Shown piece after piece: positions 1 to 64,000 of a DNA stretch of 64,000 bases (position 1 is its first letter; the number at the start of each line of letters is the position of its first letter). The DNA lies in contig NZ_CP036276.1 in the NCBI RefSeq assembly GCF_007747995.1, positions 6,314,001 through 6,378,000 of the forward strand, read 5' to 3'. The translations under genes were made by a program, and so were the position numbers. Source of the DNA: Symmachiella dynata (lineage in GTDB: Bacteria > Planctomycetota > Planctomycetia > Planctomycetales > Planctomycetaceae). The notes under the pieces were generated by a model that did not search any database, was not told the origin of the DNA, and worked only from the letters and a program-made list of their open reading frames with translations.

Positions 1-15
1 ACGAACGGTTCGCAA

Positions 16-600
16 TCAATTCCGGACGCGCGTCGATCCGTTTTGAGAGGCCGGTCGTTTAGGCTGTCGCTTGCGATCCGACGCCGGAAGAGACCAGATC
101 CCTCGTTGTTCGCGTTTGGCATCCTGCTCTGCCTGGCGAAACAGCCGTTTCTTCGCCGCAGAAAAAGGGAAATGCGTAATCGCGCGGCCGTATCCCCCTC
201 GGATCAACTCTTCGTTGAGCATCGCATCGTTGATGTAGACGTACGCTAAAATGCGGCCATGCCGGTCCTCGCGCTCTTTGTCGAATTCCAGCCGCACCCG
301 TTTTCCCTCGACCCGGTTCCGCGTGTATTCACTCGCCTCGGGCCCAAAGGGTTGGACGGGAAGGTCGGGGTGTTTGGTTTCCGGTGTATCGACACCGATC
401 AGCCGCACGCGATTGCCGTTGTCCAATAGCAACGTATCGCCATCGACAGCCCGCTTGACGACGAACTCGCCCGATGCAGCGGGTGGGAGTGGGGGAGCTT
501 CCGGGGGGCGGGTCAACCAACGTCCGACGACCAACAGGATGATGATCACCACGGCCAGCAGCGGGGGGGTGGGACGGCGCCTAGAAAACCTGCGTGGCAT
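16..600 (-). CDS. Membrane-anchored thermonuclease (SNase) family protein
   Basis: Staphylococcal-nuclease-fold phosphodiesterase that would cut nucleic acids outside the cytoplasm. With the ATG at 600 the protein has 194 residues: a basic N-terminus, one hydrophobic segment (about residues 13-27), a proline-rich linker, then the SNase domain from about residue 44. The family active-site residues are visible: D55 in VDGDT, R66 in VRLIG, D71-T72-E74 in GVDTPE, and R116 in HGRILAY. A GGAGG stands upstream of the 600 start; an in-frame ATG at 624 is the alternative. The family call is firm; export is inferred from the single N-terminal hydrophobic segment. The gene is divergent from nothing nearby and is followed upstream by a dispersed palindromic repeat. 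Confidence 0.9.
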   Translation of the reverse strand: MPRRFSRRRPTPPLLAVVIIILLVVGRWLTRPPEAPPLPPAASGEFVVKRAVDGDTLLLDNGNRVRLIGVDTPETKHPDLPVQPFGPEASEYTRNRVEGKRVRLEFDKEREDRHGRILAYVYINDAMLNEELIRGGYGRAITHFPFSAAKKRLFRQAEQDAKREQRGIWSLPASDRKRQPKRPASQNGSTRVRN

Positions 601-677
601 GTCCGCCCTGCCTCCGGGACCCATCTAAGAACTGCAGTGGTTCGGACAAAGCTGCCGAACTGCTGATGAACACCTTA

Positions 678-769
678 CAAGTAGTTTCAAAACCCTCTGA
701 CGCGTCACGCAAACACTGGTATTATAGATTCCTGAACAGGCGCAACCGGGTTTTGAAACTGGTTCTAGT
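678..769 (+). repeat. Dispersed ~92-bp palindromic element, copy 1
   Basis: Intergenic element bounded by the inverted repeats GTTTCAAAACCC and GGGTTTTGAAAC. Inside the left end is the perfect palindrome TGACGCGTCA; GCGCAACCGGG precedes the right end. The same order of blocks recurs at four other intergenic sites in this window. It lies between the nuclease gene and the zinc-ribbon gene, both on the minus strand. Confidence 0.9.
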
Positions 770-821
770 GAAATCTGTGCGTGGCTATTTCACCGTATAT
801 TTTCACCGTACATTCGCGACT

Positions 822-1109
822 TTAATTCTCACTGAATTTGAGTTGCCGCCAACTGTTTTTTCCCAAGGGATCTCGGCAGTATTTATCGCGACATTTCGGA
901 CACAAATCGTAACGAAAACCTTGCCGGTCTTCCTCAGTGGCAATGTCGTCGCCTGCGGCCAAAATTTCGGCGATCTGTTCCAAATGGTCGGCGTCTAAAT
1001 CCGCTTCGCTAATGATCTCCGGGTCGATAGCGGGCGCAACTTCCACTTTGACCACGTAGCGTTGTTCGTCTAGCCGCACACCACAAGCATCGCACGTGTA
1101 GTGCAACAT
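822..1109 (-). CDS. Small zinc-ribbon protein, function unknown
   Basis: A 95-residue protein with two cysteine pairs, C6-x2-C9 at the N-terminus and C70-x2-C73 near the C-terminus (with C78 close by), which together would form one zinc-binding ribbon. Between them is an acidic stretch of about 30 residues. The start is the ATG at 1109. It has no signal peptide, so it should be cytoplasmic. I do not recognise a named family; the arrangement matches short conserved planctomycete proteins of unknown role. It stands alone between a palindromic repeat and the metalloprotease gene. Confidence 0.75.
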   Translation of the reverse strand: MLHYTCDACGVRLDEQRYVVKVEVAPAIDPEIISEADLDADHLEQIAEILAAGDDIATEEDRQGFRYDLCPKCRDKYCRDPLGKNSWRQLKFSEN

Positions 1110-1305
1110 AAGGCCCGAGTCCTCTCAAGTATGACGATAGTGCTCCAACACATCTCAATACTCGATTTAACCACAAATCCCTCAGTCGGGAAAGCCCTTT
1201 GGTCAATTTTGCCCTGAACTTTTTGTCCCGGCAATTTTTTGCAGTTGCAAATAATGCTGAGAGGCGCTTGTTGCGCAAGGCCCTCAAAATTCGTGAGGCT
1301 GAACG

Positions 1306-2514
1306 TTACCGTTGCTCCATGGAGGCTGCCAGTTTCTTCATGTACCTCAAGAATTGTGCATCCAAAACGGCAAGGTTTTTCCCGAACGCCCCCTCAAAAT
1401 CCTTGAGGCGTTCAGCGGCCCCGTACGGTTTCAGCGGATCGCGATGCGCCACAGCATTGAGAAAGCGGGCGTACGCTGACGAGCGGGTTTGGATCAAATA
1501 AAAGCTGAGTGCCCAGGCATGACTGTAGCCATCCAGCAAGGAGGCGTTGAATGCGTTGTCCCCAGCGACAAAATTGCGCAAGGCCCCTTTGGGTCGACGC
1601 GTTTGAGCATAATTCATGAACCAGACAAAGCGATCTCGATTGATCTGATCGGCCGTCTTTGTGTGCGAACCGCCGTCGCGAATTCCGGGCGCCTCGTAGA
1701 CCGTCGCTAAGCCTTCGACAATCCATTTGGGATTTTCGCCGATTCGAGAATGCAATCCCGTATTGAATGCGATCTGGTGCGTTGCTTCATGAATCATGGT
1801 GTCGCGCAATCCACTCTCCGATGAACCCGTGCTCGCCGCGATTGCGCCGGTGAATCCCGAAAAGGATTGTTGCTCGCGGGGAAAGCCGGTCCATGCTGGT
1901 AACTGATAATCGTAGCCAGCATCGATCGCTGCAACGCTGTCTCCGGGATCAAACAAGGCGACGCGATTAGTATGGTGGTGGTAATACCCCATCAGCCCCC
2001 GCACCGCCCGGACGCCATCTCCCGCGGCATAGCGAGCGAAACTTGCGTGGTCGGGAAACACCAATGCGACAAGTGGAAACTCCGGCTGGGTCACTTTGAG
2101 TCTTCGCACGCGAAAGTACGAATAGAACCGGTTGTAGATTCCTTCGAACAACTTCGCATATTCTCGTGCCCGTCCTCGCGGTCCACAAACGACATAGTGC
2201 CCGTTGGCGGCGACTTCATATTTTCGACCGTACCGCCGTTTCAAATCATCGCGCACCTGAACAAGCGAATCGCTCTTGAATCGGGGTGATATCTTTTTGA
2301 ATGAGCCAACTTCGCCGAACGACAACGCATTGAGTTCTCCGTCGGTGCTCATCAGCCAAAACTGGCGCTTGTCACTCGCAACAGCTTTCCCCTCGTAAGT
2401 ATTTTTGCCGACTTTGACCCGCAACAGGGACTGCGTTTTTTGGCCGCCTTGAGCAGGGACCGCAGTCGTCAGCAGCGCGAAGACGAGCGACATAATCCAG
2501 AGAGGGTGGTGCAT
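1306..2514 (-). CDS. Secreted DUF1570-type zinc metalloprotease-like protein
   Basis: 402 residues from the ATG at 2514. Residues 1-22 form a signal peptide ending in a VPAQG-like cleavage site, so the protein is exported. The central motif H242-E243-A-T-H246 followed by E267 (in VEGLATVYE) is the gluzincin pattern of zinc ligands and catalytic glutamate seen in DUF1570 proteins. The N-terminal part (residues 30-75) is a small SH3-like/SHD1-type segment often fused to these proteins. The reading frame extends 22 codons upstream, but that part lacks signal-peptide character, so I prefer the internal start. The substrate is unknown. Confidence 0.8.
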   Translation of the reverse strand: MHHPLWIMSLVFALLTTAVPAQGGQKTQSLLRVKVGKNTYEGKAVASDKRQFWLMSTDGELNALSFGEVGSFKKISPRFKSDSLVQVRDDLKRRYGRKYEVAANGHYVVCGPRGRAREYAKLFEGIYNRFYSYFRVRRLKVTQPEFPLVALVFPDHASFARYAAGDGVRAVRGLMGYYHHHTNRVALFDPGDSVAAIDAGYDYQLPAWTGFPREQQSFSGFTGAIAASTGSSESGLRDTMIHEATHQIAFNTGLHSRIGENPKWIVEGLATVYEAPGIRDGGSHTKTADQINRDRFVWFMNYAQTRRPKGALRNFVAGDNAFNASLLDGYSHAWALSFYLIQTRSSAYARFLNAVAHRDPLKPYGAAERLKDFEGAFGKNLAVLDAQFLRYMKKLAASMEQR

Positions 2515-2716
2515 GATTGCGGGAGTCCGAATCGTAAAAGTCGAAGTACGGGCCCAGGGGAAAAACCCTGTCAAAACCATTCCACAATAAGTATAGGTCG
2601 CATCTCGCCTACAGGGGCTTCAACTTGCCGCATGTTGCATTAATGCAACATGGTTATCCCTAGCAATTCGCGAATTGACAGTTTTCCTGCGGTCGGTGGT
2701 CTCCTAAGATAGATCT

Positions 2717-4075
2717 GTGGGTAAAAATGTGTTCGTGGGCGAACTCCAAGCGTTTATTCAGAAAGAGCCAGTCGTGTCGCTTTGGACGAGAATACCGGTG
2801 TGGGTGCTCTGCGGTTGCGTTTGCCTCACGGTGATCCGCACTGCTGCGGGCGAGCCTCCGCCGACGGTCGATTTGGCGGCTGAGGTGAAACAAGCCATCG
2901 CCGATTTGGATGCGAACCGTCTCTCAGTTCGCCGTGCGGCGGAAGAGCGGTTGCTAAAATTAGGCCCCGCCGTGCTCCCGCACCTGCCGCCGCCGGAGTT
3001 GATCCGCCAACCGGGTGTCCGACAGGTCTTGAAACGTCTACGCATCCAACTCGAAAAACGACAGGCACGCCTCTCCGCAACCGCCTCGCAGGTAACGCTG
3101 CAGGGGAATTTACCGTTGAAGGAGATTCTGCGCGGGATTACTGACCAAACGGAAAATCAATTCGACCACTCTGCGCTTCCGACATCGCTGTTGGAAAGCA
3201 CCATCGAGATTGATTTTCAAAAAACGCCGTTTTGGAAAGCCGTTGACCATCTGTGCAAGGAATTGCGACTGCGACACCGCCTCGAAGGAAAAATGGAGGC
3301 GTTGCAATTGCTGCCGGCCGAGGAGGATGCTGCGCCGGAGATTGCAGTGACATATGCCGGACCTTTTCGTGTGGCGGTCACATCCATCAAGCAGCGGCGC
3401 GAATACGATCAAGTGCGCGTGGGATTTGCCTTCACCGGCGAACCGCGAATTCGTTCTTTGATCGTGACCTACGCTGCAAAGAATTGGAATCTTCAGCTAC
3501 CGGATGGCCTGCTGCTTCCCCCTGAAAATCCTGGAGCATTCTTGGAATTCAATCCCGCAGATGGTGGCCGCAAAATTCAGTTTTCGATCGATTTCGTTGA
3601 CACTGACAAGCCCATTGACAAGATCTCATTGGATGGCAAATTTACCGTGACCACAGTCGTTGGGAATCAGCGGATTCGTTTTCGTGACCTGGAACGTGGC
3701 GGCGGAGTCGCTCGACGGCGGGGTGGCATCAGCGTACTTCTCCACAAAGCGACTGCAACAAAAACGCCGGCCGGGACCTATGATGCCCGGATCGATGCGG
3801 CTGTCGTGTATGATGCGCAAGGTCCAGCCTTTGAGTCGCACCGCACGTGGATCTACCACAATCACATCTATCTGGAGACAGCTGAGGGGAAACGCATCGA
3901 ATTCGCGGGAAACCAGCGCACGTTAAATTCGGACGCAGGAGCCGTACTGATGGAATATCCCTTCCCGAATCTCGAGCATCCGTTGAGCGAATACGAGTTC
4001 GTCTATGTCGCCCCCACGCTGATTGTGGAAATCCCTGCCACAATTCATTTCGCAGACTTGCCGGTTAAGAACTAA
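2717..4075 (+). CDS. Secreted HEAT-like / STN-like protein, function unknown
   Basis: Up to 452 residues with a GTG start at 2717; a start at the in-frame GTG about 20 codons later would place the hydrophobic segment nearer the N-terminus. A hydrophobic export segment (WVLCGCVCLTVI region) is followed by a charged HEAT-like helical part and then by a block beginning VTLQGNLPLKEIL. That block resembles the secretin/TonB short N-terminal (STN) fold used in many planctomycete secreted proteins. The C-terminal half is beta-rich without a family I recognise. It is transcribed alone, divergently from the metalloprotease gene. Confidence 0.7.
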   Translation: MGKNVFVGELQAFIQKEPVVSLWTRIPVWVLCGCVCLTVIRTAAGEPPPTVDLAAEVKQAIADLDANRLSVRRAAEERLLKLGPAVLPHLPPPELIRQPGVRQVLKRLRIQLEKRQARLSATASQVTLQGNLPLKEILRGITDQTENQFDHSALPTSLLESTIEIDFQKTPFWKAVDHLCKELRLRHRLEGKMEALQLLPAEEDAAPEIAVTYAGPFRVAVTSIKQRREYDQVRVGFAFTGEPRIRSLIVTYAAKNWNLQLPDGLLLPPENPGAFLEFNPADGGRKIQFSIDFVDTDKPIDKISLDGKFTVTTVVGNQRIRFRDLERGGGVARRRGGISVLLHKATATKTPAGTYDARIDAAVVYDAQGPAFESHRTWIYHNHIYLETAEGKRIEFAGNQRTLNSDAGAVLMEYPFPNLEHPLSEYEFVYVAPTLIVEIPATIHFADLPVKN

Positions 4076-4211
4076 TCGACGACGATTGCGTGCGAGGTCT
4101 CGCCGAGCAGAAGTTGCCCGCACTGTTGAGGCCTGCCTTATTGTGAAAGCACTTCACGTACAATCAAATTTAGTCACACACGCAAATTAGCCATCACCAA
4201 AGGACACACAC

Positions 4212-4703
4212 ATGGACAGCCGTGCCGCTATTCGCCAATCGATTGAAACTGCCGATATGATTGCCGACGCGTATTTGGGCGATCTCGAAGACTCCGAACT
4301 TTTCATCCGCCCGGTCGACGGCGCCAACCATGCAGCCTGGCAATTGGGGCATTTGATCTGCTCCGAGCACAGTTTGATCAATGGTGTGCGTCCTGGTTCA
4401 ATGCCGGACCTGCCCGAGGGATTCTTGGACAAATACTCCAAGGAAACCGCCTCGATCGATGACCCGGCGCAGTTTCACACCAAAGACGAATATATGCGGC
4501 TGCGGAAGGAACAACGGGCCGGGACGCTCAAAGTCTTGGACACACTGACCGACGAGGACCTTGACGCACCGGCGCCCGAAAAATTCCGAGCACATTTTCC
4601 GACGGTCGGAAGCATCATGGTTTTGCAAGGCATGCATACCACCATGCATGCCGGGCAATGGGCCGTCTTGCGGCGCAAGCTGGGCAAGCCGGTGACGATC
4701 TAA
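4212..4703 (+). CDS. DinB-fold putative metal-dependent thiol transferase
   Basis: 163-residue four-helix-bundle protein of the DinB_2 / YfiT family. The three expected metal-binding histidines are visible as H47 (WQLGHL) and the H142-x3-H146 pair, followed by the GQ dipeptide typical of the last helix. Members use low-molecular-weight thiols such as bacillithiol or act in detoxification; which applies here is not shown. A BshB1-like gene of bacillithiol synthesis lies elsewhere in the window, which fits but does not prove thiol use. The gene ends just before a bidirectional terminator. Confidence 0.8.
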   Translation: MDSRAAIRQSIETADMIADAYLGDLEDSELFIRPVDGANHAAWQLGHLICSEHSLINGVRPGSMPDLPEGFLDKYSKETASIDDPAQFHTKDEYMRLRKEQRAGTLKVLDTLTDEDLDAPAPEKFRAHFPTVGSIMVLQGMHTTMHAGQWAVLRRKLGKPVTI

Positions 4704-4721
4704 AGCCGGCACTTCAAACAA

Positions 4722-4778
4722 AACAACCGGGTTGCGGTCGACTCTTGCGAGGTCTCCGCAACCCGGTTGTTATTTTTT
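4722..4778. terminator. Bidirectional rho-independent terminator
   Basis: A 16-bp stem AACAACCGGGTTGCGG pairs with CCGCAACCCGGTTGTT and is followed by TATTTTTT. It lies between the convergent DinB-fold gene and the HtrA protease gene and can serve both. Confidence 0.85.
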
Positions 4779-4801
4779 ACGCGATCGATCGCGTCTGGTG
4801 A

Positions 4802-6304
4802 TTACGGTTTAAGAACCACGAAAAACTTGCGGTCTCCGCGACGCACGTGTAACAGAACGCCCTTGTCGGTGGAGTTTTTCTTGACCGCCTGGGCAAACTC
4901 TTCAGGAGTTGACACTGCTGTCTGGCCCACTTTTTCAACAACGGTTCCGGGCCTTAGGTTTGCGTAATCGGCCGGACTGTCCGGTTTGACGCCGGTGATC
5001 ACCACGCCGTGCGGATTCTCATCACTGACGCCAAGTTGCGTGGCCAGTTCGGGTGTCAATTTCTGAACGTCCATCCCGACGATGTTCTGCTCCGTCGATT
5101 CCGGTGCGGATTCCTGCTGATCACGAACCGGGACAATCCGCCGCTTGCCGAAATCTTCGGGCATAGCTTCGGCGACCATCGTCAACTCAACCTGTTTTCC
5201 GTCACGCATGACTTTCAACGGATATGATTTTCCGAGTTCCAACTCCTCAACAATTCGTTGTAACAGCGGAGTGCCGTTCACGCGGCGGCCATTGAGGGAG
5301 ATGATCACGTCGCCCGGTTGGATTTTGGCTTTTTCGGCAGGTGTATCAGGCCAAACATCAGAGACCAACGCACCTTCACGGGTGGTGATGTTCAGCGTAT
5401 CGGCCAAATCATTATCGACCGGCTGAATGGCAATGCCCAAATAGGCTCGCTGCACAGTCCCGTTGGCGATCAACTGCTGACTGACCCATTTGGCCATGTT
5501 GATCGGCACGGCGAAGCTCACGCCATCGTAACCGCCACTGCGTGACGAGATGGCTGCGTTGACGCCAACGACTTCACCATTGAGATTGATCAACGGTCCA
5601 CCGCTATTCCCCGGATTGACGGCAGCATCGGTTTGCAGAAAATATTCGCGTTCCGCGATCTGTTGACCGCGGCCTTTAGCACTGATAATTCCCGCGGTCA
5701 CGGACATGTCCAAACCAAACGGACTTCCGATAGCCAGAACCCAATCGCCCACTTGAATGTCTTCGCTATCTCCCAACGGTAGGGCGGGGAGTGGATGATC
5801 GGCATCAACTTTCAAGATTGCAATATCGGAACTGGGATCGCGTTTGATGTCGTGAGCCACGTATTCGCGGCCATCTTGGAAACGAACGACCACCTTGTCG
5901 GCATCTTGCACGACGTGGTTATTGGTCATGATGATTCCCGAGGGATCAATCACAAATCCCGAACCGCGCCCTTCACGGCGAGGCATCTGGCGTTTTCCGC
6001 CTTGTCCGAAAAACTGCCGATACCGCGGATCGTTTTTGAATTGCTCGCCAAACGGCGTGCCTTTGAACAATTCTTGAATATCGGCACCTTGCGCCACGCC
6101 TCCCTTAATGGTCGTTTCAATCGCCACGATGCTGGGCATCGATTTTTGAGAGGCATTACGAATGGCGACGGAAAAATTCTGTGCATGGGCCAACGGCGAA
6201 TCCGCACCGGATTCACGTTGGGCCATTACGGCAGCTGCGCCCACCAAACAGGCCACACCAAACAGCGCTAGTATCCATTGTCCATTTCTTACAATTTTTG
6301 TCAT
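4802..6304 (-). CDS. degP: Periplasmic serine protease/chaperone DegP/HtrA (Do family)
   Basis: 500 residues from the ATG at 6304, which has AAGGA seven bases upstream; an ATG at 6310 is too close to that site. A signal-type hydrophobic stretch covers residues 9-28. The trypsin-like catalytic triad is H130 (TNNHVV), D160 (SSDIAIL) and S234 (NPGNSGGPL). Two PDZ domains follow, at about residues 265-365 and 395-495. The protein degrades or refolds damaged envelope proteins. It stands alone, and its upstream region is a long gap without another gene. Family assignment is secure. Confidence 0.95.
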   Translation of the reverse strand: MTKIVRNGQWILALFGVACLVGAAAVMAQRESGADSPLAHAQNFSVAIRNASQKSMPSIVAIETTIKGGVAQGADIQELFKGTPFGEQFKNDPRYRQFFGQGGKRQMPRREGRGSGFVIDPSGIIMTNNHVVQDADKVVVRFQDGREYVAHDIKRDPSSDIAILKVDADHPLPALPLGDSEDIQVGDWVLAIGSPFGLDMSVTAGIISAKGRGQQIAEREYFLQTDAAVNPGNSGGPLINLNGEVVGVNAAISSRSGGYDGVSFAVPINMAKWVSQQLIANGTVQRAYLGIAIQPVDNDLADTLNITTREGALVSDVWPDTPAEKAKIQPGDVIISLNGRRVNGTPLLQRIVEELELGKSYPLKVMRDGKQVELTMVAEAMPEDFGKRRIVPVRDQQESAPESTEQNIVGMDVQKLTPELATQLGVSDENPHGVVITGVKPDSPADYANLRPGTVVEKVGQTAVSTPEEFAQAVKKNSTDKGVLLHVRRGDRKFFVVLKP

Positions 6305-6343
6305 GTTCATATCCTTGTTCTGTGCCAACCCGGATTCGGCCAA

Positions 6344-7012
6344 ACCGGACTCGTCGATTCCGCCAATAGCAATGCTGCGCGAATCATTGGATTCGTCCAG
6401 CTCACCGGCGGATCGACATTATAGTTGGATGTCGATTATCAGCCAGACGATTTTGCCGGATCGACTGCTATTGGCTTGACGTCTATTTACTACGACGGTG
6501 ACGGGGCGGGGTGTTGGGAATGTTTGAAAATTCTCAACCGAACGACACCCCCGTTTTATGCGGAAAAACCCGGGAAAATCTCATTTCCCAAGTGTCCCGC
6601 CCGCCCCAACGGAATTGAGATAACCCGGTCATTTCGTGACCCTCAACGCCGCTTTCATAGTGCCGTCAATACCCCCGCTGGATCAATTACCTTCCCCTGT
6701 TGGTGACTCCATCTAACGACTACCGGTTGATCGTAGAGCGTGTTTAAAATAAAGTAGACGAACAGCCACGCTCTATGGTTGTGTTGAGAGTCATGGACTT
6801 CGCCTGAAAATCCAGCGGATCAGAAACGCGAGTTCGATGACTTCAACTCTCATGCCAAACGGCAATCAACACAGTAGACCAAGCAAACGGTACAAGCGTC
6901 GCTTATCTTTTCAATGTTGGCATGGCGAACTCAAAAAGGTTTGCGATGTGAACGGCGAACGTAGCACTCAGACGCAACGACTTCTTGAGACCCTCCGTGC
7001 TGCTCGGACCGT
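6344..7012. other. Long intergenic gap with a 9-bp inverted repeat
   Basis: Contains no convincing gene. Between 6734 and 6775 the perfect inverted repeat TAGAGCGTG / CACGCTCTA encloses an A/T-rich loop. The surrounding sequence could be a decayed mobile element, but I see no transposase fragment. Promoters for degP and rnc must lie here. Confidence 0.5.
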
Positions 7013-7033
7013 ATGACCCTACGTAGAACATCG

Positions 7034-7762
7034 ATGCCCGCAAATCCAGAACCCTCTTTTGACGATGATCTCCTCGCCCGCTGCGAAGAGGTTTTGCAAT
7101 ACAAATTCCGCGATCGCGATATATTGCGCAACTGCTTAACGCACGCCTCGATCGCCACTCATCGATTGGCCTCCAACGAACGTTTGGAGTTTCTGGGCGA
7201 CGCCATTCTGGGGGGTGTGGTTTGCGAGATGCTTTATTTGCAGTTTCCCGACTACCCCGAAGGGGAAATGACGCGGATTAAGTCCATTGTCGTCAGTCGG
7301 AATTCTTGCGCAAAGGTCAGCACCCAGTTGGGATTTCAAGACTTTTTATTGCTGGGGCGAGGCCTGAGTATTCATGACACCGTTCCCACATCGGTCATGG
7401 CCGCTGTGTTGGAATCAATCATCGCGGGGGTCTACCTCGACGGGGGTTGGGAGCCGGCGCATGCGTTGGTGGGACGCTTCATGGCGCCGGAAATCGCTTT
7501 GGCTTCCGAGTCGCATCACGGTCGCAACTTCAAAAGCCTGCTCCAGCAACACACGCAAAAGCTCATGGGCGCTACTCCCATCTATTCCTTGCTGGACGAA
7601 CAAGGTCCCGACCACTCCAAAAGCTTCAAAGTCGCTGCCGTGATCGAAAGTCAAAACTACGCCGCCGCTTGGGGAGCGACGAAAAAGGAAGCCGAGCAAC
7701 GGGCAGCCCGCAATGCGCTGCACGAGCTGGAAGGCAAGGACATTCCGCACGCCGCCGAATAA
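7034..7762 (+). CDS. rnc: Ribonuclease III
   Basis: 242 residues from the ATG at 7034 (an upstream ATG at 7013 is in frame). The N-terminal RNase III domain carries the signature NERLEFLGDAILG at residues 48-60, including the magnesium-binding E and D residues, and the second conserved acidic residue lies in VLESIIAGVYLDGG. The C-terminal double-stranded RNA-binding domain follows from about residue 165, ending with the conserved KKEAEQRAA helix. The enzyme cuts double-stranded RNA in rRNA maturation and mRNA decay. It is transcribed alone. Confidence 0.95.
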   Translation: MPANPEPSFDDDLLARCEEVLQYKFRDRDILRNCLTHASIATHRLASNERLEFLGDAILGGVVCEMLYLQFPDYPEGEMTRIKSIVVSRNSCAKVSTQLGFQDFLLLGRGLSIHDTVPTSVMAAVLESIIAGVYLDGGWEPAHALVGRFMAPEIALASESHHGRNFKSLLQQHTQKLMGATPIYSLLDEQGPDHSKSFKVAAVIESQNYAAAWGATKKEAEQRAARNALHELEGKDIPHAAE

Positions 7763-7935
7763 CGGTCGCTTGACGCCACACGCGGCTGAAAACGTCGTTG
7801 CCGTTTTGTGGGACGCTTCACAGATATCGTCGGACCGCTCTGCGAGACTGCGCGGCGGTCGTTCGGGGAAAATGAAATTCCCGCAACACTACACACCCGA
7901 CTAGGCCGTTGATACGATACGGACGCTCGTGAACC

Positions 7936-8030
7936 CTAGGACCAGTTTCAAAACCCGGTTGCGCTTGTTCTAGAAACGTTCAGAACAGTGTCAATGTGAC
8001 GCGTCAGAGGGTTTTGAAACGACTTGTAGG
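7936..8030 (-). repeat. Dispersed ~92-bp palindromic element, copy 2
   Basis: Reverse-oriented copy: AGTTTCAAAACCC at 7944 and GGGTTTTGAAAC ending at 8020, with GCGCTTGTTCTAGAA and TGACGCGTCAGAGG inside. It ends only 45 bp before the start codon of the cysteine-rich precursor gene and must lie in, or next to, its 5' untranslated region or promoter. Confidence 0.9.
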
Positions 8031-8074
8031 AATGGGACGCCGGGCGGACACACATTTACCAGGTGAGGATCGAA

Positions 8075-8554
8075 ATGAAACCATCGGAATTGAACCGCAG
8101 AGATTTCAGTAAGTTCACCGTCGCCGCGTTTGGTGGCATGGTGGCTGGGACAGCCATTGGTTGCGGCGGCAGCGAAGAGGCAGCGCCCAGCGGTAGCCAA
8201 ACCGGCAGCCAAACCAGCAGCACAGAAACTCCCGAAACCGGGACGGAAGTCGCTGCATCAGAAAAACATGTCTGCCGCGGGTTGAACACCTGTAAAGGCA
8301 AAGGAGCCGACGGTAAAAACGACTGCGCCGGGCAAGGCACGTGCGCTACAGCCAAAGCACATACCTGTCACACGCAAAATGCATGCAAGAACCAAGGCGG
8401 ATGCGGTGAGACGGCTGGCAAAAATGCCTGCGAAGGCAAAGGCGAATGCGCTGTCCCGTTGATGGACGGCACTTGGGAAAAAGTTCGCACGGCATTCGAA
8501 GCAGAACGCAAAGCTGCCGGTGAGCCGGTTGGTGCGGCACCAGCTAAAGGTTGA
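8075..8554 (+). CDS. Tat-exported cysteine-rich bufferin-like RiPP precursor
   Basis: 159 residues from the ATG at 8075, preceded by AGGTGAGGA; the reading frame's earlier GTG at 8063 overlaps that ribosome site. The N-terminus has a twin-arginine motif (NRRDFSKF, R8-R9), a hydrophobic stretch and a possible lipobox ending at C30. A Ser/Thr/Gly/Glu linker follows, then a core (residues 65-127) with nine cysteines at 67, 73, 84, 90, 98, 104, 110, 119 and 125. They fall into repeated C-x5-C units with GKNDC- and GKNAC-type contexts, as in bufferin precursors. The next gene is a DUF692/MNIO enzyme, the maturase family for such peptides. Known bufferins are copper-binding; that role here is inference. 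Confidence 0.8.
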   Translation: MKPSELNRRDFSKFTVAAFGGMVAGTAIGCGGSEEAAPSGSQTGSQTSSTETPETGTEVAASEKHVCRGLNTCKGKGADGKNDCAGQGTCATAKAHTCHTQNACKNQGGCGETAGKNACEGKGECAVPLMDGTWEKVRTAFEAERKAAGEPVGAAPAKG

Positions 8555-8576
8555 TGGATCGGAGATTCAACGTGCG

Positions 8577-8645
8577 GCCCCCCGGCGAAGTCGGGGGCTG
8601 ACGGATTAGCACGCCGCGCAACCGCTGTATTGCGGTTGCTCGGCG
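8577..8645 (+). promoter_or_regulatory. Two strong hairpins between precursor and MNIO gene
   Basis: Between the precursor stop and the enzyme start lie two stem-loops: CCCCCG/CGGGGG at 8579-8597 and a longer one at 8612-8645 built from CGCCG, GCAACCGC, a TGTATT loop, GCGGTTGC and CGGCG. The second is followed by TTGATTTTTGG. They could act as an attenuator or as a 3'-end stabiliser, letting precursor be made in excess of the modifying enzyme. Confidence 0.6.
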
Positions 8646-8664
8646 TTGATTTTTGGAGAGCATG

Positions 8665-9603
8665 ATGAGCAGTCCGCGGCTGGGATATCCGAACCTCGGT
8701 TTTGGTGTGGGACTGCGGGCGGTACATTATCCCTACATTCTCAAACATCACCCCGACGTGGATTGGTTTGAGATCATCTCCGAGAATTACATCGACTCAC
8801 AAGGCCGACCGCGGTACGTCCTCGATCAAATTGCCGAACGCTATCCGCTGGTGATGCACGGCGTCTCATTGTCGATCGGCAGCACCGATCCGGTCGATTT
8901 CGAATATCTGGCCAAACTCAAACGACTCGCGGCCGAAATCAATGCCGTGTGGATCTCGGACCATCTGTGCTGGACCGGTGTCGCCGGGCAAAATGCCCAC
9001 GACCTGTTGCCGATTCCGCTCAACGAGGAAACGTTGGCGCACGTCACCGAGCGGATTCGCATCGTGCAGGATGTGCTTGAGCGGCCGATCGTGTTGGAAA
9101 ATCCCAGCACCTACGTCACCTTTGCCGCCTCAACGATCAGCGAATGGGAATTCCTCACGCGCATGGCGGAAGAAACCGATTGTGGTCTGCTACTTGATGT
9201 GAACAACATCTACGTTTCCTGCTACAACCACGATTTGGATCCGCGGGAATACCTGCAGGCAGTTCCGCATGACCGCGTTGTCCAGTTTCATCTGGCCGGC
9301 CACACGAATTGCGGCACGCACATCATCGACACGCACGACGGTCATGTGATTGACTCCGTGTGGGAACTGTACCGCGAGGCACACCAACTGACCGGCGGGA
9401 GTTCGACGCTGCTGGAATGGGACGCCAACATCCCGGAATTCCCAATCCTGCACGCCGAGGTCCTCAAAGCACAACGGTTCATGGGCAAGGCGGAAGTCGC
9501 GACAGAACCCGCGGACCTGCCCGATGAGGCGCCGTGGGAGACATCCTCCCAGGCGGCTGCCGTGCCACACCCGCTCTCGTTCATCAATGCGGACGTGGAA
9601 TAA
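8665..9603 (+). CDS. DUF692 multinuclear non-heme iron oxidative enzyme (MNIO), bufferin-maturase-like
   Basis: About 312 residues from the ATG at 8665, with GGAG six bases before it; ATG 8662 is the alternative. The TIM-barrel MNIO family binds two or three irons and oxidises cysteines in peptide precursors. The expected ligand-bearing motifs are all present: H65 (MHGVSLS), D99-H100 (SDHLCW), E145-N146 (LENPSTY), D178 (LLDVNN), H209 and H213 (FHLAGH), D222 and H224 (IDTHDGH), and E251 (LLEWD). The first fifteen residues match the [10 protein letters not shown] family signature. It follows the cysteine-rich precursor on the same strand, which is its probable substrate. No DUF2063 partner (BufC type) is nearby. 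The last 40 residues are a variable tail. Confidence 0.93.
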
Positions 9604-9615
9604 CCAACCGCAGCA

Positions 9616-9655
9616 ATAAAAAAACCAACCCGCCGCGGTCAGCAACGGGTTGGTG
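9616..9655 (-). terminator. Rho-independent terminator for the cytochrome gene
   Basis: Stem ACCAACCCG / CGGGTTGGT followed, on the minus strand, by a run of seven T. It lies between the convergent MNIO and cytochrome genes. Confidence 0.8.
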
Positions 9656-9689
9656 GAATGGTCACGATAATTTCGTAAACGCAGTCTGC

Positions 9690-10064
9690 TTAAGCAGGCT
9701 TGTGGGCTTTGTGACAAGCACCACAGTTCGTCACCTTTTTTAAGGCGTCGACATTCTCGGGATCATCCGCCGCGTCGGCTGCCGCCACGACCAAACGGGA
9801 TGTCAGGATTTTCCAATCCTTTTGGCTCCCTTTCGGCGCGTCGTTCTGGGCCATGGCGATGTACAATTCGACCAACTGGTCACGCTCTTCATCGCTGGCA
9901 GTCTTGCCCACGACTTTCTTGATGAGACCCGACTTGTGAGCATCCTTCATCACCTCTTTGGTGGAATGCTTGGCCACCGGCTTATCATCGTCGGCCGCGG
10001 TGGCCACGGTGATCAAACCGGCAACAATCATCGTCGTACTCAGTAACGCAAAGACTTTACTCAT
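9690..10064 (-). CDS. Small secreted monoheme cytochrome c-like protein
   Basis: 124 residues from the ATG at 10064, which has GGGAGAG upstream. Residues 1-23 are a signal peptide ending in ATA. The mature protein is helical and charged and carries one heme-binding C114-G-A-C117-H118 motif only seven residues from the C-terminus. A heme site near the C-terminus of a helix bundle is the layout of class II (c'-like) cytochromes. The role is likely electron transfer or gas binding in the periplasm. It is convergent with the MNIO gene; any functional tie is unproven. Extra codons upstream of 10064 are not coding. Confidence 0.75.
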   Translation of the reverse strand: MSKVFALLSTTMIVAGLITVATAADDDKPVAKHSTKEVMKDAHKSGLIKKVVGKTASDEERDQLVELYIAMAQNDAPKGSQKDWKILTSRLVVAAADAADDPENVDALKKVTNCGACHKAHKPA

Positions 10065-10306
10065 GAGGACTCTCCCGGAAACAGCTGAAGTCATTAACCG
10101 CCCGCGACCATCACGAAGCGCCATGACCGAAAACCAACGGAATCTTTCATCACTTGTGGACCGATCAGCGACAATGCTCATCAATTCCTCGCGTCGCTGA
10201 AAAACTAACTGTGCATATCTTGCCGCTGCGCGCCTCATGGCGTCAAGTTCATACCGGCCACTTCGCTGTGATTCGTGAAGTTTTCCTGCTGCTCAATTCC
10301 ACCGGA

Positions 10307-11098
10307 TCAGACCTCGGAGCGTATCTTTTCCCATTGCGCCTGCCCCAATTCTTTGATCCGCTCCTCCGGCCAGCGCTCCAGGGGGGAATACCGTGGATGA
10401 TGGGATTCCTTATAGGGGTCGTTGCGGGCCATGTTGTAACAGGCGATCAGGGTCCACCGCGGATCGACACTTTTGTTCTGGTCCGAGCGATGCAACAAGT
10501 TGCTATGAAAAAACACGGCGGAACCAGGTTCGAGTTCCACGTAAACCAGTTCCAAACGTTCCAGCGCCACCGCAACACGTTCCGGATCGGCTCCGGTCTG
10601 GTCGCCGACAGTGATATGATTCACGCGTCCCATCAGATGCGAACCCCGCAACACCTGCAGGCAACCGTTGGCTTGCGTGGAGCGATCGACCGCCACCATA
10701 CAACTGGCCATGTCCGGAAACAGACAGCCGTTGTTGTACCAATACCCATAATCCTGATGCCATTCCCAAGCGCCCCCGATCAACGGTTCCTTGAGGATCA
10801 TCTTATGGTGGTAATGGTAAACCTCGCCGCCGAGCAATTGCTCCATCGTCCCGGCCAAGCGTGGGCAACGGACAAACGCCGCATAGATGTCCTCTTCCAA
10901 TTCATTGGAGATTGCTAATTTGACCGTCCCGCCTTCCCCATCCCGACGCCCACTGGCGTTCGCCGCCATCAGCTGATCCGCGCGGGCGATTTTCCCCAAC
11001 AGGTCGATCTCCTCGGTGTCAAATAGGTGCGGTATCACAATGAAGCCATCACGATGAAACGCCGCAATATCATCTGTTGTTATTGGTGTGTCGAGCAT
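10307..11098 (-). CDS. Phytanoyl-CoA dioxygenase (PhyH) family protein
   Basis: 263 residues from the ATG at 11098; the longer frame would need a TTG start. The Fe(II)/2-oxoglutarate dioxygenase facial triad is visible as H114-x-D116 (WHQDYGYW) and H203 (LHRSDQN), with R214 (DPRWTL) as the expected 2-oxoglutarate-binding arginine. Bacterial members hydroxylate diverse small molecules, so no substrate is assigned. The protein lacks a signal peptide. It is followed on the same strand by no close gene, and preceded by the DUF1802 gene with a gap of about 100 bp. Confidence 0.88.
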   Translation of the reverse strand: MLDTPITTDDIAAFHRDGFIVIPHLFDTEEIDLLGKIARADQLMAANASGRRDGEGGTVKLAISNELEEDIYAAFVRCPRLAGTMEQLLGGEVYHYHHKMILKEPLIGGAWEWHQDYGYWYNNGCLFPDMASCMVAVDRSTQANGCLQVLRGSHLMGRVNHITVGDQTGADPERVAVALERLELVYVELEPGSAVFFHSNLLHRSDQNKSVDPRWTLIACYNMARNDPYKESHHPRYSPLERWPEERIKELGQAQWEKIRSEV

Positions 11099-11194
11099 GG
11101 TTCTTAAGTCGTATTTGGAGTTCAATTTTCTGGTTCAATCGAAGACGGCTTGTTGATTCGATACCGCCAGTCTGTCTGGGGTCAATTCCACCAA

Positions 11195-11782
11195 CTAAGC
11201 TGTCGCTGACGGGGCCAACGCGGCATACAGGGCGTGTAACTGCTCGGCGAATTCGTCGTCACTCAACACCGGCTCCGCTCCGTCGGTGGCGATGCTGTCC
11301 GGCAAATCGACCCAACTGCGACAGCCGGCGAAATGTGGTGAATCGGGAATCACGATTGGTTCAGGCAACTGATAAACACGGACCGGCAACACGAACAGCC
11401 CCGGAGTGCGATAGTGAAACCGTTCGTCCAGCGTGCGAGACGCGTACATATGCTGTCCCGAAAGGCGTGGCAAAACAGATTCGTCGCGGAGTTCAACCAC
11501 GCTTTGCACCTCGGCCCACAGTGAGATGGCCCAGCCTCCTGCAGCAGGTTTAGCTGCCTGAGACATTTCCAGCAAGTCGGCTGCCTCGTCGGAGAGGCCT
11601 TCCGGAGATTGATGCTCATACGTCGGAAACATCCAAAAGGCATCATGCTCCACACGAAATCCTTCGCGCCCCTCGTGGATGCCTCCTTTGCGGAAAATGG
11701 CAATTTGCCGTCCAGCTTGCAGCGCCTGGCAAACCGCCGCCCATTCCTTAAAGGCTATCCGTCCCGTGGTCGTGGTGCTCAT
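11195..11782 (-). CDS. DUF1802 family protein
   Basis: 195 residues from the ATG at 11782. The start MSTTTTGRIAFKEWA and the motifs IAIFRKGGI and FWMFPTYEHQ belong to DUF1802, a cytoplasmic family of unknown function common in planctomycetes and cyanobacteria. There is no signal peptide or membrane segment. It lies about 80 bp downstream of the peptidase-like gene that ends at 11861, in the same direction, so co-transcription is possible. Confidence 0.8.
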   Translation of the reverse strand: MSTTTTGRIAFKEWAAVCQALQAGRQIAIFRKGGIHEGREGFRVEHDAFWMFPTYEHQSPEGLSDEAADLLEMSQAAKPAAGGWAISLWAEVQSVVELRDESVLPRLSGQHMYASRTLDERFHYRTPGLFVLPVRVYQLPEPIVIPDSPHFAGCRSWVDLPDSIATDGAEPVLSDDEFAEQLHALYAALAPSATA

Positions 11783-11860
11783 CAGCGACTTTTCTTTAAA
11801 GCGTCTCGATTCCATTTTGGCGAGGTCGGCCCCGTTACAAACTCGGAGCGGATTATCCAG

Positions 11861-13318
11861 CTATTTCTTAGTGGACCTCAGCTTGCTGGTCCGCAGAACT
11901 TCAGCTTTGGGCTCTATCAACGGAGCCCCCACTCCTTGTTCCTTGATCGATACCGATGCCGTTCCGGAGTTATCGGCGATTTCATTCCACTTGTCATGAC
12001 AGCGCAGGTAAAGGTTGCCCGTTTCCGGGGCGGTGAACGTTCCGTAACGGCCCAAGTTGAACGGCTTGGACAGCCGGTATCCGGTATCTTCGTCATAGAT
12101 CAAGACGATGCCAACCAACTGTCCTGGGGAGGGAACCGTATCGCTGTCGTTGGCATCGGCCGGCTTTTCGGGTGCGGGCTTGGCTGAGGCGATCACGTTG
12201 TCGTTTCCAGCGGGTTCGGCGGTCGGCGGGGGAAGGATCACGTTACCATCGGCATCGAGTTCTGGACCTTTTTTATCGAGCTTCCAATGCCCTTCGACGC
12301 TGTATTGGTACTCGATTTCGGCGTCCACCATCAACCCCGACGGTTGCCAGCCGCGGCCCGCCGAGATTTTAGCACGCACCCGCGAATTGCCGCGGCTTTT
12401 TCGGAATTTGCGTTTCCAATCAAAACTGATCAAGTCGGACCGCAGTCCTTGGTCGAGATGCTGGATAAAGAACTCGTATTCAAACAGGATCTCCTGGAAC
12501 ATCGCTCCATAGACCTGTTTGAAATCGACGTTTTGTTTGTTTAGCAACGCCAGCCCCAGCGGTCGAAATCGTTTGGCATAGTTCGGATTGTTGGCCAGCA
12601 GATGGCACAAGGCCCACCGCCATGCATACTCTCGCCAAGAGTCCCCACTGTTTTGTACGCCGTAGACGATCTCCTCCAGTTTTTTGATCTCGGAATTCTG
12701 CAGGTACTGGAGCACAATCGGTTCCAACTTGACACTGGAATCGTTTTGCCGCCAGTAATTGCCCATTTCCGCCATGCCTTCGGAATACCACGTGGGGCCG
12801 GTCCGACCGAAGGTTAACGCACAATAGGCATGCACCGCTTCATGCAGCGGTACGCCGCGTTCCGCTACGGCATATACGACGGCGTCGGCATCGATAATCT
12901 GATCGTTGGCCAGCAAGGCTTGTGATTGGCTAAGCGTCACGCCGCCGCCGACGGCAATACTTTGTACGCCCCGGGGATGCAATGAACCGGGCGGCCACTT
13001 TTGCAAGTCCTTGACGACGTAGCATTCAATTGTCTTGCGGCAGGGAGCTCCCCAATATCGGGAGATCAACCGCAACATGGTCTCCATCCGCTTGAGCAGG
13101 TCCTCCGCCTCCTTCTTAGGCAGATCGGTATGCATAATGAAGTTTTTGGAGCGATAATTGCGTGGTCCCGCTGCTTGTTCCGCAGCGGCCGCCCTGCGGG
13201 ACTTGCGGCGGCGTTTCGTTTTTTCCTCGGCGGCACTCGTCGGTATGACCGAGGTGAAAGTGACCACTGCAATGAACAGGAGCACGATCAGTTGTCGCTG
13301 TGAGCGATTGCAGGACAT
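11861..13318 (-). CDS. Secreted HExxH metallopeptidase-like protein
   Basis: 485 residues from the ATG at 13318. A signal peptide spans residues 8-30, followed by a strongly basic Lys/Arg stretch. The zinc motif H159-E160-A-V-H163 with E180 (WYSEGMAE) 17 residues after the second histidine is a gluzincin pattern as in DUF1570-like proteins. The C-terminal region is beta-rich and may bind cell-surface ligands. The 49 codons of open frame before 13318 lack protein-like character. This is the second protein of this type in the window; the two are not obvious recent duplicates. Confidence 0.75.
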   Translation of the reverse strand: MSCNRSQRQLIVLLFIAVVTFTSVIPTSAAEEKTKRRRKSRRAAAAEQAAGPRNYRSKNFIMHTDLPKKEAEDLLKRMETMLRLISRYWGAPCRKTIECYVVKDLQKWPPGSLHPRGVQSIAVGGGVTLSQSQALLANDQIIDADAVVYAVAERGVPLHEAVHAYCALTFGRTGPTWYSEGMAEMGNYWRQNDSSVKLEPIVLQYLQNSEIKKLEEIVYGVQNSGDSWREYAWRWALCHLLANNPNYAKRFRPLGLALLNKQNVDFKQVYGAMFQEILFEYEFFIQHLDQGLRSDLISFDWKRKFRKSRGNSRVRAKISAGRGWQPSGLMVDAEIEYQYSVEGHWKLDKKGPELDADGNVILPPPTAEPAGNDNVIASAKPAPEKPADANDSDTVPSPGQLVGIVLIYDEDTGYRLSKPFNLGRYGTFTAPETGNLYLRCHDKWNEIADNSGTASVSIKEQGVGAPLIEPKAEVLRTSKLRSTKK

Positions 13319-13495
13319 CCGACTGAAATGATTCACGAATCCTGTGCTCCTTAATAGTCGGCAAGATGGGACCGGACATCGTGTCCACCGTTGGATCGAC
13401 GCGGCCGTGACGCCTCCGGCATGGGGCTGTTGAGGCGCGCAGCTACCGTTGGCCCAACCGCCCACCCCACCGGGGGCGAACTTCCACTTTGACTA

Positions 13496-14908
13496 CTATT
13501 TCTCACGAAAGCAATACAAATACTTTTGCCCCCGCACGATCATCTGATCCCCAACGATTGCGGGAGTCGAATCAACCGGCGAGTCGAGCTTATTTGTCGC
13601 CAAGACTTCGTACTCAGGGCTGAGTTTCAGCACCATCGTCGTCCCACTCCGTCCGGTGATGTAAACCCGGTCAGCAGCTCCCACCGGTGAAGCGTACACG
13701 CGTGAAATACTGGCCAGTCGTTTGTTGTCGTAATCGACTTCACCGGTCACCGCCGACATCCGCGTCAGGATTCCGTTGTACGACTTAAGAAAATACAAAG
13801 CATCGCCATATAGTAGCGGCGACGGGACATACGGCGTCCCCGCGCGATAATCCGAACTCCGGTCGTAGTACCAGTTGATTGTGTCGGTGCCGGAAATGTC
13901 TCCCTGGGCGGACAAGGGAATCGAAAAGATGGCCGTTCCCTTCCATCCCGACATGCAGATCACGTTGTCGCCCAAACGGACCGGTGCCGGGATGACATTT
14001 CCCGTTTGGCCGCCGCATTCCCAGATCACCTTGCCATTGTTGATATCGTAGCTCCGCACCCGATTGGCGCCGTTGACGACAACTTGTGTTTTGCCATCAA
14101 ATTCGACGATCAACGGCGTCCCCCAACTGGAAGCCTCGTCGCGGTCGATTTTCCATTGAATTTCACCTGTTTTGGCGTTCATGCCGACAATAAACGAATC
14201 GGTCTCCTGGTCACAATTCACAATCAGCCAATCGCCATGCAGCGCGGGCGTTCCCCCTTCGCCGAATCCATTGCGCATGTGAAAATCGCCCAGGTCTTTT
14301 TCCCAAATCAGTTTGCCGTTCAGGTCGTAGCAATAGATGCCGAACGATCCGAACGAGGCATACAGGTATTTGCCGTCGGTGACTGGCGAGGCGGAGGCGA
14401 AACTGTTATCGCCGGGGCGGAACCCTTCGTGGGGAACCTGCGAGCGCGCTGTCTTTTTCCAGATCACCTCGCCGCTTTTACGATCGAGGCTCATCACGAC
14501 AAAATCGTGAATGGTCGTCGGAGCCTCAGAGGGCCTACGTCCGCGTCCTCCACGACCACGACCGCGTCCTCTGGAGCGGTCGCCTGTGGGCTGTTGCTCC
14601 TTGGCCTGGGCAGTATCGGGCTTGGCCGTGGGTTGGCCCTTCTTTCCCGTGTCGACTGCGGTCAAAACGAACACTTGGTCGCCCCACACGATGGGTGAGG
14701 AATACCCGAGGCCGGGGATTTCAACTTTCCAGTCGACATTTTCCTCTTCGCTCCACTTGAGCGGCGGATTGCCGTGTGGAGCCACGCCGGTTGCCAGCGG
14801 TCCACGCCATTCGGGCCAGTTGAATTCTCGTTGCTGCGCGGGTTCTTCTGCCATTAAGTTGGTGGACAAACCGGCGAGAATCACCAGACATGGGACGAAG
14901 ATTTTCAT
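13496..14908 (-). CDS. Secreted PQQ-type beta-propeller repeat protein
   Basis: 470 residues from the ATG at 14908, with GGGGAAG upstream. A signal peptide (residues 1-20) is followed by the WPEWRGP opening common to planctomycete PQQ-like propeller proteins, then repeated blades with the motifs SLDRKSGEVIWKK, YDLNGKLIWEKD and YDINNGKVIWECG. A low-complexity Arg/Gly run lies at about residues 115-130. The fold resembles BamB and PQQ-dependent dehydrogenases, but I see no dehydrogenase catalytic signature, so a binding or scaffold role is as likely as an enzyme. It is monocistronic. Confidence 0.85.
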   Translation of the reverse strand: MKIFVPCLVILAGLSTNLMAEEPAQQREFNWPEWRGPLATGVAPHGNPPLKWSEEENVDWKVEIPGLGYSSPIVWGDQVFVLTAVDTGKKGQPTAKPDTAQAKEQQPTGDRSRGRGRGRGGRGRRPSEAPTTIHDFVVMSLDRKSGEVIWKKTARSQVPHEGFRPGDNSFASASPVTDGKYLYASFGSFGIYCYDLNGKLIWEKDLGDFHMRNGFGEGGTPALHGDWLIVNCDQETDSFIVGMNAKTGEIQWKIDRDEASSWGTPLIVEFDGKTQVVVNGANRVRSYDINNGKVIWECGGQTGNVIPAPVRLGDNVICMSGWKGTAIFSIPLSAQGDISGTDTINWYYDRSSDYRAGTPYVPSPLLYGDALYFLKSYNGILTRMSAVTGEVDYDNKRLASISRVYASPVGAADRVYITGRSGTTMVLKLSPEYEVLATNKLDSPVDSTPAIVGDQMIVRGQKYLYCFREK

Positions 14909-15276
14909 TGTCGCTTCCCCAGCGTAATTAACAAAAAATTGACAAGCACATTTCAACAGCGGCTCGCGGATTGTCGTGTCCCTGTTTGCAGGGAAAGCCT
15001 TTGACCGCCGCCCCTAAACAACCTTATGGGTTCGTTTCGAAGGAGACAACCGCTGGACGTACGCTCTCCGCTGAGCATAGCGCCCTCCCCAGTATCAACA
15101 CCGCTCACACCGAATAGTTTCGCAAGACTGCTCCCGGTCTCTGTTGATTCGGCAGAGATTTCCCAATCGGACAAGCTTCAACTCGACGATGGTTGAGTGA
15201 TTTGGTACACTCATATCAACGAACATCAATACTAACTTGCGGCTTTTTCGCAACCATGACCCAGGAGTATTTTGTT
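14909..15276. other. Intergenic region between divergent genes
   Basis: Separates the PQQ-propeller gene from the divergent Gfo/Idh/MocA gene and must hold both promoters. I see no clear operator or repeat in it. Confidence 0.4.
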
Positions 15277-16569
15277 ATGGCCGATGCTCTCAACCGGCGT
15301 TCCTTCCTCAATCAATCCGCTCTCACAGGAGCGGCCATCGGCGTCGCGGCTTCGACGGGAACAAGCTTCGCCGCAAACGCCGCCTCGGCTAAGGTCGTCG
15401 TCGGCGTCATGGGCATGAGTCGCGGTCGTTCCTTGGCACAATCATTCACCAAGCAGTCCGGTTGCGAAGTTAAGTATGTGTGCGACGTCGATAAGACGCG
15501 CGCCGAGGCCGCTGTCGGGGCCGTCGAAAAAGCAGGCGGACCGACTCCGCAAGCAATCGGCGATTTCCGCCAGATTCTTGACGACAACGAAGTTGACGCA
15601 CTGGTCTGCGCCGCACCAAACCACTGGCATGCCCCGGCAACCATTTTGGCCTGTGCCGCCGGCAAGCACGTCTATGTCGAAAAACCGTGTAGTCACAACC
15701 CTCGCGAAGGGGAGATGATGATCGAAGCGGCGCGGAAACATAATCGCGCCGTACAAATGGGAACACAGCGACGCAGTTCCGATGGGATCATCGAAGGGAT
15801 CGCAAAGTTGCACGAAGGGGCCATCGGTCGGGTCTATTGTGCCCGCAGCTGGTACGCCAGTGCGCGCGGAGAAACCGGTAAAACCATTCCTGCCGAAGTC
15901 CCCGCCCAGTTGAATTACGACCTCTGGCAAGGCCCCGCACCGCGAATTCCGTATGCGGAAAACCGAGTTCCTTACAAATGGCATTGGTTCTGGCATTGGG
16001 GCAATGGAGAATTAGGGAACAACGGAGTGCACGCCCTGGACCTTTGCCGCTGGGGATTGGGGGTCGACTATCCCATTCGCGTGACATCGACCGGTGGTCG
16101 GTACGTGTTCAATGACGACCAACAAACCCCCGACACCTCGTCTGTGGCTTTGGAATTCGACAACAAGCAACTGATCACCTGGGATGGACTGAGTTGCAAT
16201 CGACACAACAATGTCGACGATTTCGCCACATTTTATGGCGAGAATGGTGCGCTCTCCATCAAGAGTGGCGGCGGGTATATCCAATACGACAACAAAGACA
16301 AGGTCGTCAAAGAAGTCGGGGGCAACCGAGGGGACAATGAACATATCCTCAATTTCCTCACGGCGATTCGCAACGATACGCCCTTGGCCCTCAATGCGGA
16401 AATCGAAGAGGGACACAAGAGCACCTTGCTGTGCCATCTGGGCAATATCGCTCAGCGGACCGGCCGGGCCATGACCTGCCGCAACAACGACGGACACATC
16501 GTGGGCGACGACAAAGCCATGGAACTGTGGTCGCGAGACTATGATCCGCAATGGGAACCGAAAGTTTGA
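15277..16569 (+). CDS. Tat-exported Gfo/Idh/MocA family oxidoreductase
   Basis: 430 residues from the ATG at 15277, preceded by CAGGAG at nine bases; an ATG at 15256 is in frame. The twin-arginine signal (LNRRSFL, R7-R8) and following hydrophobic stretch indicate folded export. The NAD(P)-binding Rossmann segment begins VVVGVMGMSRG near residue 40, and the E135-K136-P137 motif of the family is intact. In planctomycetes these exported members are thought to act on sugars or sugar derivatives. It is followed 80 bp later by the universal stress protein gene after a stem-loop. Confidence 0.9.
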   Translation: MADALNRRSFLNQSALTGAAIGVAASTGTSFAANAASAKVVVGVMGMSRGRSLAQSFTKQSGCEVKYVCDVDKTRAEAAVGAVEKAGGPTPQAIGDFRQILDDNEVDALVCAAPNHWHAPATILACAAGKHVYVEKPCSHNPREGEMMIEAARKHNRAVQMGTQRRSSDGIIEGIAKLHEGAIGRVYCARSWYASARGETGKTIPAEVPAQLNYDLWQGPAPRIPYAENRVPYKWHWFWHWGNGELGNNGVHALDLCRWGLGVDYPIRVTSTGGRYVFNDDQQTPDTSSVALEFDNKQLITWDGLSCNRHNNVDDFATFYGENGALSIKSGGGYIQYDNKDKVVKEVGGNRGDNEHILNFLTAIRNDTPLALNAEIEEGHKSTLLCHLGNIAQRTGRAMTCRNNDGHIVGDDKAMELWSRDYDPQWEPKV

Positions 16570-16580
16570 CGCAGATTTTC

Positions 16581-16613
16581 GGCAGCGTCATCTTAACGAC
16601 GGTGACGCTTGCC
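16581..16613 (+). terminator. Possible terminator stem-loop
   Basis: AGCGTCA and TGACGCT form a stem with a 12-base loop just after the oxidoreductase stop codon. No U-run follows, so intrinsic termination is uncertain. Confidence 0.35.
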
Positions 16614-16647
16614 GTGATTGCGCGATGTCCAAGGTAGGGGAATCAGG

Positions 16648-17106
16648 ATGATCAACCTCAAGAAAATATTGTTGCCGACCGATTTCAGCGAGAACAGCGA
16701 ACACGCACTGCAATATGCGCGCGAGTTTACTGAACTATTTGACGCCGAACTGCATATCCTCCATGTCTCGCACCAAATGGCCTTAGAGCATGGTATGAGC
16801 TTTCTGCCGCCGGGCGATTTGATGTTGGATATGCGCCCCGCGGCAAAACGCAAGTTGCATAAGATCGCAAACGACGACTGGGCTGCGGAACGGACAATTG
16901 TCCGCGAAATGCGCGAGGGCCGCCCGTTTGTCGAAATCATTCGCTATGCAGACGAAGTTGAAATCGATCTCATTATCATGGGAACACACGGCTGGGGGCC
17001 GATTTCGCACTTGCTAGTCGGTAGTGTGGCGGAGAGGGTCGTCCAAAAGGCACACTGCCCCGTCATGACGATTCGGCCCGCTGGGCATGAATTCATCATG
17101 CCGTGA
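16648..17106 (+). CDS. Universal stress protein (UspA family)
   Basis: 152 residues from the ATG at 16648; the frame's earlier codons precede a purine-rich ribosome site. The fold starts with KKILLPTDFSENSEHAL and ends with the ATP-binding signature MGTHGWGPISHLLVGSVAERVV, in which G-x2-G-x9-G-S is preserved, so this is an ATP-binding type Usp. It acts in the cytoplasm in stress survival. It is probably transcribed alone or weakly with the gene before it. Confidence 0.9.
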   Translation: MINLKKILLPTDFSENSEHALQYAREFTELFDAELHILHVSHQMALEHGMSFLPPGDLMLDMRPAAKRKLHKIANDDWAAERTIVREMREGRPFVEIIRYADEVEIDLIIMGTHGWGPISHLLVGSVAERVVQKAHCPVMTIRPAGHEFIMP

Positions 17107-17183
17107 TCACAGCTTTGCGCAAGTCGCTATTCCTGTCGCCCTCCCTGCATGCCGCGCGGCCCCAAAGAGAATGTCGCGGCCAA

Positions 17184-17215
17184 TAAAAAAACTCCGGAGG
17201 GTGCGCCCCCGGAGT
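17184..17215 (-). terminator. Terminator of the DUF1559 gene
   Basis: ACTCCGG / CCGGAGT stem with a GC-rich loop, followed on the minus strand by seven T. It sits just after the DUF1559 stop codon and between convergent genes. Confidence 0.85.
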
Positions 17216-17277
17216 CTGTGGTATTCTGCTAGTAATCGGCTCAAGAGGCTACAACGCCTTGAGACGGATCGCAAAGC

Positions 17278-18339
17278 TCATTGAGCGACTTCGACTTCCC
17301 CGCCAGCGGTCGTGGATGAGGCACGATATAGGTTGATGTCGATCGAATCATTCACAAAGCTGACGGACCCATCGCCGCGCAGGAAAGACGCTCCGCCGGT
17401 GTGATTGCTGCGAAAACCGCTGCAACGGTCGGATCCACCATCGAGACTGCTGGTACAGTCGGAGACAACTGCCGGGGGGGGCGGGTTCGTCGGATCATTC
17501 CAGCCGCCGATGACGGTATCGGTCACGGGGTTTTTGTTTAGTTTATGCACGGTCGTGCCATAAACATGGGTCCCGATGATTTCCAGCAGCGAGACATACC
17601 CGTCCGAGGATGGCTGTGCAATCAACCACGCATTGGCGGCCACATACTCTTCGCCAGACGAGTCGACCGCGGCCGTACAAGGATTTGAATTGGACGTACA
17701 AAGCTTCCATGGCTCGCCGCTGGTTCCTTCTCCCATGGCAAAGGTGTTGCTCGTTCCATCCACCATGTCCCGAAACCTGACGGTCAGATTGAAGTCAAAC
17801 ATTCCCCGCACATTCGATGATATCCCAGACGAGGGCAGGCACCAAGCATCGTGTGCCCCTTTGCACAATATGTAATCTGTCGTGCCATAGGTGTTGCCCA
17901 CCGGCGCGCCGAAGAGCGCCAAAGCGGCGCCAAGTTTTTCTTCGGTGAACGGCTGGTCTAATGTTGATGACGGGCAGGTAAACGTATTGATGGGGGTTCG
18001 CGCCACTGCAGGGGTTTGTCGTTCCCAGTGTTCATTGAAGTCATACAGTTTTTGCAGGTTCCCTTGCTCAATGTAAGGCAGCATATAAGTCATGGCATTG
18101 GCCCAATAGCTGAACATCCTGGACTCAACGGCGGTCCCGATGGGAAACATGCGATGCACGTCATGGTAGTTGTGCATCGCAATTCCGAGTTGTTTCAAAT
18201 TGTTGCGGCACTGAGTTCGTCGAGCTGCTTCACGAGCCTGTTGGACTGCCGGTAGTAGCAAGGCAATCAGGATCGCGATAATCGCAATGACTACCAACAA
18301 TTCGATCAGCGTAAAACCAGAGGGGCGTTTTTTTGGCAT
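17278..18339 (-). CDS. DUF1559 pseudopilin-like surface protein
   Basis: 353 residues from the ATG at 18339. The type IV pilin-like N-terminus ([14 protein letters not shown]) with the prepilin peptidase site before the phenylalanine is followed by the conserved [16 protein letters not shown] helix. The C-terminus has the H-x9-DG motif ([12 protein letters not shown]). The family is greatly expanded in planctomycetes and is held to be part of surface or pilus-like structures. A paralog lies at 20142-21224 on the same strand, with two lipoprotein genes between them. Confidence 0.95.
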
Positions 18340-18874
18340 CGCTAGATTCCCATTCAATTGACAAGAAAGAGCACAGTCTTAAGAGACTTTAAAGTCAACG
18401 ATGCATTCAGAATGTCTAGTCCCCATCAGATAATCAAGAAAATTCTTGGTGTATTACACATTTGGATCAATTTACCGTTTTCCCATCACGTGCATATCCT
18501 GGCACAATTGGTATTGCACGATCGAATTTAGAGGTCACCCTAAGCGCACTGTAATCGATGCTTATGTATTACAACCCGCTGCCAACAGCAGAGAGATATC
18601 CTGCGCAAGTAGCCCAATCTTGGAGCACGAGCAGGTTCAGCTTACGGCAGCCAGAAGCGCTGGCTGTTAGAGAAGAGTCTGTGCTAGTGGTTTAAGATCG
18701 TGTTTCAAATTACGATTTACAACTTCAATCCAGCGGACCGGGAGGGCGAAGCTCCTGCTGAGCCGCATTATGGCATTTGATGTGGGGCAGTGTGAAGATT
18801 TCCATCGTCAATGCAAGCTGTCGGGTTCATCGCGGCTCGACCGGAGCCTCGTCCTCCCAGTTTGAAAATACGCT
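18340..18874. other. Intergenic gap with a relic repeat
   Basis: No gene seen. A short copy of a repeat with core GAGGGCGAAGCTCCTGCTG lies at 18740-18766; a diverged copy occurs at 50929-50952. The rest is A/T-rich near the DUF1559 start and probably holds its promoter. Confidence 0.5.
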
Positions 18875-19213
18875 CTATGAATTGCCGTCAGCAGCGAGTT
18901 GGGAGGCTTTGATTTTCTCGATCGCTTCGGCAGCGGCCTTTTGATCGGGGTGTTCGGGACCGGACGGACCGTCAGCAAGTTTTTCCAAGGCGGGAAGAGC
19001 CTCAGCCGCCCGCGCGCCGGCTTCCCCAAGCTTAAAGGCAGAAAATGTTCGACTTCGAATATTCCGACTGGTGAGCGTTTTGATCTCGAGCGGAACATCA
19101 ACCGAGGCTGCGTCTTTCAGCTTCAATGGGGCTGGTTCATCCGCCCCGCTTGCTCCACAACCAGTCAAAGAGAGGCAAGTCAGCGCCCCGACGAGAAACA
19201 GGTACTTCAGCAT
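18875..19213 (-). CDS. Small lipoprotein, function unknown
   Basis: 112 residues from the ATG at 19213, with GGAGG upstream. The lipobox LTGC at residues 15-18 predicts a lipid-anchored envelope protein. The mature part is a short helical domain with an ALPALEKLADGP-type segment that resembles a single HEAT-like repeat. It lies between two members of the DUF1559/lipoprotein group on the same strand, which suggests an envelope role, but I cannot name a function. Confidence 0.7.
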   Translation of the reverse strand: MLKYLFLVGALTCLSLTGCGASGADEPAPLKLKDAASVDVPLEIKTLTSRNIRSRTFSAFKLGEAGARAAEALPALEKLADGPSGPEHPDQKAAAEAIEKIKASQLAADGNS

Positions 19214-19314
19214 ATCAATCCTCCGATTGGATTTGGTTTTGCAGACCTCGTTGACCATCCGCGCCACTATACCAAGGATTTATTCAATACGCGAAAACTC
19301 TTTGGCTGAAAACA

Positions 19315-19350
19315 AAAAACTCTGTCGGCGAATGTGCCCACAGAGTTTTT
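19315..19350. terminator. Bidirectional terminator
   Basis: AAAAACTCTGT and ACAGAGTTTTT form an 11-bp stem around a 14-base loop. It separates the two lipoprotein genes, so they are likely separate transcripts. Confidence 0.75.
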
Positions 19351-19355
19351 AATGA

Positions 19356-19449
19356 CTACAAGTAGTTTCAATCCCCTCCGACGCATCTCGCTGACACGGA
19401 ACTGAACGATCTCAGAACAAGCGCAACCGGGTATTGAGACTGGTTCTGG
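19356..19449 (+). repeat. Dispersed ~92-bp palindromic element, copy 3
   Basis: A somewhat diverged copy: AGTAGTTTCAATCCCCTCCG at the left, GCGCAACCGGGTATTGAGAC at the right. Paired changes in both terminal arms keep most of the terminal inverted repeat. It lies right after the terminator at 19315-19350. Confidence 0.85.
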
Positions 19450-19485
19450 TACGCGAGAAATGACTTTCCCGTTCCGCTGAACACG

Positions 19486-19950
19486 TCAAGGACGTGTTAG
19501 CTCGATCACGCCCATGTCGATTGGATCACTGCCCGCGGGGACGGCTAACCTGAATTCGGACTTCTTCAGATCCGAGTATTTCCCTTTAAAGAGATCGGGT
19601 TTTTCACTTTCCCTTTGGAACGGCTGTGTGCGACCGCTATGGTCAATGAAAGTAATCGTGTAATCGCCGGCGGCAAGCCCGTCGTCTTTGCGATAGCTCC
19701 ATGCCTGGAATTTACCGTCCACATCTGTCGTGGCTTTGGGAAAAATTCGGTGGCTGGTTTCCTTCTCGTCAGCATGAAAACTGATTTTGATGCCGGCTAC
19801 CGGTTGACCGTCCACATGTACCACGCCAGAAACAGGAACGACTTCTTTCTCATTAACTGGCGTTCGCGGGCTTGAACAGCCTGCGGCCAGTAAGCACAAA
19901 ACAACAGCGACACTAAATCGTCTCAACGGGCCAAACGGCGCCGATTGCAT
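19486..19950 (-). CDS. Lipoprotein with carboxypeptidase-regulatory-like (transthyretin-fold) domain
   Basis: About 154 residues from the ATG at 19950; a GTG three codons earlier (19959) has GGGAG upstream and may be the true start. A signal peptide ends in the lipobox LAAGC. The mature part has the VSGVVHVDGQPVAG opening of the carboxypeptidase-regulatory-like/transthyretin fold. In planctomycetes such lipoproteins are commonly encoded next to DUF1559 genes, as here: the DUF1559 gene lies immediately upstream in the direction of transcription. Confidence 0.8.
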   Translation of the reverse strand: MQSAPFGPLRRFSVAVVLCLLAAGCSSPRTPVNEKEVVPVSGVVHVDGQPVAGIKISFHADEKETSHRIFPKATTDVDGKFQAWSYRKDDGLAAGDYTITFIDHSGRTQPFQRESEKPDLFKGKYSDLKKSEFRLAVPAGSDPIDMGVIELTRP

Positions 19951-20087
19951 CTTATTCACGATTTCTTGATCTCCCGAGGTGGTCGACTGACACAGTGAAT
20001 TCATTCGCTGGCCGTCAAATATTAAGGCAAGAAACAACGCACGCTTTTGATTCAGGCGGGCCAGACTCCGGAATAGAAAAGAAAAGC

Positions 20088-20112
20088 CCAACCGTGAACG
20101 AGTCACGGTTGG
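20088..20112. terminator. Terminator after second DUF1559 gene
   Basis: CCAACCGTGA / TCACGGTTGG perfect 10-bp stem with a five-base loop, T-rich on one side and A-rich on the other. Confidence 0.8.
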
Positions 20113-20141
20113 TCTTTTTCTCAGTGCAATGCAGGAAACCA

Positions 20142-21224
20142 CTATGGATTCACAACTTCGCCACCGGCACGGGTATTCTGAGCAGCCCACACTGTGGTAT
20201 CGATGCTCTCGCTGGTGGATTGGACGGAACCATCTCCCATCAAAGTGAGTGTCGCCCCGGTGTGGAACGAATAAGGTCCAGCAACGTCCGACTGTGAATC
20301 GACTGCGTTGGTGCAGTTGATCACACACGGTCCGCTGTTCTGCACACCGTTATCGATGAGACCAAACGAATTATACGGGGTCCCGGTGGCAAAGGCAGAT
20401 CCCGTAAAGGCGCTGACCCAAATCCCACCGTTACTGCCCACACTCGAATTGGCAAACGTATCCGCTTTACCATCGGTAAAACCTTGTTCGCGATTCGCGT
20501 GTTCGTGAACGAAGTACGTGTTGGATGTTCCGTCGACCATGTCACGAATCCGGTTGCCGTCATTGTTATTAATAGCAACCATCGGTCCGGCTCCGACATC
20601 GACAAGGTATAAAGCGCCACGGATAGCTCCCGCGGTATTGGATCCCGGGTACAGTGCCTGATGATTTGCCTCAACGTCACCGTCGAGGTCAATGATCGTA
20701 ATGTAGTCGCAAACGCCGCCCGTTTGAGTATTCGTTGAGGGAACACCAACAGCCGGAATGGGCGGATTGCTGGGGCCTCCGCCGGTCAGTACGGTGGCGG
20801 CGTGCGGGGCTGACGGGCATATGAAACCTGGAATCGCTGTCGATTGGGCCACGAGACTATTAGCAGCGGCAGCATCGACATCATCCAGGATGCCGCCAGC
20901 AGCTTTGACAGCTTTGTAAACATTGCCTTGATCGATGTAAGGCAACAAAGCAGTGGGCCAAGTCATGGATCCCGGCAAAGGAGTCACCGTCCCTGCAGTC
21001 AGGTCGGCATTCGAAATGTAGGTCTGTGGGAAGGTCAAATAGACATCGTGGTAGTTGTGAAATGCAAGACCGATCTGCTTCAGATTGTTACGACACTGCG
21101 TTCGGCGAGCCGCTTCGCGCGCTTGCTGTACAGCCGGCAACAATAAAGCGATCAGAATCGCAATAATTGCAATGACCACCAACAATTCAATCAGCGTAAA
21201 ACCAGATCTACGTCGCGTTGCCAT
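20142..21224 (-). CDS. DUF1559 pseudopilin-like surface protein
   Basis: 360 residues from the ATG at 21224, with GGAG seven bases upstream. It has the same pilin-like N-terminus ([14 protein letters not shown]) and [16 protein letters not shown] helix as the gene at 17278, and the C-terminal H-x9-DG tail ([12 protein letters not shown]). The middle domain differs from the paralog, so this is not a recent duplication. It heads the DUF1559/lipoprotein group on the minus strand. Confidence 0.95.
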
Positions 21225-21439
21225 GGGCAAACTCCTTCATGAAATATGACGGGAACGGAAGAAAAATGACTAGCGTGAATACGCACAGAACTGCCGAGCA
21301 ACAACCGACCAGTCGGTTGGTTTTCTAAAAGATGAGAAGAGGCACATCGTGCAGGATGTGCGTTTTATAGCCGTATGTCAAGGAAAACCCTTACATGACT
21401 TCCAGTTTTTGAGAAAATCGTGTAAAGATTTCAATAACT

Positions 21440-22327
21440 CTACTCCTCGGTCAACCATGCCCGCATTCGTTTGGTGACTAGATCAGGCTTGTCTTGTTGG
21501 ATGAAATGCCCTGCACCCGGCACCGTAATCAACGTGAGGTCCTTGTCGACCCACTGCCATGTGTCATTCAGCGCCCCTGGCAATAACGCCCAATCGTCCA
21601 GGCCATGAAACATCAGCACCGGGCTTTGAATCTTGGGGTACGTGCGATCGCTGTCGTCATACGGCTCACGGGGGTAGTTGGCCTTGTAATAATTCAACAT
21701 GCCTTCGATTGAGGAACGCTGAAATGCGGAGACATACTTCTTGCGGTCTTCTGGATCCTTGACCCACGCAGCCAGCGCTTCGGGGGTCAGCGCAGCAGCG
21801 GCACCCGGCTTTTGAAAGTTGCGGGCGTAGGCGCTGCTCTTGTGTTGGTCGGGATTGTCGCGCAATTCGCGCATCAGTCCTTGGGGGTGCGGTAAGTTGA
21901 GAATCACCAACTTATCCAGCATCTCGGGATGGGTCATGGCAAACATCCACGCCACCATTCCACCCCAGTCGTGCCCCACGACGATTGCCTTCTCTTTTCC
22001 TAAGTGCTTGATGACCGCACGGACGTCGCCCACGAGCTTGTCGGCCGTGTAATTCTCAACCCCCTCAGGCTGATCGCTTTTGTTGTAGCCCCGTTGATCG
22101 ATCGCCACGACTTGAAAGTCTTGGGCCAAGACCGGCATTTGTTTCCGCCACGTGTACCAGTAGTCGGGGAACCCATGGATCATCACGACCAACGGACCTT
22201 TACCCATGGTGACATAATGGATTTTGACTCCGTCGGAATCCGCATAGCCATCTTCGCCGAACTCCGCCCCCTGTGCCGTCACTGAAATCGCCATCAAAAC
22301 CAAGACACCTCCCAGGAAGTTCTTCAT
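21440..22327 (-). CDS. Exported alpha/beta hydrolase, epoxide-hydrolase-like
   Basis: 295 residues with a signal peptide (residues 1-20). The alpha/beta-hydrolase core has HGFPD at 51-55 and the nucleophile elbow GHDWGG with aspartate D120. The C-terminal catalytic histidine is H274 in GAGHF. An aspartate nucleophile with an HGFPD oxyanion segment is typical of soluble epoxide hydrolases and haloalkane dehalogenases; the sequence favours the former. It lies about 110 bp downstream of the protease gene on the same strand, and the two could be co-transcribed. Confidence 0.85.
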
Positions 22328-22441
22328 AACTGCTGTTTCCTATTCGCTGTGAATGCTGAGAAGGACAACCCACAGAGATCATCCGCAAGTTCTGGCCTAG
22401 TAATCCATTCAGTCCGGCAAGGTACCGTTCGATCCGTGTGA

Positions 22442-23578
22442 TTATTTCGGGACCGTCCTCGATTTCGGTGCGGACGACTTGTCCGGTGCCTCTGCTCCGA
22501 GCAAATGCAACAAACGCACGGTTGCCGGTTCGTCCGGCGTGATCTTGATGATTTCTCGATAAATCGATTCTAGCTGTTGCCGTGTTTTGGGTGAGAGTTC
22601 GTGTAAATAACGGACATTGTGTTCGCGGATTTCGTCGCCGACCAAACACATGACCAGCGTGTTCACCGGATCAAAGCCCATCCGAAACGACCGCAAGTTT
22701 GCCTTGCCATCATTCAATTGAGGCCGCATGGCCGAATCGTTTTCCGGGCTATGCGTCGCTCCCAAATAGTGTCCCAACTCATGCAGCAAGACTTCGAGCC
22801 GTTCTGCTTCGCCCATGTTTTTTGACCATTCCCGGATGAGGATATGCTGCCGCAGCGGCGCAAAGGTCCCTCCTAATCGAGTCCGCTGCTGCAAGATGCG
22901 GGGCTGGCTGCTAAAGCCGATTGCCAATGCCGCCGGTTCAACGCGCGCCTCTCGCTCAAATTCGGCCAACATTTTCGAAAACTGCCGCACCTCGTTATCA
23001 GAATCCCAGGTATCGACGCCCACCACTTCAAATCGCACGCGGCAATGCTGCTCGAAGATTTTTGAAGCCCGCTCTAACCGCGCACGGAGCCGCGTCTCCC
23101 AGAGCTTGCGCACAAACGGCTCTTCGTCATCCACAAACAGTTTTACCGGAATCGTGCAGATCTTCGTATCCGGCGGATCGTTATTATTTTTGAGCGCCGC
23201 CGTCTCTTGCTGTTTGGGATCTGCGTCAGTCGCAGCGTGCGCAACGGCCTTGTTCGTCACGTCAGCGGCAAAGCCAATGCGATTTAATTCCAACGGTTTC
23301 TGATCGCTCTGGTGAAAAAAACAAACGCTATTCGGTTCTACCTGCAAGACCTGAGAGACGTCCGCAGAGCCAAATTGGACTTCCACCGCTGCGGTTACGG
23401 GAATCGAGACCAACTCCTTGACCGGAATTGTGTAGGAGATCTTCTCACCAGCTTGGTGTTTGACCTGGAACGAGACCGCTTTGCCAGTGCGATTCGTCAG
23501 TACGATGACGTCGGCCAGCAGCGGCGCGGGGAGACAACCGGCGATGAGGCAAGTGAAAATTGCGTACTTGAAATTCAT
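22442..23578 (-). CDS. Secreted matrixin-like zinc metalloprotease
   Basis: 378 residues with a signal peptide (residues 1-22). The metzincin zinc signature H266-E267-L-G-H270-x5-H276 is complete, with a methionine at 284 in SAMRP as a candidate Met-turn. The N-terminal 130 residues form a separate beta-rich domain. The substrate is unknown. It is the third secreted metalloprotease type in this window, distinct from the two gluzincin-like ones. Confidence 0.8.
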   Translation of the reverse strand: MNFKYAIFTCLIAGCLPAPLLADVIVLTNRTGKAVSFQVKHQAGEKISYTIPVKELVSIPVTAAVEVQFGSADVSQVLQVEPNSVCFFHQSDQKPLELNRIGFAADVTNKAVAHAATDADPKQQETAALKNNNDPPDTKICTIPVKLFVDDEEPFVRKLWETRLRARLERASKIFEQHCRVRFEVVGVDTWDSDNEVRQFSKMLAEFEREARVEPAALAIGFSSQPRILQQRTRLGGTFAPLRQHILIREWSKNMGEAERLEVLLHELGHYLGATHSPENDSAMRPQLNDGKANLRSFRMGFDPVNTLVMCLVGDEIREHNVRYLHELSPKTRQQLESIYREIIKITPDEPATVRLLHLLGAEAPDKSSAPKSRTVPK

Positions 23579-23703
23579 AAACCGGATCTCGCCTTGATGC
23601 TGAGCCAGGGCATGGATCCGCTTGATTGATCAATCCCCCTTTAACACCATTCTACGGCGCTGGGACGCGCATGCAATCAGAAACTGTTACAGCGGGCGGT
23701 TAT

Positions 23704-24747
23704 CTATTGAGACGGCGCAATCCCCTGCCAGCGTGCCGTACCGATGGCAAAGTATTTGTGGACAAACGGCGGTTTTTGGCGGCTGGCGTACCAAATCCGC
23801 CAACTCCCATCGGGCAATTGCCGTATCGATTGACTGGTCGTGTAGTGCGATTCCCATTCGTGCGACGGATCGGGACGGAAGACTGGGTTGTGCGGATTCT
23901 TCTGCCAATTGATACCGTCACTGCTTACGGCAAAACCAATCGCTGTCTTCCCCTCAAAGGCGGACCAATAACTGCCGTACCACATCAAGTACAAATCCCC
24001 CGACTTAATCACGGTCGGATAAAACAACCGCCCTTGTTCCCATTTTTGACCAATTCGCAGCACCGCTTCTTTGGTTTCTTTCCACTCTTGGCCATCGCTG
24101 CTTTGCGCATGCCGAATTTTCCAAGGTTCGGCGGAGACGTCGGTGTACCACATCTGATAGGTCTCACCGACCTTCAGGATCGTGGGGGCATAGACGCCGC
24201 TCAATTGTGGATCACTGGGGGGCGACCATTGGATGCCGTCGCGACTTTGGGTTTCGTGTAAATTGTGTACGCTCTTTCCAAACAAATGGCTGGCGCTAAA
24301 CCACATCCGCAATTTTCCGTCTTCGCGAAGTACTGAACCATCGGCATTGCGCAAGAGCGTCGGCGTGAGTATCGAGGATTCGCCGTCGCCGAATTCAAAG
24401 ACCGGGTTCGCGGGATATTTTTCAAAGGTGCGGCCATCCTTGGAGGTGGCCAGTCCTAATCGGAAAACCCGCTTGGCGACCTTGCCCTGCGATCCGCAAT
24501 ACCACATGCGGTACCGTCCCTCCTCCAGCGCAACGCATGGTGCAAAGACGTGCATGTCGTCAAACGCGCCGTGCTCGCCAAGTTCGATAATCGGCCCCTC
24601 GGTATCGCGTTCCCACTCCTGTGGCTGTAGCCAAGGGGCGAATTCCGGCGGGTCGGCTGGTTCATATGCGGCGACGAACGAACAATTTGCCAACACAATC
24701 CACAAAACGGCCAGCCAACTGCACGACCGTGAAACGATCAGCGACAT
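23704..24747 (-). CDS. Secreted five-bladed beta-propeller glycosidase-like protein
   Basis: 347 residues from the ATG at 24747, with GGGAG seven bases before it. A signal peptide precedes repeated blades marked by RMWYCGSQG, RMWFSASH, QMWYTDVS, LMWYGSYW and RIWYAS, each followed by a SxDGxxW-type segment. The pattern matches the glycoside hydrolase family 32/43/130-like five-bladed propeller. I cannot fix the catalytic residues or substrate. It is monocistronic. Confidence 0.75.
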   Translation of the reverse strand: MSLIVSRSCSWLAVLWIVLANCSFVAAYEPADPPEFAPWLQPQEWERDTEGPIIELGEHGAFDDMHVFAPCVALEEGRYRMWYCGSQGKVAKRVFRLGLATSKDGRTFEKYPANPVFEFGDGESSILTPTLLRNADGSVLREDGKLRMWFSASHLFGKSVHNLHETQSRDGIQWSPPSDPQLSGVYAPTILKVGETYQMWYTDVSAEPWKIRHAQSSDGQEWKETKEAVLRIGQKWEQGRLFYPTVIKSGDLYLMWYGSYWSAFEGKTAIGFAVSSDGINWQKNPHNPVFRPDPSHEWESHYTTSQSIRQLPDGSWRIWYASRQKPPFVHKYFAIGTARWQGIAPSQ

Positions 24748-25166
24748 GGGAGAACTCCCGATGTAAAGAGATGTGGCGGAACACAGTGCCTGAAAACAAA
24801 CAACAGGATATCCAGACCGTGGTGAATGCCGCTTCAATGATTGAGACGGATCATATCACCGCGGATTGAACACAGTTCAAACACAGATTTGGAACCGCGA
24901 CCCGGCAGACTTCCCCACCGACTGCTTGCAGTCAGGGTCGGCAAGGTAGGCCGAACACGGCATGATCGTAACATCGAGCGCTGACGCGACGAACCATCAA
25001 ATTTGTCAGCAAGTTGTACGAGAAATGAATGATTGAAAAGCAAGTCATCTAGAAATGACTTCGTGACATTAACGATACAAAGTTTTTCTCAGTGTTCAAT
25101 CTGTGTTTTCTGTGCGGCCAAGAATTCCGTAGAATTCCCCCTCATGAAAAGCGGGAAAAAACAGCC
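24748..25166. other. Intergenic gap
   Basis: No gene or clear regulatory element seen; contains short A/T-rich repeats near 25080-25120. It separates two convergently spaced minus-strand genes. Confidence 0.4.
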
Positions 25167-28100
25167 TCACTTTGCTGCCGGTTCCGGGAATTTGGGTTCG
25201 CGGTTGAAGCGTATATCGCGGGGGCCGAGAATTTTCATATAGAACTGATGCGCCCCGCCTTCGTTGACGATCTTCGCCAAGATCGGATTCCAACCTTGTT
25301 TGAGGCGAATGCTGACTTTGTCCTGATCGGGGCGTGCCGTGCGGCCGGCCGTTTGCTTGTGGACCAATTCCCCGTTGAGCCAAACGCGGCACTGGTCATT
25401 CGATCCAATCGAGAGAACCGCATCTTGATCCATCGGGGAATGCACATAGGTCAACGCATAGGCCGAGACGTCTGCCTGCTCACCAAAGATAGCGCCCAAA
25501 TCCAACAGGCCGCTGGCCGAGACAAGTGTCGATTTCCATTGGAGCGGTTTGCCTTCGGCATCGTTCACCGGTTGCTGGGGATCGGGATTTTGCTCCGGCG
25601 GATAGGCCGTTTCCAATTCGCCCGGATACAACCCGGCGACCCACCAATGAAAATTGCGTGTCCGCAATGTTTCTTGGGCGTCACGATCCTTAAGAAATGC
25701 GACGAGGTCGATGAATTCTTGGTAGTTCAGCAGCGCGATCACGTTGTCCGGCATCAAGCTTTTTTCATCCGGCTCGAGAAACTCGATGTCAGTCTTGGCG
25801 ATGCGCGTCTCCTTGCCCTGTGCATCGCGGATCACGACTTCTTGGTCATTGTCCAGCACTTTTAACCCGGTATGCACACGGCCTTGTGCTGTTTCGACGA
25901 TGAACTTTTGATAGCCCTCTTTGATTTCCTTGGAGGGGTCGATCATCGATTCCAAAATTTTGGGGATCGAGTGCGTTTCCCAGATTTTTGTCAGGTCAGG
26001 CCCGGTGTTCCCGCCGACCCCTTCCAACGTGTGGCAACCGACGCAACTGACCTTATTTTTGTCTAAAAATACTCCCATACCGTTTTGCGGGCGGCCGACA
26101 GTGGCCACCATTTCTTCGACGCGTTTGACCTCCTGGGGATCCAACGACAACGCCAACCCGCCGGCAAGCACGCGTTTGAGGACGGCGGCAACTTGCGGGT
26201 CCTTGTCCGCATGTTTGCGGAGTGCTTCGGAGACCACCGGCAACAAACTGACCGGCAGACGGCGGTCCGCATACAGCGTGCCGGCAAACTTGGCCCGTTC
26301 CGGGGTACTTCCCAACACACGAATCGCGGCCGCTTGATAGGCCACATCTTTGGTGGTGGCAATCGTTTCACTGGAGACCGCCAAAGCGCGGCGGAAATCG
26401 ACCTCGGTGAGTGCCTCTAATGCATCAGCGCGAAGCGGACCTTCTTTTTCGGTCCATTCCACCAGCAGGCCGATGGTTTCATTGGCGCGCAGCGCGCCGA
26501 AGGTTTTCAGGATTTCTCGTTTTTCTTCTAGTGTTGTTTGTTCAGACTTCAAATTGGCCGCCAGCGCATCGATGGCGGCGATTAGTCCCAGATCACGAAT
26601 GCTTTGCATCACCGTCAGCCGCACGTCTGCTTCGTCGGAGTTGATTAACTTGAGAATCATCGCCTGCAACCGCTCCGGCGCGACTCCCCCCACTAGCGAC
26701 ACCGCATTGAGGCCCGCTAGCGTTTCGTCGACGGCGGCCGCTGGATGTTGTTCCAACCAGTTGGCGACCGCATCGCCGGTGATGGGCGGATTGAGTTGAT
26801 AGTTGCGGTAGGATGCGAACAGGCGGATGCGTTGCTCACTCGTCAGTTTATCGGAGTGTTCTATGGCGACGGCCAACTCATGGGCTGCCTCGCGAGTCCG
26901 TAATGCTTCGAACACGCGAACGGCCGTTTCTCGTGCCGCTGGATCATCGGACTGCAGCCAACTGGTGAACTTTGAAATCCCCGCTCGCCCGGTATGCTCC
27001 AACGCGCGGATCAATCCGTCACGGTAATAGACATCGTTTGCGTCCTCGTGATACAAAGCGTTGGCAATCAACGGGGCGACGCGGGCCCCGTAGATTTTGG
27101 CCAGCGCCAGTGCCGTTTGACGTTTGACCGCCAAATCGGTCTCGGTACGGAATTGTAATTCCAACCCCCGGGAGACGGTCGTATCGGCCGGCAAATACCC
27201 GAATTGCGGCGTTTTTCCCTCCGGGGCATAGCGCAAGTGATTGCCCAATCCGTCAGCCGCCAACCGGCGGATGTTTGCATCTTTATTCTGCAGCGCCATC
27301 ACCAGCGCGGTTTGTACGCTCGCGTTCCAGAATCGCTGCATGCCACCCAACGCGTGCAGTTTGGCATGGATCGGTGCTTTTTCGTCGGCAAGAATTTTCA
27401 AAAACGTCGCACGGTGTTTTTTGCCGCGTTTGACAAGTTCGTCCGTTGCGCGGCTGCGTTGTTCGAAGTCGCCGTTTTTGAGAATTTCGACCAACTGCGC
27501 ATCATCGGCCGTTGCCAGCTTGGCCCAACTGTCGGCTGGCTGAAGTGGAATAGCCGGCATCTCGTCGGTGCCGGACCAACTCAGCCGATACAACCGCCCA
27601 TGCACGCCGTCTCCCCACAATTTGCCCGCACCGCCGGAGTCGGTCCGCCAGTCGAGCACATAAATGGCGCCATCGGGTCCCATCGCTGCTTGGCAGGGCC
27701 GGAAATAATCGTCGTCCGACTGCATCAGCGTGAATTCTTTTGTAATGCGGAACGTCGCACCCTGTGGTTCGACGAAATACCCACGCACCGATTTGCGATA
27801 GACATCGGGATAAATGAATACGCCGCGAAACTCTTCAGGAAATGCCGTGCCGGTGTAATGCAACAGCCCCGCCGGCGCGCCGCGACCGGTTTTGATCATC
27901 GAAGGCAACTTGCCGGGTAACTCGCCATTAACGGCTCCACGTTGAAAGTCGCTGCGACAACATTCGACTTCGGGAAACAACCGCCATCCGTAATCGGCCC
28001 CTTCCACCACATGCATGATGCGGACGCCCATGAACTTTGACCCGTCCTCCTGGTCGTTGTCGACATGGAACATGTTGAAGTTTTCATCGAAGACCACGTC

Positions 28101-28892
28101 GCGATAAGGATTGCGAAATCCGCGGGCAAATTCCGTCAACTGCCGTCCATCCGGTGTGCTGCGGACAACCACGCCGCACCGCATGACATCGACGCGTGTG
28201 CCGTCGACCCCTTCGCCGCGATTGTCGTTGTCGCCGGAGGTGACATACATTCCCCCGTCATGGCCAAACGTTACGCCCGAGATTTGATGATGGTGAAATC
28301 CGCAAAACCCACGGAGGACTTCTTCTTGCAGATCAAACGGCCCGTCTGCTTTGGATTGCTTGCGACGAATCACGTGCCCCACCGACGGCAGATACGTCCA
28401 GCCATCATGAAAGGCCACCGACGAAGACAATTCGAGGTCATCCAAAACCACCTGCGCTGCATCGTACTTGCCGTCGCCGGTTGTGTCTTTAAGCGTTTTC
28501 AAGACATCGGGCACATCCTTAGTCATCCGCAAAATGCTCAGTTGCGTGCCATCCTGGAGGGTCACATCGTAGTAAGTTTGCTCGGCGGACTTGCCTTTGA
28601 CCCATTCCAGGATGTAGAGCGTGCCGTCCGGGCCGAATCGCATGCCGACCGGATTGACGATTTCCGGTTCGGTCGCCACGATCTCGACTTTGATGCCTGC
28701 TGGCGTATGATAGCCGGCCAATTCGGGATTCAATGTCCCTTGATCAATCATCTTGACCCACCCCGGCGCCGGTTTGGGCGGGGCTTGGACATTGTTGTAG
28801 TCAAATTCTGGTTCTTGAGCGGTCGCGGCTATGCACGTCAGAAACTGTGTGGCAATAATAAAAAATAAGCAGGTCGCGTAGCGAATAATCAC
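25167..28892 (-). CDS. Large PVC-type heme-binding dehydrogenase-like protein
   Basis: 1241 residues with a signal peptide (residues 1-25). The N-terminal part (about 45-440) is a six-bladed propeller of the PVC membrane-bound dehydrogenase type, with motifs RFGPDGTLYILEW, GFCGFHHHQISG and FARGFRNPYRDV. Residues about 460-900 are HEAT-like helical repeats. A cytochrome c motif C950-x2-C953-H954 (SCVGCHTLEG) follows, then a C-terminal beta-sandwich. The family is typical of Planctomycetes and Verrucomicrobia and is linked to oxidation of polysaccharides at the cell surface; the substrate here is unknown. Confidence 0.93.
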   Translation of the reverse strand: MIIRYATCLFFIIATQFLTCIAATAQEPEFDYNNVQAPPKPAPGWVKMIDQGTLNPELAGYHTPAGIKVEIVATEPEIVNPVGMRFGPDGTLYILEWVKGKSAEQTYYDVTLQDGTQLSILRMTKDVPDVLKTLKDTTGDGKYDAAQVVLDDLELSSSVAFHDGWTYLPSVGHVIRRKQSKADGPFDLQEEVLRGFCGFHHHQISGVTFGHDGGMYVTSGDNDNRGEGVDGTRVDVMRCGVVVRSTPDGRQLTEFARGFRNPYRDVVFDENFNMFHVDNDQEDGSKFMGVRIMHVVEGADYGWRLFPEVECCRSDFQRGAVNGELPGKLPSMIKTGRGAPAGLLHYTGTAFPEEFRGVFIYPDVYRKSVRGYFVEPQGATFRITKEFTLMQSDDDYFRPCQAAMGPDGAIYVLDWRTDSGGAGKLWGDGVHGRLYRLSWSGTDEMPAIPLQPADSWAKLATADDAQLVEILKNGDFEQRSRATDELVKRGKKHRATFLKILADEKAPIHAKLHALGGMQRFWNASVQTALVMALQNKDANIRRLAADGLGNHLRYAPEGKTPQFGYLPADTTVSRGLELQFRTETDLAVKRQTALALAKIYGARVAPLIANALYHEDANDVYYRDGLIRALEHTGRAGISKFTSWLQSDDPAARETAVRVFEALRTREAAHELAVAIEHSDKLTSEQRIRLFASYRNYQLNPPITGDAVANWLEQHPAAAVDETLAGLNAVSLVGGVAPERLQAMILKLINSDEADVRLTVMQSIRDLGLIAAIDALAANLKSEQTTLEEKREILKTFGALRANETIGLLVEWTEKEGPLRADALEALTEVDFRRALAVSSETIATTKDVAYQAAAIRVLGSTPERAKFAGTLYADRRLPVSLLPVVSEALRKHADKDPQVAAVLKRVLAGGLALSLDPQEVKRVEEMVATVGRPQNGMGVFLDKNKVSCVGCHTLEGVGGNTGPDLTKIWETHSIPKILESMIDPSKEIKEGYQKFIVETAQGRVHTGLKVLDNDQEVVIRDAQGKETRIAKTDIEFLEPDEKSLMPDNVIALLNYQEFIDLVAFLKDRDAQETLRTRNFHWWVAGLYPGELETAYPPEQNPDPQQPVNDAEGKPLQWKSTLVSASGLLDLGAIFGEQADVSAYALTYVHSPMDQDAVLSIGSNDQCRVWLNGELVHKQTAGRTARPDQDKVSIRLKQGWNPILAKIVNEGGAHQFYMKILGPRDIRFNREPKFPEPAAK

Positions 28893-29124
28893 GGGTCGGT
28901 CATCTCCTCATTGGTTTCAATGCAGCTGGTCGCGATCGTTAGAACCGTTGATCGCAACCTATTCAGGTTACGTATTTCGCCGCATCGACGCAACAAGACC
29001 GCCGTGACAGCGACTCACTCGGTGGTGAGTTTCGCTTAGCATTCGGCGAATTCGCTGGCGGCGGCGGGGCTGGTTTTGCTACCTTGATAATCTCCAGCTG
29101 CGATCCCCTTAGAACTGCTGTCCC

Positions 29125-30258
29125 GTGCGAAAGACCGTGAAGATGCCCGCTGCCTCCCCCAAAGCTGCTGCCGAACAACCCTCCCCGCGGCTGATGTCGC
29201 TCGATGCCCTGCGCGGTTTCGACATGTTTTGGATCATCGGCGGCGCGGGATTTGTCGAAGCCGTTGCCGCTGCCATGAAACCTGAATGGGGCGAAAAGGT
29301 AGCATTCCTCACGGAACATCCCGAGTGGAATGGGTATACCGCCTACGATCAGATCTTTCCGTTGTTCATGTTCATCGTCGGCGTCGCCATGCCCTTTTCG
29401 TTGCTACGGCAACGAGATGCGGGGATACCCCCATCCAAACTGTATGCCCGCGTGATTCGCCGTGGGCTGTTGCTGGTACTGTTCGGCGCAATTTTCAACG
29501 GCATGCTGCTGCTCGACTTTGAAAATCAACGCTATGCCAGCGTGCTGGGGCGCATTGGGCTGAGCTACATGTTCGCCGCATTCATTGCCCTGAACACCAA
29601 TATTCGCGGCCAGGTGATTTGGATCGTTGGCATTTTGATCGGCTATTGGGCAGCGATGCGATTTATTCCCGTGCCTGGATTTGGTGCCGGAGACTGGACA
29701 CCGGGGCACACTTTGAGCGGATACATCGATCAGAAGATCATGCCGGGCGTACTCTACAAAGAGGTCCGCGATCCGGAAGGTTTGTTCTCCACGATTCCGG
29801 CCATTGCCACCGTGCTCACTGGGGTCTTGGCGGGACATTGGTTGAAGTTGAGCAAAAAGGAAGGCGAACAAAAAACGATCACACTCTTCGCCGCCGGAGT
29901 CGCCTGTGTCGCCTTGGCTCGATTGTGGAACCCTTGGTTTCCAATCAACAAAAACTTGTGGACTAGTTCGTTCGTGTTATACACGACCGGTTGGAGTTGT
30001 ATTGCTTTGTCGATTTCATATCTGTTCGTCGATGTTTGGGGCTGGAAAAAGTTGGCGTTTCCCTTCATCGTGATCGGCATGAACGCGATTACGATTTATA
30101 TGGTCCGCGAATTCGTCGACTTCCCCGCCATCTTTGAGTTGCTCTTCCAGCGAGGCCAACACAAAATCCACCCCGCCATTTGGGCCGGCGGCGAAATCTT
30201 TCTGGTCTGGTTGTTTTTGTATGTGCTCTACCGCAACAAGATTTTCTTGCGATTGTAA
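29125..30258 (+). CDS. DUF5009/HGSNAT-like membrane acyltransferase
   Basis: Up to 377 residues; the frame opens with GTG at 29125, and the ATG at 29143 is equally plausible. The opening RLMSLDALRGFDMFWIIGG is the signature of heparan-alpha-glucosaminide N-acetyltransferase-like and DUF5009 proteins. About nine to ten membrane segments follow, with conserved motifs DQIFPLFMFIVGVAMP and VLGRIGLSYM. These enzymes are thought to move acetyl groups across the membrane onto glycans. It is transcribed alone, divergently from the PVC heme protein gene. Confidence 0.88.
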   Translation: MRKTVKMPAASPKAAAEQPSPRLMSLDALRGFDMFWIIGGAGFVEAVAAAMKPEWGEKVAFLTEHPEWNGYTAYDQIFPLFMFIVGVAMPFSLLRQRDAGIPPSKLYARVIRRGLLLVLFGAIFNGMLLLDFENQRYASVLGRIGLSYMFAAFIALNTNIRGQVIWIVGILIGYWAAMRFIPVPGFGAGDWTPGHTLSGYIDQKIMPGVLYKEVRDPEGLFSTIPAIATVLTGVLAGHWLKLSKKEGEQKTITLFAAGVACVALARLWNPWFPINKNLWTSSFVLYTTGWSCIALSISYLFVDVWGWKKLAFPFIVIGMNAITIYMVREFVDFPAIFELLFQRGQHKIHPAIWAGGEIFLVWLFLYVLYRNKIFLRL

Positions 30259-30308
30259 TACGCGGCAATCGCCAACAGACATTACGCTGAAGGCATAATT
30301 CACCATAG

Positions 30309-30520
30309 CCTGGGGTTGCGAACGAAGTGAGCGGACCCCAGGTTGGCAATGGGATATTGCGACACAACCCTGAAAGGGTTGTTCACGCGCCCATCACCGG
30401 CATCGTTAGCCCCATGATTGATAAACCCTTTCAGGGTTTGTTTGACGTCGGCTTTCATTCCCAGGACGGCGCGGCTTTGCCGCTTACCCTGGGCTAACAT
30501 GTCAAACCCCTTCGGGGTTT
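30309..30520. repeat. Cluster of five hairpins (composite intergenic repeat)
   Basis: Five nested stem-loops in a row: CCTGGGG/CCCCAGG (30309-30342), ACAACCCTGAAAGGGTTGT (30364-30382), AAACCCTTTCAGGGTTT (30423-30439), CCCAGG...CCTGGG (30460-30493) with an inner GGC/GCC stem, and AAACCCCTTCGGGGTTT (30504-30520). The cluster lies between convergent genes and has no coding content. Confidence 0.8.
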
Positions 30521-30606
30521 TTGTGTTGTGACGCTCGAAATGATTTTCCGCCCGTTTCGGAAATATGACCGCCAATTACGACGACAAGTCGTCGGTTTGG
30601 GATTTT

Positions 30607-31842
30607 TTATTTATGGCGTTCGCCGCGGATGTAGACGGCTTCGATGCTGCCGGGGAAGGTGACTCCTTCGAAGGGAGACCAGCCGCATTTAGTTTTGAGG
30701 TTCTCGCGGCGGATGGTTGTCGGGCGGGCGAGATTTAACACCGTCAAGGACGCGACATATCCCGGCTCGATGCGGCCGAATTTTAACGGTGCTGTATAAG
30801 GATTCACGAATCGTCCCGGGTTCTCCGCACAAAACGCGGCGACTTGCCGGGCGGTGAAACCTTGCTCGGCCATCAGCCAGGTGACGAATTCGCCGTAGGT
30901 ATCCAAGTGCGGCTGCCCGGAAATGCCGGCGGCGTTTTCTTCCAGCGTGTGTGGTGCGTGATCGGTGGCCAGATAATCCAGCGTCCCGTCGTGGAGTGCT
31001 GCGAGCATCGCCTTGCGGTCGGCGATGTCTCGCAAGGGGGGATTCATTTGCATCCATCCGCGGTTTTCATCGGTGAGATCGGACACATCGTAATACAAAT
31101 GGTGCGGCGTGACTTCGCACGTCACGTCCAGCCCCTTAGCGCGCGCTGCGCGAATCAACGGCAGCCCTTCGCCCACGGAATAATGGCACAGCTTGCCGCG
31201 CAGCTCGTACTTTTCAATCATCTGCAGCGCAAACCGCGTCGCTGAAAGTTCACACTCCGCCGGTCGTCGTTGTTCATGTGTCGCGGCTGACTTGTGCTGT
31301 TCGAGCAGTTCGGGATCCTCGCAATGAAAACTCACGCACTGCCCACGATAATGCGCGAGGGTCTCATCCAAATCCGCTAACGTCGAGAAAAACAAATCCC
31401 CCACACTCGGCCCCATGTAGGCCTTGTACGGCACAGCAAACGACAGCGGCCGCGTCCCGGGCCCGATTCCTGCGTAGAGCGTGACTTGTATCGGCACATT
31501 GCGCGCCGCCAGATGCTGCTGCTTCGCCCGATATGAAGCATCATCAATCGGCGCGACCGGATTGTTGGGCATATCGGCGACTTGCACGACCCCGCCGTTC
31601 ACTGCCGCGGCCGCGGCGGTGCGGAAATCCTCTTTATAGGTTTGCGTCTCACTCTGATCATCGCGGGCGTGAATATGAATGTCCCCCATCCCGGCGAAGA
31701 CATAACAGTCCTCACCGAATTCCACATCCGGCGACCCGAGTTGCTCGCCAACTTCGACAATCGTGCCGCCTTCAAGTCGGATTTGCCCGGTCCATTCCCG
31801 TTCGGGATTCACAAAACGACCGGCGATGATGGTAGATGACAT
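30607..31842 (-). CDS. pyrC: Dihydroorotase, class I-like
   Basis: 411 residues of the amidohydrolase superfamily catalysing ring closure of carbamoyl aspartate in pyrimidine synthesis. The metal motif H56-x-H58 (GDIHIHARDD), the later histidines in SFHCEDP and CHYSVGE, and the catalytic aspartate in LATDHAPHT are all present. In place of the carboxylated lysine, the sequence reads KAYMGPSVGD, so the metal site may be mononuclear; the lysine in this segment remains a candidate. It is monocistronic, like other pyr genes in this group. Confidence 0.88.
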   Translation of the reverse strand: MSSTIIAGRFVNPEREWTGQIRLEGGTIVEVGEQLGSPDVEFGEDCYVFAGMGDIHIHARDDQSETQTYKEDFRTAAAAAVNGGVVQVADMPNNPVAPIDDASYRAKQQHLAARNVPIQVTLYAGIGPGTRPLSFAVPYKAYMGPSVGDLFFSTLADLDETLAHYRGQCVSFHCEDPELLEQHKSAATHEQRRPAECELSATRFALQMIEKYELRGKLCHYSVGEGLPLIRAARAKGLDVTCEVTPHHLYYDVSDLTDENRGWMQMNPPLRDIADRKAMLAALHDGTLDYLATDHAPHTLEENAAGISGQPHLDTYGEFVTWLMAEQGFTARQVAAFCAENPGRFVNPYTAPLKFGRIEPGYVASLTVLNLARPTTIRRENLKTKCGWSPFEGVTFPGSIEAVYIRGERHK

Positions 31843-31913
31843 ACTGGTGGACCTTTAAGCCGAAAAACTATTGACTTGGTTGTGCGGTAAGCGGCGTTTG
31901 GATTGGGTTTGAA

Positions 31914-32108
31914 TAAGAACCACGAAAGGCACGAAATACACGAAAAAAGAAAGGGGGTGATTTCTACAACTGGTATCAAAACCCTCTGACGCGTCGCACA
32001 CGCACTTGTGTTCTAGATTCTCGAACAGGCGCAACCGGGTTTTGAAACTGGTTCGAGTCTTCTTTTTTTATCGTTTTCGTGTCTTTCGTTTTTTTCGTGG
32101 TTCCTCTT
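31914..32108 (+). repeat. Palindromic element copy 4 flanked by inverted CACGAAA tracts
   Basis: Copy 4 of the dispersed ~92-bp element (31965-32055) has the same TCTGACGCGTC and GCGCAACCGGGTTTTGAAAC blocks. It is enclosed by two inverted A-rich tracts, ACCACGAAAGGCACGAAAT on the left (31917 on) and TTTTCGTGTCTTTCG with TTTCGTGGTTCC on the right (32073-32105). The whole forms a large nested palindrome between pyrC and the FAD oxidoreductase gene. Confidence 0.85.
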
Positions 32109-32152
32109 TTATTTTTTGTAGCGAAGCTGCCAGACGCTCAACCGTGGTGCGT

Positions 32153-33805
32153 TCACTCTGTTGGAAGTTCAAGAACTTGTCCGCGTTTCAGTAATTCTTT
32201 TTGCAGTTTTTCTGCGGAGACATCCTGCACGGTTAGTCCTTCGTCGATCGCCATCACCGCTGCTGTGGCGGTGGACTGGCCGAGGATCATGAAGACTGGT
32301 TCCATGCGAATGGAGCCGAAGGCGATGTGCGAACTGGAGACGCAGACCGGGACCAACAAATTGTCGCATTGGCCCCGTTTGGGGACCAGCGCGCGATAGG
32401 CGATTTGGTACGGCCCGCGAGTGGAGCGGCCGATGTCCCCTTCGTTTTGCACATGTCCGTCGGGTGTGACGTACCGCTGCACGTTGTGCGAATCCATGCC
32501 GTACGACCCCATGCCGACCGAATCGGGGATCGGTGGTTTGTTGAGCAGTTCATTTTCGGTAATCACAAAGTCGCCCACCATGCGACGGGCTTCGCGGACA
32601 TAGATTTGGTGCGGCCAATGACCGTTGTCGACGAATTCGTCTTCTGCCAATCCCCATTGTTGCATCTCCTGTTGCACCTCTTTGGGGATGCGGGGATCGT
32701 GGGCGATGAAATACAGCCACCCTTTTTGGTAGGTTTCATGCTCGGCGATAATTTCGCGGCGTCGCTCATATGAGGCTTCCGGATAGTCGTAGTTGTAACC
32801 GATGTTGTCGGTGCTCATCGGGCCGTGATTGTTGGTGTCGGTTTTGTGGTTGGGGATGGGGTCGAATTTGTTAAACGTCTCACGCCAACCCGCATTAAAA
32901 ATCCGCACGAGTAGTTCGTACTGCGCCGGGTCGTAGCCTTCCGGTTTGGGGAACGGCACACGGTTCTCAGGATCGTCCGTCAGGCACATGCGGAAGCAGT
33001 ATGCTTGAATCTTTTTGTCTGCTGCCCCATATTCCCCCGGCGGCTCCGCACTGATCCGCGGGAGCAATCCACTCTGCGGATCGCCGGGCGTGCGGTATGG
33101 GCTGATTGGCGTTTTCACCGCACCAAAGTGATGTTTGTGATGCAGCACGCCGGTTTGCACGCCGTTCCACTGCTCGCCGTATTGGCTTTTCGCCTCGCGG
33201 CCGATGGTATATTCCACACCGGCGGCTGCCATCAGATCCCCTTCGTAGGTGGCGTCGATGAACATTTGCCCGCTGTAGGTTTTGCCACTGAGGGTGGTGA
33301 TCGAGGTGATCTTCGCGCCTTCTTTTTTAACCCCCTTCTCGCGGTCGAGCCATTCATCGCGATGCACCGGGATTTCGTGTTCGCGAATCAGATCTTCAAA
33401 GACCGACTCGGCCACATGGGGTTCAAAAATCCACATGGTGCGCTGCGCGCCGTCGATGGCAGGGGTTCCCTGTCCGCGTCCGCCATACTCTTCGCGAGGT
33501 TGCCACTTCCAGGCCTCGGGGGTTTGATAATGCTTCCACACGCGGTGATAGAAATCGCGGGCCAATCCGCCGATGACCGCTTTGTTTCCGGTATCGGTCC
33601 AGCCCAGTCCACCGCTCGACAGCCCGCCCAGATGTTTATCCGGCGAAACCATCACCACCGATTTGCCCGATTGCTTGGCTTCGACGGCGGCCGTGACGGC
33701 GGCGGAGGTGCCTCCGTAGATGACCACATCAAATTCGGCGGCCGGCAGCGCCGTTGTCGTGAGACCCATGACCAACAAGGCAATCACGATAGGTTTGACA
33801 CGCAT
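32153..33805 (-). CDS. Secreted FAD-dependent oxidoreductase
   Basis: 550 residues with a signal peptide (residues 1-22). The FAD-binding Rossmann motif begins FDVVIYGGTSAAVTAAVEA and is followed by GGLSSGGLGWTD, the pattern of the FAD_oxidored family (PF12831) common in planctomycetes. The C-terminal part ends with the second FAD-binding segment near ATAAVMAIDEG. The substrate is unknown. It is monocistronic, upstream of a region without genes on the plus side. Confidence 0.88.
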   Translation of the reverse strand: MRVKPIVIALLVMGLTTTALPAAEFDVVIYGGTSAAVTAAVEAKQSGKSVVMVSPDKHLGGLSSGGLGWTDTGNKAVIGGLARDFYHRVWKHYQTPEAWKWQPREEYGGRGQGTPAIDGAQRTMWIFEPHVAESVFEDLIREHEIPVHRDEWLDREKGVKKEGAKITSITTLSGKTYSGQMFIDATYEGDLMAAAGVEYTIGREAKSQYGEQWNGVQTGVLHHKHHFGAVKTPISPYRTPGDPQSGLLPRISAEPPGEYGAADKKIQAYCFRMCLTDDPENRVPFPKPEGYDPAQYELLVRIFNAGWRETFNKFDPIPNHKTDTNNHGPMSTDNIGYNYDYPEASYERRREIIAEHETYQKGWLYFIAHDPRIPKEVQQEMQQWGLAEDEFVDNGHWPHQIYVREARRMVGDFVITENELLNKPPIPDSVGMGSYGMDSHNVQRYVTPDGHVQNEGDIGRSTRGPYQIAYRALVPKRGQCDNLLVPVCVSSSHIAFGSIRMEPVFMILGQSTATAAVMAIDEGLTVQDVSAEKLQKELLKRGQVLELPTE

Positions 33806-33920
33806 AGTGAGAACGAATTCTATGAAAAAAGGTGGCTGAAATATTTATGACCATTTGTGCGGTGGGCGTCCGGCCCATTCTACTACGGTCGTGCAAAATT
33901 GCGACGTCGACCGGCGGCCT

Positions 33921-35060
33921 TCAGTCATCGGTTGGATTCATACGCCCGTGGATATAAACATCCCCGCCCACGATGGTCATCGATGGACTGTTCAGCGACG
34001 GCAGAGCGGGGATCTGTTCCAGGCCAATACCACCAACGGGGGTGACGGCGGAGAGGCCTCCCACAATTTTGGGAGCGACGAACACATGCACTTCATCGGC
34101 GAGTTGTTCATCGAACAACGATCCCAGCACAGTTCCTCCCCCTTCGAATAGCACATTGGTCATTTGCCGACGGCCTAACTCATCCAACAACGCACCGAGC
34201 GGTACCCCGGTTCCTGCAGGGGAGGCGAATTGGACTACTTCGACGCCGGCACTTCGCAGTTGTTCCACGCGCTCTGGCGAGGCTTCGTTGCGTGTTGCTA
34301 ACAGCAAGGGAGCTTCGGAGATTGTTTTGACCAATTGCGAATCCAGCGGCATTTCCGCTTGCGAATCAACGACTACGCGGGTTGCCGTCCGCGGACCGAC
34401 CGGGCGTGCGGTTAATAAGGGATCGTCACTGGCGACGGTCTTCGCACCCGCGACAATCGCATCCATCCGTCCCCGCAATTCATGCACAATCGCCCGCGAT
34501 TCGGGGCTGGAAATCCATTGGGAATGCCCGGTTCGTGAGGCCAACTTTCCGTCGAGCGTCATAGCCCACTTGGCGTGTACATACGGCCGACCGGTTGTGA
34601 GCAGTTTTAGAAACGGGGCGATCGATGCGCGGGCGTCGGATTCCAGCAACCCCACCTCGACCTCGACCCCCGCTTCTCGCAACTGCTGCACCCCACGACC
34701 AGCGGTGTGCGGCGAGGGATCGAGCATGGCGACAACGACCTTAGAAAACCCCGCATCAATGACCGCTTGAGAGCAGGGGGGGGTTTTTCCGTGATGTGAG
34801 CAGGGTTCCAACGTCACAAACAGCGTTTGACCGGCGGTGTTTCCGCCAGCTGCGGCGATGGCGTTGACCTCGGCGTGCGGGCCACCGAATTGTTGGTGGT
34901 GCCCTTCACCGATCAGCGTTCCTTGCTCATCTACAATCACCGCCCCGACTTGCGGATTTGGTTCGACCCGCCCGGTCCCCCAGGCGGCGATTTCCAAGGC
35001 GCGGCGCATGGCGGCTTCGGCGTCAGAAAATGTTCTAGCTGGCATAGCGATTTCGCTCAC
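33921..35060 (-). CDS. ribD: Bifunctional riboflavin biosynthesis deaminase/reductase RibD
   Basis: 379 residues from a GTG at 35060; the ATG five codons on is the alternative. The N-terminal cytidine-deaminase-like domain has H62-A-E64 and the zinc cysteines C87 and C96 in PCSHHGKTPPC. The C-terminal reductase domain follows from about residue 150 (GRPYVHAKWAMTLDGKLAS). It catalyses two consecutive steps from GTP-derived pyrimidine to ribitylamino-uracil precursor. It lies 43 bp after the second BatA-like gene on the same strand and is probably co-transcribed with it, an unusual linkage. Confidence 0.95.
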   Translation of the reverse strand: MSEIAMPARTFSDAEAAMRRALEIAAWGTGRVEPNPQVGAVIVDEQGTLIGEGHHQQFGGPHAEVNAIAAAGGNTAGQTLFVTLEPCSHHGKTPPCSQAVIDAGFSKVVVAMLDPSPHTAGRGVQQLREAGVEVEVGLLESDARASIAPFLKLLTTGRPYVHAKWAMTLDGKLASRTGHSQWISSPESRAIVHELRGRMDAIVAGAKTVASDDPLLTARPVGPRTATRVVVDSQAEMPLDSQLVKTISEAPLLLATRNEASPERVEQLRSAGVEVVQFASPAGTGVPLGALLDELGRRQMTNVLFEGGGTVLGSLFDEQLADEVHVFVAPKIVGGLSAVTPVGGIGLEQIPALPSLNSPSMTIVGGDVYIHGRMNPTDD

Positions 35061-35103
35061 ATGGCGACTGAGGAGAGTTGGCGGAGGCAGCAGGCACTCC
35101 GCA

Positions 35104-37383
35104 TCAAACCATTCCCCGTTTTTTCCTGAGAAACCATTCGGTCGACATCACACCGACAAAACAGACCAATAAGATCCAGTTGTCCCACAACGAAACCACC
35201 TTGTTTTGCGTCAGTTGACGATTGATGCCCTTGTCGATCAATTCCTCAAGAAAACCGCGAAAATCTTCCGGCAACAGAAACCGTCCTTGCGTGACCGACG
35301 AGATCTCTTGCAGCAACGACGGGTCGGCTGCCGGGTTGTACATTTCCAAATCTTGTTCGAAGACCACAAACCGCGCCTTGGCACTGTAACCCAACGGCTT
35401 GCCATTTCGCACGGCGCTGACTTCCACGCGATACTCGCCCGGCAAAGCGGATTCGGCGAATTCACCGAAATTCAAATCTCCGCTGCGTTGAGGAGCCACG
35501 GGATATCGTTTGTCCTCCGGGCCGACCACCTGTGTTTGAAATTTGACGTCGGTGAGCGGTTTACCCTCTTCGTCGCGGGCGCCGAAGGTGAAGGGGACTT
35601 TTTGTCCGGGACGAAACCGTCGTCCTTCTAGTTTGACCCACACCGAATCATCGCCTTGTGAGTCCTTGTTCGCCAACCACAAGATCACTTGCCGCCAGAA
35701 CTGTTGATGTTCTTTGGCGAAGCCCGCCAGGTACCACAGATACGTGGTGTCGCCAGCAAACGCCATCACACGGCCGGGGTTGTATTCTTGGGCGATCAAC
35801 AACGGTTGTTGCATCTCGGTTTCTGCTAGCACGCGGGCCAGTCCCAATTTTTTCGGCGTGAGTTTGGTTGCTCCCTCCAGTTTGGGAAGTTGTTCCCAAC
35901 CGGTATTGTCGTCGCCGAGATTCCCCATCCGCATCACAAAATCGCCGCGGCCTTCGGCGGTCGGCAGCATTTGTACCGGATTCGAGATTTGCAAACTCTC
36001 ATCGAGTTCGTCCTCATTGAGGATCTCCGTGGGATACATCACCACCGGCAGCAGATCTTGTAGCGGCGTCGTTGCATAGCCGCCGGCACCGAAACTGTGA
36101 AACCCGCCGGTCATGATCAAGCCAGCACCTTGACTGACAGCTTCAGCCAAACGCCGCAGGTTCCGTTCGCCGAAAACCTTGGCAGGGACGTCGCCGATGA
36201 TGTAGACGTCATATCGGCCGGGTTCGAACCATTCGTCATTGATTTTCGTCGGCTCAGCTTCGCCGCGATACCGGACAATTTGACGGTCGATTTGAATATC
36301 GGGCGAGCGGCCAACCTCGGCCAGCTTTCCCATTTCCGGCCGCCAAACATCGAAGTAAGCGACGCTCAGCCCGCCTTTGAGAACCGTGACAAACGTGGTG
36401 AGCACATTGTTGGTGGTGATCAACTCGCCTTCGAGCGGCTCGACTTCGATCGAGATTTTGTATTCGCCCGCGTATTGCGGCGTCCATGTAAACTCGACCG
36501 GCAGCACGTCTTGTGTGCGGGTCGTGCGCAGCTTCTGCGCTGGTGCTGCCAATTTCATGTTGTTCTTGTTGGGATCGCGAATGCTGGGATCTTCGACCAT
36601 CAACTTGACCGTCAAATCGCGATTGGCGACCCCCAAGGCGCGAATATTTGCTCCGACCAGCACTTGGTTTTTTTCAAACACCGTTGGATTGACCTTCAGG
36701 TCTTCAGCGATCTGGTCCATCGTCGAATCCGTAAGGCTCGACGAACCGACGCCGACGGTGTGTATCGGCGCATTGTGTGCTGCCCGGTATTGGCGGACTG
36801 CTCCACGGGGATCGATATCGAACGGCGGCAGCGCCCGTTGTGCTCCATCACTGAACAGAAACACACCGGTCACGACATCGGGTTGCAGGGTGCGGGTTAG
36901 GTATTCCAAGGCATGACCGATGGCCGTCATCTCCCCATCGGCGGCCGACGAGGGTTTGTCTACCTGGGTGATCTCACTGTTGAACTCGTAATGCACGACT
37001 TCAACTTTTTCTTTGATCTGGTCCAACAAGTCTTGATTGTCGGCCAAGATTTTTAGAATCGTCTCCCAGCGTGTCAGCCCCCCCGGGCCGTCGGCAAGAT
37101 CCAAGCTCCGCGAGTTTTCATGCACGAGAACCAACTGCCCGGCGCGCTCATCGGTTTCAGTCAGAACCAACGACGGTCGGAACATCGCCCAGATCAATAG
37201 CAAGGCTGCTACCGTTCGCAGCCCCAACAACCAGAATCGCGTGCCCCGTGATAAATGCGCGACCCGTTGCCGATAGGAACGCAGGACGATCACCAACAAC
37301 AGTACCGAAACCACGACCACCACCGGCCAAGGCCAGATGGGTTCAATCCGCGGTTGCAGGTTGTCGGGGAAGATGTCGTACAT
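35104..37383 (-). CDS. Membrane protein with von Willebrand-type and amidotransferase-like domains
   Basis: 759 residues. Two N-terminal membrane segments (about 18-35 and 53-70) precede a VWA-like domain that begins LVLVHENSRSL and runs to about 210; the MIDAS is incomplete (HENSRS in place of DxSxS). A domain near residues 375-470 resembles the glutamine-amidotransferase-like part of BatA/CoxE-linked proteins (VYIIGDVPAKVF, GAGLIMTGGFHSFGAGGY). A final membrane segment is near the C-terminus. It ends 43 bp before ribD and begins 20 bp after the BatA-like gene. Confidence 0.8.
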   Translation of the reverse strand: MYDIFPDNLQPRIEPIWPWPVVVVVSVLLLVIVLRSYRQRVAHLSRGTRFWLLGLRTVAALLLIWAMFRPSLVLTETDERAGQLVLVHENSRSLDLADGPGGLTRWETILKILADNQDLLDQIKEKVEVVHYEFNSEITQVDKPSSAADGEMTAIGHALEYLTRTLQPDVVTGVFLFSDGAQRALPPFDIDPRGAVRQYRAAHNAPIHTVGVGSSSLTDSTMDQIAEDLKVNPTVFEKNQVLVGANIRALGVANRDLTVKLMVEDPSIRDPNKNNMKLAAPAQKLRTTRTQDVLPVEFTWTPQYAGEYKISIEVEPLEGELITTNNVLTTFVTVLKGGLSVAYFDVWRPEMGKLAEVGRSPDIQIDRQIVRYRGEAEPTKINDEWFEPGRYDVYIIGDVPAKVFGERNLRRLAEAVSQGAGLIMTGGFHSFGAGGYATTPLQDLLPVVMYPTEILNEDELDESLQISNPVQMLPTAEGRGDFVMRMGNLGDDNTGWEQLPKLEGATKLTPKKLGLARVLAETEMQQPLLIAQEYNPGRVMAFAGDTTYLWYLAGFAKEHQQFWRQVILWLANKDSQGDDSVWVKLEGRRFRPGQKVPFTFGARDEEGKPLTDVKFQTQVVGPEDKRYPVAPQRSGDLNFGEFAESALPGEYRVEVSAVRNGKPLGYSAKARFVVFEQDLEMYNPAADPSLLQEISSVTQGRFLLPEDFRGFLEELIDKGINRQLTQNKVVSLWDNWILLVCFVGVMSTEWFLRKKRGMV

Positions 37384-37403
37384 GGAGAATCCGCAGTAGG
37401 CCC

Positions 37404-39857
37404 CTAGGCGGCAGGTTGATCAGCGTTTGATGACATCCCGCGCGTGATATCTTCCGCAGCGGTCGTCTCTGTTTGGTAGAAATAATTGGCCACGAAATGC
37501 TCAGCGACAAAAATCCCAATCATGATCGCCAACACCCAAGGAAAAATTTCTCGTCCGACACGGCCTTGCCGGACTTGTCGTGTGAGGTTGTCGATATCAC
37601 GGGCCGCTTCGTAACGTCCTTCTCCAAACAGAGCATTCAGATCACTGGTCCCCAGCCGCGAAAGATCGCTTTCCGAGGCGACGGCATTGATGCTGAAGCC
37701 TCGTTCGAAGTCAATGTCAGCGTTGCGAGGGATGAGGCGATAATTCCCCAGCAGCCGCGCATCGTCAATCACCACTTCGTCTGCTCCCGGCGGAAGGTCC
37801 TTGCCCGGTTGTGTGCGATCCGGCTTGCGGACCAGCAACTGTTTGATCTCGAATTCGTCGGAGAGTTTGATGACGGGAATTTGTCCGGCGGTATAGTTGT
37901 AACGCTCATCGTCGTGCCGGGAAACGTATTGGGCCAATTGATCGCTGAGCACCACGGCGACGTTTACGGAGGTCACTAGATTACTCCACTCGCTGCGGTC
38001 AAACGGCGTGGTGATCATGATAATCCGGCCTTGGCCCACGGTGCGTTCAATGATCGCAGCAGTTTCGTTCGCATCGGTGTACGGCACGATCACGGTCGCA
38101 TCGTCGGCCGGTTTGGTCCGCCAGTGACGCGTGACGTTCACGCTCGCCAATTCGCTCGTGTCCCATTCAGCGAATGCCCGTAGCAGCGGATGCGTGAGGT
38201 TTCGCAAATCGAATTGTTCGTCCTCCCTGAAGGGGCGATTTGCCAATAAGTCCGCCGGCAGAATAGCCTGCGCGGTTTCATCGAGGTAACTGGCTTGGTT
38301 GACGTTCGGGCCTAAAAAGAGAATGGCCCCTCCTCCAGCTTCTAAAAATCGTTGCAGCGCTCGCCAATCGGCAAAACCGGGCTGCCCCACGTCCAGCCAA
38401 CAGACCACATCGAAACGGCTCAAATCCTCAGCAGCGAACTGCGCCGAGTCGATGACTTTGGTGCGATACGGCGAATCCCCCGAGAGTTCCAATTCCTCCG
38501 GCGACAAGGCTGTCCGAAAGAAATTGGCTTTCGTCGCATAATTGTCCGAGACGATCAGCACTTGCTTGGGAGGCTGAACTTCGATGGTGAAAGAAATGGC
38601 ATCGTCAAACGACAACGAATCGTCCGTCTCCAGTCGGACCTCTCCCTGCACCACCGGCCCGGTCAAGCCGCTGAGGGGAAACCGCACGCGGGTGGCGATC
38701 TGGTCGACCTGCACGTCGCTGCTCCCTTGGTCGATCATTTCACCAGCAGGACCTTGAATCGAAATTCCCACAGTCTTGGCGCCACTTCCGGTTCCAGTAC
38801 CGGTCACCGCTGCATCGACCGTTACCACTCCCCCTTGCGGAACCGTTTGGCTGGACAACCGCAAGTCGGTCAAACTGGTATTCGAAGGTTCCTCGACACC
38901 AACGTCGATCAAATACACCCCTAGCGCCGCTAAGCGTTCCAGTTCATTTTGCAACAACCGCGCTCCTTCGGGCTGCCAAGCGTGCTGGGATAAGTCCGTG
39001 AAAATATACAATTCCCGGACAAATTGATCTTCGAATTTCTCTCCATCCGCAACCGCACCTTGCCCACGACTGATGTCGTCCACTTGCAGGTCGACCACTG
39101 CGCGAATGCGGTCATTGATCGCTGCGGAGATTGCTGACGATTTTAATTCTTGAATCTGTGTTTGCGCGATGGCACGGTCGGGGCTGAAATGGATCGGCTC
39201 ATTCGATGCCGTGTCACTAATGGCGATGCGGCTCGATGCAGGGAGGTTGTTCAGATGCTGAGTGGCGATTTCCGCTGCCCGTTCCAACCGCGTCTTGTTT
39301 TCATATTTAAAATCCATGCTCAAACTGGTGTCGAACAGAAACACCGCCGCGACCGGCAGGTTTTCCGCCTGTTGAATGGTCGGTTGCGATATCGCCGCGG
39401 AAATCCGCCGTTGAAATGGCCAAACAACAAGTAGCAGAAACAGCACCAGCGTGCCGACAGCAACGCCCCCGCGTAAAAACGACCGCCGCTGGGCCAATTC
39501 ATAGTCCGGCAATTGTTTGCGGCGCCAAAAACGCAGCATGGCCCAATACCCCCCCGCTGCGGCTGCGAGAATGACGAGCGTCGTCACGATTTCACTGATC
39601 GACGGCGTATAATTGGCCGAGGGAACCGTGGGCCGCGCCAGCCCGATCACAATCAGTGCAATCACAGCCATGCGCAATAACAACAGCAACAAATGCCGCA
39701 ATCGCATCCGCCGCCGGTTGGCCCGTCGTTGCATCTGAATCAACCGCAATGCGGGAAACAGCAACTTTTTGGGTTTGGCCCGCAACAGAAAATGCAAAAT
39801 CACCGGAATGGCGGCCAGCGCCAAGAAGTAGAGCAGTTGTGGATTCTGCGGTGACAT
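37404..39857 (-). CDS. BatA-like membrane protein with VWA domain
   Basis: 817 residues. The N-terminus (ALAAIPVILHFLLRAKPKKLLFPALR) is the BatA N-terminal domain, with further membrane segments at about 57-75, 87-107 and 126-148. A VWA domain follows with VFLFDTSLSMDF, giving D-x-S-x-S of a complete metal site. The C-terminal half has an amidotransferase-like segment and a last membrane helix near 785. Such proteins normally sit in MoxR/DUF58/BatA clusters; no MoxR or DUF58 gene is next to it here. Confidence 0.88.
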   Translation of the reverse strand: MSPQNPQLLYFLALAAIPVILHFLLRAKPKKLLFPALRLIQMQRRANRRRMRLRHLLLLLLRMAVIALIVIGLARPTVPSANYTPSISEIVTTLVILAAAAGGYWAMLRFWRRKQLPDYELAQRRSFLRGGVAVGTLVLFLLLVVWPFQRRISAAISQPTIQQAENLPVAAVFLFDTSLSMDFKYENKTRLERAAEIATQHLNNLPASSRIAISDTASNEPIHFSPDRAIAQTQIQELKSSAISAAINDRIRAVVDLQVDDISRGQGAVADGEKFEDQFVRELYIFTDLSQHAWQPEGARLLQNELERLAALGVYLIDVGVEEPSNTSLTDLRLSSQTVPQGGVVTVDAAVTGTGTGSGAKTVGISIQGPAGEMIDQGSSDVQVDQIATRVRFPLSGLTGPVVQGEVRLETDDSLSFDDAISFTIEVQPPKQVLIVSDNYATKANFFRTALSPEELELSGDSPYRTKVIDSAQFAAEDLSRFDVVCWLDVGQPGFADWRALQRFLEAGGGAILFLGPNVNQASYLDETAQAILPADLLANRPFREDEQFDLRNLTHPLLRAFAEWDTSELASVNVTRHWRTKPADDATVIVPYTDANETAAIIERTVGQGRIIMITTPFDRSEWSNLVTSVNVAVVLSDQLAQYVSRHDDERYNYTAGQIPVIKLSDEFEIKQLLVRKPDRTQPGKDLPPGADEVVIDDARLLGNYRLIPRNADIDFERGFSINAVASESDLSRLGTSDLNALFGEGRYEAARDIDNLTRQVRQGRVGREIFPWVLAIMIGIFVAEHFVANYFYQTETTAAEDITRGMSSNADQPAA

Positions 39858-40132
39858 TTACGGGAGGGGTTCGAGAATGAAATGATTCTTTGGATGAGCG
39901 ACGGTTTTTACTGTGAGACAAGTTCGCGAACTAAAAACGGAGCATTGTGACCGCTATCGTCAAAGGACGTTGAATTGTGCTCCCCCTATCCTACAACAAT
40001 CCAGTAGTCGGCGTCCAATGCGCAGCTTCAGTATCAGTCGACTATAACCGCTTGATGTCACCCGTCACGGCAGCCACAAACGGGCGTTTGATTCTCCCAA
40101 AGCTAAGTGCGGATTTCATGTTGCTGCTCCGT

Positions 40133-41005
40133 TCAATTTGCCAATTCACTGTCACTGTCTGTTCGTCCCGGCGGCATGAGTCCATGCGGCTCAATGACCG
40201 GGCCGTAGAGATGCGGGCGACGGTCTGCGAAACGGTCAATTTCATGTTTGCCGGGCACTCGAACATAATGTTTATTCCGCACGCGGGACAGGTCGATTTC
40301 GGCGTAGAGAATCGCTTCGTTGTCGTGGGGCAAAGTTGCTAATGTGGCTCCGGTCGGGTCGGCGATGCGACTGTGTCCGATAAACGGAAACCCATTTTCC
40401 TCACCGACACGGTTCACAGCGATATAATACACGCCGTTCTCCATTGCCCGCGTGTTGATCGCGCTGGCAGCGGCACACTCGGAACCGGGAGGCCAATTGG
40501 TCGGCAAGGCGATCAAATCCGCCCCCTGCAATGCCAAGCAGCGCGCCGCTTCGGGAAAGGAGGCGTCGTAGCAGATATTCATGCCAACGTTCAATCCGTC
40601 GGCAGCGTGGACGGCGAATGGACGATCGCCATAGCTGGTGAACCGGTCGATGCCCAGAAACGGCAAGTGTACTTTGCGGTAACTTCCCAAGACCCCTGCG
40701 GGTCCCACCAAGACGGCGGCGTTGTAGAGACTGTCGCCTGCCGCTTCCAACATGCCGACGACAGCAAAACTGTTGGTCGCGGCACACGCTTCGGCGAGAC
40801 GTTGTGTCGACGGGCCAGGAATCGTCTCGGCATGTTCGAGCGCTTCCTCGCGACTGTCGAAACAATATCCCGTCAATACACATTCAGGAAACACGGTTAG
40901 CGTCGCGCCGGCGGCCGCGGTTTCTGTCAATTTTGAGATGATTTTAGCAAGATTCGCCGCGGGTTGTCCCAATGCGACATCCATCTGCACACCGGCAATT
41001 TTCAT
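40133..41005 (-). CDS. Nitrilase-superfamily carbon-nitrogen hydrolase
   Basis: 290 residues from the ATG at 41005; 43 codons of open frame upstream lack coding character. The Glu-Lys-Cys catalytic triad is E41 (FPECVLTGY), K111 ([10 protein letters not shown]) and C145 (ICYDASFPE). The enzyme hydrolyses a non-peptide amide or nitrile; the substrate cannot be read from the sequence. It is cytoplasmic. It is divergent from the TolC-like gene, with about 250 bp between the two starts. Confidence 0.92.
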
Positions 41006-41254
41006 AGTCCCGACTCCACAGCATGTGTTTTGAGAGTGAACAGGGTCTGTACCATTTGGCAGCCCAAAGATCAACAATCGTCGCCGCTCTGGCCAACCTC
41101 GGCTGTGAGATGCCCAGCCGCCCTCAGGAAACATTCAATCCCAATGACTGTTACCGTCGATATAAACGTTATCCGCACGGTCCCAGCCGTGCGCGATTAC
41201 AAAATGACCCAAACTCCCCCGCAGTCTCTCGTCCTCTCCCCAGGGATGAATTCC

Positions 41255-42754
41255 ATGGAACGACCCTACCAGCGCCTGCGCCGCTTTGCGCTCAGTCTCC
41301 TCACCGCTGCTCCGTTGATAATGGCGTTGCCAGCAGGCGAACGAAACGCACAAGCCGAGGAACCGCTGCCCGGTCAAATCGATGCTGCACGGGCGGATGA
41401 TTCGGGAGTGGTCCATCTTTCCAACGCGGATTTGTTTATCGATTTTTCCGAAGCCGGCATGTCCACGATAAAACCGGCTCAGCCGGAGGCGATCCAACCC
41501 GAGCCGGGAATCGCCTATTCGCTGTCGGAATTGGAAGAGTTGGCGCTGACGACCAATCCGACATTACAGCAAGCGGCCGCCGAGATCATGCGACTCAATG
41601 GCGTGCGCGAACAGGTCGGGCTGCGGCCCAATCCGATTATGGGTTACCAAGCAGCGGAAGTCGGCAATGATGGATACGGTGGCCAACAAGGTTTGTTCAT
41701 CGGGCAGGAATTTGTCCGCGGCGGGAAGTTAGAATTGAATCGTGCCGTCGCAGGCAGTGCTGTTGAACAAGCCCGTTGGAAGCGGGAAACGCAGCAACAT
41801 CGCGTCATCAATACCGTCCGCCGCCGATTTTACGAATCACTCGGCGCGCATAAAACGTTGGAACTCGCGCTGGACTTACAAAAGCTGGCGCAACAGGCCG
41901 CAGAAATTGCGGGTAGTTTGGAGAACGCAGGGGAGGGGACCTATTCGCAGGTGCTGCAAGCTGAGATCGAAGCCCAGAGCAATTTGAATCTGGTCAATAC
42001 TTCGCGCGTCGTGCGTCAAACCTCGCTGAAACGTTTGTCGTTGGCCGTCGGTTCCCCGGAATTGCAACCGGAGAACCTCGTTGGCAGTCTCGATCAAACG
42101 CCGCCGGATCTGGAATACGATTCGGTCTGGAACTGGTTGACAGAAAACAGCCCGGAATTGCAGGCGGCGTATTATAATGTGCATCGCGCACGGTGGGCGA
42201 TCCAGCGTGCCGAAGTTGAACCGACTCCCAACATGGATGCTCAACTCGGTATCGCACAAGATTTTGCCACGGATTATACCATCGTCAACATCCAAGTCGG
42301 TTTTCCAATCCCGATCCACAACCGCAATCAAGGCAATATCACCGCCGCCCACGCGGAGCACATTCGCGCGTGCCGCGAAATTGAACGCCTGCGATTGGAT
42401 CTGCGCGACCGTCTCGCTACTGCGTTTCAAAGCTACCAGAACACGCGGATTCAGATGGAGAGTTACCGCGATCAAATCCTGCCTAAGGCCAAACAGAATC
42501 TCGATCTGGTGAGCCGTGGCTACAAAGAAGGACAACTCGATTATTTGCAATTGCTCACCGCGCAGCGAACCTATTTCCGCCAAAGTCTCGCAGCGGTGCA
42601 GGTGCAAACGGCCTTATGGTTGAGCGTTGTCCGCCTGCAGGGATTGCTGATTTCCGAAGGTCTCGGGGCGCCCGGTGAAATCGCCTCCGAAGTCACGCCG
42701 CCCGACATCAATACGGACTACCCCGTGGGGCTGTTTCCGATGATGTTGCCGTGA
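41255..42754 (+). CDS. TolC-family outer-membrane efflux protein
   Basis: 499 residues from the ATG at 41255 (ATG 41246 is also possible). A signal peptide (about residues 10-35) is followed by the two tandem outer-membrane efflux protein repeats, starting at SLSELEELALTTNPTLQQA and at LQAAYYNVHRARW. Heptad-like coiled-coil helices and the periplasmic motif GYKEGQLDYLQLL are in place. It would form the outer-membrane channel of a tripartite pump, possibly CusC-like metal efflux. No inner-membrane pump gene is adjacent. The reading frame continues past the TGA for 45 more codons with a membrane helix. Confidence 0.9.
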   Translation: MERPYQRLRRFALSLLTAAPLIMALPAGERNAQAEEPLPGQIDAARADDSGVVHLSNADLFIDFSEAGMSTIKPAQPEAIQPEPGIAYSLSELEELALTTNPTLQQAAAEIMRLNGVREQVGLRPNPIMGYQAAEVGNDGYGGQQGLFIGQEFVRGGKLELNRAVAGSAVEQARWKRETQQHRVINTVRRRFYESLGAHKTLELALDLQKLAQQAAEIAGSLENAGEGTYSQVLQAEIEAQSNLNLVNTSRVVRQTSLKRLSLAVGSPELQPENLVGSLDQTPPDLEYDSVWNWLTENSPELQAAYYNVHRARWAIQRAEVEPTPNMDAQLGIAQDFATDYTIVNIQVGFPIPIHNRNQGNITAAHAEHIRACREIERLRLDLRDRLATAFQSYQNTRIQMESYRDQILPKAKQNLDLVSRGYKEGQLDYLQLLTAQRTYFRQSLAAVQVQTALWLSVVRLQGLLISEGLGAPGEIASEVTPPDINTDYPVGLFPMMLP

Positions 42755-42892
42755 TTAGAGATTGTCGCCTTCCTCGGCATCGTTGTGGCCATTGGCCTGA
42801 CTGCCGTGTTCTTGCTGGACAATTCGCCGCCGATGCTGCAGAATCGCTCGCGGCAGCTTGCTGAGGGCGTGCATCCACAAATCCCCTGTTGA
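42755..42892 (+). other. In-frame extension after the TolC stop codon
   Basis: Directly after the TGA of the TolC-family gene, the same frame stays open for 45 codons. It reads a glutamate, a 20-residue hydrophobic segment (IVAFLGIVVAIGLTAVFLL) and a polar tail to a second TGA at 42890. No ATG is available. It could be a readthrough extension, a small protein with a non-ATG start, or chance. Confidence 0.35.
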
Positions 42893-43020
42893 ATGTGGTG
42901 GCGCGCGCGAATCCATCGGAAGGTTTCGCTCAGCATTGACGATTGGCCACACGACAAACAACCAATGGGCAGACCATTCCATTCATTGACCGTCACATTT
43001 CGCAACAAGGATTCACAGCG

Positions 43021-44556
43021 ATGGGAATTTATCTGGGCATCGACGTGGGCACCAGCGGCACGAAGACGTTGGCTATTCGAGAAGACGGACAGATCGTCGC
43101 ATCCGCCACAGCTGAGTATCCCCTCGACAGCCCCAAACCGGGATGGTCCGAACAAGACCCGGCCGATTGGTGGCAAGCTGCCGTCCGCACTGTCAAACAG
43201 GTTCTGAAAGCTGGAAAGATCAAACCGGCCGATGTCGCTGGGATCGGCTTGAGCGGACAAATGCACGGCAGCGTCTTTTTAGACCGCGACCACAACGTCA
43301 TCCGCCCGGCGCTGTTATGGAACGACCAGCGAACCGCTGCTCAATGTGCCGAGATCGAAGCCAAGGCCGGTGGACGCAAAAAACTGATCAACATGGTTGC
43401 CAACCCGGCGCTGACCGGATTCACGGCTCCCAAGATCCTTTGGCTCCGCGAACACGAACCGCGCAACTATGCTCGTACGGCGAAGATTCTATTGCCTAAG
43501 GACTACGTTCGGTTCCGGCTCACCGGTGAATTTGCCACGGAAGTCAGCGACGCATCGGGAACGTTGTTATTGGATGTCAAACGTCGACGGTGGTGCAAAC
43601 CGCTGCTCAAAAAACTGGACATTGACCCAGAATTGCTGCCGCCGGTTTATGAATCCGAAGAAGTCAGCGGCAAGCTTTCGCCGATCGCTGCCAAACAAAT
43701 GGGCCTGGCCGCCGGCGTACCGGTGGTGGGAGGCGGAGGAGATCAAGCGGCCGGTGCGATCGGCAACGGCATCGTCCGCCGCGGTGTGATTTCCGCCACG
43801 ATGGGCACCAGCGGCGTTGTCTTCGCGCACAGCGACGAAGTGCAGATCGACCCCCAAGGCCGCGTGCATACATTTTGTCATGCGGTCCGCGACAAGTGGC
43901 ATGTGATGGGGGTCGTCTTGTCGGCAGGAGGCAGTTTTCAGTGGTATCGAAATCAATTGGGCGCCGCCGAAGTGAAAGCCGCCCGTCGCCAAAAAGTTGA
44001 TCCTTACGAATTGTTAACTGCCGAAGCGTCCGAAGCTCCGGCGGGCTGTGAAGGGTTGTATTTTCTCCCCTACCTAACCGGCGAACGGACACCGCATGCG
44101 GACCCCCATGCGCGCGGCGCTTGGATTGGGTTATCACTGCGGCACGGCAAACCGCATTTGATTCGCTCGGTGATGGAAGGGGCAACGTACGCCATGCGGG
44201 ATTGCTTGGAAATCATCGAGGGTATGAAAATCCCCGTCCGCGAAATCCGTCTCTCCGGCGGCGGCGCCCGCAGCCCCTTTTGGCGGCAAATGCAAGCGGA
44301 CATTTATGGCAAGCCAGTCATGACCATCAACGCCGAAGAAGGCCCCGCTTACGGCGTCGCCTTGCTCGCCGCAGCCGGAACAGGCGCCTATAAAGACGTT
44401 GTCGAGGCGTGTGCGGCAGCCATCGACACGACCAGTCGTACCACTCCCGACCGCAAAACCAAAGCCGCCTACAACCGCGCCTATCCCCTGTACGGCAAGT
44501 TGTATCAATCCCTCAAGACGGACTACGCAGCCATCGCCGAGTTGGTCGAATCATAG
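43021..44556 (+). CDS. xylB: Xylulokinase
   Basis: 511 residues from the ATG at 43021, with AAGGA before it. The FGGY-kinase signature begins [19 protein letters not shown], with [13 protein letters not shown] for sugar recognition, catalytic aspartate in [14 protein letters not shown], and a C-terminal ATP-binding segment ([20 protein letters not shown]). It phosphorylates D-xylulose to xylulose 5-phosphate. No xylose isomerase or transporter lies beside it. A nested-hairpin repeat lies 35 bp after the stop codon. Confidence 0.93.
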
Positions 44557-44590
44557 TAGCCCATCGAAAAATGGGTGCCGATGGTCATGA

Positions 44591-44671
44591 TGGGTGCCAC
44601 TGGCGGCTTGTCCGCCAGTGCAGAATTTGTGACCGGCAATACACTGCTGGGCAAGCCAGCAGTGGCACCCA
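44591..44671. repeat. GGGTGCCACTGGCGG-type nested hairpin repeat, copy 1
   Basis: Starts GGGTGCCACTGGCGGCTTG and ends CAGCAGTGGCACCC. Each arm folds on itself (CACTGGCGG/CCGCCAGTG and CACTGCTGG/CCAGCAGTG), and the arms are inverted copies of each other. A second copy is at 49578-49683. Confidence 0.9.
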
Positions 44672-44859
44672 ACTTTAGGATGTTAAACAGTATTTCAACG
44701 AGCCGAGCGTGTTCAGCATGGCGAATTCTTGAATCAACCGCTCGCATCTGTTCGCAGGATTTCTCATTTTTCAGCGATTTACGAGCGCCCCTGTCTGTCC
44801 TCGCCGCTAGAATGACTGAAGCTCGCAGTATCGCATCCCACACGAATGAAAGAGATGGC

Positions 44860-45819
44860 ATGGCTGCACTGTTCATTACTGAAGACGAGGTTCGCGACCT
44901 ATTGGATATGGAAACGGCCATCGAAGTCGTGGAACAGGCGTTTGTCGCTCTTGCCGAAGGAACCGCAGAGAACGTTCCGCGTGCACGAGCCTTCGCACCC
45001 GGCCCGTTCTTTTTGCATACCATGTCAGCCACGGCCGACTATCTGGGGGTCTCCGGCTGGAAAAACTACTCTAGCCGGCCCGGGTATGTCGAATTTCTCG
45101 TCGGCCTGTATTCCATCGAAACTGGCAAACTGATCGCGCTGATCGAGGCCGATTATCTCGGCCAACTCCGCACCGGCGCCGCCAGCGGTGTCGCCACCGA
45201 TTACATGGCGCGGCCTGATTCTAAAGTTGTGGGTGTTTTTGGCACCGGCAAACAGGCCCGCACCCAATTAAAAGCAGTCTGCGAAACCCGCAAGATTAAT
45301 TATGTCGAGGTCTACAGCCGCAACGACGAAAACCGCCGCCGGTTCGCTGACGAGATGTCTGAATTGTGCAACACCGAAGTCGAACCGGTCCATGCGCCCG
45401 ACACGGCTGCGACGGAGAAGGATATTGTGATTACCGCCACCGGCAGCTCCGCTCCGGTGTTCGATGGCCGCGTCCTGGATGAAGGGACGCATCTCAATGT
45501 CGTCGGTTCGAATTTTTTGCAGAAAGCGGAAATCGACGTCACCACGGTTCGCCGCGCCGATGTCATTGCTTGTGACAGCATTGCCCAATGCCAATTGGAA
45601 GCGGGTGATTTCTCTGCAGCACTGACCGAACACGCAATCGATTGGCCGCTGATGCACGAACTGTCAGCAATCGTTACGGGTCGCAACACGGGCCGTCCGC
45701 AAAAAGATAGCGTCACGCTGTTCAAATCGACTGGCCTAGCAATTGAGGATGTCGCCTTAGCGGCAAAACTCGTGGACTTGGCGACCAAAGAGCGGATCGG
45801 GAAACCACTGCCGTTTTAA
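44860..45819 (+). CDS. Ornithine cyclodeaminase / mu-crystallin family protein
   Basis: 319 residues from the ATG at 44860; 95 upstream codons of open frame overlap the repeat and are not coding. The family core has the substrate-contact segment YLGQLRTGAASGVATDYMA and the Rossmann motif VVGVFGTGKQARTQL. Members reduce ornithine, alanine, imino acids or related compounds with NAD(P); the exact substrate is not readable here. It is monocistronic, convergent with the BshB1-like gene. Confidence 0.9.
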   Translation: MAALFITEDEVRDLLDMETAIEVVEQAFVALAEGTAENVPRARAFAPGPFFLHTMSATADYLGVSGWKNYSSRPGYVEFLVGLYSIETGKLIALIEADYLGQLRTGAASGVATDYMARPDSKVVGVFGTGKQARTQLKAVCETRKINYVEVYSRNDENRRRFADEMSELCNTEVEPVHAPDTAATEKDIVITATGSSAPVFDGRVLDEGTHLNVVGSNFLQKAEIDVTTVRRADVIACDSIAQCQLEAGDFSAALTEHAIDWPLMHELSAIVTGRNTGRPQKDSVTLFKSTGLAIEDVALAAKLVDLATKERIGKPLPF

Positions 45820-45844
45820 TGCGGCCGCGGTCATGCCGTGAGAT

Positions 45845-46552
45845 TCAAATCAGCGATTCCAGACTGCCCAGCCCAATTTCCTCACGGCTGGCAAACGGCT
45901 CACCGTATCCCTTGCCGATGGTCCAACCCCAATACCGCGCGCGATCTCGAATGTCGTCAAGAATCGTGGGGAACTCCGTGGACCTGTCAGTAATGACTTG
46001 GCTTTCGTAACAACGAATCGATTCCATTTTGGTCTCGATGTGCTCACTGATATCGAGCACCAGCGATGGCTTCGGGTGGATCCGCAGATGGATGCTCCAA
46101 AAATAGAGGATGCGCGGTGGCCAAAATGGCTCGGCCGGCAGATCGGTCCGCGAGAGTTTCGACCAGAACCGAGCCGCATCACAGAGCGCACTCGCCACAA
46201 CATGATCGGGGTGTGCATCATCCCAGTACGGAGCCAAGATCGTTTGCGGACGTGTCCGCCGAAACACGCCGGCCAATGCCCGCCGCGCTTGCAAGGTATG
46301 TTCTAGGCTGCGGTTGGGGAGTCCCAGGTTTTCGCGAAAATCGAGCCCCAGCACTTCTGTAGCAGCGGCAGTTTCGCGTTGGCGAATTGCCGGTGTGCCG
46401 TGCGGCGTCGGTTCTCCGCTGGTCAGTTCCACAACACCGACCCGCAGTCCCTGTTGCCGACTGAGCAGGATGGTGCCGCCGACACTGATTTCCGCATCAT
46501 CGGGGTGCGGAGCAACGACAAGCAGATCGAGCGGGGTTTCCGGATCAGTCAT
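45845..46552 (-). CDS. bshB1: PIG-L deacetylase, BshB1-like
   Basis: 235 residues of the LmbE/PIG-L zinc deacetylase family. The zinc motif H15-P-D17-D18-A-E20 (APHPDDAE) and the later HPDH (YWDDAHPDHVV) are complete. The C-terminus (RARYWGWTIGKGYGEPFASREEIGL) is the pattern of BshB1, which removes the acetyl group from GlcNAc-malate in bacillithiol synthesis. Other parts of that pathway (bshA, bshC) are not in the window. It lies 40 bp after the LarA-like gene on the same strand. Confidence 0.85.
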   Translation of the reverse strand: MTDPETPLDLLVVAPHPDDAEISVGGTILLSRQQGLRVGVVELTSGEPTPHGTPAIRQRETAAATEVLGLDFRENLGLPNRSLEHTLQARRALAGVFRRTRPQTILAPYWDDAHPDHVVASALCDAARFWSKLSRTDLPAEPFWPPRILYFWSIHLRIHPKPSLVLDISEHIETKMESIRCYESQVITDRSTEFPTILDDIRDRARYWGWTIGKGYGEPFASREEIGLGSLESLI

Positions 46553-46591
46553 GAGTCTCTCGCCATGTTCGAAGAAATCCAGACGGATGTA

Positions 46592-47812
46592 TTAAGACCG
46601 CACGTTCCCGTACGCGTGTTGCGCCCCATCCAGAAAAATACAGGATGCCGCCTCGGCAACGATCGCATCAACAGCACTCTCACTGGCCAACGGCTGCATA
46701 TGCAATTCCAAGACGATACTGTCACGGACGTTGCTCAACAGATGCACCTCCGCCCAGCCGAGGGCATCAGCCAATTGCAGGGCTGGAATGAGGTCTGGTG
46801 GAGACAAATCACAGAGCGGTTGAATCGCATCGCGAGGTTCGTCACTGCCACGGATCAGCTGCATGCCATCGCCCGGCTCGGCGGACAATTCCGAAAGGAT
46901 CACAATCCGGCCGCCCCGCGTGACCAGCCGACGGGCATTGGCCACTGCTGTTCCGACTTGATCCCAGCTATGTCCTCCCGCATCCGCGCTAACGGCCGCC
47001 ACCACGACCTCGGCACGTTCATCGACTTGCAGCCGCCAATGATCACCCAACAATGAAATGCCGCGTCGCAACACCGACTCGTTGGCTCCGCTCAACACGG
47101 TCAAGACTTCGCCACGCCCGGCAGCGATCACCTGCACACTGACCTGCGTGCCGAGCAACCAAGCAACTTCATCGACAAGTTGCCGAAAGGGGCGTTCTTC
47201 ATCGGGACCGAGTTCGCTGTGCCCCTGTCCCTGCGCACGGCCAAATGCATCGGCCGAGGAGAGCCCTGGATAGAACACGCTATTGGTTCCGCGATATCCC
47301 ATGACCGGATCGAAGGTGATTTGACCGATGCTCAGCACAAAATCGGCTTCGACCAAATTGCGGGAAAGATAAATCCGCTGGCCTCCCGCCGTCGTGGCGA
47401 CATACGCATTCTGGTTTTCATCGGCCGGGTCGTGGATTTCCCATTCGACTTGCGCTTGGATCGTATCGGCCAACCGACTGCGGGGATCGATCAATAAACC
47501 ATTGCCTGATGAGGCAGGCTGCAAAATCGTCACATCGCCCGGTTCGATGCCGCAAGCGATGAGAATCTCGCAGACACCAGCGACAATCTCCGCCGCCCGC
47601 GGAGTGTGATGGTCGACAGCCAGTACCACTTTGTCGCCGGGCACGACGCACTGCGACAGTGGAGGAAAATCGAGCGGCTGCTCGAAAGCGGTCTTGAGAT
47701 CCGCGTCGAAATCAGCCGTAGGATGCGGAAGCGCTAATTGCGCTTGGAGTTGCGACGGATCGCAATCACATTCATAAACGCGGCGTTGGCCGTAGTGCAG
47801 TGAAATGGACAC
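46592..47812 (-). CDS. LarA-like (DUF2088) protein
   Basis: 406 residues. The N-terminal domain has VDHHTPRAAE, the region that in lactate racemase LarA contacts the substrate and nickel-pincer cofactor, and IGQITFDPVMGYRGTNSVFYPGLSS matching the family's middle motif. LarA homologs racemise or epimerise 2-hydroxy acids; many paralogs have unknown substrates. The cofactor genes larB, larC and larE are not here. It is the first gene of a likely two-gene unit with bshB1 and is divergent from the sigma factor gene. Confidence 0.82.
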   Translation of the reverse strand: MSISLHYGQRRVYECDCDPSQLQAQLALPHPTADFDADLKTAFEQPLDFPPLSQCVVPGDKVVLAVDHHTPRAAEIVAGVCEILIACGIEPGDVTILQPASSGNGLLIDPRSRLADTIQAQVEWEIHDPADENQNAYVATTAGGQRIYLSRNLVEADFVLSIGQITFDPVMGYRGTNSVFYPGLSSADAFGRAQGQGHSELGPDEERPFRQLVDEVAWLLGTQVSVQVIAAGRGEVLTVLSGANESVLRRGISLLGDHWRLQVDERAEVVVAAVSADAGGHSWDQVGTAVANARRLVTRGGRIVILSELSAEPGDGMQLIRGSDEPRDAIQPLCDLSPPDLIPALQLADALGWAEVHLLSNVRDSIVLELHMQPLASESAVDAIVAEAASCIFLDGAQHAYGNVRS

Positions 47813-48014
47813 AGTAAAAAACTCGCCGAATAATCCTCAAAATGCCTCATACCCATCAGGCAGAGGACGCAACTTACGGGAACGTATTAGTGACATCCGA
47901 CGCTGGCGTCACTATAGTGGGAAGTACCGAGACGTCAACTGGGGCGGCGTCTGCGGCGGTCGAGAGACCAGTCCGAGAAATTCAGCAGCTAAGTTGCAGC
48001 GCGAGAAGAAAGCC

Positions 48015-48623
48015 GTGCCGGAGCCGGAACCAGTCACCAACAACGACGATCGCCTGATGATCGAGATTCAGGCCGGGAATTCCTGCGCCTTTGAAGAGCT
48101 GGTCGACTGTTACCAAGCACCGCTGATTGGTTTTTTCTTCCGGAATACGCGCGACCGGCAAATGTCCGAAGATTTGACGCAAGAAACCCTACTGCGAGTC
48201 TACAATCAATCGTGGGATTACCTTCCCATGGGACGGTTTCGCGGGTGGATGTATCGCATCGCCCGCAACTTGATGATCGACAGCATTCGCCGACAGTCAC
48301 ACGACGCACTGATTCGCGCGGTGCAGTCCCGCGACGAAGACGACAACGCTCTGGCGCGGCTGGTGGGTGAGGTTGTTTCTCCTGAAGATCAGACACACGT
48401 GAAGGAATTGGCACAAATCGTCGACAATTTGCTGCAACAATTGCCCGAATTGCAGCGAACGACCTTTGTCATGCATCACTACGCTGGTTTGACGCTCTCA
48501 GAAGTGGCCGATGCCACGGAGACGACGACCTCGACCGCCAAAAGCCGGTTGCGGTTGGCACGTGAAAAACTCCAAGAAAAATTACTCTCCCGCGGCGTGC
48601 GCGGCCCGGCCGAGGACTATTGA
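48015..48623 (+). CDS. ECF-type RNA polymerase sigma factor
   Basis: About 202 residues with the GTG at 48015; the frame is open back to 47805, but those 70 codons overlap the divergent gene's start and are probably promoter. Region 2 spans about residues 24-90 (EDLTQETLLRVYNQSWDY, then FRGWMYRIARNLMIDSIRR). Region 4 spans about 145-195 with a helix-turn-helix (LTLSEVADATETTTSTAKSR). No anti-sigma gene lies beside it. A short unknown gap separates it from the PspA-like gene. Confidence 0.88.
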   Translation: MPEPEPVTNNDDRLMIEIQAGNSCAFEELVDCYQAPLIGFFFRNTRDRQMSEDLTQETLLRVYNQSWDYLPMGRFRGWMYRIARNLMIDSIRRQSHDALIRAVQSRDEDDNALARLVGEVVSPEDQTHVKELAQIVDNLLQQLPELQRTTFVMHHYAGLTLSEVADATETTTSTAKSRLRLAREKLQEKLLSRGVRGPAEDY

Positions 48624-48962
48624 TGATCGACAGTTATCGTTTAGCGAAATCTCAAAAAAATGTGATGACAAAAAACAACACGCACAGCCTAGAATGATCA
48701 CAGACGGCATCGCCCACCGGGCGAAGGGAGGATTCCATTAAAAATCGATGGAATCTGAGCTGAGGAGTGAACCAGTTTCAGCGATTTGACGTTACCAAGG
48801 GATGCTCTCGACGCACCAGCGAAGCATCGGGACTTTTTTTAACGGCCCACGAGAACCCGTTTCAAAATTCGGTTGTGCACGGTCTGGGGAATTCACCAGA
48901 ATCAACACAACCCAACAGCGGATGATTTTGAAACGCGTTATGAAGGAATCGGAGTAGCGGCG
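48624..48962. other. Intergenic region with a half repeat and promoter
   Basis: Contains GAACCAGTTTCA near 48769, which resembles one end of the dispersed palindromic element, and full copy 5 at 48853-48944. No gene is seen. The promoter of the PspA-like gene lies here. Confidence 0.5.
48853..48944 (-). repeat. Dispersed ~92-bp palindromic element, copy 5 (diverged)
   Basis: Arms ACCCGTTTCAAAATTCGG and ATTTTGAAACG match the element ends. The reverse complement reads GTGCACAACCGAATTTTG where other copies read GCGCAACCGGGTTTTG. It ends 18 bp before the PspA-like start codon. Confidence 0.75.
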
Positions 48963-49556
48963 ATGACCTATTTCAGCCGGCTCAGTGACATAGTCACCTG
49001 TAATTTGAACGAACTGCTTGATCGAGAGGCCGACCCGCAAGCGGCCATCTTGAGTATCCTCCGCGAAATGGAAGCGGGTGTTGCCGGCGCCAATCGTAGC
49101 GTCGCGACCGCGACCTCGAACCAACAGCGGATTCAATCAGAAATCGACGAACACCGCCGACACATCGCACATTGGCAGGACAAAGCCCGCGAGGAACTGT
49201 CAGCCGGCCACGAGGAAGCAGCACGACGTGCGCTGATGCGAAAACGGGAAGTCGAAGACTTGATTGCTGGGCTGCAGCAGCAACACACCGCCGCTGTCTC
49301 CACTAGCGAGCAATTAGAAACCACCCGCCGCGCCCTAGAAGCACGACTTGCCGAAGCGCGGCGGCTGCAAGAACAAATCTTGAGCCAATCCAACGCATCG
49401 TCAGCCAACGACACCGTTGACAATCTGCTCAACGACACCCAAGTCCTCGGCGCAGAACCGGATGACAACGAATCCAACGAGGTTCCCACCGGACGCGATC
49501 CCGTCATCGAAGACGAACTCGCCGCCCTGCGCCGCGAATTGGAACAAAAGGATTAG
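48963..49556 (+). CDS. PspA/IM30-like membrane-stress protein
   Basis: 197 residues from the ATG at 48963, with GGAG upstream. The family shape is present: SRLSDIVTCNLNELLDREADPQAAI at the N-terminus and a long coiled coil to about residue 145. It is the type that assembles on the inner membrane in envelope stress. An acidic tail follows. It lies downstream of the ECF sigma factor gene but with 340 bp between, so linkage is uncertain. Confidence 0.82.
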   Translation: MTYFSRLSDIVTCNLNELLDREADPQAAILSILREMEAGVAGANRSVATATSNQQRIQSEIDEHRRHIAHWQDKAREELSAGHEEAARRALMRKREVEDLIAGLQQQHTAAVSTSEQLETTRRALEARLAEARRLQEQILSQSNASSANDTVDNLLNDTQVLGAEPDDNESNEVPTGRDPVIEDELAALRRELEQKD

Positions 49557-49577
49557 CACGACAGCAACAGGCGCGCC

Positions 49578-49683
49578 GGGTGCCACTGGCGGCTTGTCCG
49601 CCAGTGCCGTATCAGGCTGGGTTTTCCTTGCCTAGGGACGTCGCTCCACGTGCGCACTGACGGACGAGCCGCCAGTGGCACCC
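49578..49683. repeat. GGGTGCCACTGGCGG-type nested hairpin repeat, copy 2
   Basis: Left arm GGGTGCCACTGGCGGCTTG, right arm GCCGCCAGTGGCACCC. Arms are almost perfect 29-bp inverted copies and each folds on itself. It lies 22 bp after the PspA-like stop codon and before the convergent Ftr gene, matching copy 1's position after xylB. Confidence 0.9.
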
Positions 49684-49711
49684 GCGCGGATTCGTCTCAA
49701 ACAACGAATGG

Positions 49712-50623
49712 TTACAGCAGTTCCTTCAGATGAAAATGGTGCGGGCCAAGTTTTCCGCCGTAGTTTCCGGCCGTCACCATTTCGATTTCTTCCACACTGC
49801 AAGCGGCGTGCAAGCCCGCGCGCATGGCTGCCTGAACATCGTCGGCCGCTAAGCCATCAATGACGATTTCATAGACCGCTTCCACGGTTTCGGGAATCGC
49901 CAAGTCAGTCATGCCGCGCAGTGTCGGGCAATAGGCATCGTTCGTGCTGGCGTTGAGTTTTTTATAGCGCGACCCAACCTTACTGCCGCTACGGACAATC
50001 CCGCCGGGAAACGGCAGGATCACGTTGGGGATTTCACGAATCGCAGTCACCGCCGCTTCGGATGCGGACAAGGCGGCTTGGGGAGAACGTCCCGCGATAA
50101 TGAGATTGCCGCCCGCGACCCCCTTGAGCGATCCAAAACGATCTTCGCAAACAAATTCGCCATCCATCACCGGGATCCGCCAAAGCCGTTGCGTGCCGAT
50201 TTTTTTAGATTGTTGAAACGAGTCGCCGAAAAAACGCAATTGCCCGCCGACGGAGAACTGTTTGTCCGTTGGTGTATCCAACAGGCCGTTGTAACAAGCA
50301 GTCGTCGGGCACGTTAGCACGCATTGCCCGACACGTCCCACAACGGCCTTGGCCAAAGCATCGCGATTGAAGGCAAAAACCAACACGCTCACCCCCGGCC
50401 GCCCATCGGGCGTTTCATCGGCCGCAAGCACGCTTTCGACCGCAGCTTCGGCGTCGCAGGCAATCACGCTGGTCGCATAGCCGGTCATCACCGTGCCAGC
50501 CACATCAGCCCAATGGGCATTGGCAGCCGTTACGATCACCCGCGCCGCCATCGTCGGAAACGCCTCGGCAAACGTATCCACAATGGAAACGCCATTCAAA
50601 GTTAGCTCAGCGGTCGTCGTCAT
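49712..50623 (-). CDS. ftr: Formylmethanofuran--tetrahydromethanopterin formyltransferase
   Basis: 303 residues, close to the usual length. It matches Ftr throughout, including LTCPTTACYNGL, GKVGSRYKKLNASTNDAYCPTLR-type segments, and the C-terminal GGKLGPHHFHL. The enzyme moves a formyl group between methanofuran and tetrahydromethanopterin analogs in archaeal-type C1 metabolism, which planctomycetes use for formaldehyde oxidation. No other gene of that pathway is in the window, so the gene is isolated here. It is convergent with the PspA-like gene. Confidence 0.93.
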   Translation of the reverse strand: MTTTAELTLNGVSIVDTFAEAFPTMAARVIVTAANAHWADVAGTVMTGYATSVIACDAEAAVESVLAADETPDGRPGVSVLVFAFNRDALAKAVVGRVGQCVLTCPTTACYNGLLDTPTDKQFSVGGQLRFFGDSFQQSKKIGTQRLWRIPVMDGEFVCEDRFGSLKGVAGGNLIIAGRSPQAALSASEAAVTAIREIPNVILPFPGGIVRSGSKVGSRYKKLNASTNDAYCPTLRGMTDLAIPETVEAVYEIVIDGLAADDVQAAMRAGLHAACSVEEIEMVTAGNYGGKLGPHHFHLKELL

Positions 50624-50639
50624 TGTGAAATCGTTCCAG

Positions 50640-50980
50640 GTTTTGTCAGAGAATTCTTGTTCAATGAAAAGAAAAAGTCTCGCGCAAAGACGCGGAGGCG
50701 CAAAGGAAAAACAGAGCTGTCCGATACAGATACTTTGCGGCTTCGCGCGCTCACTTTTTTAATTGTTAATCAAACGTCCTGCATAGAAAGGTGCGTCGCG
50801 ACGCACCCGACAACAACTTCTCCCTCTCCCTCTGGGAGAGGGCCGGGGTGAGGGTTTTCGCACGACAAGCGATTTACTATACAACTCAATCCGTCAGACA
50901 TGTTTTAACACCAACGGTTCCCTAGGGTGAGGGCGAAGTTCTTGCTAATCCGTTTTCCGTGTTTTATTCGTGTTCATCGG
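50640..50980. repeat. Intergenic cluster of short repeat relics
   Basis: Contains several unrelated short repeats: CTCGCGCAAAGACGCGGAGG (50680-50699), the perfect 18-bp palindrome GGTGCGTCGCGACGCACC (50790-50807), hairpin CCCTCTCCC/GGGAGAGGG (50822-50842), and GAGGGCGAAGTTCTTGCT (50929). No gene is seen in this 360-bp gap. Confidence 0.7.
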
Positions 50981-50983
50981 TGG

Positions 50984-52348
50984 CTATTTTTCAACTTCAA
51001 TCAACTGCAGTTGAACACGATTTGCCTCGTCCCCCAGTTGGTTGGGGACTTTGTGTTGCCGGTGTAGTGTGATCTGCCCGGTGACGTCCTGCAAATCATG
51101 CCCGCCGTGATCATCGACATAATCCAAAGCCGGGCCAATCGCGTCGTAGTACAGATGACAGTTGACGAATTCGACCCCACCCGGGGCGGTGACGATTTCG
51201 GGCCGTCGTAGGTGAAAGAAAACGGCGGGCCGCGGTCCACCATAATCCTGGTGCCGTGCGACCCAAGAGTTTCGCCAGTTGCAATCCACAAACCGGACCT
51301 TCACGCTCTTGGCCGATTTGTCGAAGATCTTCGCGCCTTCTTTGCCGGTATTTTCCGAGGTGCAGTTGATGAATTCGATCAGACCTTGCGGCCCGTCATC
51401 CCGCGCTGTTCCAACCGCCATGCCGGCCCAACCGCGCATCTGGGGATCGGTGAAATCATCCGCTGTCATGCCCGGTTTGCCCATCCGCGTGAGACAGTTT
51501 TCAAACCGCACCGAGACCGGTTCCGACTCCGCTGTCAGCGGCTTGAGATACACCAAAATCCCATGCCCCGAGTTGTCCTCCATCACACAGTTACGGACCA
51601 CGCAATTCATCAACCGCTCATCCGGGCTATCCGGTTCGAGATCGATCCCCGCTTCCGGAGCGGTCCCATCCGTCCCCGAGAGGATGCAATTTTCAACCAA
51701 AAGGTTTTCCGCACTGATCACACTAATTCCTTGACGGTGGTTGTCGTGACAGACGCAATCGCGAATCGTAATATCCGTGCACCAACGATTTTTCCCGCTG
51801 GAGCCGATATAAATTCCGTCGCCGCCCGAACTCTCAACACGCAGTCCCAAAATATTGACCCGCTGGCAGCCGACAATACGCACACCCATCCGCCATTCCG
51901 CTTTTTCATAAGGCGGCTGTTGGTAATCCTTCTTACGCATGCGGAGCGTCGCACCGTACCCCCGAATGGTGATGTCCGATACGTCCTCAGCGCGGATCAA
52001 CGAGTCTCCACCGCCGTGGAATTCTCCCGCCTTGGCCAACACTAACACACCGGGCTGAAACACCAACTCCAGATTTCCATGCAACTTGATCGGACGCACA
52101 ATCCAGGGTTGCCCCATGTAGGGGACAATGACCTTTTTGGCGCCCGAATCAATGGCAGCTTGCAACGTATCGGTGGCATCCTCAGCATCAAAACCCCACC
52201 AAGCCGCGTTGGCAGTGGTCCGTTTCCCCGATGCGACTTCGGCAATCGCCTTCGTATTAGCACCTTTGCCCGCAAAGGCGTTCGTGATCGTTCCGGAAAA
52301 GATCAGTGAAATCGTAGCAGCTATCAGCAGCAATGAGCGAATTCGCAC
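50984..52348 (-). CDS. Secreted right-handed beta-helix protein
   Basis: 454 residues with a signal peptide (residues 1-26). A pectate-lyase-type opening (WWGFDAEDATDTLQAAIDSGAKKVIVP) is followed by stacked beta-helix coils marked by ITIRGYGATLRM, ITIRDCVCHDN and VVRNCVMEDNSGHG. It is probably a polysaccharide lyase or hydrolase, but catalytic residues cannot be assigned. It is monocistronic. Confidence 0.82.
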   Translation of the reverse strand: MRIRSLLLIAATISLIFSGTITNAFAGKGANTKAIAEVASGKRTTANAAWWGFDAEDATDTLQAAIDSGAKKVIVPYMGQPWIVRPIKLHGNLELVFQPGVLVLAKAGEFHGGGDSLIRAEDVSDITIRGYGATLRMRKKDYQQPPYEKAEWRMGVRIVGCQRVNILGLRVESSGGDGIYIGSSGKNRWCTDITIRDCVCHDNHRQGISVISAENLLVENCILSGTDGTAPEAGIDLEPDSPDERLMNCVVRNCVMEDNSGHGILVYLKPLTAESEPVSVRFENCLTRMGKPGMTADDFTDPQMRGWAGMAVGTARDDGPQGLIEFINCTSENTGKEGAKIFDKSAKSVKVRFVDCNWRNSWVARHQDYGGPRPAVFFHLRRPEIVTAPGGVEFVNCHLYYDAIGPALDYVDDHGGHDLQDVTGQITLHRQHKVPNQLGDEANRVQLQLIEVEK

Positions 52349-52683
52349 GGGTCGAGGACTCCTAGTATCGTTTAAGTGGTCTTTTCAAAATCATAACGGC
52401 GAACGTTTGCAGCAGTCCAGCGGAAGCACTGTTGCAGCAACCAAAAAAATACAGTGCACCCGTAGGGCAGGCTCCCGCCTGCCGTCATGGAGGTAAGAGG
52501 CAACCCACCAAAAACGACTGTTGTCGATTCGAGCGGCAGCTCGCAGGTAACTCCACCGTCGCCATTCAACTGAAATCCGGGGGCCGAGCACAAGTCAACG
52601 GGTGGGGAAGTTGCTATAATCCTCCCCACTTCAGTTCAAGAGGATTCGACTTTCGCACTCTAAATAAATTTGCAGCGATACTT
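52349..52683. other. Intergenic gap with a hairpin
   Basis: Holds the stem-loop GGCAGGCTCCCGCCTGCC at 52466-52483 of a common intergenic repeat. Must hold the promoters of the divergent beta-helix and UbiD genes. No gene seen. Confidence 0.5.
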
Positions 52684-54183
52684 ATGCCGTACGATCATCT
52701 CGCTGATTTTTTGTCCGACCTCCACGATTCCGGCGAGTTGATCCGCGTGGCGGCTGAGGTCGATCCTGTTCTGGAAATCGCCGCAATCACCGACCGCATC
52801 ACACAGTCCGCGGATGGCGGTCCGGCACTCCTCTTCGAAAACGTCAAACAGACCGCGCTCCCGGTAGCAGTCAATCTGCTGGGCAGCGAAAAACGGATGT
52901 GCCGCGCTCTGGGGGTTGCCGATGTCGAAGAGGTGGCTCACCGCGTCTCCGGCTTGATCCGACCCGCACTTCCCGACGGTTGGTTGGAGAAGCTCAAATT
53001 ATTGCCGCAGTTTTCGCAACTGACAAACCTGCCTCCCAAAACCGTTGCTACGGCAATCAGCCAACAGGTGGTCAAAGTCGGCCGCGACATCGATCTGGGA
53101 GAACTACCGCAACTGCACTGCCGACCGAAAGAGACAGCGCCGTTTATTACCCGCGGACAGATTCATACTGTCGATCCCGTGACCGGGACGCGGCATGTCG
53201 GCAACGTGCCGTTGGAGATCCGGGGAGCGACCTCGGCACTGGTGCATTGGACGCCGCACGATGTTGGTTTTCAAAATTTCCGAAAAACCTGCCAGCTTGG
53301 CAAGCAGACCCCCGTGGCGGTTTCGCTGGGAGGCGACCCACTGCTAGATTTCATCTGCACGCTGCCACTGCCGGCTGATAGCGACCCATTGGTATTCGGC
53401 GGATTTTTGCGGGACAAAAATATCGAGGTCGTTGCCTGTCGCAGTGTGGAATTGCAGGCCCCCGCACATGCGGAAATCGTCCTCGAAGGCTACATCGATG
53501 CTCTGCAGGAACTGCAACCGGGGAGCGAATTTGGCAGTCGGACCGGGTTTTATTCGCCCCGCATGCCGCGACCATTGTTGCAGCTCACCGCACTCACGCA
53601 TCGCGCCAATCCGGTCTTCCCCACGACGGTGTACGGCCAACCACCACGTGAAGAGTATTGGATGAACCGTGCCGTCCAGCGCATTTTTCGGCCGTTGATC
53701 AAATTGTTCCTGCCCGAGATCGAGGATTTTCACCTACCCCGCAGCGGAGCAGGGCGGAACATCTGTTTCGTCTCAATCAATAAAACCTATCCGCAACAGG
53801 CTCGCAAAGTGATGAACGGCATCTGGAGTCTGAACCAATTGATGTACAGCAAGCTGGTGGTGGTGGTCGATGCCGGCGTTGATTTGCACAATGAGGAGCA
53901 AGTCTGGTTTCAAGTCGGCGCGAACCTGGATCCCGCGCGGGACGTCTTTCAAACCAGCGGCCCAGCCGACTACCTGGACCATGCCAACGCAATTGCCGGA
54001 ACCGGGGCCAAAATCGGCCTGGATGCAACCACCAAATTCCCCGAAGAGACCCAATCACGCCCCTGGCCGTCGCAATTGGACATGCCGCAAGAAATCGTCG
54101 ACCTCATCGAACGTCGCTGGCCGGAGTACAAAATCGGCCAGATTCCCACACGAGAAGACGAAAATCCGCCACAAAACAGCTAA
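52684..54183 (+). CDS. UbiD-family decarboxylase
   Basis: 499 residues from the ATG at 52684; the open frame continues upstream through the intergenic hairpin and is not coding there. UbiD motifs include RTGFYSP and the glutamates around EEYWMNRAVQR, and the C-terminal GLDATTKFPEE. These enzymes use prenylated FMN to decarboxylate aromatic or unsaturated acids; quinone synthesis is the most likely role. No ubiX gene is in the window. It is followed by the tRNA gene. Confidence 0.9.
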   Translation: MPYDHLADFLSDLHDSGELIRVAAEVDPVLEIAAITDRITQSADGGPALLFENVKQTALPVAVNLLGSEKRMCRALGVADVEEVAHRVSGLIRPALPDGWLEKLKLLPQFSQLTNLPPKTVATAISQQVVKVGRDIDLGELPQLHCRPKETAPFITRGQIHTVDPVTGTRHVGNVPLEIRGATSALVHWTPHDVGFQNFRKTCQLGKQTPVAVSLGGDPLLDFICTLPLPADSDPLVFGGFLRDKNIEVVACRSVELQAPAHAEIVLEGYIDALQELQPGSEFGSRTGFYSPRMPRPLLQLTALTHRANPVFPTTVYGQPPREEYWMNRAVQRIFRPLIKLFLPEIEDFHLPRSGAGRNICFVSINKTYPQQARKVMNGIWSLNQLMYSKLVVVVDAGVDLHNEEQVWFQVGANLDPARDVFQTSGPADYLDHANAIAGTGAKIGLDATTKFPEETQSRPWPSQLDMPQEIVDLIERRWPEYKIGQIPTREDENPPQNS

Positions 54184-54317
54184 GCACAATCCACCCTATC
54201 AACAGTCCCCCAAAGGGTTTGCCGCCGACGGCCATTCGGCTTGCAAATCCGGCCAACGTAAGATATACCATTGCTGTAACGTTCCGCGAAAATCCGCAGG
54301 AACCGCCCACCCCCCAA

Positions 54318-54390
<73 letters not shown>

Positions 54391-54466
54391 CTTTTGTATC
54401 AAGGACTTACGTCGCTCACTGCTGCCCGTCACTGGCTTGTGACCACTTGATGACCACTGGTGCACC

Positions 54467-55057
54467 ATGACAGATGAAGTTGTCGAATGCAGCAATTGTG
54501 GAGAGAAGATTCCCGAGGAGAAACCTGGGGACCCACTGGAAAAACGAAAACCATGCCCAAAATGTGGAGCGCTCAATAGAAGTATCCCGGCAGGGGCAGT
54601 TTCTTTCTTGGGGGTGGCTTCAATAGTGGCTAATGCCGTAATCGAGCGGCACTGGACTAGGCTCTTGGAAACGTCTAAGGCGTTGATTGAACTTGAGCAT
54701 TTTGCGCCTGCCGTAATTGTTGCTCACACCGCTTGTGAAGTGATCGTTCAAAGGGCGGCTTCCAAAGCCTTTCAGGAGCGAAAAATCGCCGACCTAGAAC
54801 GAGAATTCGATGCCGTGTGTCGATGGCAAAGTTTGCTCGAAAAAGAGCATTGCAAGCTCTTCAAAAAATTGACTGGCGACGAAAAGCTGACCGAACAAAA
54901 GTTTTGGAAAAAACAGCCCACATATAAATCGTCCGTTGAGCGCCGAAATAAGGTCGTTCATGCCGGAAAGGACGCCACAAAAGACGAAGCCGAGGAAACC
55001 CTCCAAATCTGCGAGTCGTTCATTTCGTACATTGAAAAGACTCACGGTCTCGAATGA
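54467..55057 (+). CDS. Zinc-ribbon plus HEPN-like protein
   Basis: 196 residues. The N-terminus has a zinc ribbon (C8-x2-C11 and C30-x2-C33). The remainder is helical and contains R160-N-x3-H165 (RRNKVVHAG), the R-x4-H pattern of HEPN ribonuclease-like domains, in the usual position before a last helix ending FISYIEK. HEPN proteins are frequent toxins or defence effectors; catalytic activity here is inference. It lies between the tRNA attachment site and the integrase, on the opposite strand to the integrase, so it is probably cargo. Confidence 0.6.
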   Translation: MTDEVVECSNCGEKIPEEKPGDPLEKRKPCPKCGALNRSIPAGAVSFLGVASIVANAVIERHWTRLLETSKALIELEHFAPAVIVAHTACEVIVQRAASKAFQERKIADLEREFDAVCRWQSLLEKEHCKLFKKLTGDEKLTEQKFWKKQPTYKSSVERRNKVVHAGKDATKDEAEETLQICESFISYIEKTHGLE

Positions 55058-55067
55058 AACGGTGGAA

Positions 55068-56246
55068 TCAGTTTGCCATTTTTGAGCGATCGTTCAGTTG
55101 TTGTTGAGACAACGCCGGCACGTGAAGATTGGCCACCGCCGGTTTAATCTGCCGCGCCATGTTGATGTACCGGTCGGTCGTGTTAGCCGATTTGTGGCGC
55201 ATCAAGACCTGCAGGGCCTCGCGGGTCATATTCTCGGCGTTCAACGTCGCGAATGCTCTCCGCTCATCGTGGAAGCCGTAACGGTAGCAGGCATCGGTGC
55301 ATTTCCCGTGCCGGGGATCGCCAGAGTCGCGGCACGGCAGCTTAATCCCCGCAGCGTCCTGAATTTTGGCAAATTCGACGTCCAGCGTCCGACGGTCGTG
55401 GTCCCATTGGAAGACACACGGGACGAAAGCCCTCAGCGGTCGGATATGCTCGATGACGATTGGATGCAACGCAACCTTTTCGTCGCGGCCCCCTTTATTG
55501 TCAGAATGCCGCGTGATCGCGGTGCCAGCATCGAGATCGACGTCGTCCCACCTGAGCGATAACAACTCCCCAATTCGCCAACCGGTCATTTGGGCGGTAA
55601 TCAGCAACGCGCGCCACCAATCCGCGATGGGGTAGGGAGCTTCGGCGGGTTTCGTTGCCGCGCCCGCAGATTGGTACATCAGGGCGAAGTGTTCTGGCGT
55701 GACGTAGTTCGGCAGTTTCTTCGGCTCCTTTTCCATTCGGAACCGGGGGACCGTCTTAATATATCCCCACTCATGGGCAAGTCTCAACGCGGCCTTAATA
55801 CATCGCAAATTGCCGTTGACCGTCGCGGGGGAAACCTTACTTTTTTTCTTTTTACCACGTTCCGTTTTCCGCACGCGCACGAATTCGCTGATTCGCTCCG
55901 CAGTGACGGACGATGCCTGCTTGGGCTTGATGATCCGTTCAAGATGCGACAACGCCTCTTTGGCCGAACGAACACTCGCCGGACGTAGTCGCGATTTGAT
56001 GTCGGCTTCGTACCGCTGGCGGAATTCGTCCCACGTCTTACGCTCCTCGCGCTGATAAGTGCCAGTGATCAACTCCTCGCGTATCCGGGCGGCCAATCGT
56101 TCGGCAGCGCGCTTACCACGGCTCCCCGTTCCGCAACTTTTGGCGCGCCGTGTGCCGTCTGGTTCGTTCCATTCGGCATACCATGAAGCTTTTTTCTCGC
56201 CATGCTTTTCGACCTGCCACTTTTTCTGTTTAACCCATGCGCTCAT
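55068..56246 (-). CDS. int: Tyrosine recombinase (integrase) with zinc-binding insertion
   Basis: 392 residues; GGGGAAG stands before the ATG at 56246. The N-terminal half has an arm-binding and a core-binding SAM-like domain. The catalytic residues are R224 (TGWRIGELLSLRW), K251, H326-x2-R329 (FHDERRAF), H351 (LMRHKSANTT) and Y360. Between the core and the HxxR motif is an insertion with C305, H313, C316 and C320 that looks like a zinc knuckle. It lies close to the tRNA gene, its likely integration site, and reads toward it. Confidence 0.95.
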   Translation of the reverse strand: MSAWVKQKKWQVEKHGEKKASWYAEWNEPDGTRRAKSCGTGSRGKRAAERLAARIREELITGTYQREERKTWDEFRQRYEADIKSRLRPASVRSAKEALSHLERIIKPKQASSVTAERISEFVRVRKTERGKKKKSKVSPATVNGNLRCIKAALRLAHEWGYIKTVPRFRMEKEPKKLPNYVTPEHFALMYQSAGAATKPAEAPYPIADWWRALLITAQMTGWRIGELLSLRWDDVDLDAGTAITRHSDNKGGRDEKVALHPIVIEHIRPLRAFVPCVFQWDHDRRTLDVEFAKIQDAAGIKLPCRDSGDPRHGKCTDACYRYGFHDERRAFATLNAENMTREALQVLMRHKSANTTDRYINMARQIKPAVANLHVPALSQQQLNDRSKMAN

Positions 56247-56355
56247 GAAAATACTTCCCCATTAGTTTGATGCTGTTATCGCCCTTTTTGACGCTATCGG
56301 TTTTAGTAACTCGTGTCCCGGAGCTCATCCACTGATATAAATTCTCTAAAATCTC

Positions 56356-56682
56356 TCAATGATCAATTGAATTCGGTTCGCTTGGAAATGCGACTGGGAC
56401 GGAGATCTTGACGCGATGGGCTGCAGAGTTTTCATGAGACATATCGCCACTAGCCTTGATTGCAAATAGTTGCAGCCCACCGGAAGCGCCGCCGGTTGTC
56501 GTTGAAGACAGAGCAATATCGAAATCAACATTGACGATAGTCATATATTCACAGTTCGGGTTTTCGAGTTTTTTTAATTGCGGTAAGACATAGGCGAAAC
56601 CTGGTCGTTTATGAGATTGTGCATCCGAGAGCCCTTTCGCGATGTCTTCGAGTGCGGTTGTGATGAACTCGCTAAGTTGCAT
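56356..56682 (-). CDS. Small Trypco-like protein
   Basis: 108 residues from the ATG at 56682, with GAGGAAAAG upstream. It begins with an amphipathic helix (LSEFITTALEDIAKGL) and has two beta segments (VNVDFDIALSS and HRVKISVPVAF) around a glycine-rich loop. This order resembles the trypsin-co-occurring (Trypco2-like) domain, a small family found beside peptidases in conflict systems, but I am not certain. It follows the HEAGH protease gene with a 27-bp gap on the same strand. Confidence 0.45.
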   Translation of the reverse strand: MQLSEFITTALEDIAKGLSDAQSHKRPGFAYVLPQLKKLENPNCEYMTIVNVDFDIALSSTTTGGASGGLQLFAIKASGDMSHENSAAHRVKISVPVAFPSEPNSIDH

Positions 56683-56709
56683 AATTCTTTTCCTCTAGTT
56701 AGGTGAAAG

Positions 56710-57162
56710 TTACTTTCCAAAAACGATCCAATAAATCTCCCGGCCGCCAATCGTCCCGCGTTCAACCAGTTGGCCGGCGATGTCCATGACGGCTTGCCAA
56801 TTTCTCACCAACAGCGTGACCGTCGAGTCGAGCATTTCAAACGTGATTGTCTCCCCAATCAATTCGGCATCCAGTGGGTTGAACGAAAAATCCAGTCCTC
56901 GTATCTGTTCTCGCAACGTATCGAGGTCCAGCACTTCGGTATCGTCGAGGAATTGGGCCATCAGTCCCGCTATGCCGATCAGCGGCTCGGCCTCGGGCTT
57001 CATTCGCAGCAGATTCGTGAGCCCGCGGTATTTGCCGGTTCGCGGATCCACGTCGATACGGGTCCCGCGGATCGACGCGCCGTGCAGGGCTGCTATGACG
57101 ACGTGGCCTGCCTCGTGGATGGCTGCGGTCCAGGGTTCAGAGGTTGTTGTGATCTCGGGCAT
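56710..57162 (-). CDS. HEAGH zinc-protease-like protein (M41-like)
   Basis: 150 residues with H16-E17-A-G-H20 (WTAAIHEAGHVVIAALHG), the zinc signature of FtsH/M41-type peptidases, but without the AAA+ domain. The segment IAGLMAQFLDD probably forms the helix with the third ligand. Such standalone peptidase domains occur on phages and mobile elements. It lies just upstream of, and probably shares a transcript with, the Trypco-like gene. Confidence 0.7.
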   Translation of the reverse strand: MPEITTTSEPWTAAIHEAGHVVIAALHGASIRGTRIDVDPRTGKYRGLTNLLRMKPEAEPLIGIAGLMAQFLDDTEVLDLDTLREQIRGLDFSFNPLDAELIGETITFEMLDSTVTLLVRNWQAVMDIAGQLVERGTIGGREIYWIVFGK

Positions 57163-57631
57163 GCTGTCGGTTTCAATTGAATTGGAAAGCCCCGGCGACC
57201 CGCTTCAGGGGATCGTTGCTCATGGTCTCGGTAATACGTCAATTACGGAAACTCAGTCGAGTTTCGTCGTGCCGAGAAGGCTGCATCCATCCGCCCATGG
57301 CGATGGGCGTAAAAAAAGAGTGCCACCATCAACGGGCTTTGTCACGCGGGTACTAGCCGCGCGCGGTCGTTACCGGTCCCGCAAACCTGCTGATGGTGGC
57401 GCTCTGGTTTAGTACTTTCGTTCGACATATTTTGTAGTACTCCGCGTCCGCAAGCGGCAGACGACTTGGTTTGACGTCCTCATCGTACTACGGAGGGTGC
57501 CGTGATTCAAGGAATTTTCATTATGGTGTTTCCAGGAAACCCAAAAGTTCCGGACAAAATCGGTTACTCTGAGATAAGGTGGACGTAGGCCGTTATGCAC
57601 GTTGCACGGTGTTTTTTAAAACATACTCATC
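57163..57631. other. Intergenic gap of the mobile element
   Basis: No gene seen. Holds the stem-loop at 57311-57404 and a second, imperfect inverted repeat with GTAGTACTCCG (57435) and CGTACTACGGAG (57484). Probable regulatory region between divergent genes. Confidence 0.4.
57311..57404 (-). ncRNA. Possible structured RNA with terminator
   Basis: GCCACCATCA and TGATGGTGGC form a perfect 10-bp stem, extended by GAG/CTC, around a GC-rich loop of about 60 bases. On the minus strand the stem is followed by seven T, as an intrinsic terminator would be. No gene reads into it from the right in this gap, so it may be the 3' end of a small RNA made from near 57450. Confidence 0.4.
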
Positions 57632-59020
57632 ATGGGGCCTCGAATGAATCGAGAAGAAGCAATAGAACTCCTCAGAACCGGACAAGTCCACCGTTGGAAC
57701 GCACGGCGGTCTACGCCTGAAGCTGAGCCCAATCTCAGCAACGTTGATTTTGATGGCTTTGACATTCCAGGAGCCAGCTTCAAAGGCATCGATTTGAGCG
57801 GGGCGAATCTAAGTAATACGAAGCTCACAAATGCTGTTTTTTTGGAAACAAATCTTGAAGGGGCGAATCTGGCCAATGCCCTGCTTTCCAAAGCGACGTT
57901 TCGAGGAGCCAAAATGGCTGGATGTGACTTTTCACATGCAACTGTCACGGACGCTAAGTTTGAAAATTGTGATCTACGCGGGGTGGTATTTAATCGCACG
58001 AACCTTTCTTCATCTAATTTGAGCGGCGCCAAGCTAAACGGGATCGATTTCAGGCACTCGAAAATACATCAGACCATCCTGACCGGCGCGAATCTGAGCA
58101 ATGCAAAGCTAGATAATTGTGACCTTCTCAATGCGGAACTTAACAACGCCACTTTAACGCAGGCGACTCTCATCGGAGCAAATCTTATCAATTGCAAATT
58201 GAACGATGCAGTTATGATCGGCGCAGATTTGGAAAAGGCCGCGCTGGAACGAGCATCGCTGCAACATGCGGACCTACGTGATGCGAGATTATTTATGGCG
58301 GATCTCAGCAAGACCAACCTGCAGGACGCCAAGCTTAATCGCTCCAATTTGATCGGTGCTAAATTTGACTCAGGATTTCTCCGCGACGCCGACCTACTCG
58401 AGGTTGTGATTGACTCGACAACGCGCTTTAACTCGGAGACGGACGTCCGCGGCTGCAAGGTCGATCGCTATACGATGGAGTACATGCGTGAGAATATTCC
58501 ACGTGCAGTGTTGATGGATCTGGAGGTCCGCGACGACATTGCACGCCTTCGATCACAATACAGCGGTGTGTGGATGTGGTCGCACGTGCTTTCGGTTATC
58601 ATTTTCGCCGCGCCTTACGTGTGGTTCGTCTGCCGCCAATGGGTAGTTGCACATGTTCAAGAAAAGGTCCCAATCCCAAGCGAATCAATCCCGTTGTGGA
58701 AAGCATTGTTCCGCTTCATTTGGAACGGCGGCGAGGGTTGGCGCGAAGGCTGGTCCCTCGCGCCCGGATCGTTTTTCCCATTCTGCTTGGTGCTAATCTA
58801 CAGCGCGTTGCGCGTTGTTCTCCTTTGGAAGACGAAAAAACTGGAAACTCAACAGGACGTGACGGGGTTGCCCGTGCAGTTTTCACTTGGCCATAGCTTT
58901 TGCAGTTGGAACACACTGTATTCGCTATCGTATTGGGGTTACTTTGTGTCCTTGATTTTAGTTTTCTGGAACACGCTACATTTCTTTTCGATTCCCGTAC
59001 CTATTTCACTTTCACCGTAA
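57632..59020 (+). CDS. Pentapeptide-repeat membrane protein
   Basis: 462 residues from the ATG at 57632 (ATG 57644 is possible). Residues about 30-275 are A(D/N)LxX pentapeptide repeats that would form a right-handed quadrilateral helix. Three or more hydrophobic segments near residues 310-330, 380-400 and 425-450 predict membrane anchoring. Function is unknown; similar proteins have been proposed as sensors or defence components. It reads against the integrase-side genes and is probably cargo. Confidence 0.8.
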   Translation: MGPRMNREEAIELLRTGQVHRWNARRSTPEAEPNLSNVDFDGFDIPGASFKGIDLSGANLSNTKLTNAVFLETNLEGANLANALLSKATFRGAKMAGCDFSHATVTDAKFENCDLRGVVFNRTNLSSSNLSGAKLNGIDFRHSKIHQTILTGANLSNAKLDNCDLLNAELNNATLTQATLIGANLINCKLNDAVMIGADLEKAALERASLQHADLRDARLFMADLSKTNLQDAKLNRSNLIGAKFDSGFLRDADLLEVVIDSTTRFNSETDVRGCKVDRYTMEYMRENIPRAVLMDLEVRDDIARLRSQYSGVWMWSHVLSVIIFAAPYVWFVCRQWVVAHVQEKVPIPSESIPLWKALFRFIWNGGEGWREGWSLAPGSFFPFCLVLIYSALRVVLLWKTKKLETQQDVTGLPVQFSLGHSFCSWNTLYSLSYWGYFVSLILVFWNTLHFFSIPVPISLSP

Positions 59021-59164
59021 ACGCTTGAAGAACTACAGACTGTGCTTGAGACGCCCTTCATGGTTCCGCGATCGGACTCGGCGTAGGAATGGGATATGCG
59101 TTCGTAAATTGCGAAGCGATGTTTGATGTCATAATCATTTCCAATAGCCTCAAGGAATCACTCC

Positions 59165-60055
59165 ATGTCCTCCGTCAACCTGTCGGATTTCGACCTTTCA
59201 ATGCTTCCGACTGCTGAAGATGACGAATACGAATTCAAATCGAGCAAGTCACCCGAGAAGTCTCTAAAGGAAGAAATCAGCCGAGCAGTCTCGGCGTTTG
59301 GGAATTCTGGGGGTGGATATTTCATTGCGGGTGTTAACGGGACCGGCAATGCCGACGGAGGATTCCCGAAAACGAAAGGAAGGCAAGATTTCCGCGACTG
59401 GGCTGACCAGATCATCCATCTCGTCGAGCCAACGCCACCTTATTCGATAAAACTAATAGATGAACCGAATGGGAGGGGGACCATCGATAATGACAACGTC
59501 GTTCTTGTTATTGCCGTTGGTGAAAGCCAAACCGGCCCCCACATGGCAAAGGACAATAAATACTATATTCGATCTGGCGCGCATACTGATCCCGCTCGAC
59601 ACTTTATCGTTGACGCTATTTGGGCGAAGAGGTTCTTTGGAAAACCACGCCTTTCTCATGTATTCCGGCAAAACCCTGATAACTCAGGTGTGATTCAGCT
59701 TGGAGTCGTAGCCGTAACACAATCACCAGCCATAAACGTCGAAATTTCGCTATCTCCGCTGCAAGGACTATTAGAAGGCCATGAAAAGTATTTCCCTCTT
59801 CAAATCGCGGTCATCGACAGCAACAATCCGTTCTATATGGATGTTACATTCTTCTTCGAGGCGGAAAAGCACTTCGGAGCGAGTGTCGATCTCGCTGTTT
59901 CGTATAAAGACTTAGCTGGCAATCCCTATGTTTACAAAACTTGCCTCGAAGTAAGTCGATCAATTCCATCGTTATCCTTAGGAAAAATGTCATTGGACAA
60001 GGTTGTGGGAGAGCTAAAATCAATTTCTAAAGCTCTAAACAAAAAAAGAGGTTGA
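59165..60055 (+). CDS. Schlafen/AlbA_2-domain protein
   Basis: 296 residues with AAGGA eight bases before the ATG. The N-terminal AlbA_2 (divergent AAA/Schlafen-like) domain runs from about residue 18 to 150: EDDEYEFKSSKS, then AFGNSGGGYFIAGVNGTG and KYYIRSGAHTDPARH. No helix-turn-helix follows; the C-terminal part is an unrecognised beta-rich domain. AlbA_2 proteins are frequent in anti-phage and regulatory contexts. It lies 144 bp after the pentapeptide gene on the same strand. Confidence 0.8.
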   Translation: MSSVNLSDFDLSMLPTAEDDEYEFKSSKSPEKSLKEEISRAVSAFGNSGGGYFIAGVNGTGNADGGFPKTKGRQDFRDWADQIIHLVEPTPPYSIKLIDEPNGRGTIDNDNVVLVIAVGESQTGPHMAKDNKYYIRSGAHTDPARHFIVDAIWAKRFFGKPRLSHVFRQNPDNSGVIQLGVVAVTQSPAINVEISLSPLQGLLEGHEKYFPLQIAVIDSNNPFYMDVTFFFEAEKHFGASVDLAVSYKDLAGNPYVYKTCLEVSRSIPSLSLGKMSLDKVVGELKSISKALNKKRG

Positions 60056-60433
60056 CGTTTTCAATCGTCTCGTAGTGTCTGTGCATCGGCTGCATGGACT
60101 CCGACTGAGTAGTGGAGCAAATTGCTAAAGATCACCCGTCACGGCCAGACTACCGCCCTCGGTTCGGCCGCCCGCGATTCGGTTCCCCCCTATTGGGAGC
60201 CCCCCTGTTCGGCATGCCGCGACTCGGCGCCGGGTTGTAACGGCCGATCCGCTTCATCGGCAATTCGCTGCGGGCTGTCTGCATTTGGCTTTCAAAGGTT
60301 CGGAGCACGAAGTATTCGGTAGTGTCCTGATTTGAAGAATCGGCGGATGGACCCTAGTCGCCTCATGTGTTGGATGGGTAATATTGCTGCTAGCCCGATG
60401 ATTTCAAATTAGTTCGCGCCCCAGAGGTACCCC
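60056..60433. other. Intergenic gap of the mobile element
   Basis: No gene is supported. An open frame at 60122-60322 ends in a segment (RSASSAIR, then AFGFQR) that vaguely resembles the C-terminus of sulfatase-modifying-factor (FGE-like) domains, but the match is too weak to call a pseudogene. Confidence 0.3.
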
Positions 60434-60751
60434 ATGACGACGGATAAACCGAAATGGTGGCAGAGTTGGATTGCCTACGCGTTCGTTGGGCTGATACTGA
60501 TGGTCGGGCCGTATGTGGGAGGGTATTTTTTACTGGCAGAAGACTCCTTTGTTGGTGAGAGTGTCAATGGCAACACCGTCATCGCTCGCGACTTCAAATA
60601 CGATGCGATGAGGATTGGATTTGGCCCATTGGCGTGGGGCGAATCTAGGCTTCGCGGCGTGGTGGTCAGAATTGCCGTCCCCGGTGGATTAGTAGACCAC
60701 TACTTCGACAAATCGTTATTAAAAAAGCAGATTCGAGAAGCACCCGAATAA
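60434..60751 (+). CDS. Small membrane protein, function unknown
   Basis: 105 residues with AGAGG before the ATG. One hydrophobic segment (about residues 12-33) follows a tryptophan-rich N-terminus; the rest is a short periplasm- or cytoplasm-facing domain. I do not recognise a family. It is the last plus-strand gene before the phage-style minus-strand genes. Confidence 0.55.
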   Translation: MTTDKPKWWQSWIAYAFVGLILMVGPYVGGYFLLAEDSFVGESVNGNTVIARDFKYDAMRIGFGPLAWGESRLRGVVVRIAVPGGLVDHYFDKSLLKKQIREAPE

Positions 60752-60907
60752 GGACGCTACGGACAATGGCTGTCCGACCCGCTGCATTGTTGGTGGGGAG
60801 TGTTGTAGTAAGAATCCCGGCCGCCGGCGTCGCCAAAAACCAGCGACCGGGTTGCGATCCGGCGGGAAAGTATCAAAAAACCGCCGGACTTGATCTCGGT
60901 GTAAAAC

Positions 60908-61441
60908 TCACTCGATTTTTAATTCGTATTTTGCATCGTCCCAACTGCATTTGTGACGCAACGCATATTTCTGGATCCGCTGGGCACGGCGACGCGCCAT
61001 CTCGCCGCCGCGGTCGTTTATAGTTCCCTGCTCAACTTCCGCTTCGAGCCGGTCAAGCCGGGCGCGGTTGCTGTAGTGGTCCCTGCTGAGTCGATCGACT
61101 GGGGACCGGTTGTATTTCTTCAGATGCACCAATTCGGCCTTGGCGTCTTCGTAATTCAATCCGCGTCGCAAAGCGAATTGAACAACTTCCTCGGCGAAAG
61201 CGGCCGCCTCATCGTTCGTAGTGTTCATGTCACCGGACGTGGGGACGACGCTCCATTTCGATTCGATTTCTTGAAATTTGCCGGTCTTGGCCGCCTGGGC
61301 CGGCGTCGCAGCGTTGGTGCCGCGTCCGTCGACACTGCCGACCGTCGGGGCGCTGTAACGTTGTCTCGCTCGAATCCGTGCATGCGTTCTTTGGTTCACG
61401 CGGCCGACAATGGCATTGATTGATTTTTGATGGATAGTCAT
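60908..61441 (-). CDS. Phage-type small protein with an internal repeat
   Basis: 177 residues with AAGGAAAA before the ATG. Two similar helical units are seen, VVQFALRRGLNYEDAKAEL at about 86-104 and IQKYALRHKCSWDDAKYEL at about 155-173, joined by a charged linker. The protein is basic in its N-terminal 45 residues. I do not recognise a family. It follows the other minus-strand genes that begin with the terminase. Confidence 0.55.
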   Translation of the reverse strand: MTIHQKSINAIVGRVNQRTHARIRARQRYSAPTVGSVDGRGTNAATPAQAAKTGKFQEIESKWSVVPTSGDMNTTNDEAAAFAEEVVQFALRRGLNYEDAKAELVHLKKYNRSPVDRLSRDHYSNRARLDRLEAEVEQGTINDRGGEMARRRAQRIQKYALRHKCSWDDAKYELKIE

Positions 61442-61531
61442 TTCATTTTCCTTTGGTTTGGAAAGTTCGTGAGTTGAAAATTGGCGCCGGCCGGCATCAC
61501 CCGGGGCCGACCGGCGCCCGACCGAAAACGG

Positions 61532-62233
61532 CTAAACGATTCCCGTGCCGAATTTGTCCGGGTTCAACTTTCGTTGTCGCAACTCGCGTTCTCTGGCGTG
61601 ACGTCGGATAAGAATGTGTTGTGCGACTTCGGAAATAAGAGCGGAGTTAAACAGGGCGTCATCGAGCAATTGTTCTCCGCTTTCTCGAATGCGGCGATCG
61701 TGGTCCGTCTCGTGATCGTCTGGAAGTTTGAGAGAACCAGGCTTGTCGATTTCCATGAAAGCTTCGGTCGCGCTGATGTTATGCATCCGTGCAATTTGGT
61801 GAATTGAAACGCCTTGCTCATTGAGCTTGGCAATCGACTCCAACGGCGGGGGCGATTCCGGATTCTGGACGCGTCTTAGTGTGTCGAAGAAGTGCTGTAA
61901 TATGCCGAAGAATGATTGGCTGTAGCGGAATTCTCCGTGGTCCGTGCCGGTTGATGGGTTGATCGCAAGCGCTTGTTGCGTTTCGGCGCTGTGACGCTCG
62001 CACAGTTTCCAGCCCTCGATAAACAGCGGCGCGAGTTCCACCGTCGGTGTACAACGTGCCAGTGATGTAACGATATCCTCAATTGGGCCGGTCAGCGGCG
62101 GCATTGTTTGGATCTTTCCATCATCGAAATCCGTGATAATTTTCTGCGCCGCTTCGATCGCTCCGAAGAGTTCCTCTTGTGGCGTTTTCGTTTCAGCTTG
62201 CGTTGCGGTTTGAGTAATCGTTTCGGTCGTCAT
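61532..62233 (-). CDS. Hypothetical protein with a helix-turn-helix-like segment
   Basis: 233 residues with GAGGAAAAC before the ATG. An acidic N-terminus is followed by a helical domain, then LNEQGVSIHQIARMHNISATEAFM, which looks like a resolvase-type helix-turn-helix. It could bind DNA, as a small terminase subunit would, but the gene order (after the large subunit) is reversed for that. I leave the function open. Confidence 0.55.
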   Translation of the reverse strand: MTTETITQTATQAETKTPQEELFGAIEAAQKIITDFDDGKIQTMPPLTGPIEDIVTSLARCTPTVELAPLFIEGWKLCERHSAETQQALAINPSTGTDHGEFRYSQSFFGILQHFFDTLRRVQNPESPPPLESIAKLNEQGVSIHQIARMHNISATEAFMEIDKPGSLKLPDDHETDHDRRIRESGEQLLDDALFNSALISEVAQHILIRRHARERELRQRKLNPDKFGTGIV

Positions 62234-62282
62234 GTTTAGTTTTCCTCAAAAAGGGTGCGAAAAAAAGTGGTGGCTAGTGAGA

Positions 62283-62576
62283 CTACGGCCGCGCGGCGAC
62301 GATCATTTCACGCCAGTCGGACGGATCGTCATCTAGCAAAATCAACAATTCCTGATGACAGCGTTCATTGAAACCATGCATGCACGGTTGGTGGGTTTTG
62401 GCGTCATCGATGTATTTATTTGGCACAACGATTGTGCAGCGCCCCACTACGATGCGACCGGTCTTCATGTCAAACGATACGGTCGTGGCGTCGGGTGAAT
62501 GTGGCGTGATTTCGTAGTTCGATGTTTTGCCGCGAATCAGGCTGCGGGCAGGGGTTTCGCGTGTGATGGTTTTCAT
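62283..62576 (-). CDS. Small hypothetical phage-region protein
   Basis: 97 residues from the ATG at 62576, with AGGAC before it; the upstream part of the open frame overlaps the terminase gene. A conserved-looking beta-rich core contains FDMKTGRIVVGRCTIVVP and a C-terminal acidic helix. No family is recognised. It follows directly after the terminase gene. Confidence 0.5.
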   Translation of the reverse strand: MKTITRETPARSLIRGKTSNYEITPHSPDATTVSFDMKTGRIVVGRCTIVVPNKYIDDAKTHQPCMHGFNERCHQELLILLDDDPSDWREMIVAARP

Positions 62577-62589
62577 GGTTTTGTCCTGT

Positions 62590-63999
62590 CTAATTGGAGT
62601 CGTGAATGCGGCGAACGACTTCTGGGTCGTAGCCAGTTTGTACAAAAGTTCGCGGCCGCCAGTCGGCACGCTTTAGTTGGATCCCAAAGCGGCGAGGGTC
62701 GCTCCTTTGAAGTGATGTGGTACCTGGTGCCTCGGGCTTTTGGACGTGCGAAAAAATCATGTATCGCAACGTGTCGACGCAATCGTCCTCCTTTTTCAAC
62801 GGCTCATGTCGTGGACTCGCGGGGTTAAGACCTTTGCCCGATGCGCGGAGCCAACGATACTTTCGCATCTCCTTGGCCAAGTGCGGGCAGTTTTCCTTGT
62901 GGATATACAATGAAGGTTGGCCAGTCAGCGGGTCGAGCTTCAAATGCTGACGAACGCACTCGATGCCGCGGTGCACATCGTTTCGGGCCGACGATGTCGG
63001 GATACCCCGCGCGGAGAATTCGTTCAGCAGGTCCGGACGCGACGGGTCGCAATATGTCGGGCCGAATTGCGCATGACCGCCGAACCAACGGAAGCGGTCC
63101 TTGATCAACTCCGCTCGAAGTTCACTGAGCAAGCCCGTATCGTCCCAGAGTTCGTCGAAGATAAACCAGCGACCAGTGCCGTCGACGTAACCCCATAGGC
63201 ACACAAACGGATGCTCCGCCGATCCGCCCCAGTCGATAGCTCGAACGTACTGCACACCATTCGGATGCGTAATGACGTTGTCGCCGACAAGATGGACATG
63301 TGGATTGAATGACTTGTAGATTTGACCGCGATACGATGCGAACTTACCTTCGCGGCGAGTTGCGACCATTTCGTCGCTGACGCTCGAAAAGAACGCGTCT
63401 TTCCATTCCTTTGAGACGGCGCTATTCGCCATCGTATTCAGGCTGTAAAACGACCAGCCCAGCGGCGGATTGTCGTACAACTCCTCGAGCTCGATGCTCA
63501 GGTCCGGGTCGATTGGCGTGCACTCAATGATCACACTGCCGGGATACCACGTGTCCCGCAGACCGCGAATGACTTCTTCGAGGATCTCCCACGGGAATTG
63601 CTCCGAAAACCACGCGCCGCCAATGCTCCGCCCCTGGAACTTCTGCCGGCGTTGCTCAGTCGATTTGAATTCGATCACCCAATTCTTGCCCGGTCGGCCC
63701 GGCCAAGGCTTCAAGGGAACATGCGAGGGCCATTCGGCCTTGCTGGACAGCCATTGCACTCGCGACCAGTCGACCAATGATGGCGGGATAAAGCGTCGCA
63801 AGCCCTGGGCCCAGCCGATGCCAATGCATTGCTCGTAGGTATCGCTGATCACCCAATAAGGGCAATCGCGGCGCGGTGGCGGCTGTTCTTGGCATAGGAA
63901 CTTGGCAACTTTGTAGGCGGCGGCCGTCGATTTGCCTGAACCGTTACCGCCGAGAAGCACACTGACCGGCGACGTCGAATCGCAGAAGCTTGATTGCAT
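62590..63999 (-). CDS. Phage terminase large subunit (may extend past the window)
   Basis: 469 residues are visible from an ATG at 63999; this may be the start or an internal methionine. The ATPase domain has Walker A GGNGSGKST (residues 17-25) and a Walker B-like segment GGAWFSEQFPWE near 126-137. The C-terminal RNase H-like nuclease has VRAIDWGGSAEHPFV and a later acidic cluster KKEDDCVDTLRY. It would package phage DNA into capsids. It is the strongest evidence that the element is phage-derived. Walker A only 17 residues in suggests that the true start could lie further upstream, outside the window. Confidence 0.88.
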   Translation of the reverse strand: MQSSFCDSTSPVSVLLGGNGSGKSTAAAYKVAKFLCQEQPPPRRDCPYWVISDTYEQCIGIGWAQGLRRFIPPSLVDWSRVQWLSSKAEWPSHVPLKPWPGRPGKNWVIEFKSTEQRRQKFQGRSIGGAWFSEQFPWEILEEVIRGLRDTWYPGSVIIECTPIDPDLSIELEELYDNPPLGWSFYSLNTMANSAVSKEWKDAFFSSVSDEMVATRREGKFASYRGQIYKSFNPHVHLVGDNVITHPNGVQYVRAIDWGGSAEHPFVCLWGYVDGTGRWFIFDELWDDTGLLSELRAELIKDRFRWFGGHAQFGPTYCDPSRPDLLNEFSARGIPTSSARNDVHRGIECVRQHLKLDPLTGQPSLYIHKENCPHLAKEMRKYRWLRASGKGLNPASPRHEPLKKEDDCVDTLRYMIFSHVQKPEAPGTTSLQRSDPRRFGIQLKRADWRPRTFVQTGYDPEVVRRIHDSN

Positions 64000-64000
64000 A

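What the first reader, a model, noticed from the sequence alone, without database searches (positions are those of the whole stretch)
8075..9603. Two-gene bufferin-like RiPP module with a Tat/lipoprotein-type precursor and no DUF2063 partner
The precursor has nine core cysteines in repeated C-x5-C units (67-73, 84-90, 98-104-110, 119-125) and GKNDC/GKNAC contexts, and is followed by a complete DUF692/MNIO enzyme. Characterised bufferin loci normally add a DUF2063 (BufC-type) protein and use a Sec signal; here the precursor has an RR motif and possible lipobox cysteine C30, and no DUF2063 gene is within the window. This suggests a variant that is folded or modified before Tat export and may be lipid-anchored. 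Copper binding is inference from the family.
Basis: partly seen in the sequence, partly recalled or inferred. Interest (0 to 1): 0.8.

Follow-up and report, generated by a model that had tools for sequence, protein, structure and literature searches.

The report
Tat-exported copper-peptide system with split genes
A planctomycete carries a small cysteine-rich peptide, probably a copper sponge chemically finished inside the cell, that bears a signal for the folded-protein export route instead of the usual one, and whose helper gene, which seemed to be missing, sits far away in the genome.

Summary
In detail: window 8075-8554 encodes a 159-aa Cys-rich precursor (RR at 8-9, lipobox-like C30, nine core Cys in C-x5-C spacing) and 8665-9603 a complete MNIO/DUF692 enzyme above NCBIfam's bufferin-maturase cut-off. 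"No DUF2063 partner" is true only of the window: the 7.8-Mb genome has one MNIO, one such precursor and one DUF2063 protein (with an RRE-like end) 1.4 Mb away. Of 150 same-family genomes searched, 74 hold all three genes, 5 hold some, 71 none; DUF2063 lies beside the MNIO in 61 of the 74. So this is a three-gene system whose operon is split in this genus, not a two-gene module.

The Tat point stands and is widespread: 84 of 85 precursor ORFs in the family and 79 of 80 (partly overlapping) named loci carry the motif; 0 of 12 proteobacterial Buf2 controls do. Tat-type loci usually keep DUF2063, so Tat does not replace the partner. Best reading: a divergent Buf2/captophorin-type copper peptide, modified in the cytoplasm by MNIO plus trans-encoded partner, then Tat-exported and probably lipid-anchored. 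Modification, copper binding and Tat dependence are inferred. The papers searched showed no Tat signal on an MNIO substrate. New variant of a known kind.

The parts
8075..8554 (+). Precursor gene (A), 159 aa: Tat-type signal, linker, nine-Cys core, conserved C-terminal helix
   Evidence: family model hit E 1e-63; NCBIfam BufA2 model 20.3 bits, cut-off 60
8075..8164 (+). N-terminal signal MKPSELNRRDFSKF...AIGC: twin arginine at residues 8-9, lipobox-like end at C30
   Evidence: RR motif in 84 of 85 ORFs; lipobox pattern in 69 of those 84; TatC and LspA in the genome. By motif only; no signal-peptide predictor was run
8273..8449 (+). Core, residues 67-125, nine Cys; no confident structure predicted
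   Evidence: (block pLDDT 35-45 over residues 41-120)
8465..8515 (+). Conserved C-terminal helix, residues 131-147 (W-x3-R-x3-E)
   Evidence: motif in 81 of 85 family ORFs, shuffled tails mean 1.4; in the phylum-wide set 10 of 11 rows L271-L281 and 5 of 25 rows from L282 on
8610..8654 (+). Stem-loop 8610-8647 then T5 (8650-8654) between precursor and MNIO: possible leaky terminator or mRNA 3' stabiliser
   Evidence: 8555-8664: -55.2 kcal/mol, z -4.4. Terminator-like hairpins in 19 of 43 linked spacers against 8 of 129 shuffles (this one is not among the 19, apparently because the spacer ended before the T run). The plain scan did not list it and its total, 5, is near the shuffle mean of 2.9
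8665..9603 (+). MNIO enzyme (B), 312 aa, bufferin-maturase type, with EWD-A254 where proteobacterial BufB2 controls have ERD-D or ERD-G
7941..8030 (+). 90-bp palindromic dispersed repeat, 44 bp upstream of the precursor ATG; absent at the same place in the closest relative G066. Context, not part of the system
   Evidence: 41 matches listed in the genome; 40 of 133 first-look candidates scored

Best explanation
A three-gene RiPP system (A precursor, B MNIO, C DUF2063/RRE partner) of the broad bufferin/captophorin kind. Proposed working: A is made in the cytoplasm; C, encoded 1.4 Mb away, binds A and presents it to B; B oxidises core cysteines (by analogy, to 5-thiooxazoles); the modified precursor leaves by the Tat route, is cut before C30 by LspA and stays lipid-anchored in the envelope, where it sequesters Cu(I). 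Shown here: gene identities, conservation, genome-level co-occurrence, operon splitting, conserved twin-arginine motif and mostly lipobox, homology to Buf2. Inferred: that this C serves this B, cysteine modification, Tat dependence, lipidation, copper function.
For: B passes the NCBIfam bufferin-maturase cut-off, 365 against 310 bits. A is homologous to Buf2: hhalign probability 97.7, E 2.3e-12 against 11 proteobacterial Buf2; 37 of 42 members match the BufA2 model at E <= 0.01. Own C: DUF2063 E 2e-18, HvfC maturation-protein model over residues 59-287 though below its cut-off, confident model, mean pLDDT 90.7. Co-occurrence in 150 family genomes: 74 ABC, 1 AB, 2 A only, 2 C only, 71 none; of the 66 better genomes with any, 64 ABC. 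None of the 16 genomes that have only other MNIO types has C. Copy numbers agree 2+2+2 in G025, G032, G039. Detached C genes branch among linked ones. Tat motif in 84 of 85 family ORFs and at 79 of 80 named loci, 0 of 12 proteobacterial Buf2.
Against: The BufA2 cut-off is not met. The residue beside B's catalytic Asp is Ala, not the Asp or Gly of BufB2 controls, so chemistry or cysteine choice may differ. No copper gene was identified nearby; flanking ORFs were clustered and only four were named by Pfam. Two better-quality genomes break the rule: G129 (A alone) and G019 (A and a truncated B, no C). Copy numbers disagree in G012, G022, G044, G074 (extra A) and G030 (extra B fragment and C). 22 of the 80 named loci have neither B nor C, and 7 have B without C, in the stretch held. 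Agreement of B and C trees is also expected from plain vertical descent. Signal type rests on motifs.
Confidence: 0.7

Rival explanations
1. A true two-gene, partner-independent module: B works alone on A and the distant DUF2063 protein does something else.
For: DUF2063 is not linked here; a partner-free MNIO, DybH, is documented (PMC12636315, passages).
Against: C is present with A and B in 74 genomes and adjacent to B in 61 of them; 1 genome has A and B without C, 2 have C without B (drafts 78% and 66% complete); C is kept after several detachments. The genome has no second MNIO for C to serve. [quoted passage not shown]
Confidence: 0.08
2. The Cys-rich protein is not modified: it is a Tat-exported thiol metal-storage protein, working like the Csp copper stores, and the MNIO acts on something else.
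For: Cys-rich copper stores with a Tat signal exist (Csp1, gonococcal Csp; PMC12510493, passages). In 22 of 74 genomes A is not linked to B.
Against: A and B are linked in 52 of 74 genomes and both present in 75 of the 79 with any of the genes. A is homologous to Buf2, an MNIO substrate family. The core is not predicted as a four-helix bundle (low-confidence model).
Confidence: 0.12
3. A modified RiPP for something other than copper: another soft metal, or oxidative or sulphur stress.
For: No copper gene identified nearby (little was annotated); gold induction and MerC fusions are discussed for other bufferins (PMC12452194).
Against: Characterised MNIO-PME1 products generally bind Cu (PMC12668002).
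Confidence: 0.2

Closest known systems
Buf2 / BufA2 bufferins (BUF_6/12Cys; Cys-Lys captophorins)
   Same: C-x-G-x-N-x-C-K core homologous; same MNIO class; DUF2063 partner in the genome; A-B-C linked in 47 of 74 related genomes
   Different: Twin-arginine motif instead of a Sec signal; nine core Cys rather than 6 or 12; C-terminal W-x3-R-x3-E helix; Ala instead of Asp/Gly beside the catalytic Asp of the MNIO; partner gene detached; below the BufA2 cut-off
Six-Cys DUF692/DUF2063 clusters of Antarctic soil bacteria (PMC8692599, passages)
   Same: Small Cys-rich gene, DUF692, DUF2063 in a row, proposed as metal chelators
   Different: About 80-aa precursors, almost exclusively proteobacterial; no Tat mention in the text
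Lipidated MNIO products (DAG-RiPPs: DybA, NedA; predicted lipoprotein Buf2)
   Same: Lipobox Cys after the signal; membrane anchoring after modification
   Different: Described with SPII lipoprotein signals; the word Tat does not occur in PMC12636315
Csp1-type copper storage proteins
   Same: Tat signal on a Cys-rich envelope protein
   Different: Four-helix bundles with Cys-lined tube; this core has no confident fold and goes with an MNIO
Methanobactin (MbnB) and TglH-type MNIO
   Same: P0002 aligns with solved MbnB and TglH-type chains
   Different: Distant MNIO; signal-less precursors and other partner types (PMC12452194)

Membership tests
Bufferin-type MNIO (BufB) | NCBIfam NF050167 at or above 310 bits | tested here: met
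   365.4 bits
BufA2 / Buf2 precursor | NCBIfam NF050166 at or above 60 bits | tested here: not met
   20.3 bits; yet profile-profile E 2.3e-12
BufA2 / Buf2 precursor | 6 conserved Cys (90% of cases) or 12 (PMC12452194) | tested here: not met
   Nine core Cys
BufA2 / Buf2 precursor | Sec-type signal peptide | tested here: not met
   RR motif here and in 84 of 85 related ORFs; by motif, no predictor run
MNIO-PME1 (captophorin-type) system | MNIO, PME type 1 (DUF2063 plus RRE) and Cys-rich precursor together | tested here: met
   All three in the genome, C unlinked here, linked to B in 61 of 74. DUF2063 above cut-off; the RRE part only by sub-threshold NGO1945_C and HvfC matches and the model
Captophorin | 5-thiooxazole on Cys (-4 Da each, about 305 nm absorbance) | not testable with these tools
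   Needs expression and mass spectrometry
Captophorin | Cu binding / copper-stress role | not testable with these tools
   No direct evidence in sequence
Cys-Lys MNIO (BufB2) | Asp beside the catalytic Asp (PMC12668002) | tested here: not met
   Ala254. Of 83 family rows, 5 other-type MNIO and 2 truncated left out: Ala in 74 of 76. Controls, 14: 9 D, 3 G, 1 A, 1 T; the 12 Buf2 loci are the 9 D and 3 G. In 32 phylum-wide rows: A 20, D 9, E 2, gap 1, with both A and D beside Tat-type precursors
DAG-RiPP (lipidated RiPP) | Lipobox Cys and lipidated product | tested here: inconclusive
   Motif AIGC30 present, LspA present; lipidation not testable
Tat substrate | Twin-arginine motif, hydrophobic stretch, Tat machinery in the genome | tested here: met
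   NRRDFSKF then hydrophobic run; TatC E 3.6e-63. Consensus recalled; transport not tested
Csp copper storage protein | Four-helix bundle lined with Cys | tested here: inconclusive
   Model shows helices only at 8-19 and 131-147, but mean pLDDT is 47; no Pfam match

The most novel reading that the evidence does not exclude
A Tat-dependent class of modified copper peptides: because Tat passes folded cargo, the precursor can be modified and even loaded with cytosolic Cu(I) before export, so each molecule leaves as a folded, metal-filled, lipid-anchored carrier, and Tat acts as the checkpoint that holds back unmodified precursor. That would be a disposable Cu(I) export route and an answer to how MNIO substrates avoid premature export.
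Probability: 0.15. Interest if true: 0.85.

Novelty: new variant of a known kind. Interest (0 to 1): 0.58.

Why it matters
Published work notes that Sec-signal MNIO substrates need some way to avoid export before modification and speculates that the DUF2063 partner masks the signal (PMC12452194 Discussion). A lineage that has a Tat-type signal on homologous substrates, yet keeps DUF2063, lets one test that idea: masking should be unnecessary here, while substrate recognition is still needed. The split operons are also a caution for genome mining: local absence of DUF2063 does not mean a partner-free MNIO.

Tried and rejected
Rejected: partner-free module (DUF2063 found elsewhere in the genome and co-occurring). 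Rejected: link between Tat and loss of DUF2063 (Tat 24 rows with and 4 without DUF2063, non-Tat 6 with and 2 without; 36 rows in the loci L271-L306, several of them of the family itself, most with only 1.5 kb of flank; the non-Tat rows L291 and L297 have short or cut N-termini). This replaces the tally, whose pattern mis-cut several rows. Rejected: the upstream inverted repeat as a regulatory site of this operon; it is a dispersed repeat, absent from the nearest relative. Conserved neighbours: beyond A, B, C and reading frames antisense to A, the widest clusters reached 6 genera (a DUF547 protein; a DUF1501 protein) and 4 genera (a YHS-domain protein, 25 members), against 29 for C. The plain promoter/terminator scan gave nothing on the + strand. 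The precursor model had low confidence.

Biases and dropped rows: the core model was trained on precursors that I had filtered for an RR motif, with the signal cut off; unlinked precursors were found with an alignment that includes the signal. The named-genome scan used a core-only pattern, but hits were confirmed and ranked with the whole protein, and only the best 80 of 334 were kept; these overlap with the family genomes (some contigs have the same lengths). Four partial A rows (G030, G089, G125, G140) were not entered. B was taken as MNIO of 344 bits or more plus truncated ones in G019 and G041 and a fragment in G030; G041's C match is below the Pfam cut-off. 'Linked' means under 3 kb. One search corrects the better-genome count, spoilt by a scripting slip. 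G041 and G072 (counted as split) and G019 may be assembly breaks. In one search, two ORFs other than the precursor (L309, L362) showed an RR; two of the 12 Buf2 controls have identical precursors; 14 of the 40 listed plasmid hits (354 records) were fetched. One search missed the helix motif in L283 because of a late Cys; one search corrects it. One search's pattern missed 35 enzymes; one search replaces it. The output was cut in the middle.

Full report
What is there. The window lies at C1:6314001-6378000 of a 7.77-Mb single-contig genome whose nearest named relatives are planctomycetes. At 8075-8554 is a 159-aa protein: MKPSELNRRDFSKF..., a hydrophobic run ending AIGC30, a Ser/Thr/Glu-rich linker, nine cysteines at 67, 73, 84, 90, 98, 104, 110, 119 and 125, and a C-terminal stretch with a predicted helix. 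At 8665-9603 is a complete MNIO enzyme: PF05114 E 9.4e-110, BufB NF050167 365.4 bits, cut-off 310; it aligns with solved DUF692, TglH-type and MbnB chains.

Is it real? A model from 42 precursors finds the protein in 77 of 150 same-family genomes. A pattern scan of the named genome collection gave 334 relatives, of which the best 80 were kept; by record title these are Planctomycetota and Verrucomicrobiota, apart from three labelled only 'bacterium'. In the alignment R8, R9, F11 and six of nine core cysteines are invariant, the other three at least 90%.

The missing partner. The genome has one MNIO match and one DUF2063 match, 1.4 Mb apart. The DUF2063 protein is 292-298 aa by start chosen, with DUF2063 (E 2e-18) and a sub-threshold NGO1945_C match, a sub-threshold HvfC maturation-protein match over residues 59-287, and a confident model (mean pLDDT 90.7, 22 sequences).

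In the 150 family genomes, taking as B the MNIO of at least 344 bits plus truncated ones in G019 and G041 and a fragment in G030: 74 have A, B and C; 1 A and B; 2 A only; 2 C only; 71 none. Among genomes at least 90% complete and at most 5% contaminated, 64 of the 66 with any have all three; the exceptions are G019 (B cut by a contig end, no C) and G129 (A only). None of the 16 genomes with only other MNIO types has C. Arrangement in the 74: A-B-C linked 47, A apart from B-C 14, all three apart 8, A-B with C apart 5. The window's genome and the two others of its genus are of the last kind; G041 and G072 may be assembly breaks. Copy numbers agree in G025, G032 and G039 but not in G012, G022, G030, G044 and G074. 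In two of the genus's genomes C has the same neighbours on both sides and in the third a shared one, suggesting one ancestral move. Detached C genes lie among linked ones in the C tree; distances in B and C trees correlate, r 0.78 over 64 of the 74 genomes (single-copy, long enough) and 0.94 over the 12 with unlinked C, as expected from vertical descent after relocation. In the named set 51 of 80 loci have both B and C in the stretch held, 7 B only, 22 neither. So the parts scatter repeatedly but stay together in the genome.

The signal. 84 of 85 precursor ORFs in the family have RR-x-F/L plus a hydrophobic run; the exception has its frame cut by a stop. 69 of the 84 also fit a lipobox pattern; the other 15 mostly end AxA-like, one (G134) has NLGC and one (G095) was cut by the script. 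In the named set 79 of 80 loci have at least one Tat-type precursor. Of 14 proteobacterial plasmid loci read as controls, 12 have a Buf2 precursor and none of these has the motif; the other two have a DUF2282 precursor and a large protein. TatC and LspA are present in the genome. Elsewhere in the phylum Buf2-like precursors come with and without the RR motif, and DUF2063 is near both: 24 of 28 Tat-type and 6 of 8 non-Tat rows. Tat therefore does not stand in for the partner.

What it is related to. Profile comparison with 11 Buf2 precursors: probability 97.7, E 2.3e-12 over the C-x-G-x-N-x-C-K core. 37 of 42 members match the BufA2 model at E <= 0.01, best 4e-9; this protein scores 20.3 against a cut-off of 60. 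Two further features mark the family: a W-x3-R-x3-E C-terminal helix in 81 of 85 ORFs (shuffled tails mean 1.4), seen in only 5 of 25 rows from the more distant planctomycete loci, and an enzyme with EWD-A where the 12 Buf2 controls have ERD-D or ERD-G: Ala in 74 of 76 full-length bufB-type rows. In the wider phylum that site is A in 20, D in 9 and E in 2 of 32 rows, and does not follow the signal type. The corresponding site affects which residues around the Cys are accepted in FonB (PMC12668002), so Ala may fit the mixed residues after the nine cysteines here (R, K, A, A, H, K, G, E, A). The most similar plasmid enzyme, of Pseudoalteromonas (59% identical), also has EWDA, and a large protein upstream of it carries a similar CKxxNxCKxQGGC...GGCAVP stretch.

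How it probably works. By analogy with MNIO-PME1 systems, where all characterised cases install 5-thiooxazoles and the products generally bind Cu (PMC12668002), C presents A to B and core cysteines are oxidised in the cytoplasm. A then leaves by Tat and is probably lipid-anchored. Every step after gene identity is inference.

In print. PMC12452194: abstract, Results parts 1-3 of 4 and Discussion read; it describes most precursors with Sec signals and about 16% of Buf2 as predicted lipoproteins; 'Tat', 'twin-arginine' and 'Planctomyc' do not occur in its main text. PMC12668002: abstract and Results and Discussion read; 'Tat' and 'Planctomyc' do not occur. PMC12636315: passages; shows lipidated MNIO products; 'Tat' does not occur. 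PMC8692599 and PMC12510493: passages. Searches for MNIO with twin-arginine, MNIO with planctomycetes, bufferin with Tat signal (8 of 12 papers listed; 'bufferin' also matches 'buffering'), Tat pathway with RiPP, and planctomycetes with DUF692 showed nothing on a Tat signal of an MNIO substrate in their listings. The held library lacks most subscription papers.

Expression details. Between A and B is a strong stem-loop followed by T5; terminator-like hairpins occur in 19 of 43 linked spacers against 8 of 129 shuffled ones, which would fit more precursor than enzyme being made. The 90 bp upstream of A is a dispersed palindromic repeat, absent in G066.

Verdict. A genuine, conserved, three-gene copper-peptide-like system with a Tat-type signal and a split operon: a new variant of a known kind. 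The two-gene reading is an effect of the window.

Noticed in passing
window 7941-8030 and 676-763; 41 matches listed genome-wide: A dispersed 90-bp palindromic (MITE- or REP-like) repeat with arms GTTTCAAAACCC/GGGTTTTGAAAC; one copy sits just upstream of the precursor and is absent from the orthologous site in G066.
   Followed up: partly
L355 (Pseudoalteromonas piscicida plasmid) 3-1427: A large protein (475 aa as cut by the locus) with a similar CKxxNxCKxQGGC...GGCAVP stretch lies upstream of the plasmid MNIO most similar to the window's: possibly a protein-sized MNIO substrate.
   Followed up: partly
L137 (G066), L138, L139, L140: More distant MNIOs in the family lie near membrane proteins with Gly/Cys-rich tails (GGCGGGCGG...), resembling the TIGR04222 proteins described in PMC12452194 (not tested with that model); no DUF2063 match in these stretches.
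   Followed up: no
window 9690-10064, - strand: Small protein with a signal-like start and a single C-x-x-C-H (NCGACHKAHKPA) next to the MNIO, with a terminator-like hairpin at 9624-9654 between them; no Pfam hit.
   Followed up: no
L129, L134, L230, L233, L257, L258, L268: Two precursor genes near one MNIO, suggesting one enzyme with several substrates.
   Followed up: no
L195, L251, L260: Precursor gene downstream of the MNIO, or precursor copies on both sides of it, against the usual A-B-C order.
   Followed up: no
L064 5832-6767 (+) and 7946-8959 (-), with relatives in other loci: A DUF547 protein (6 genera) and a YHS-domain protein (4 genera, 25 members) recur near the system in some relatives.
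   Followed up: no
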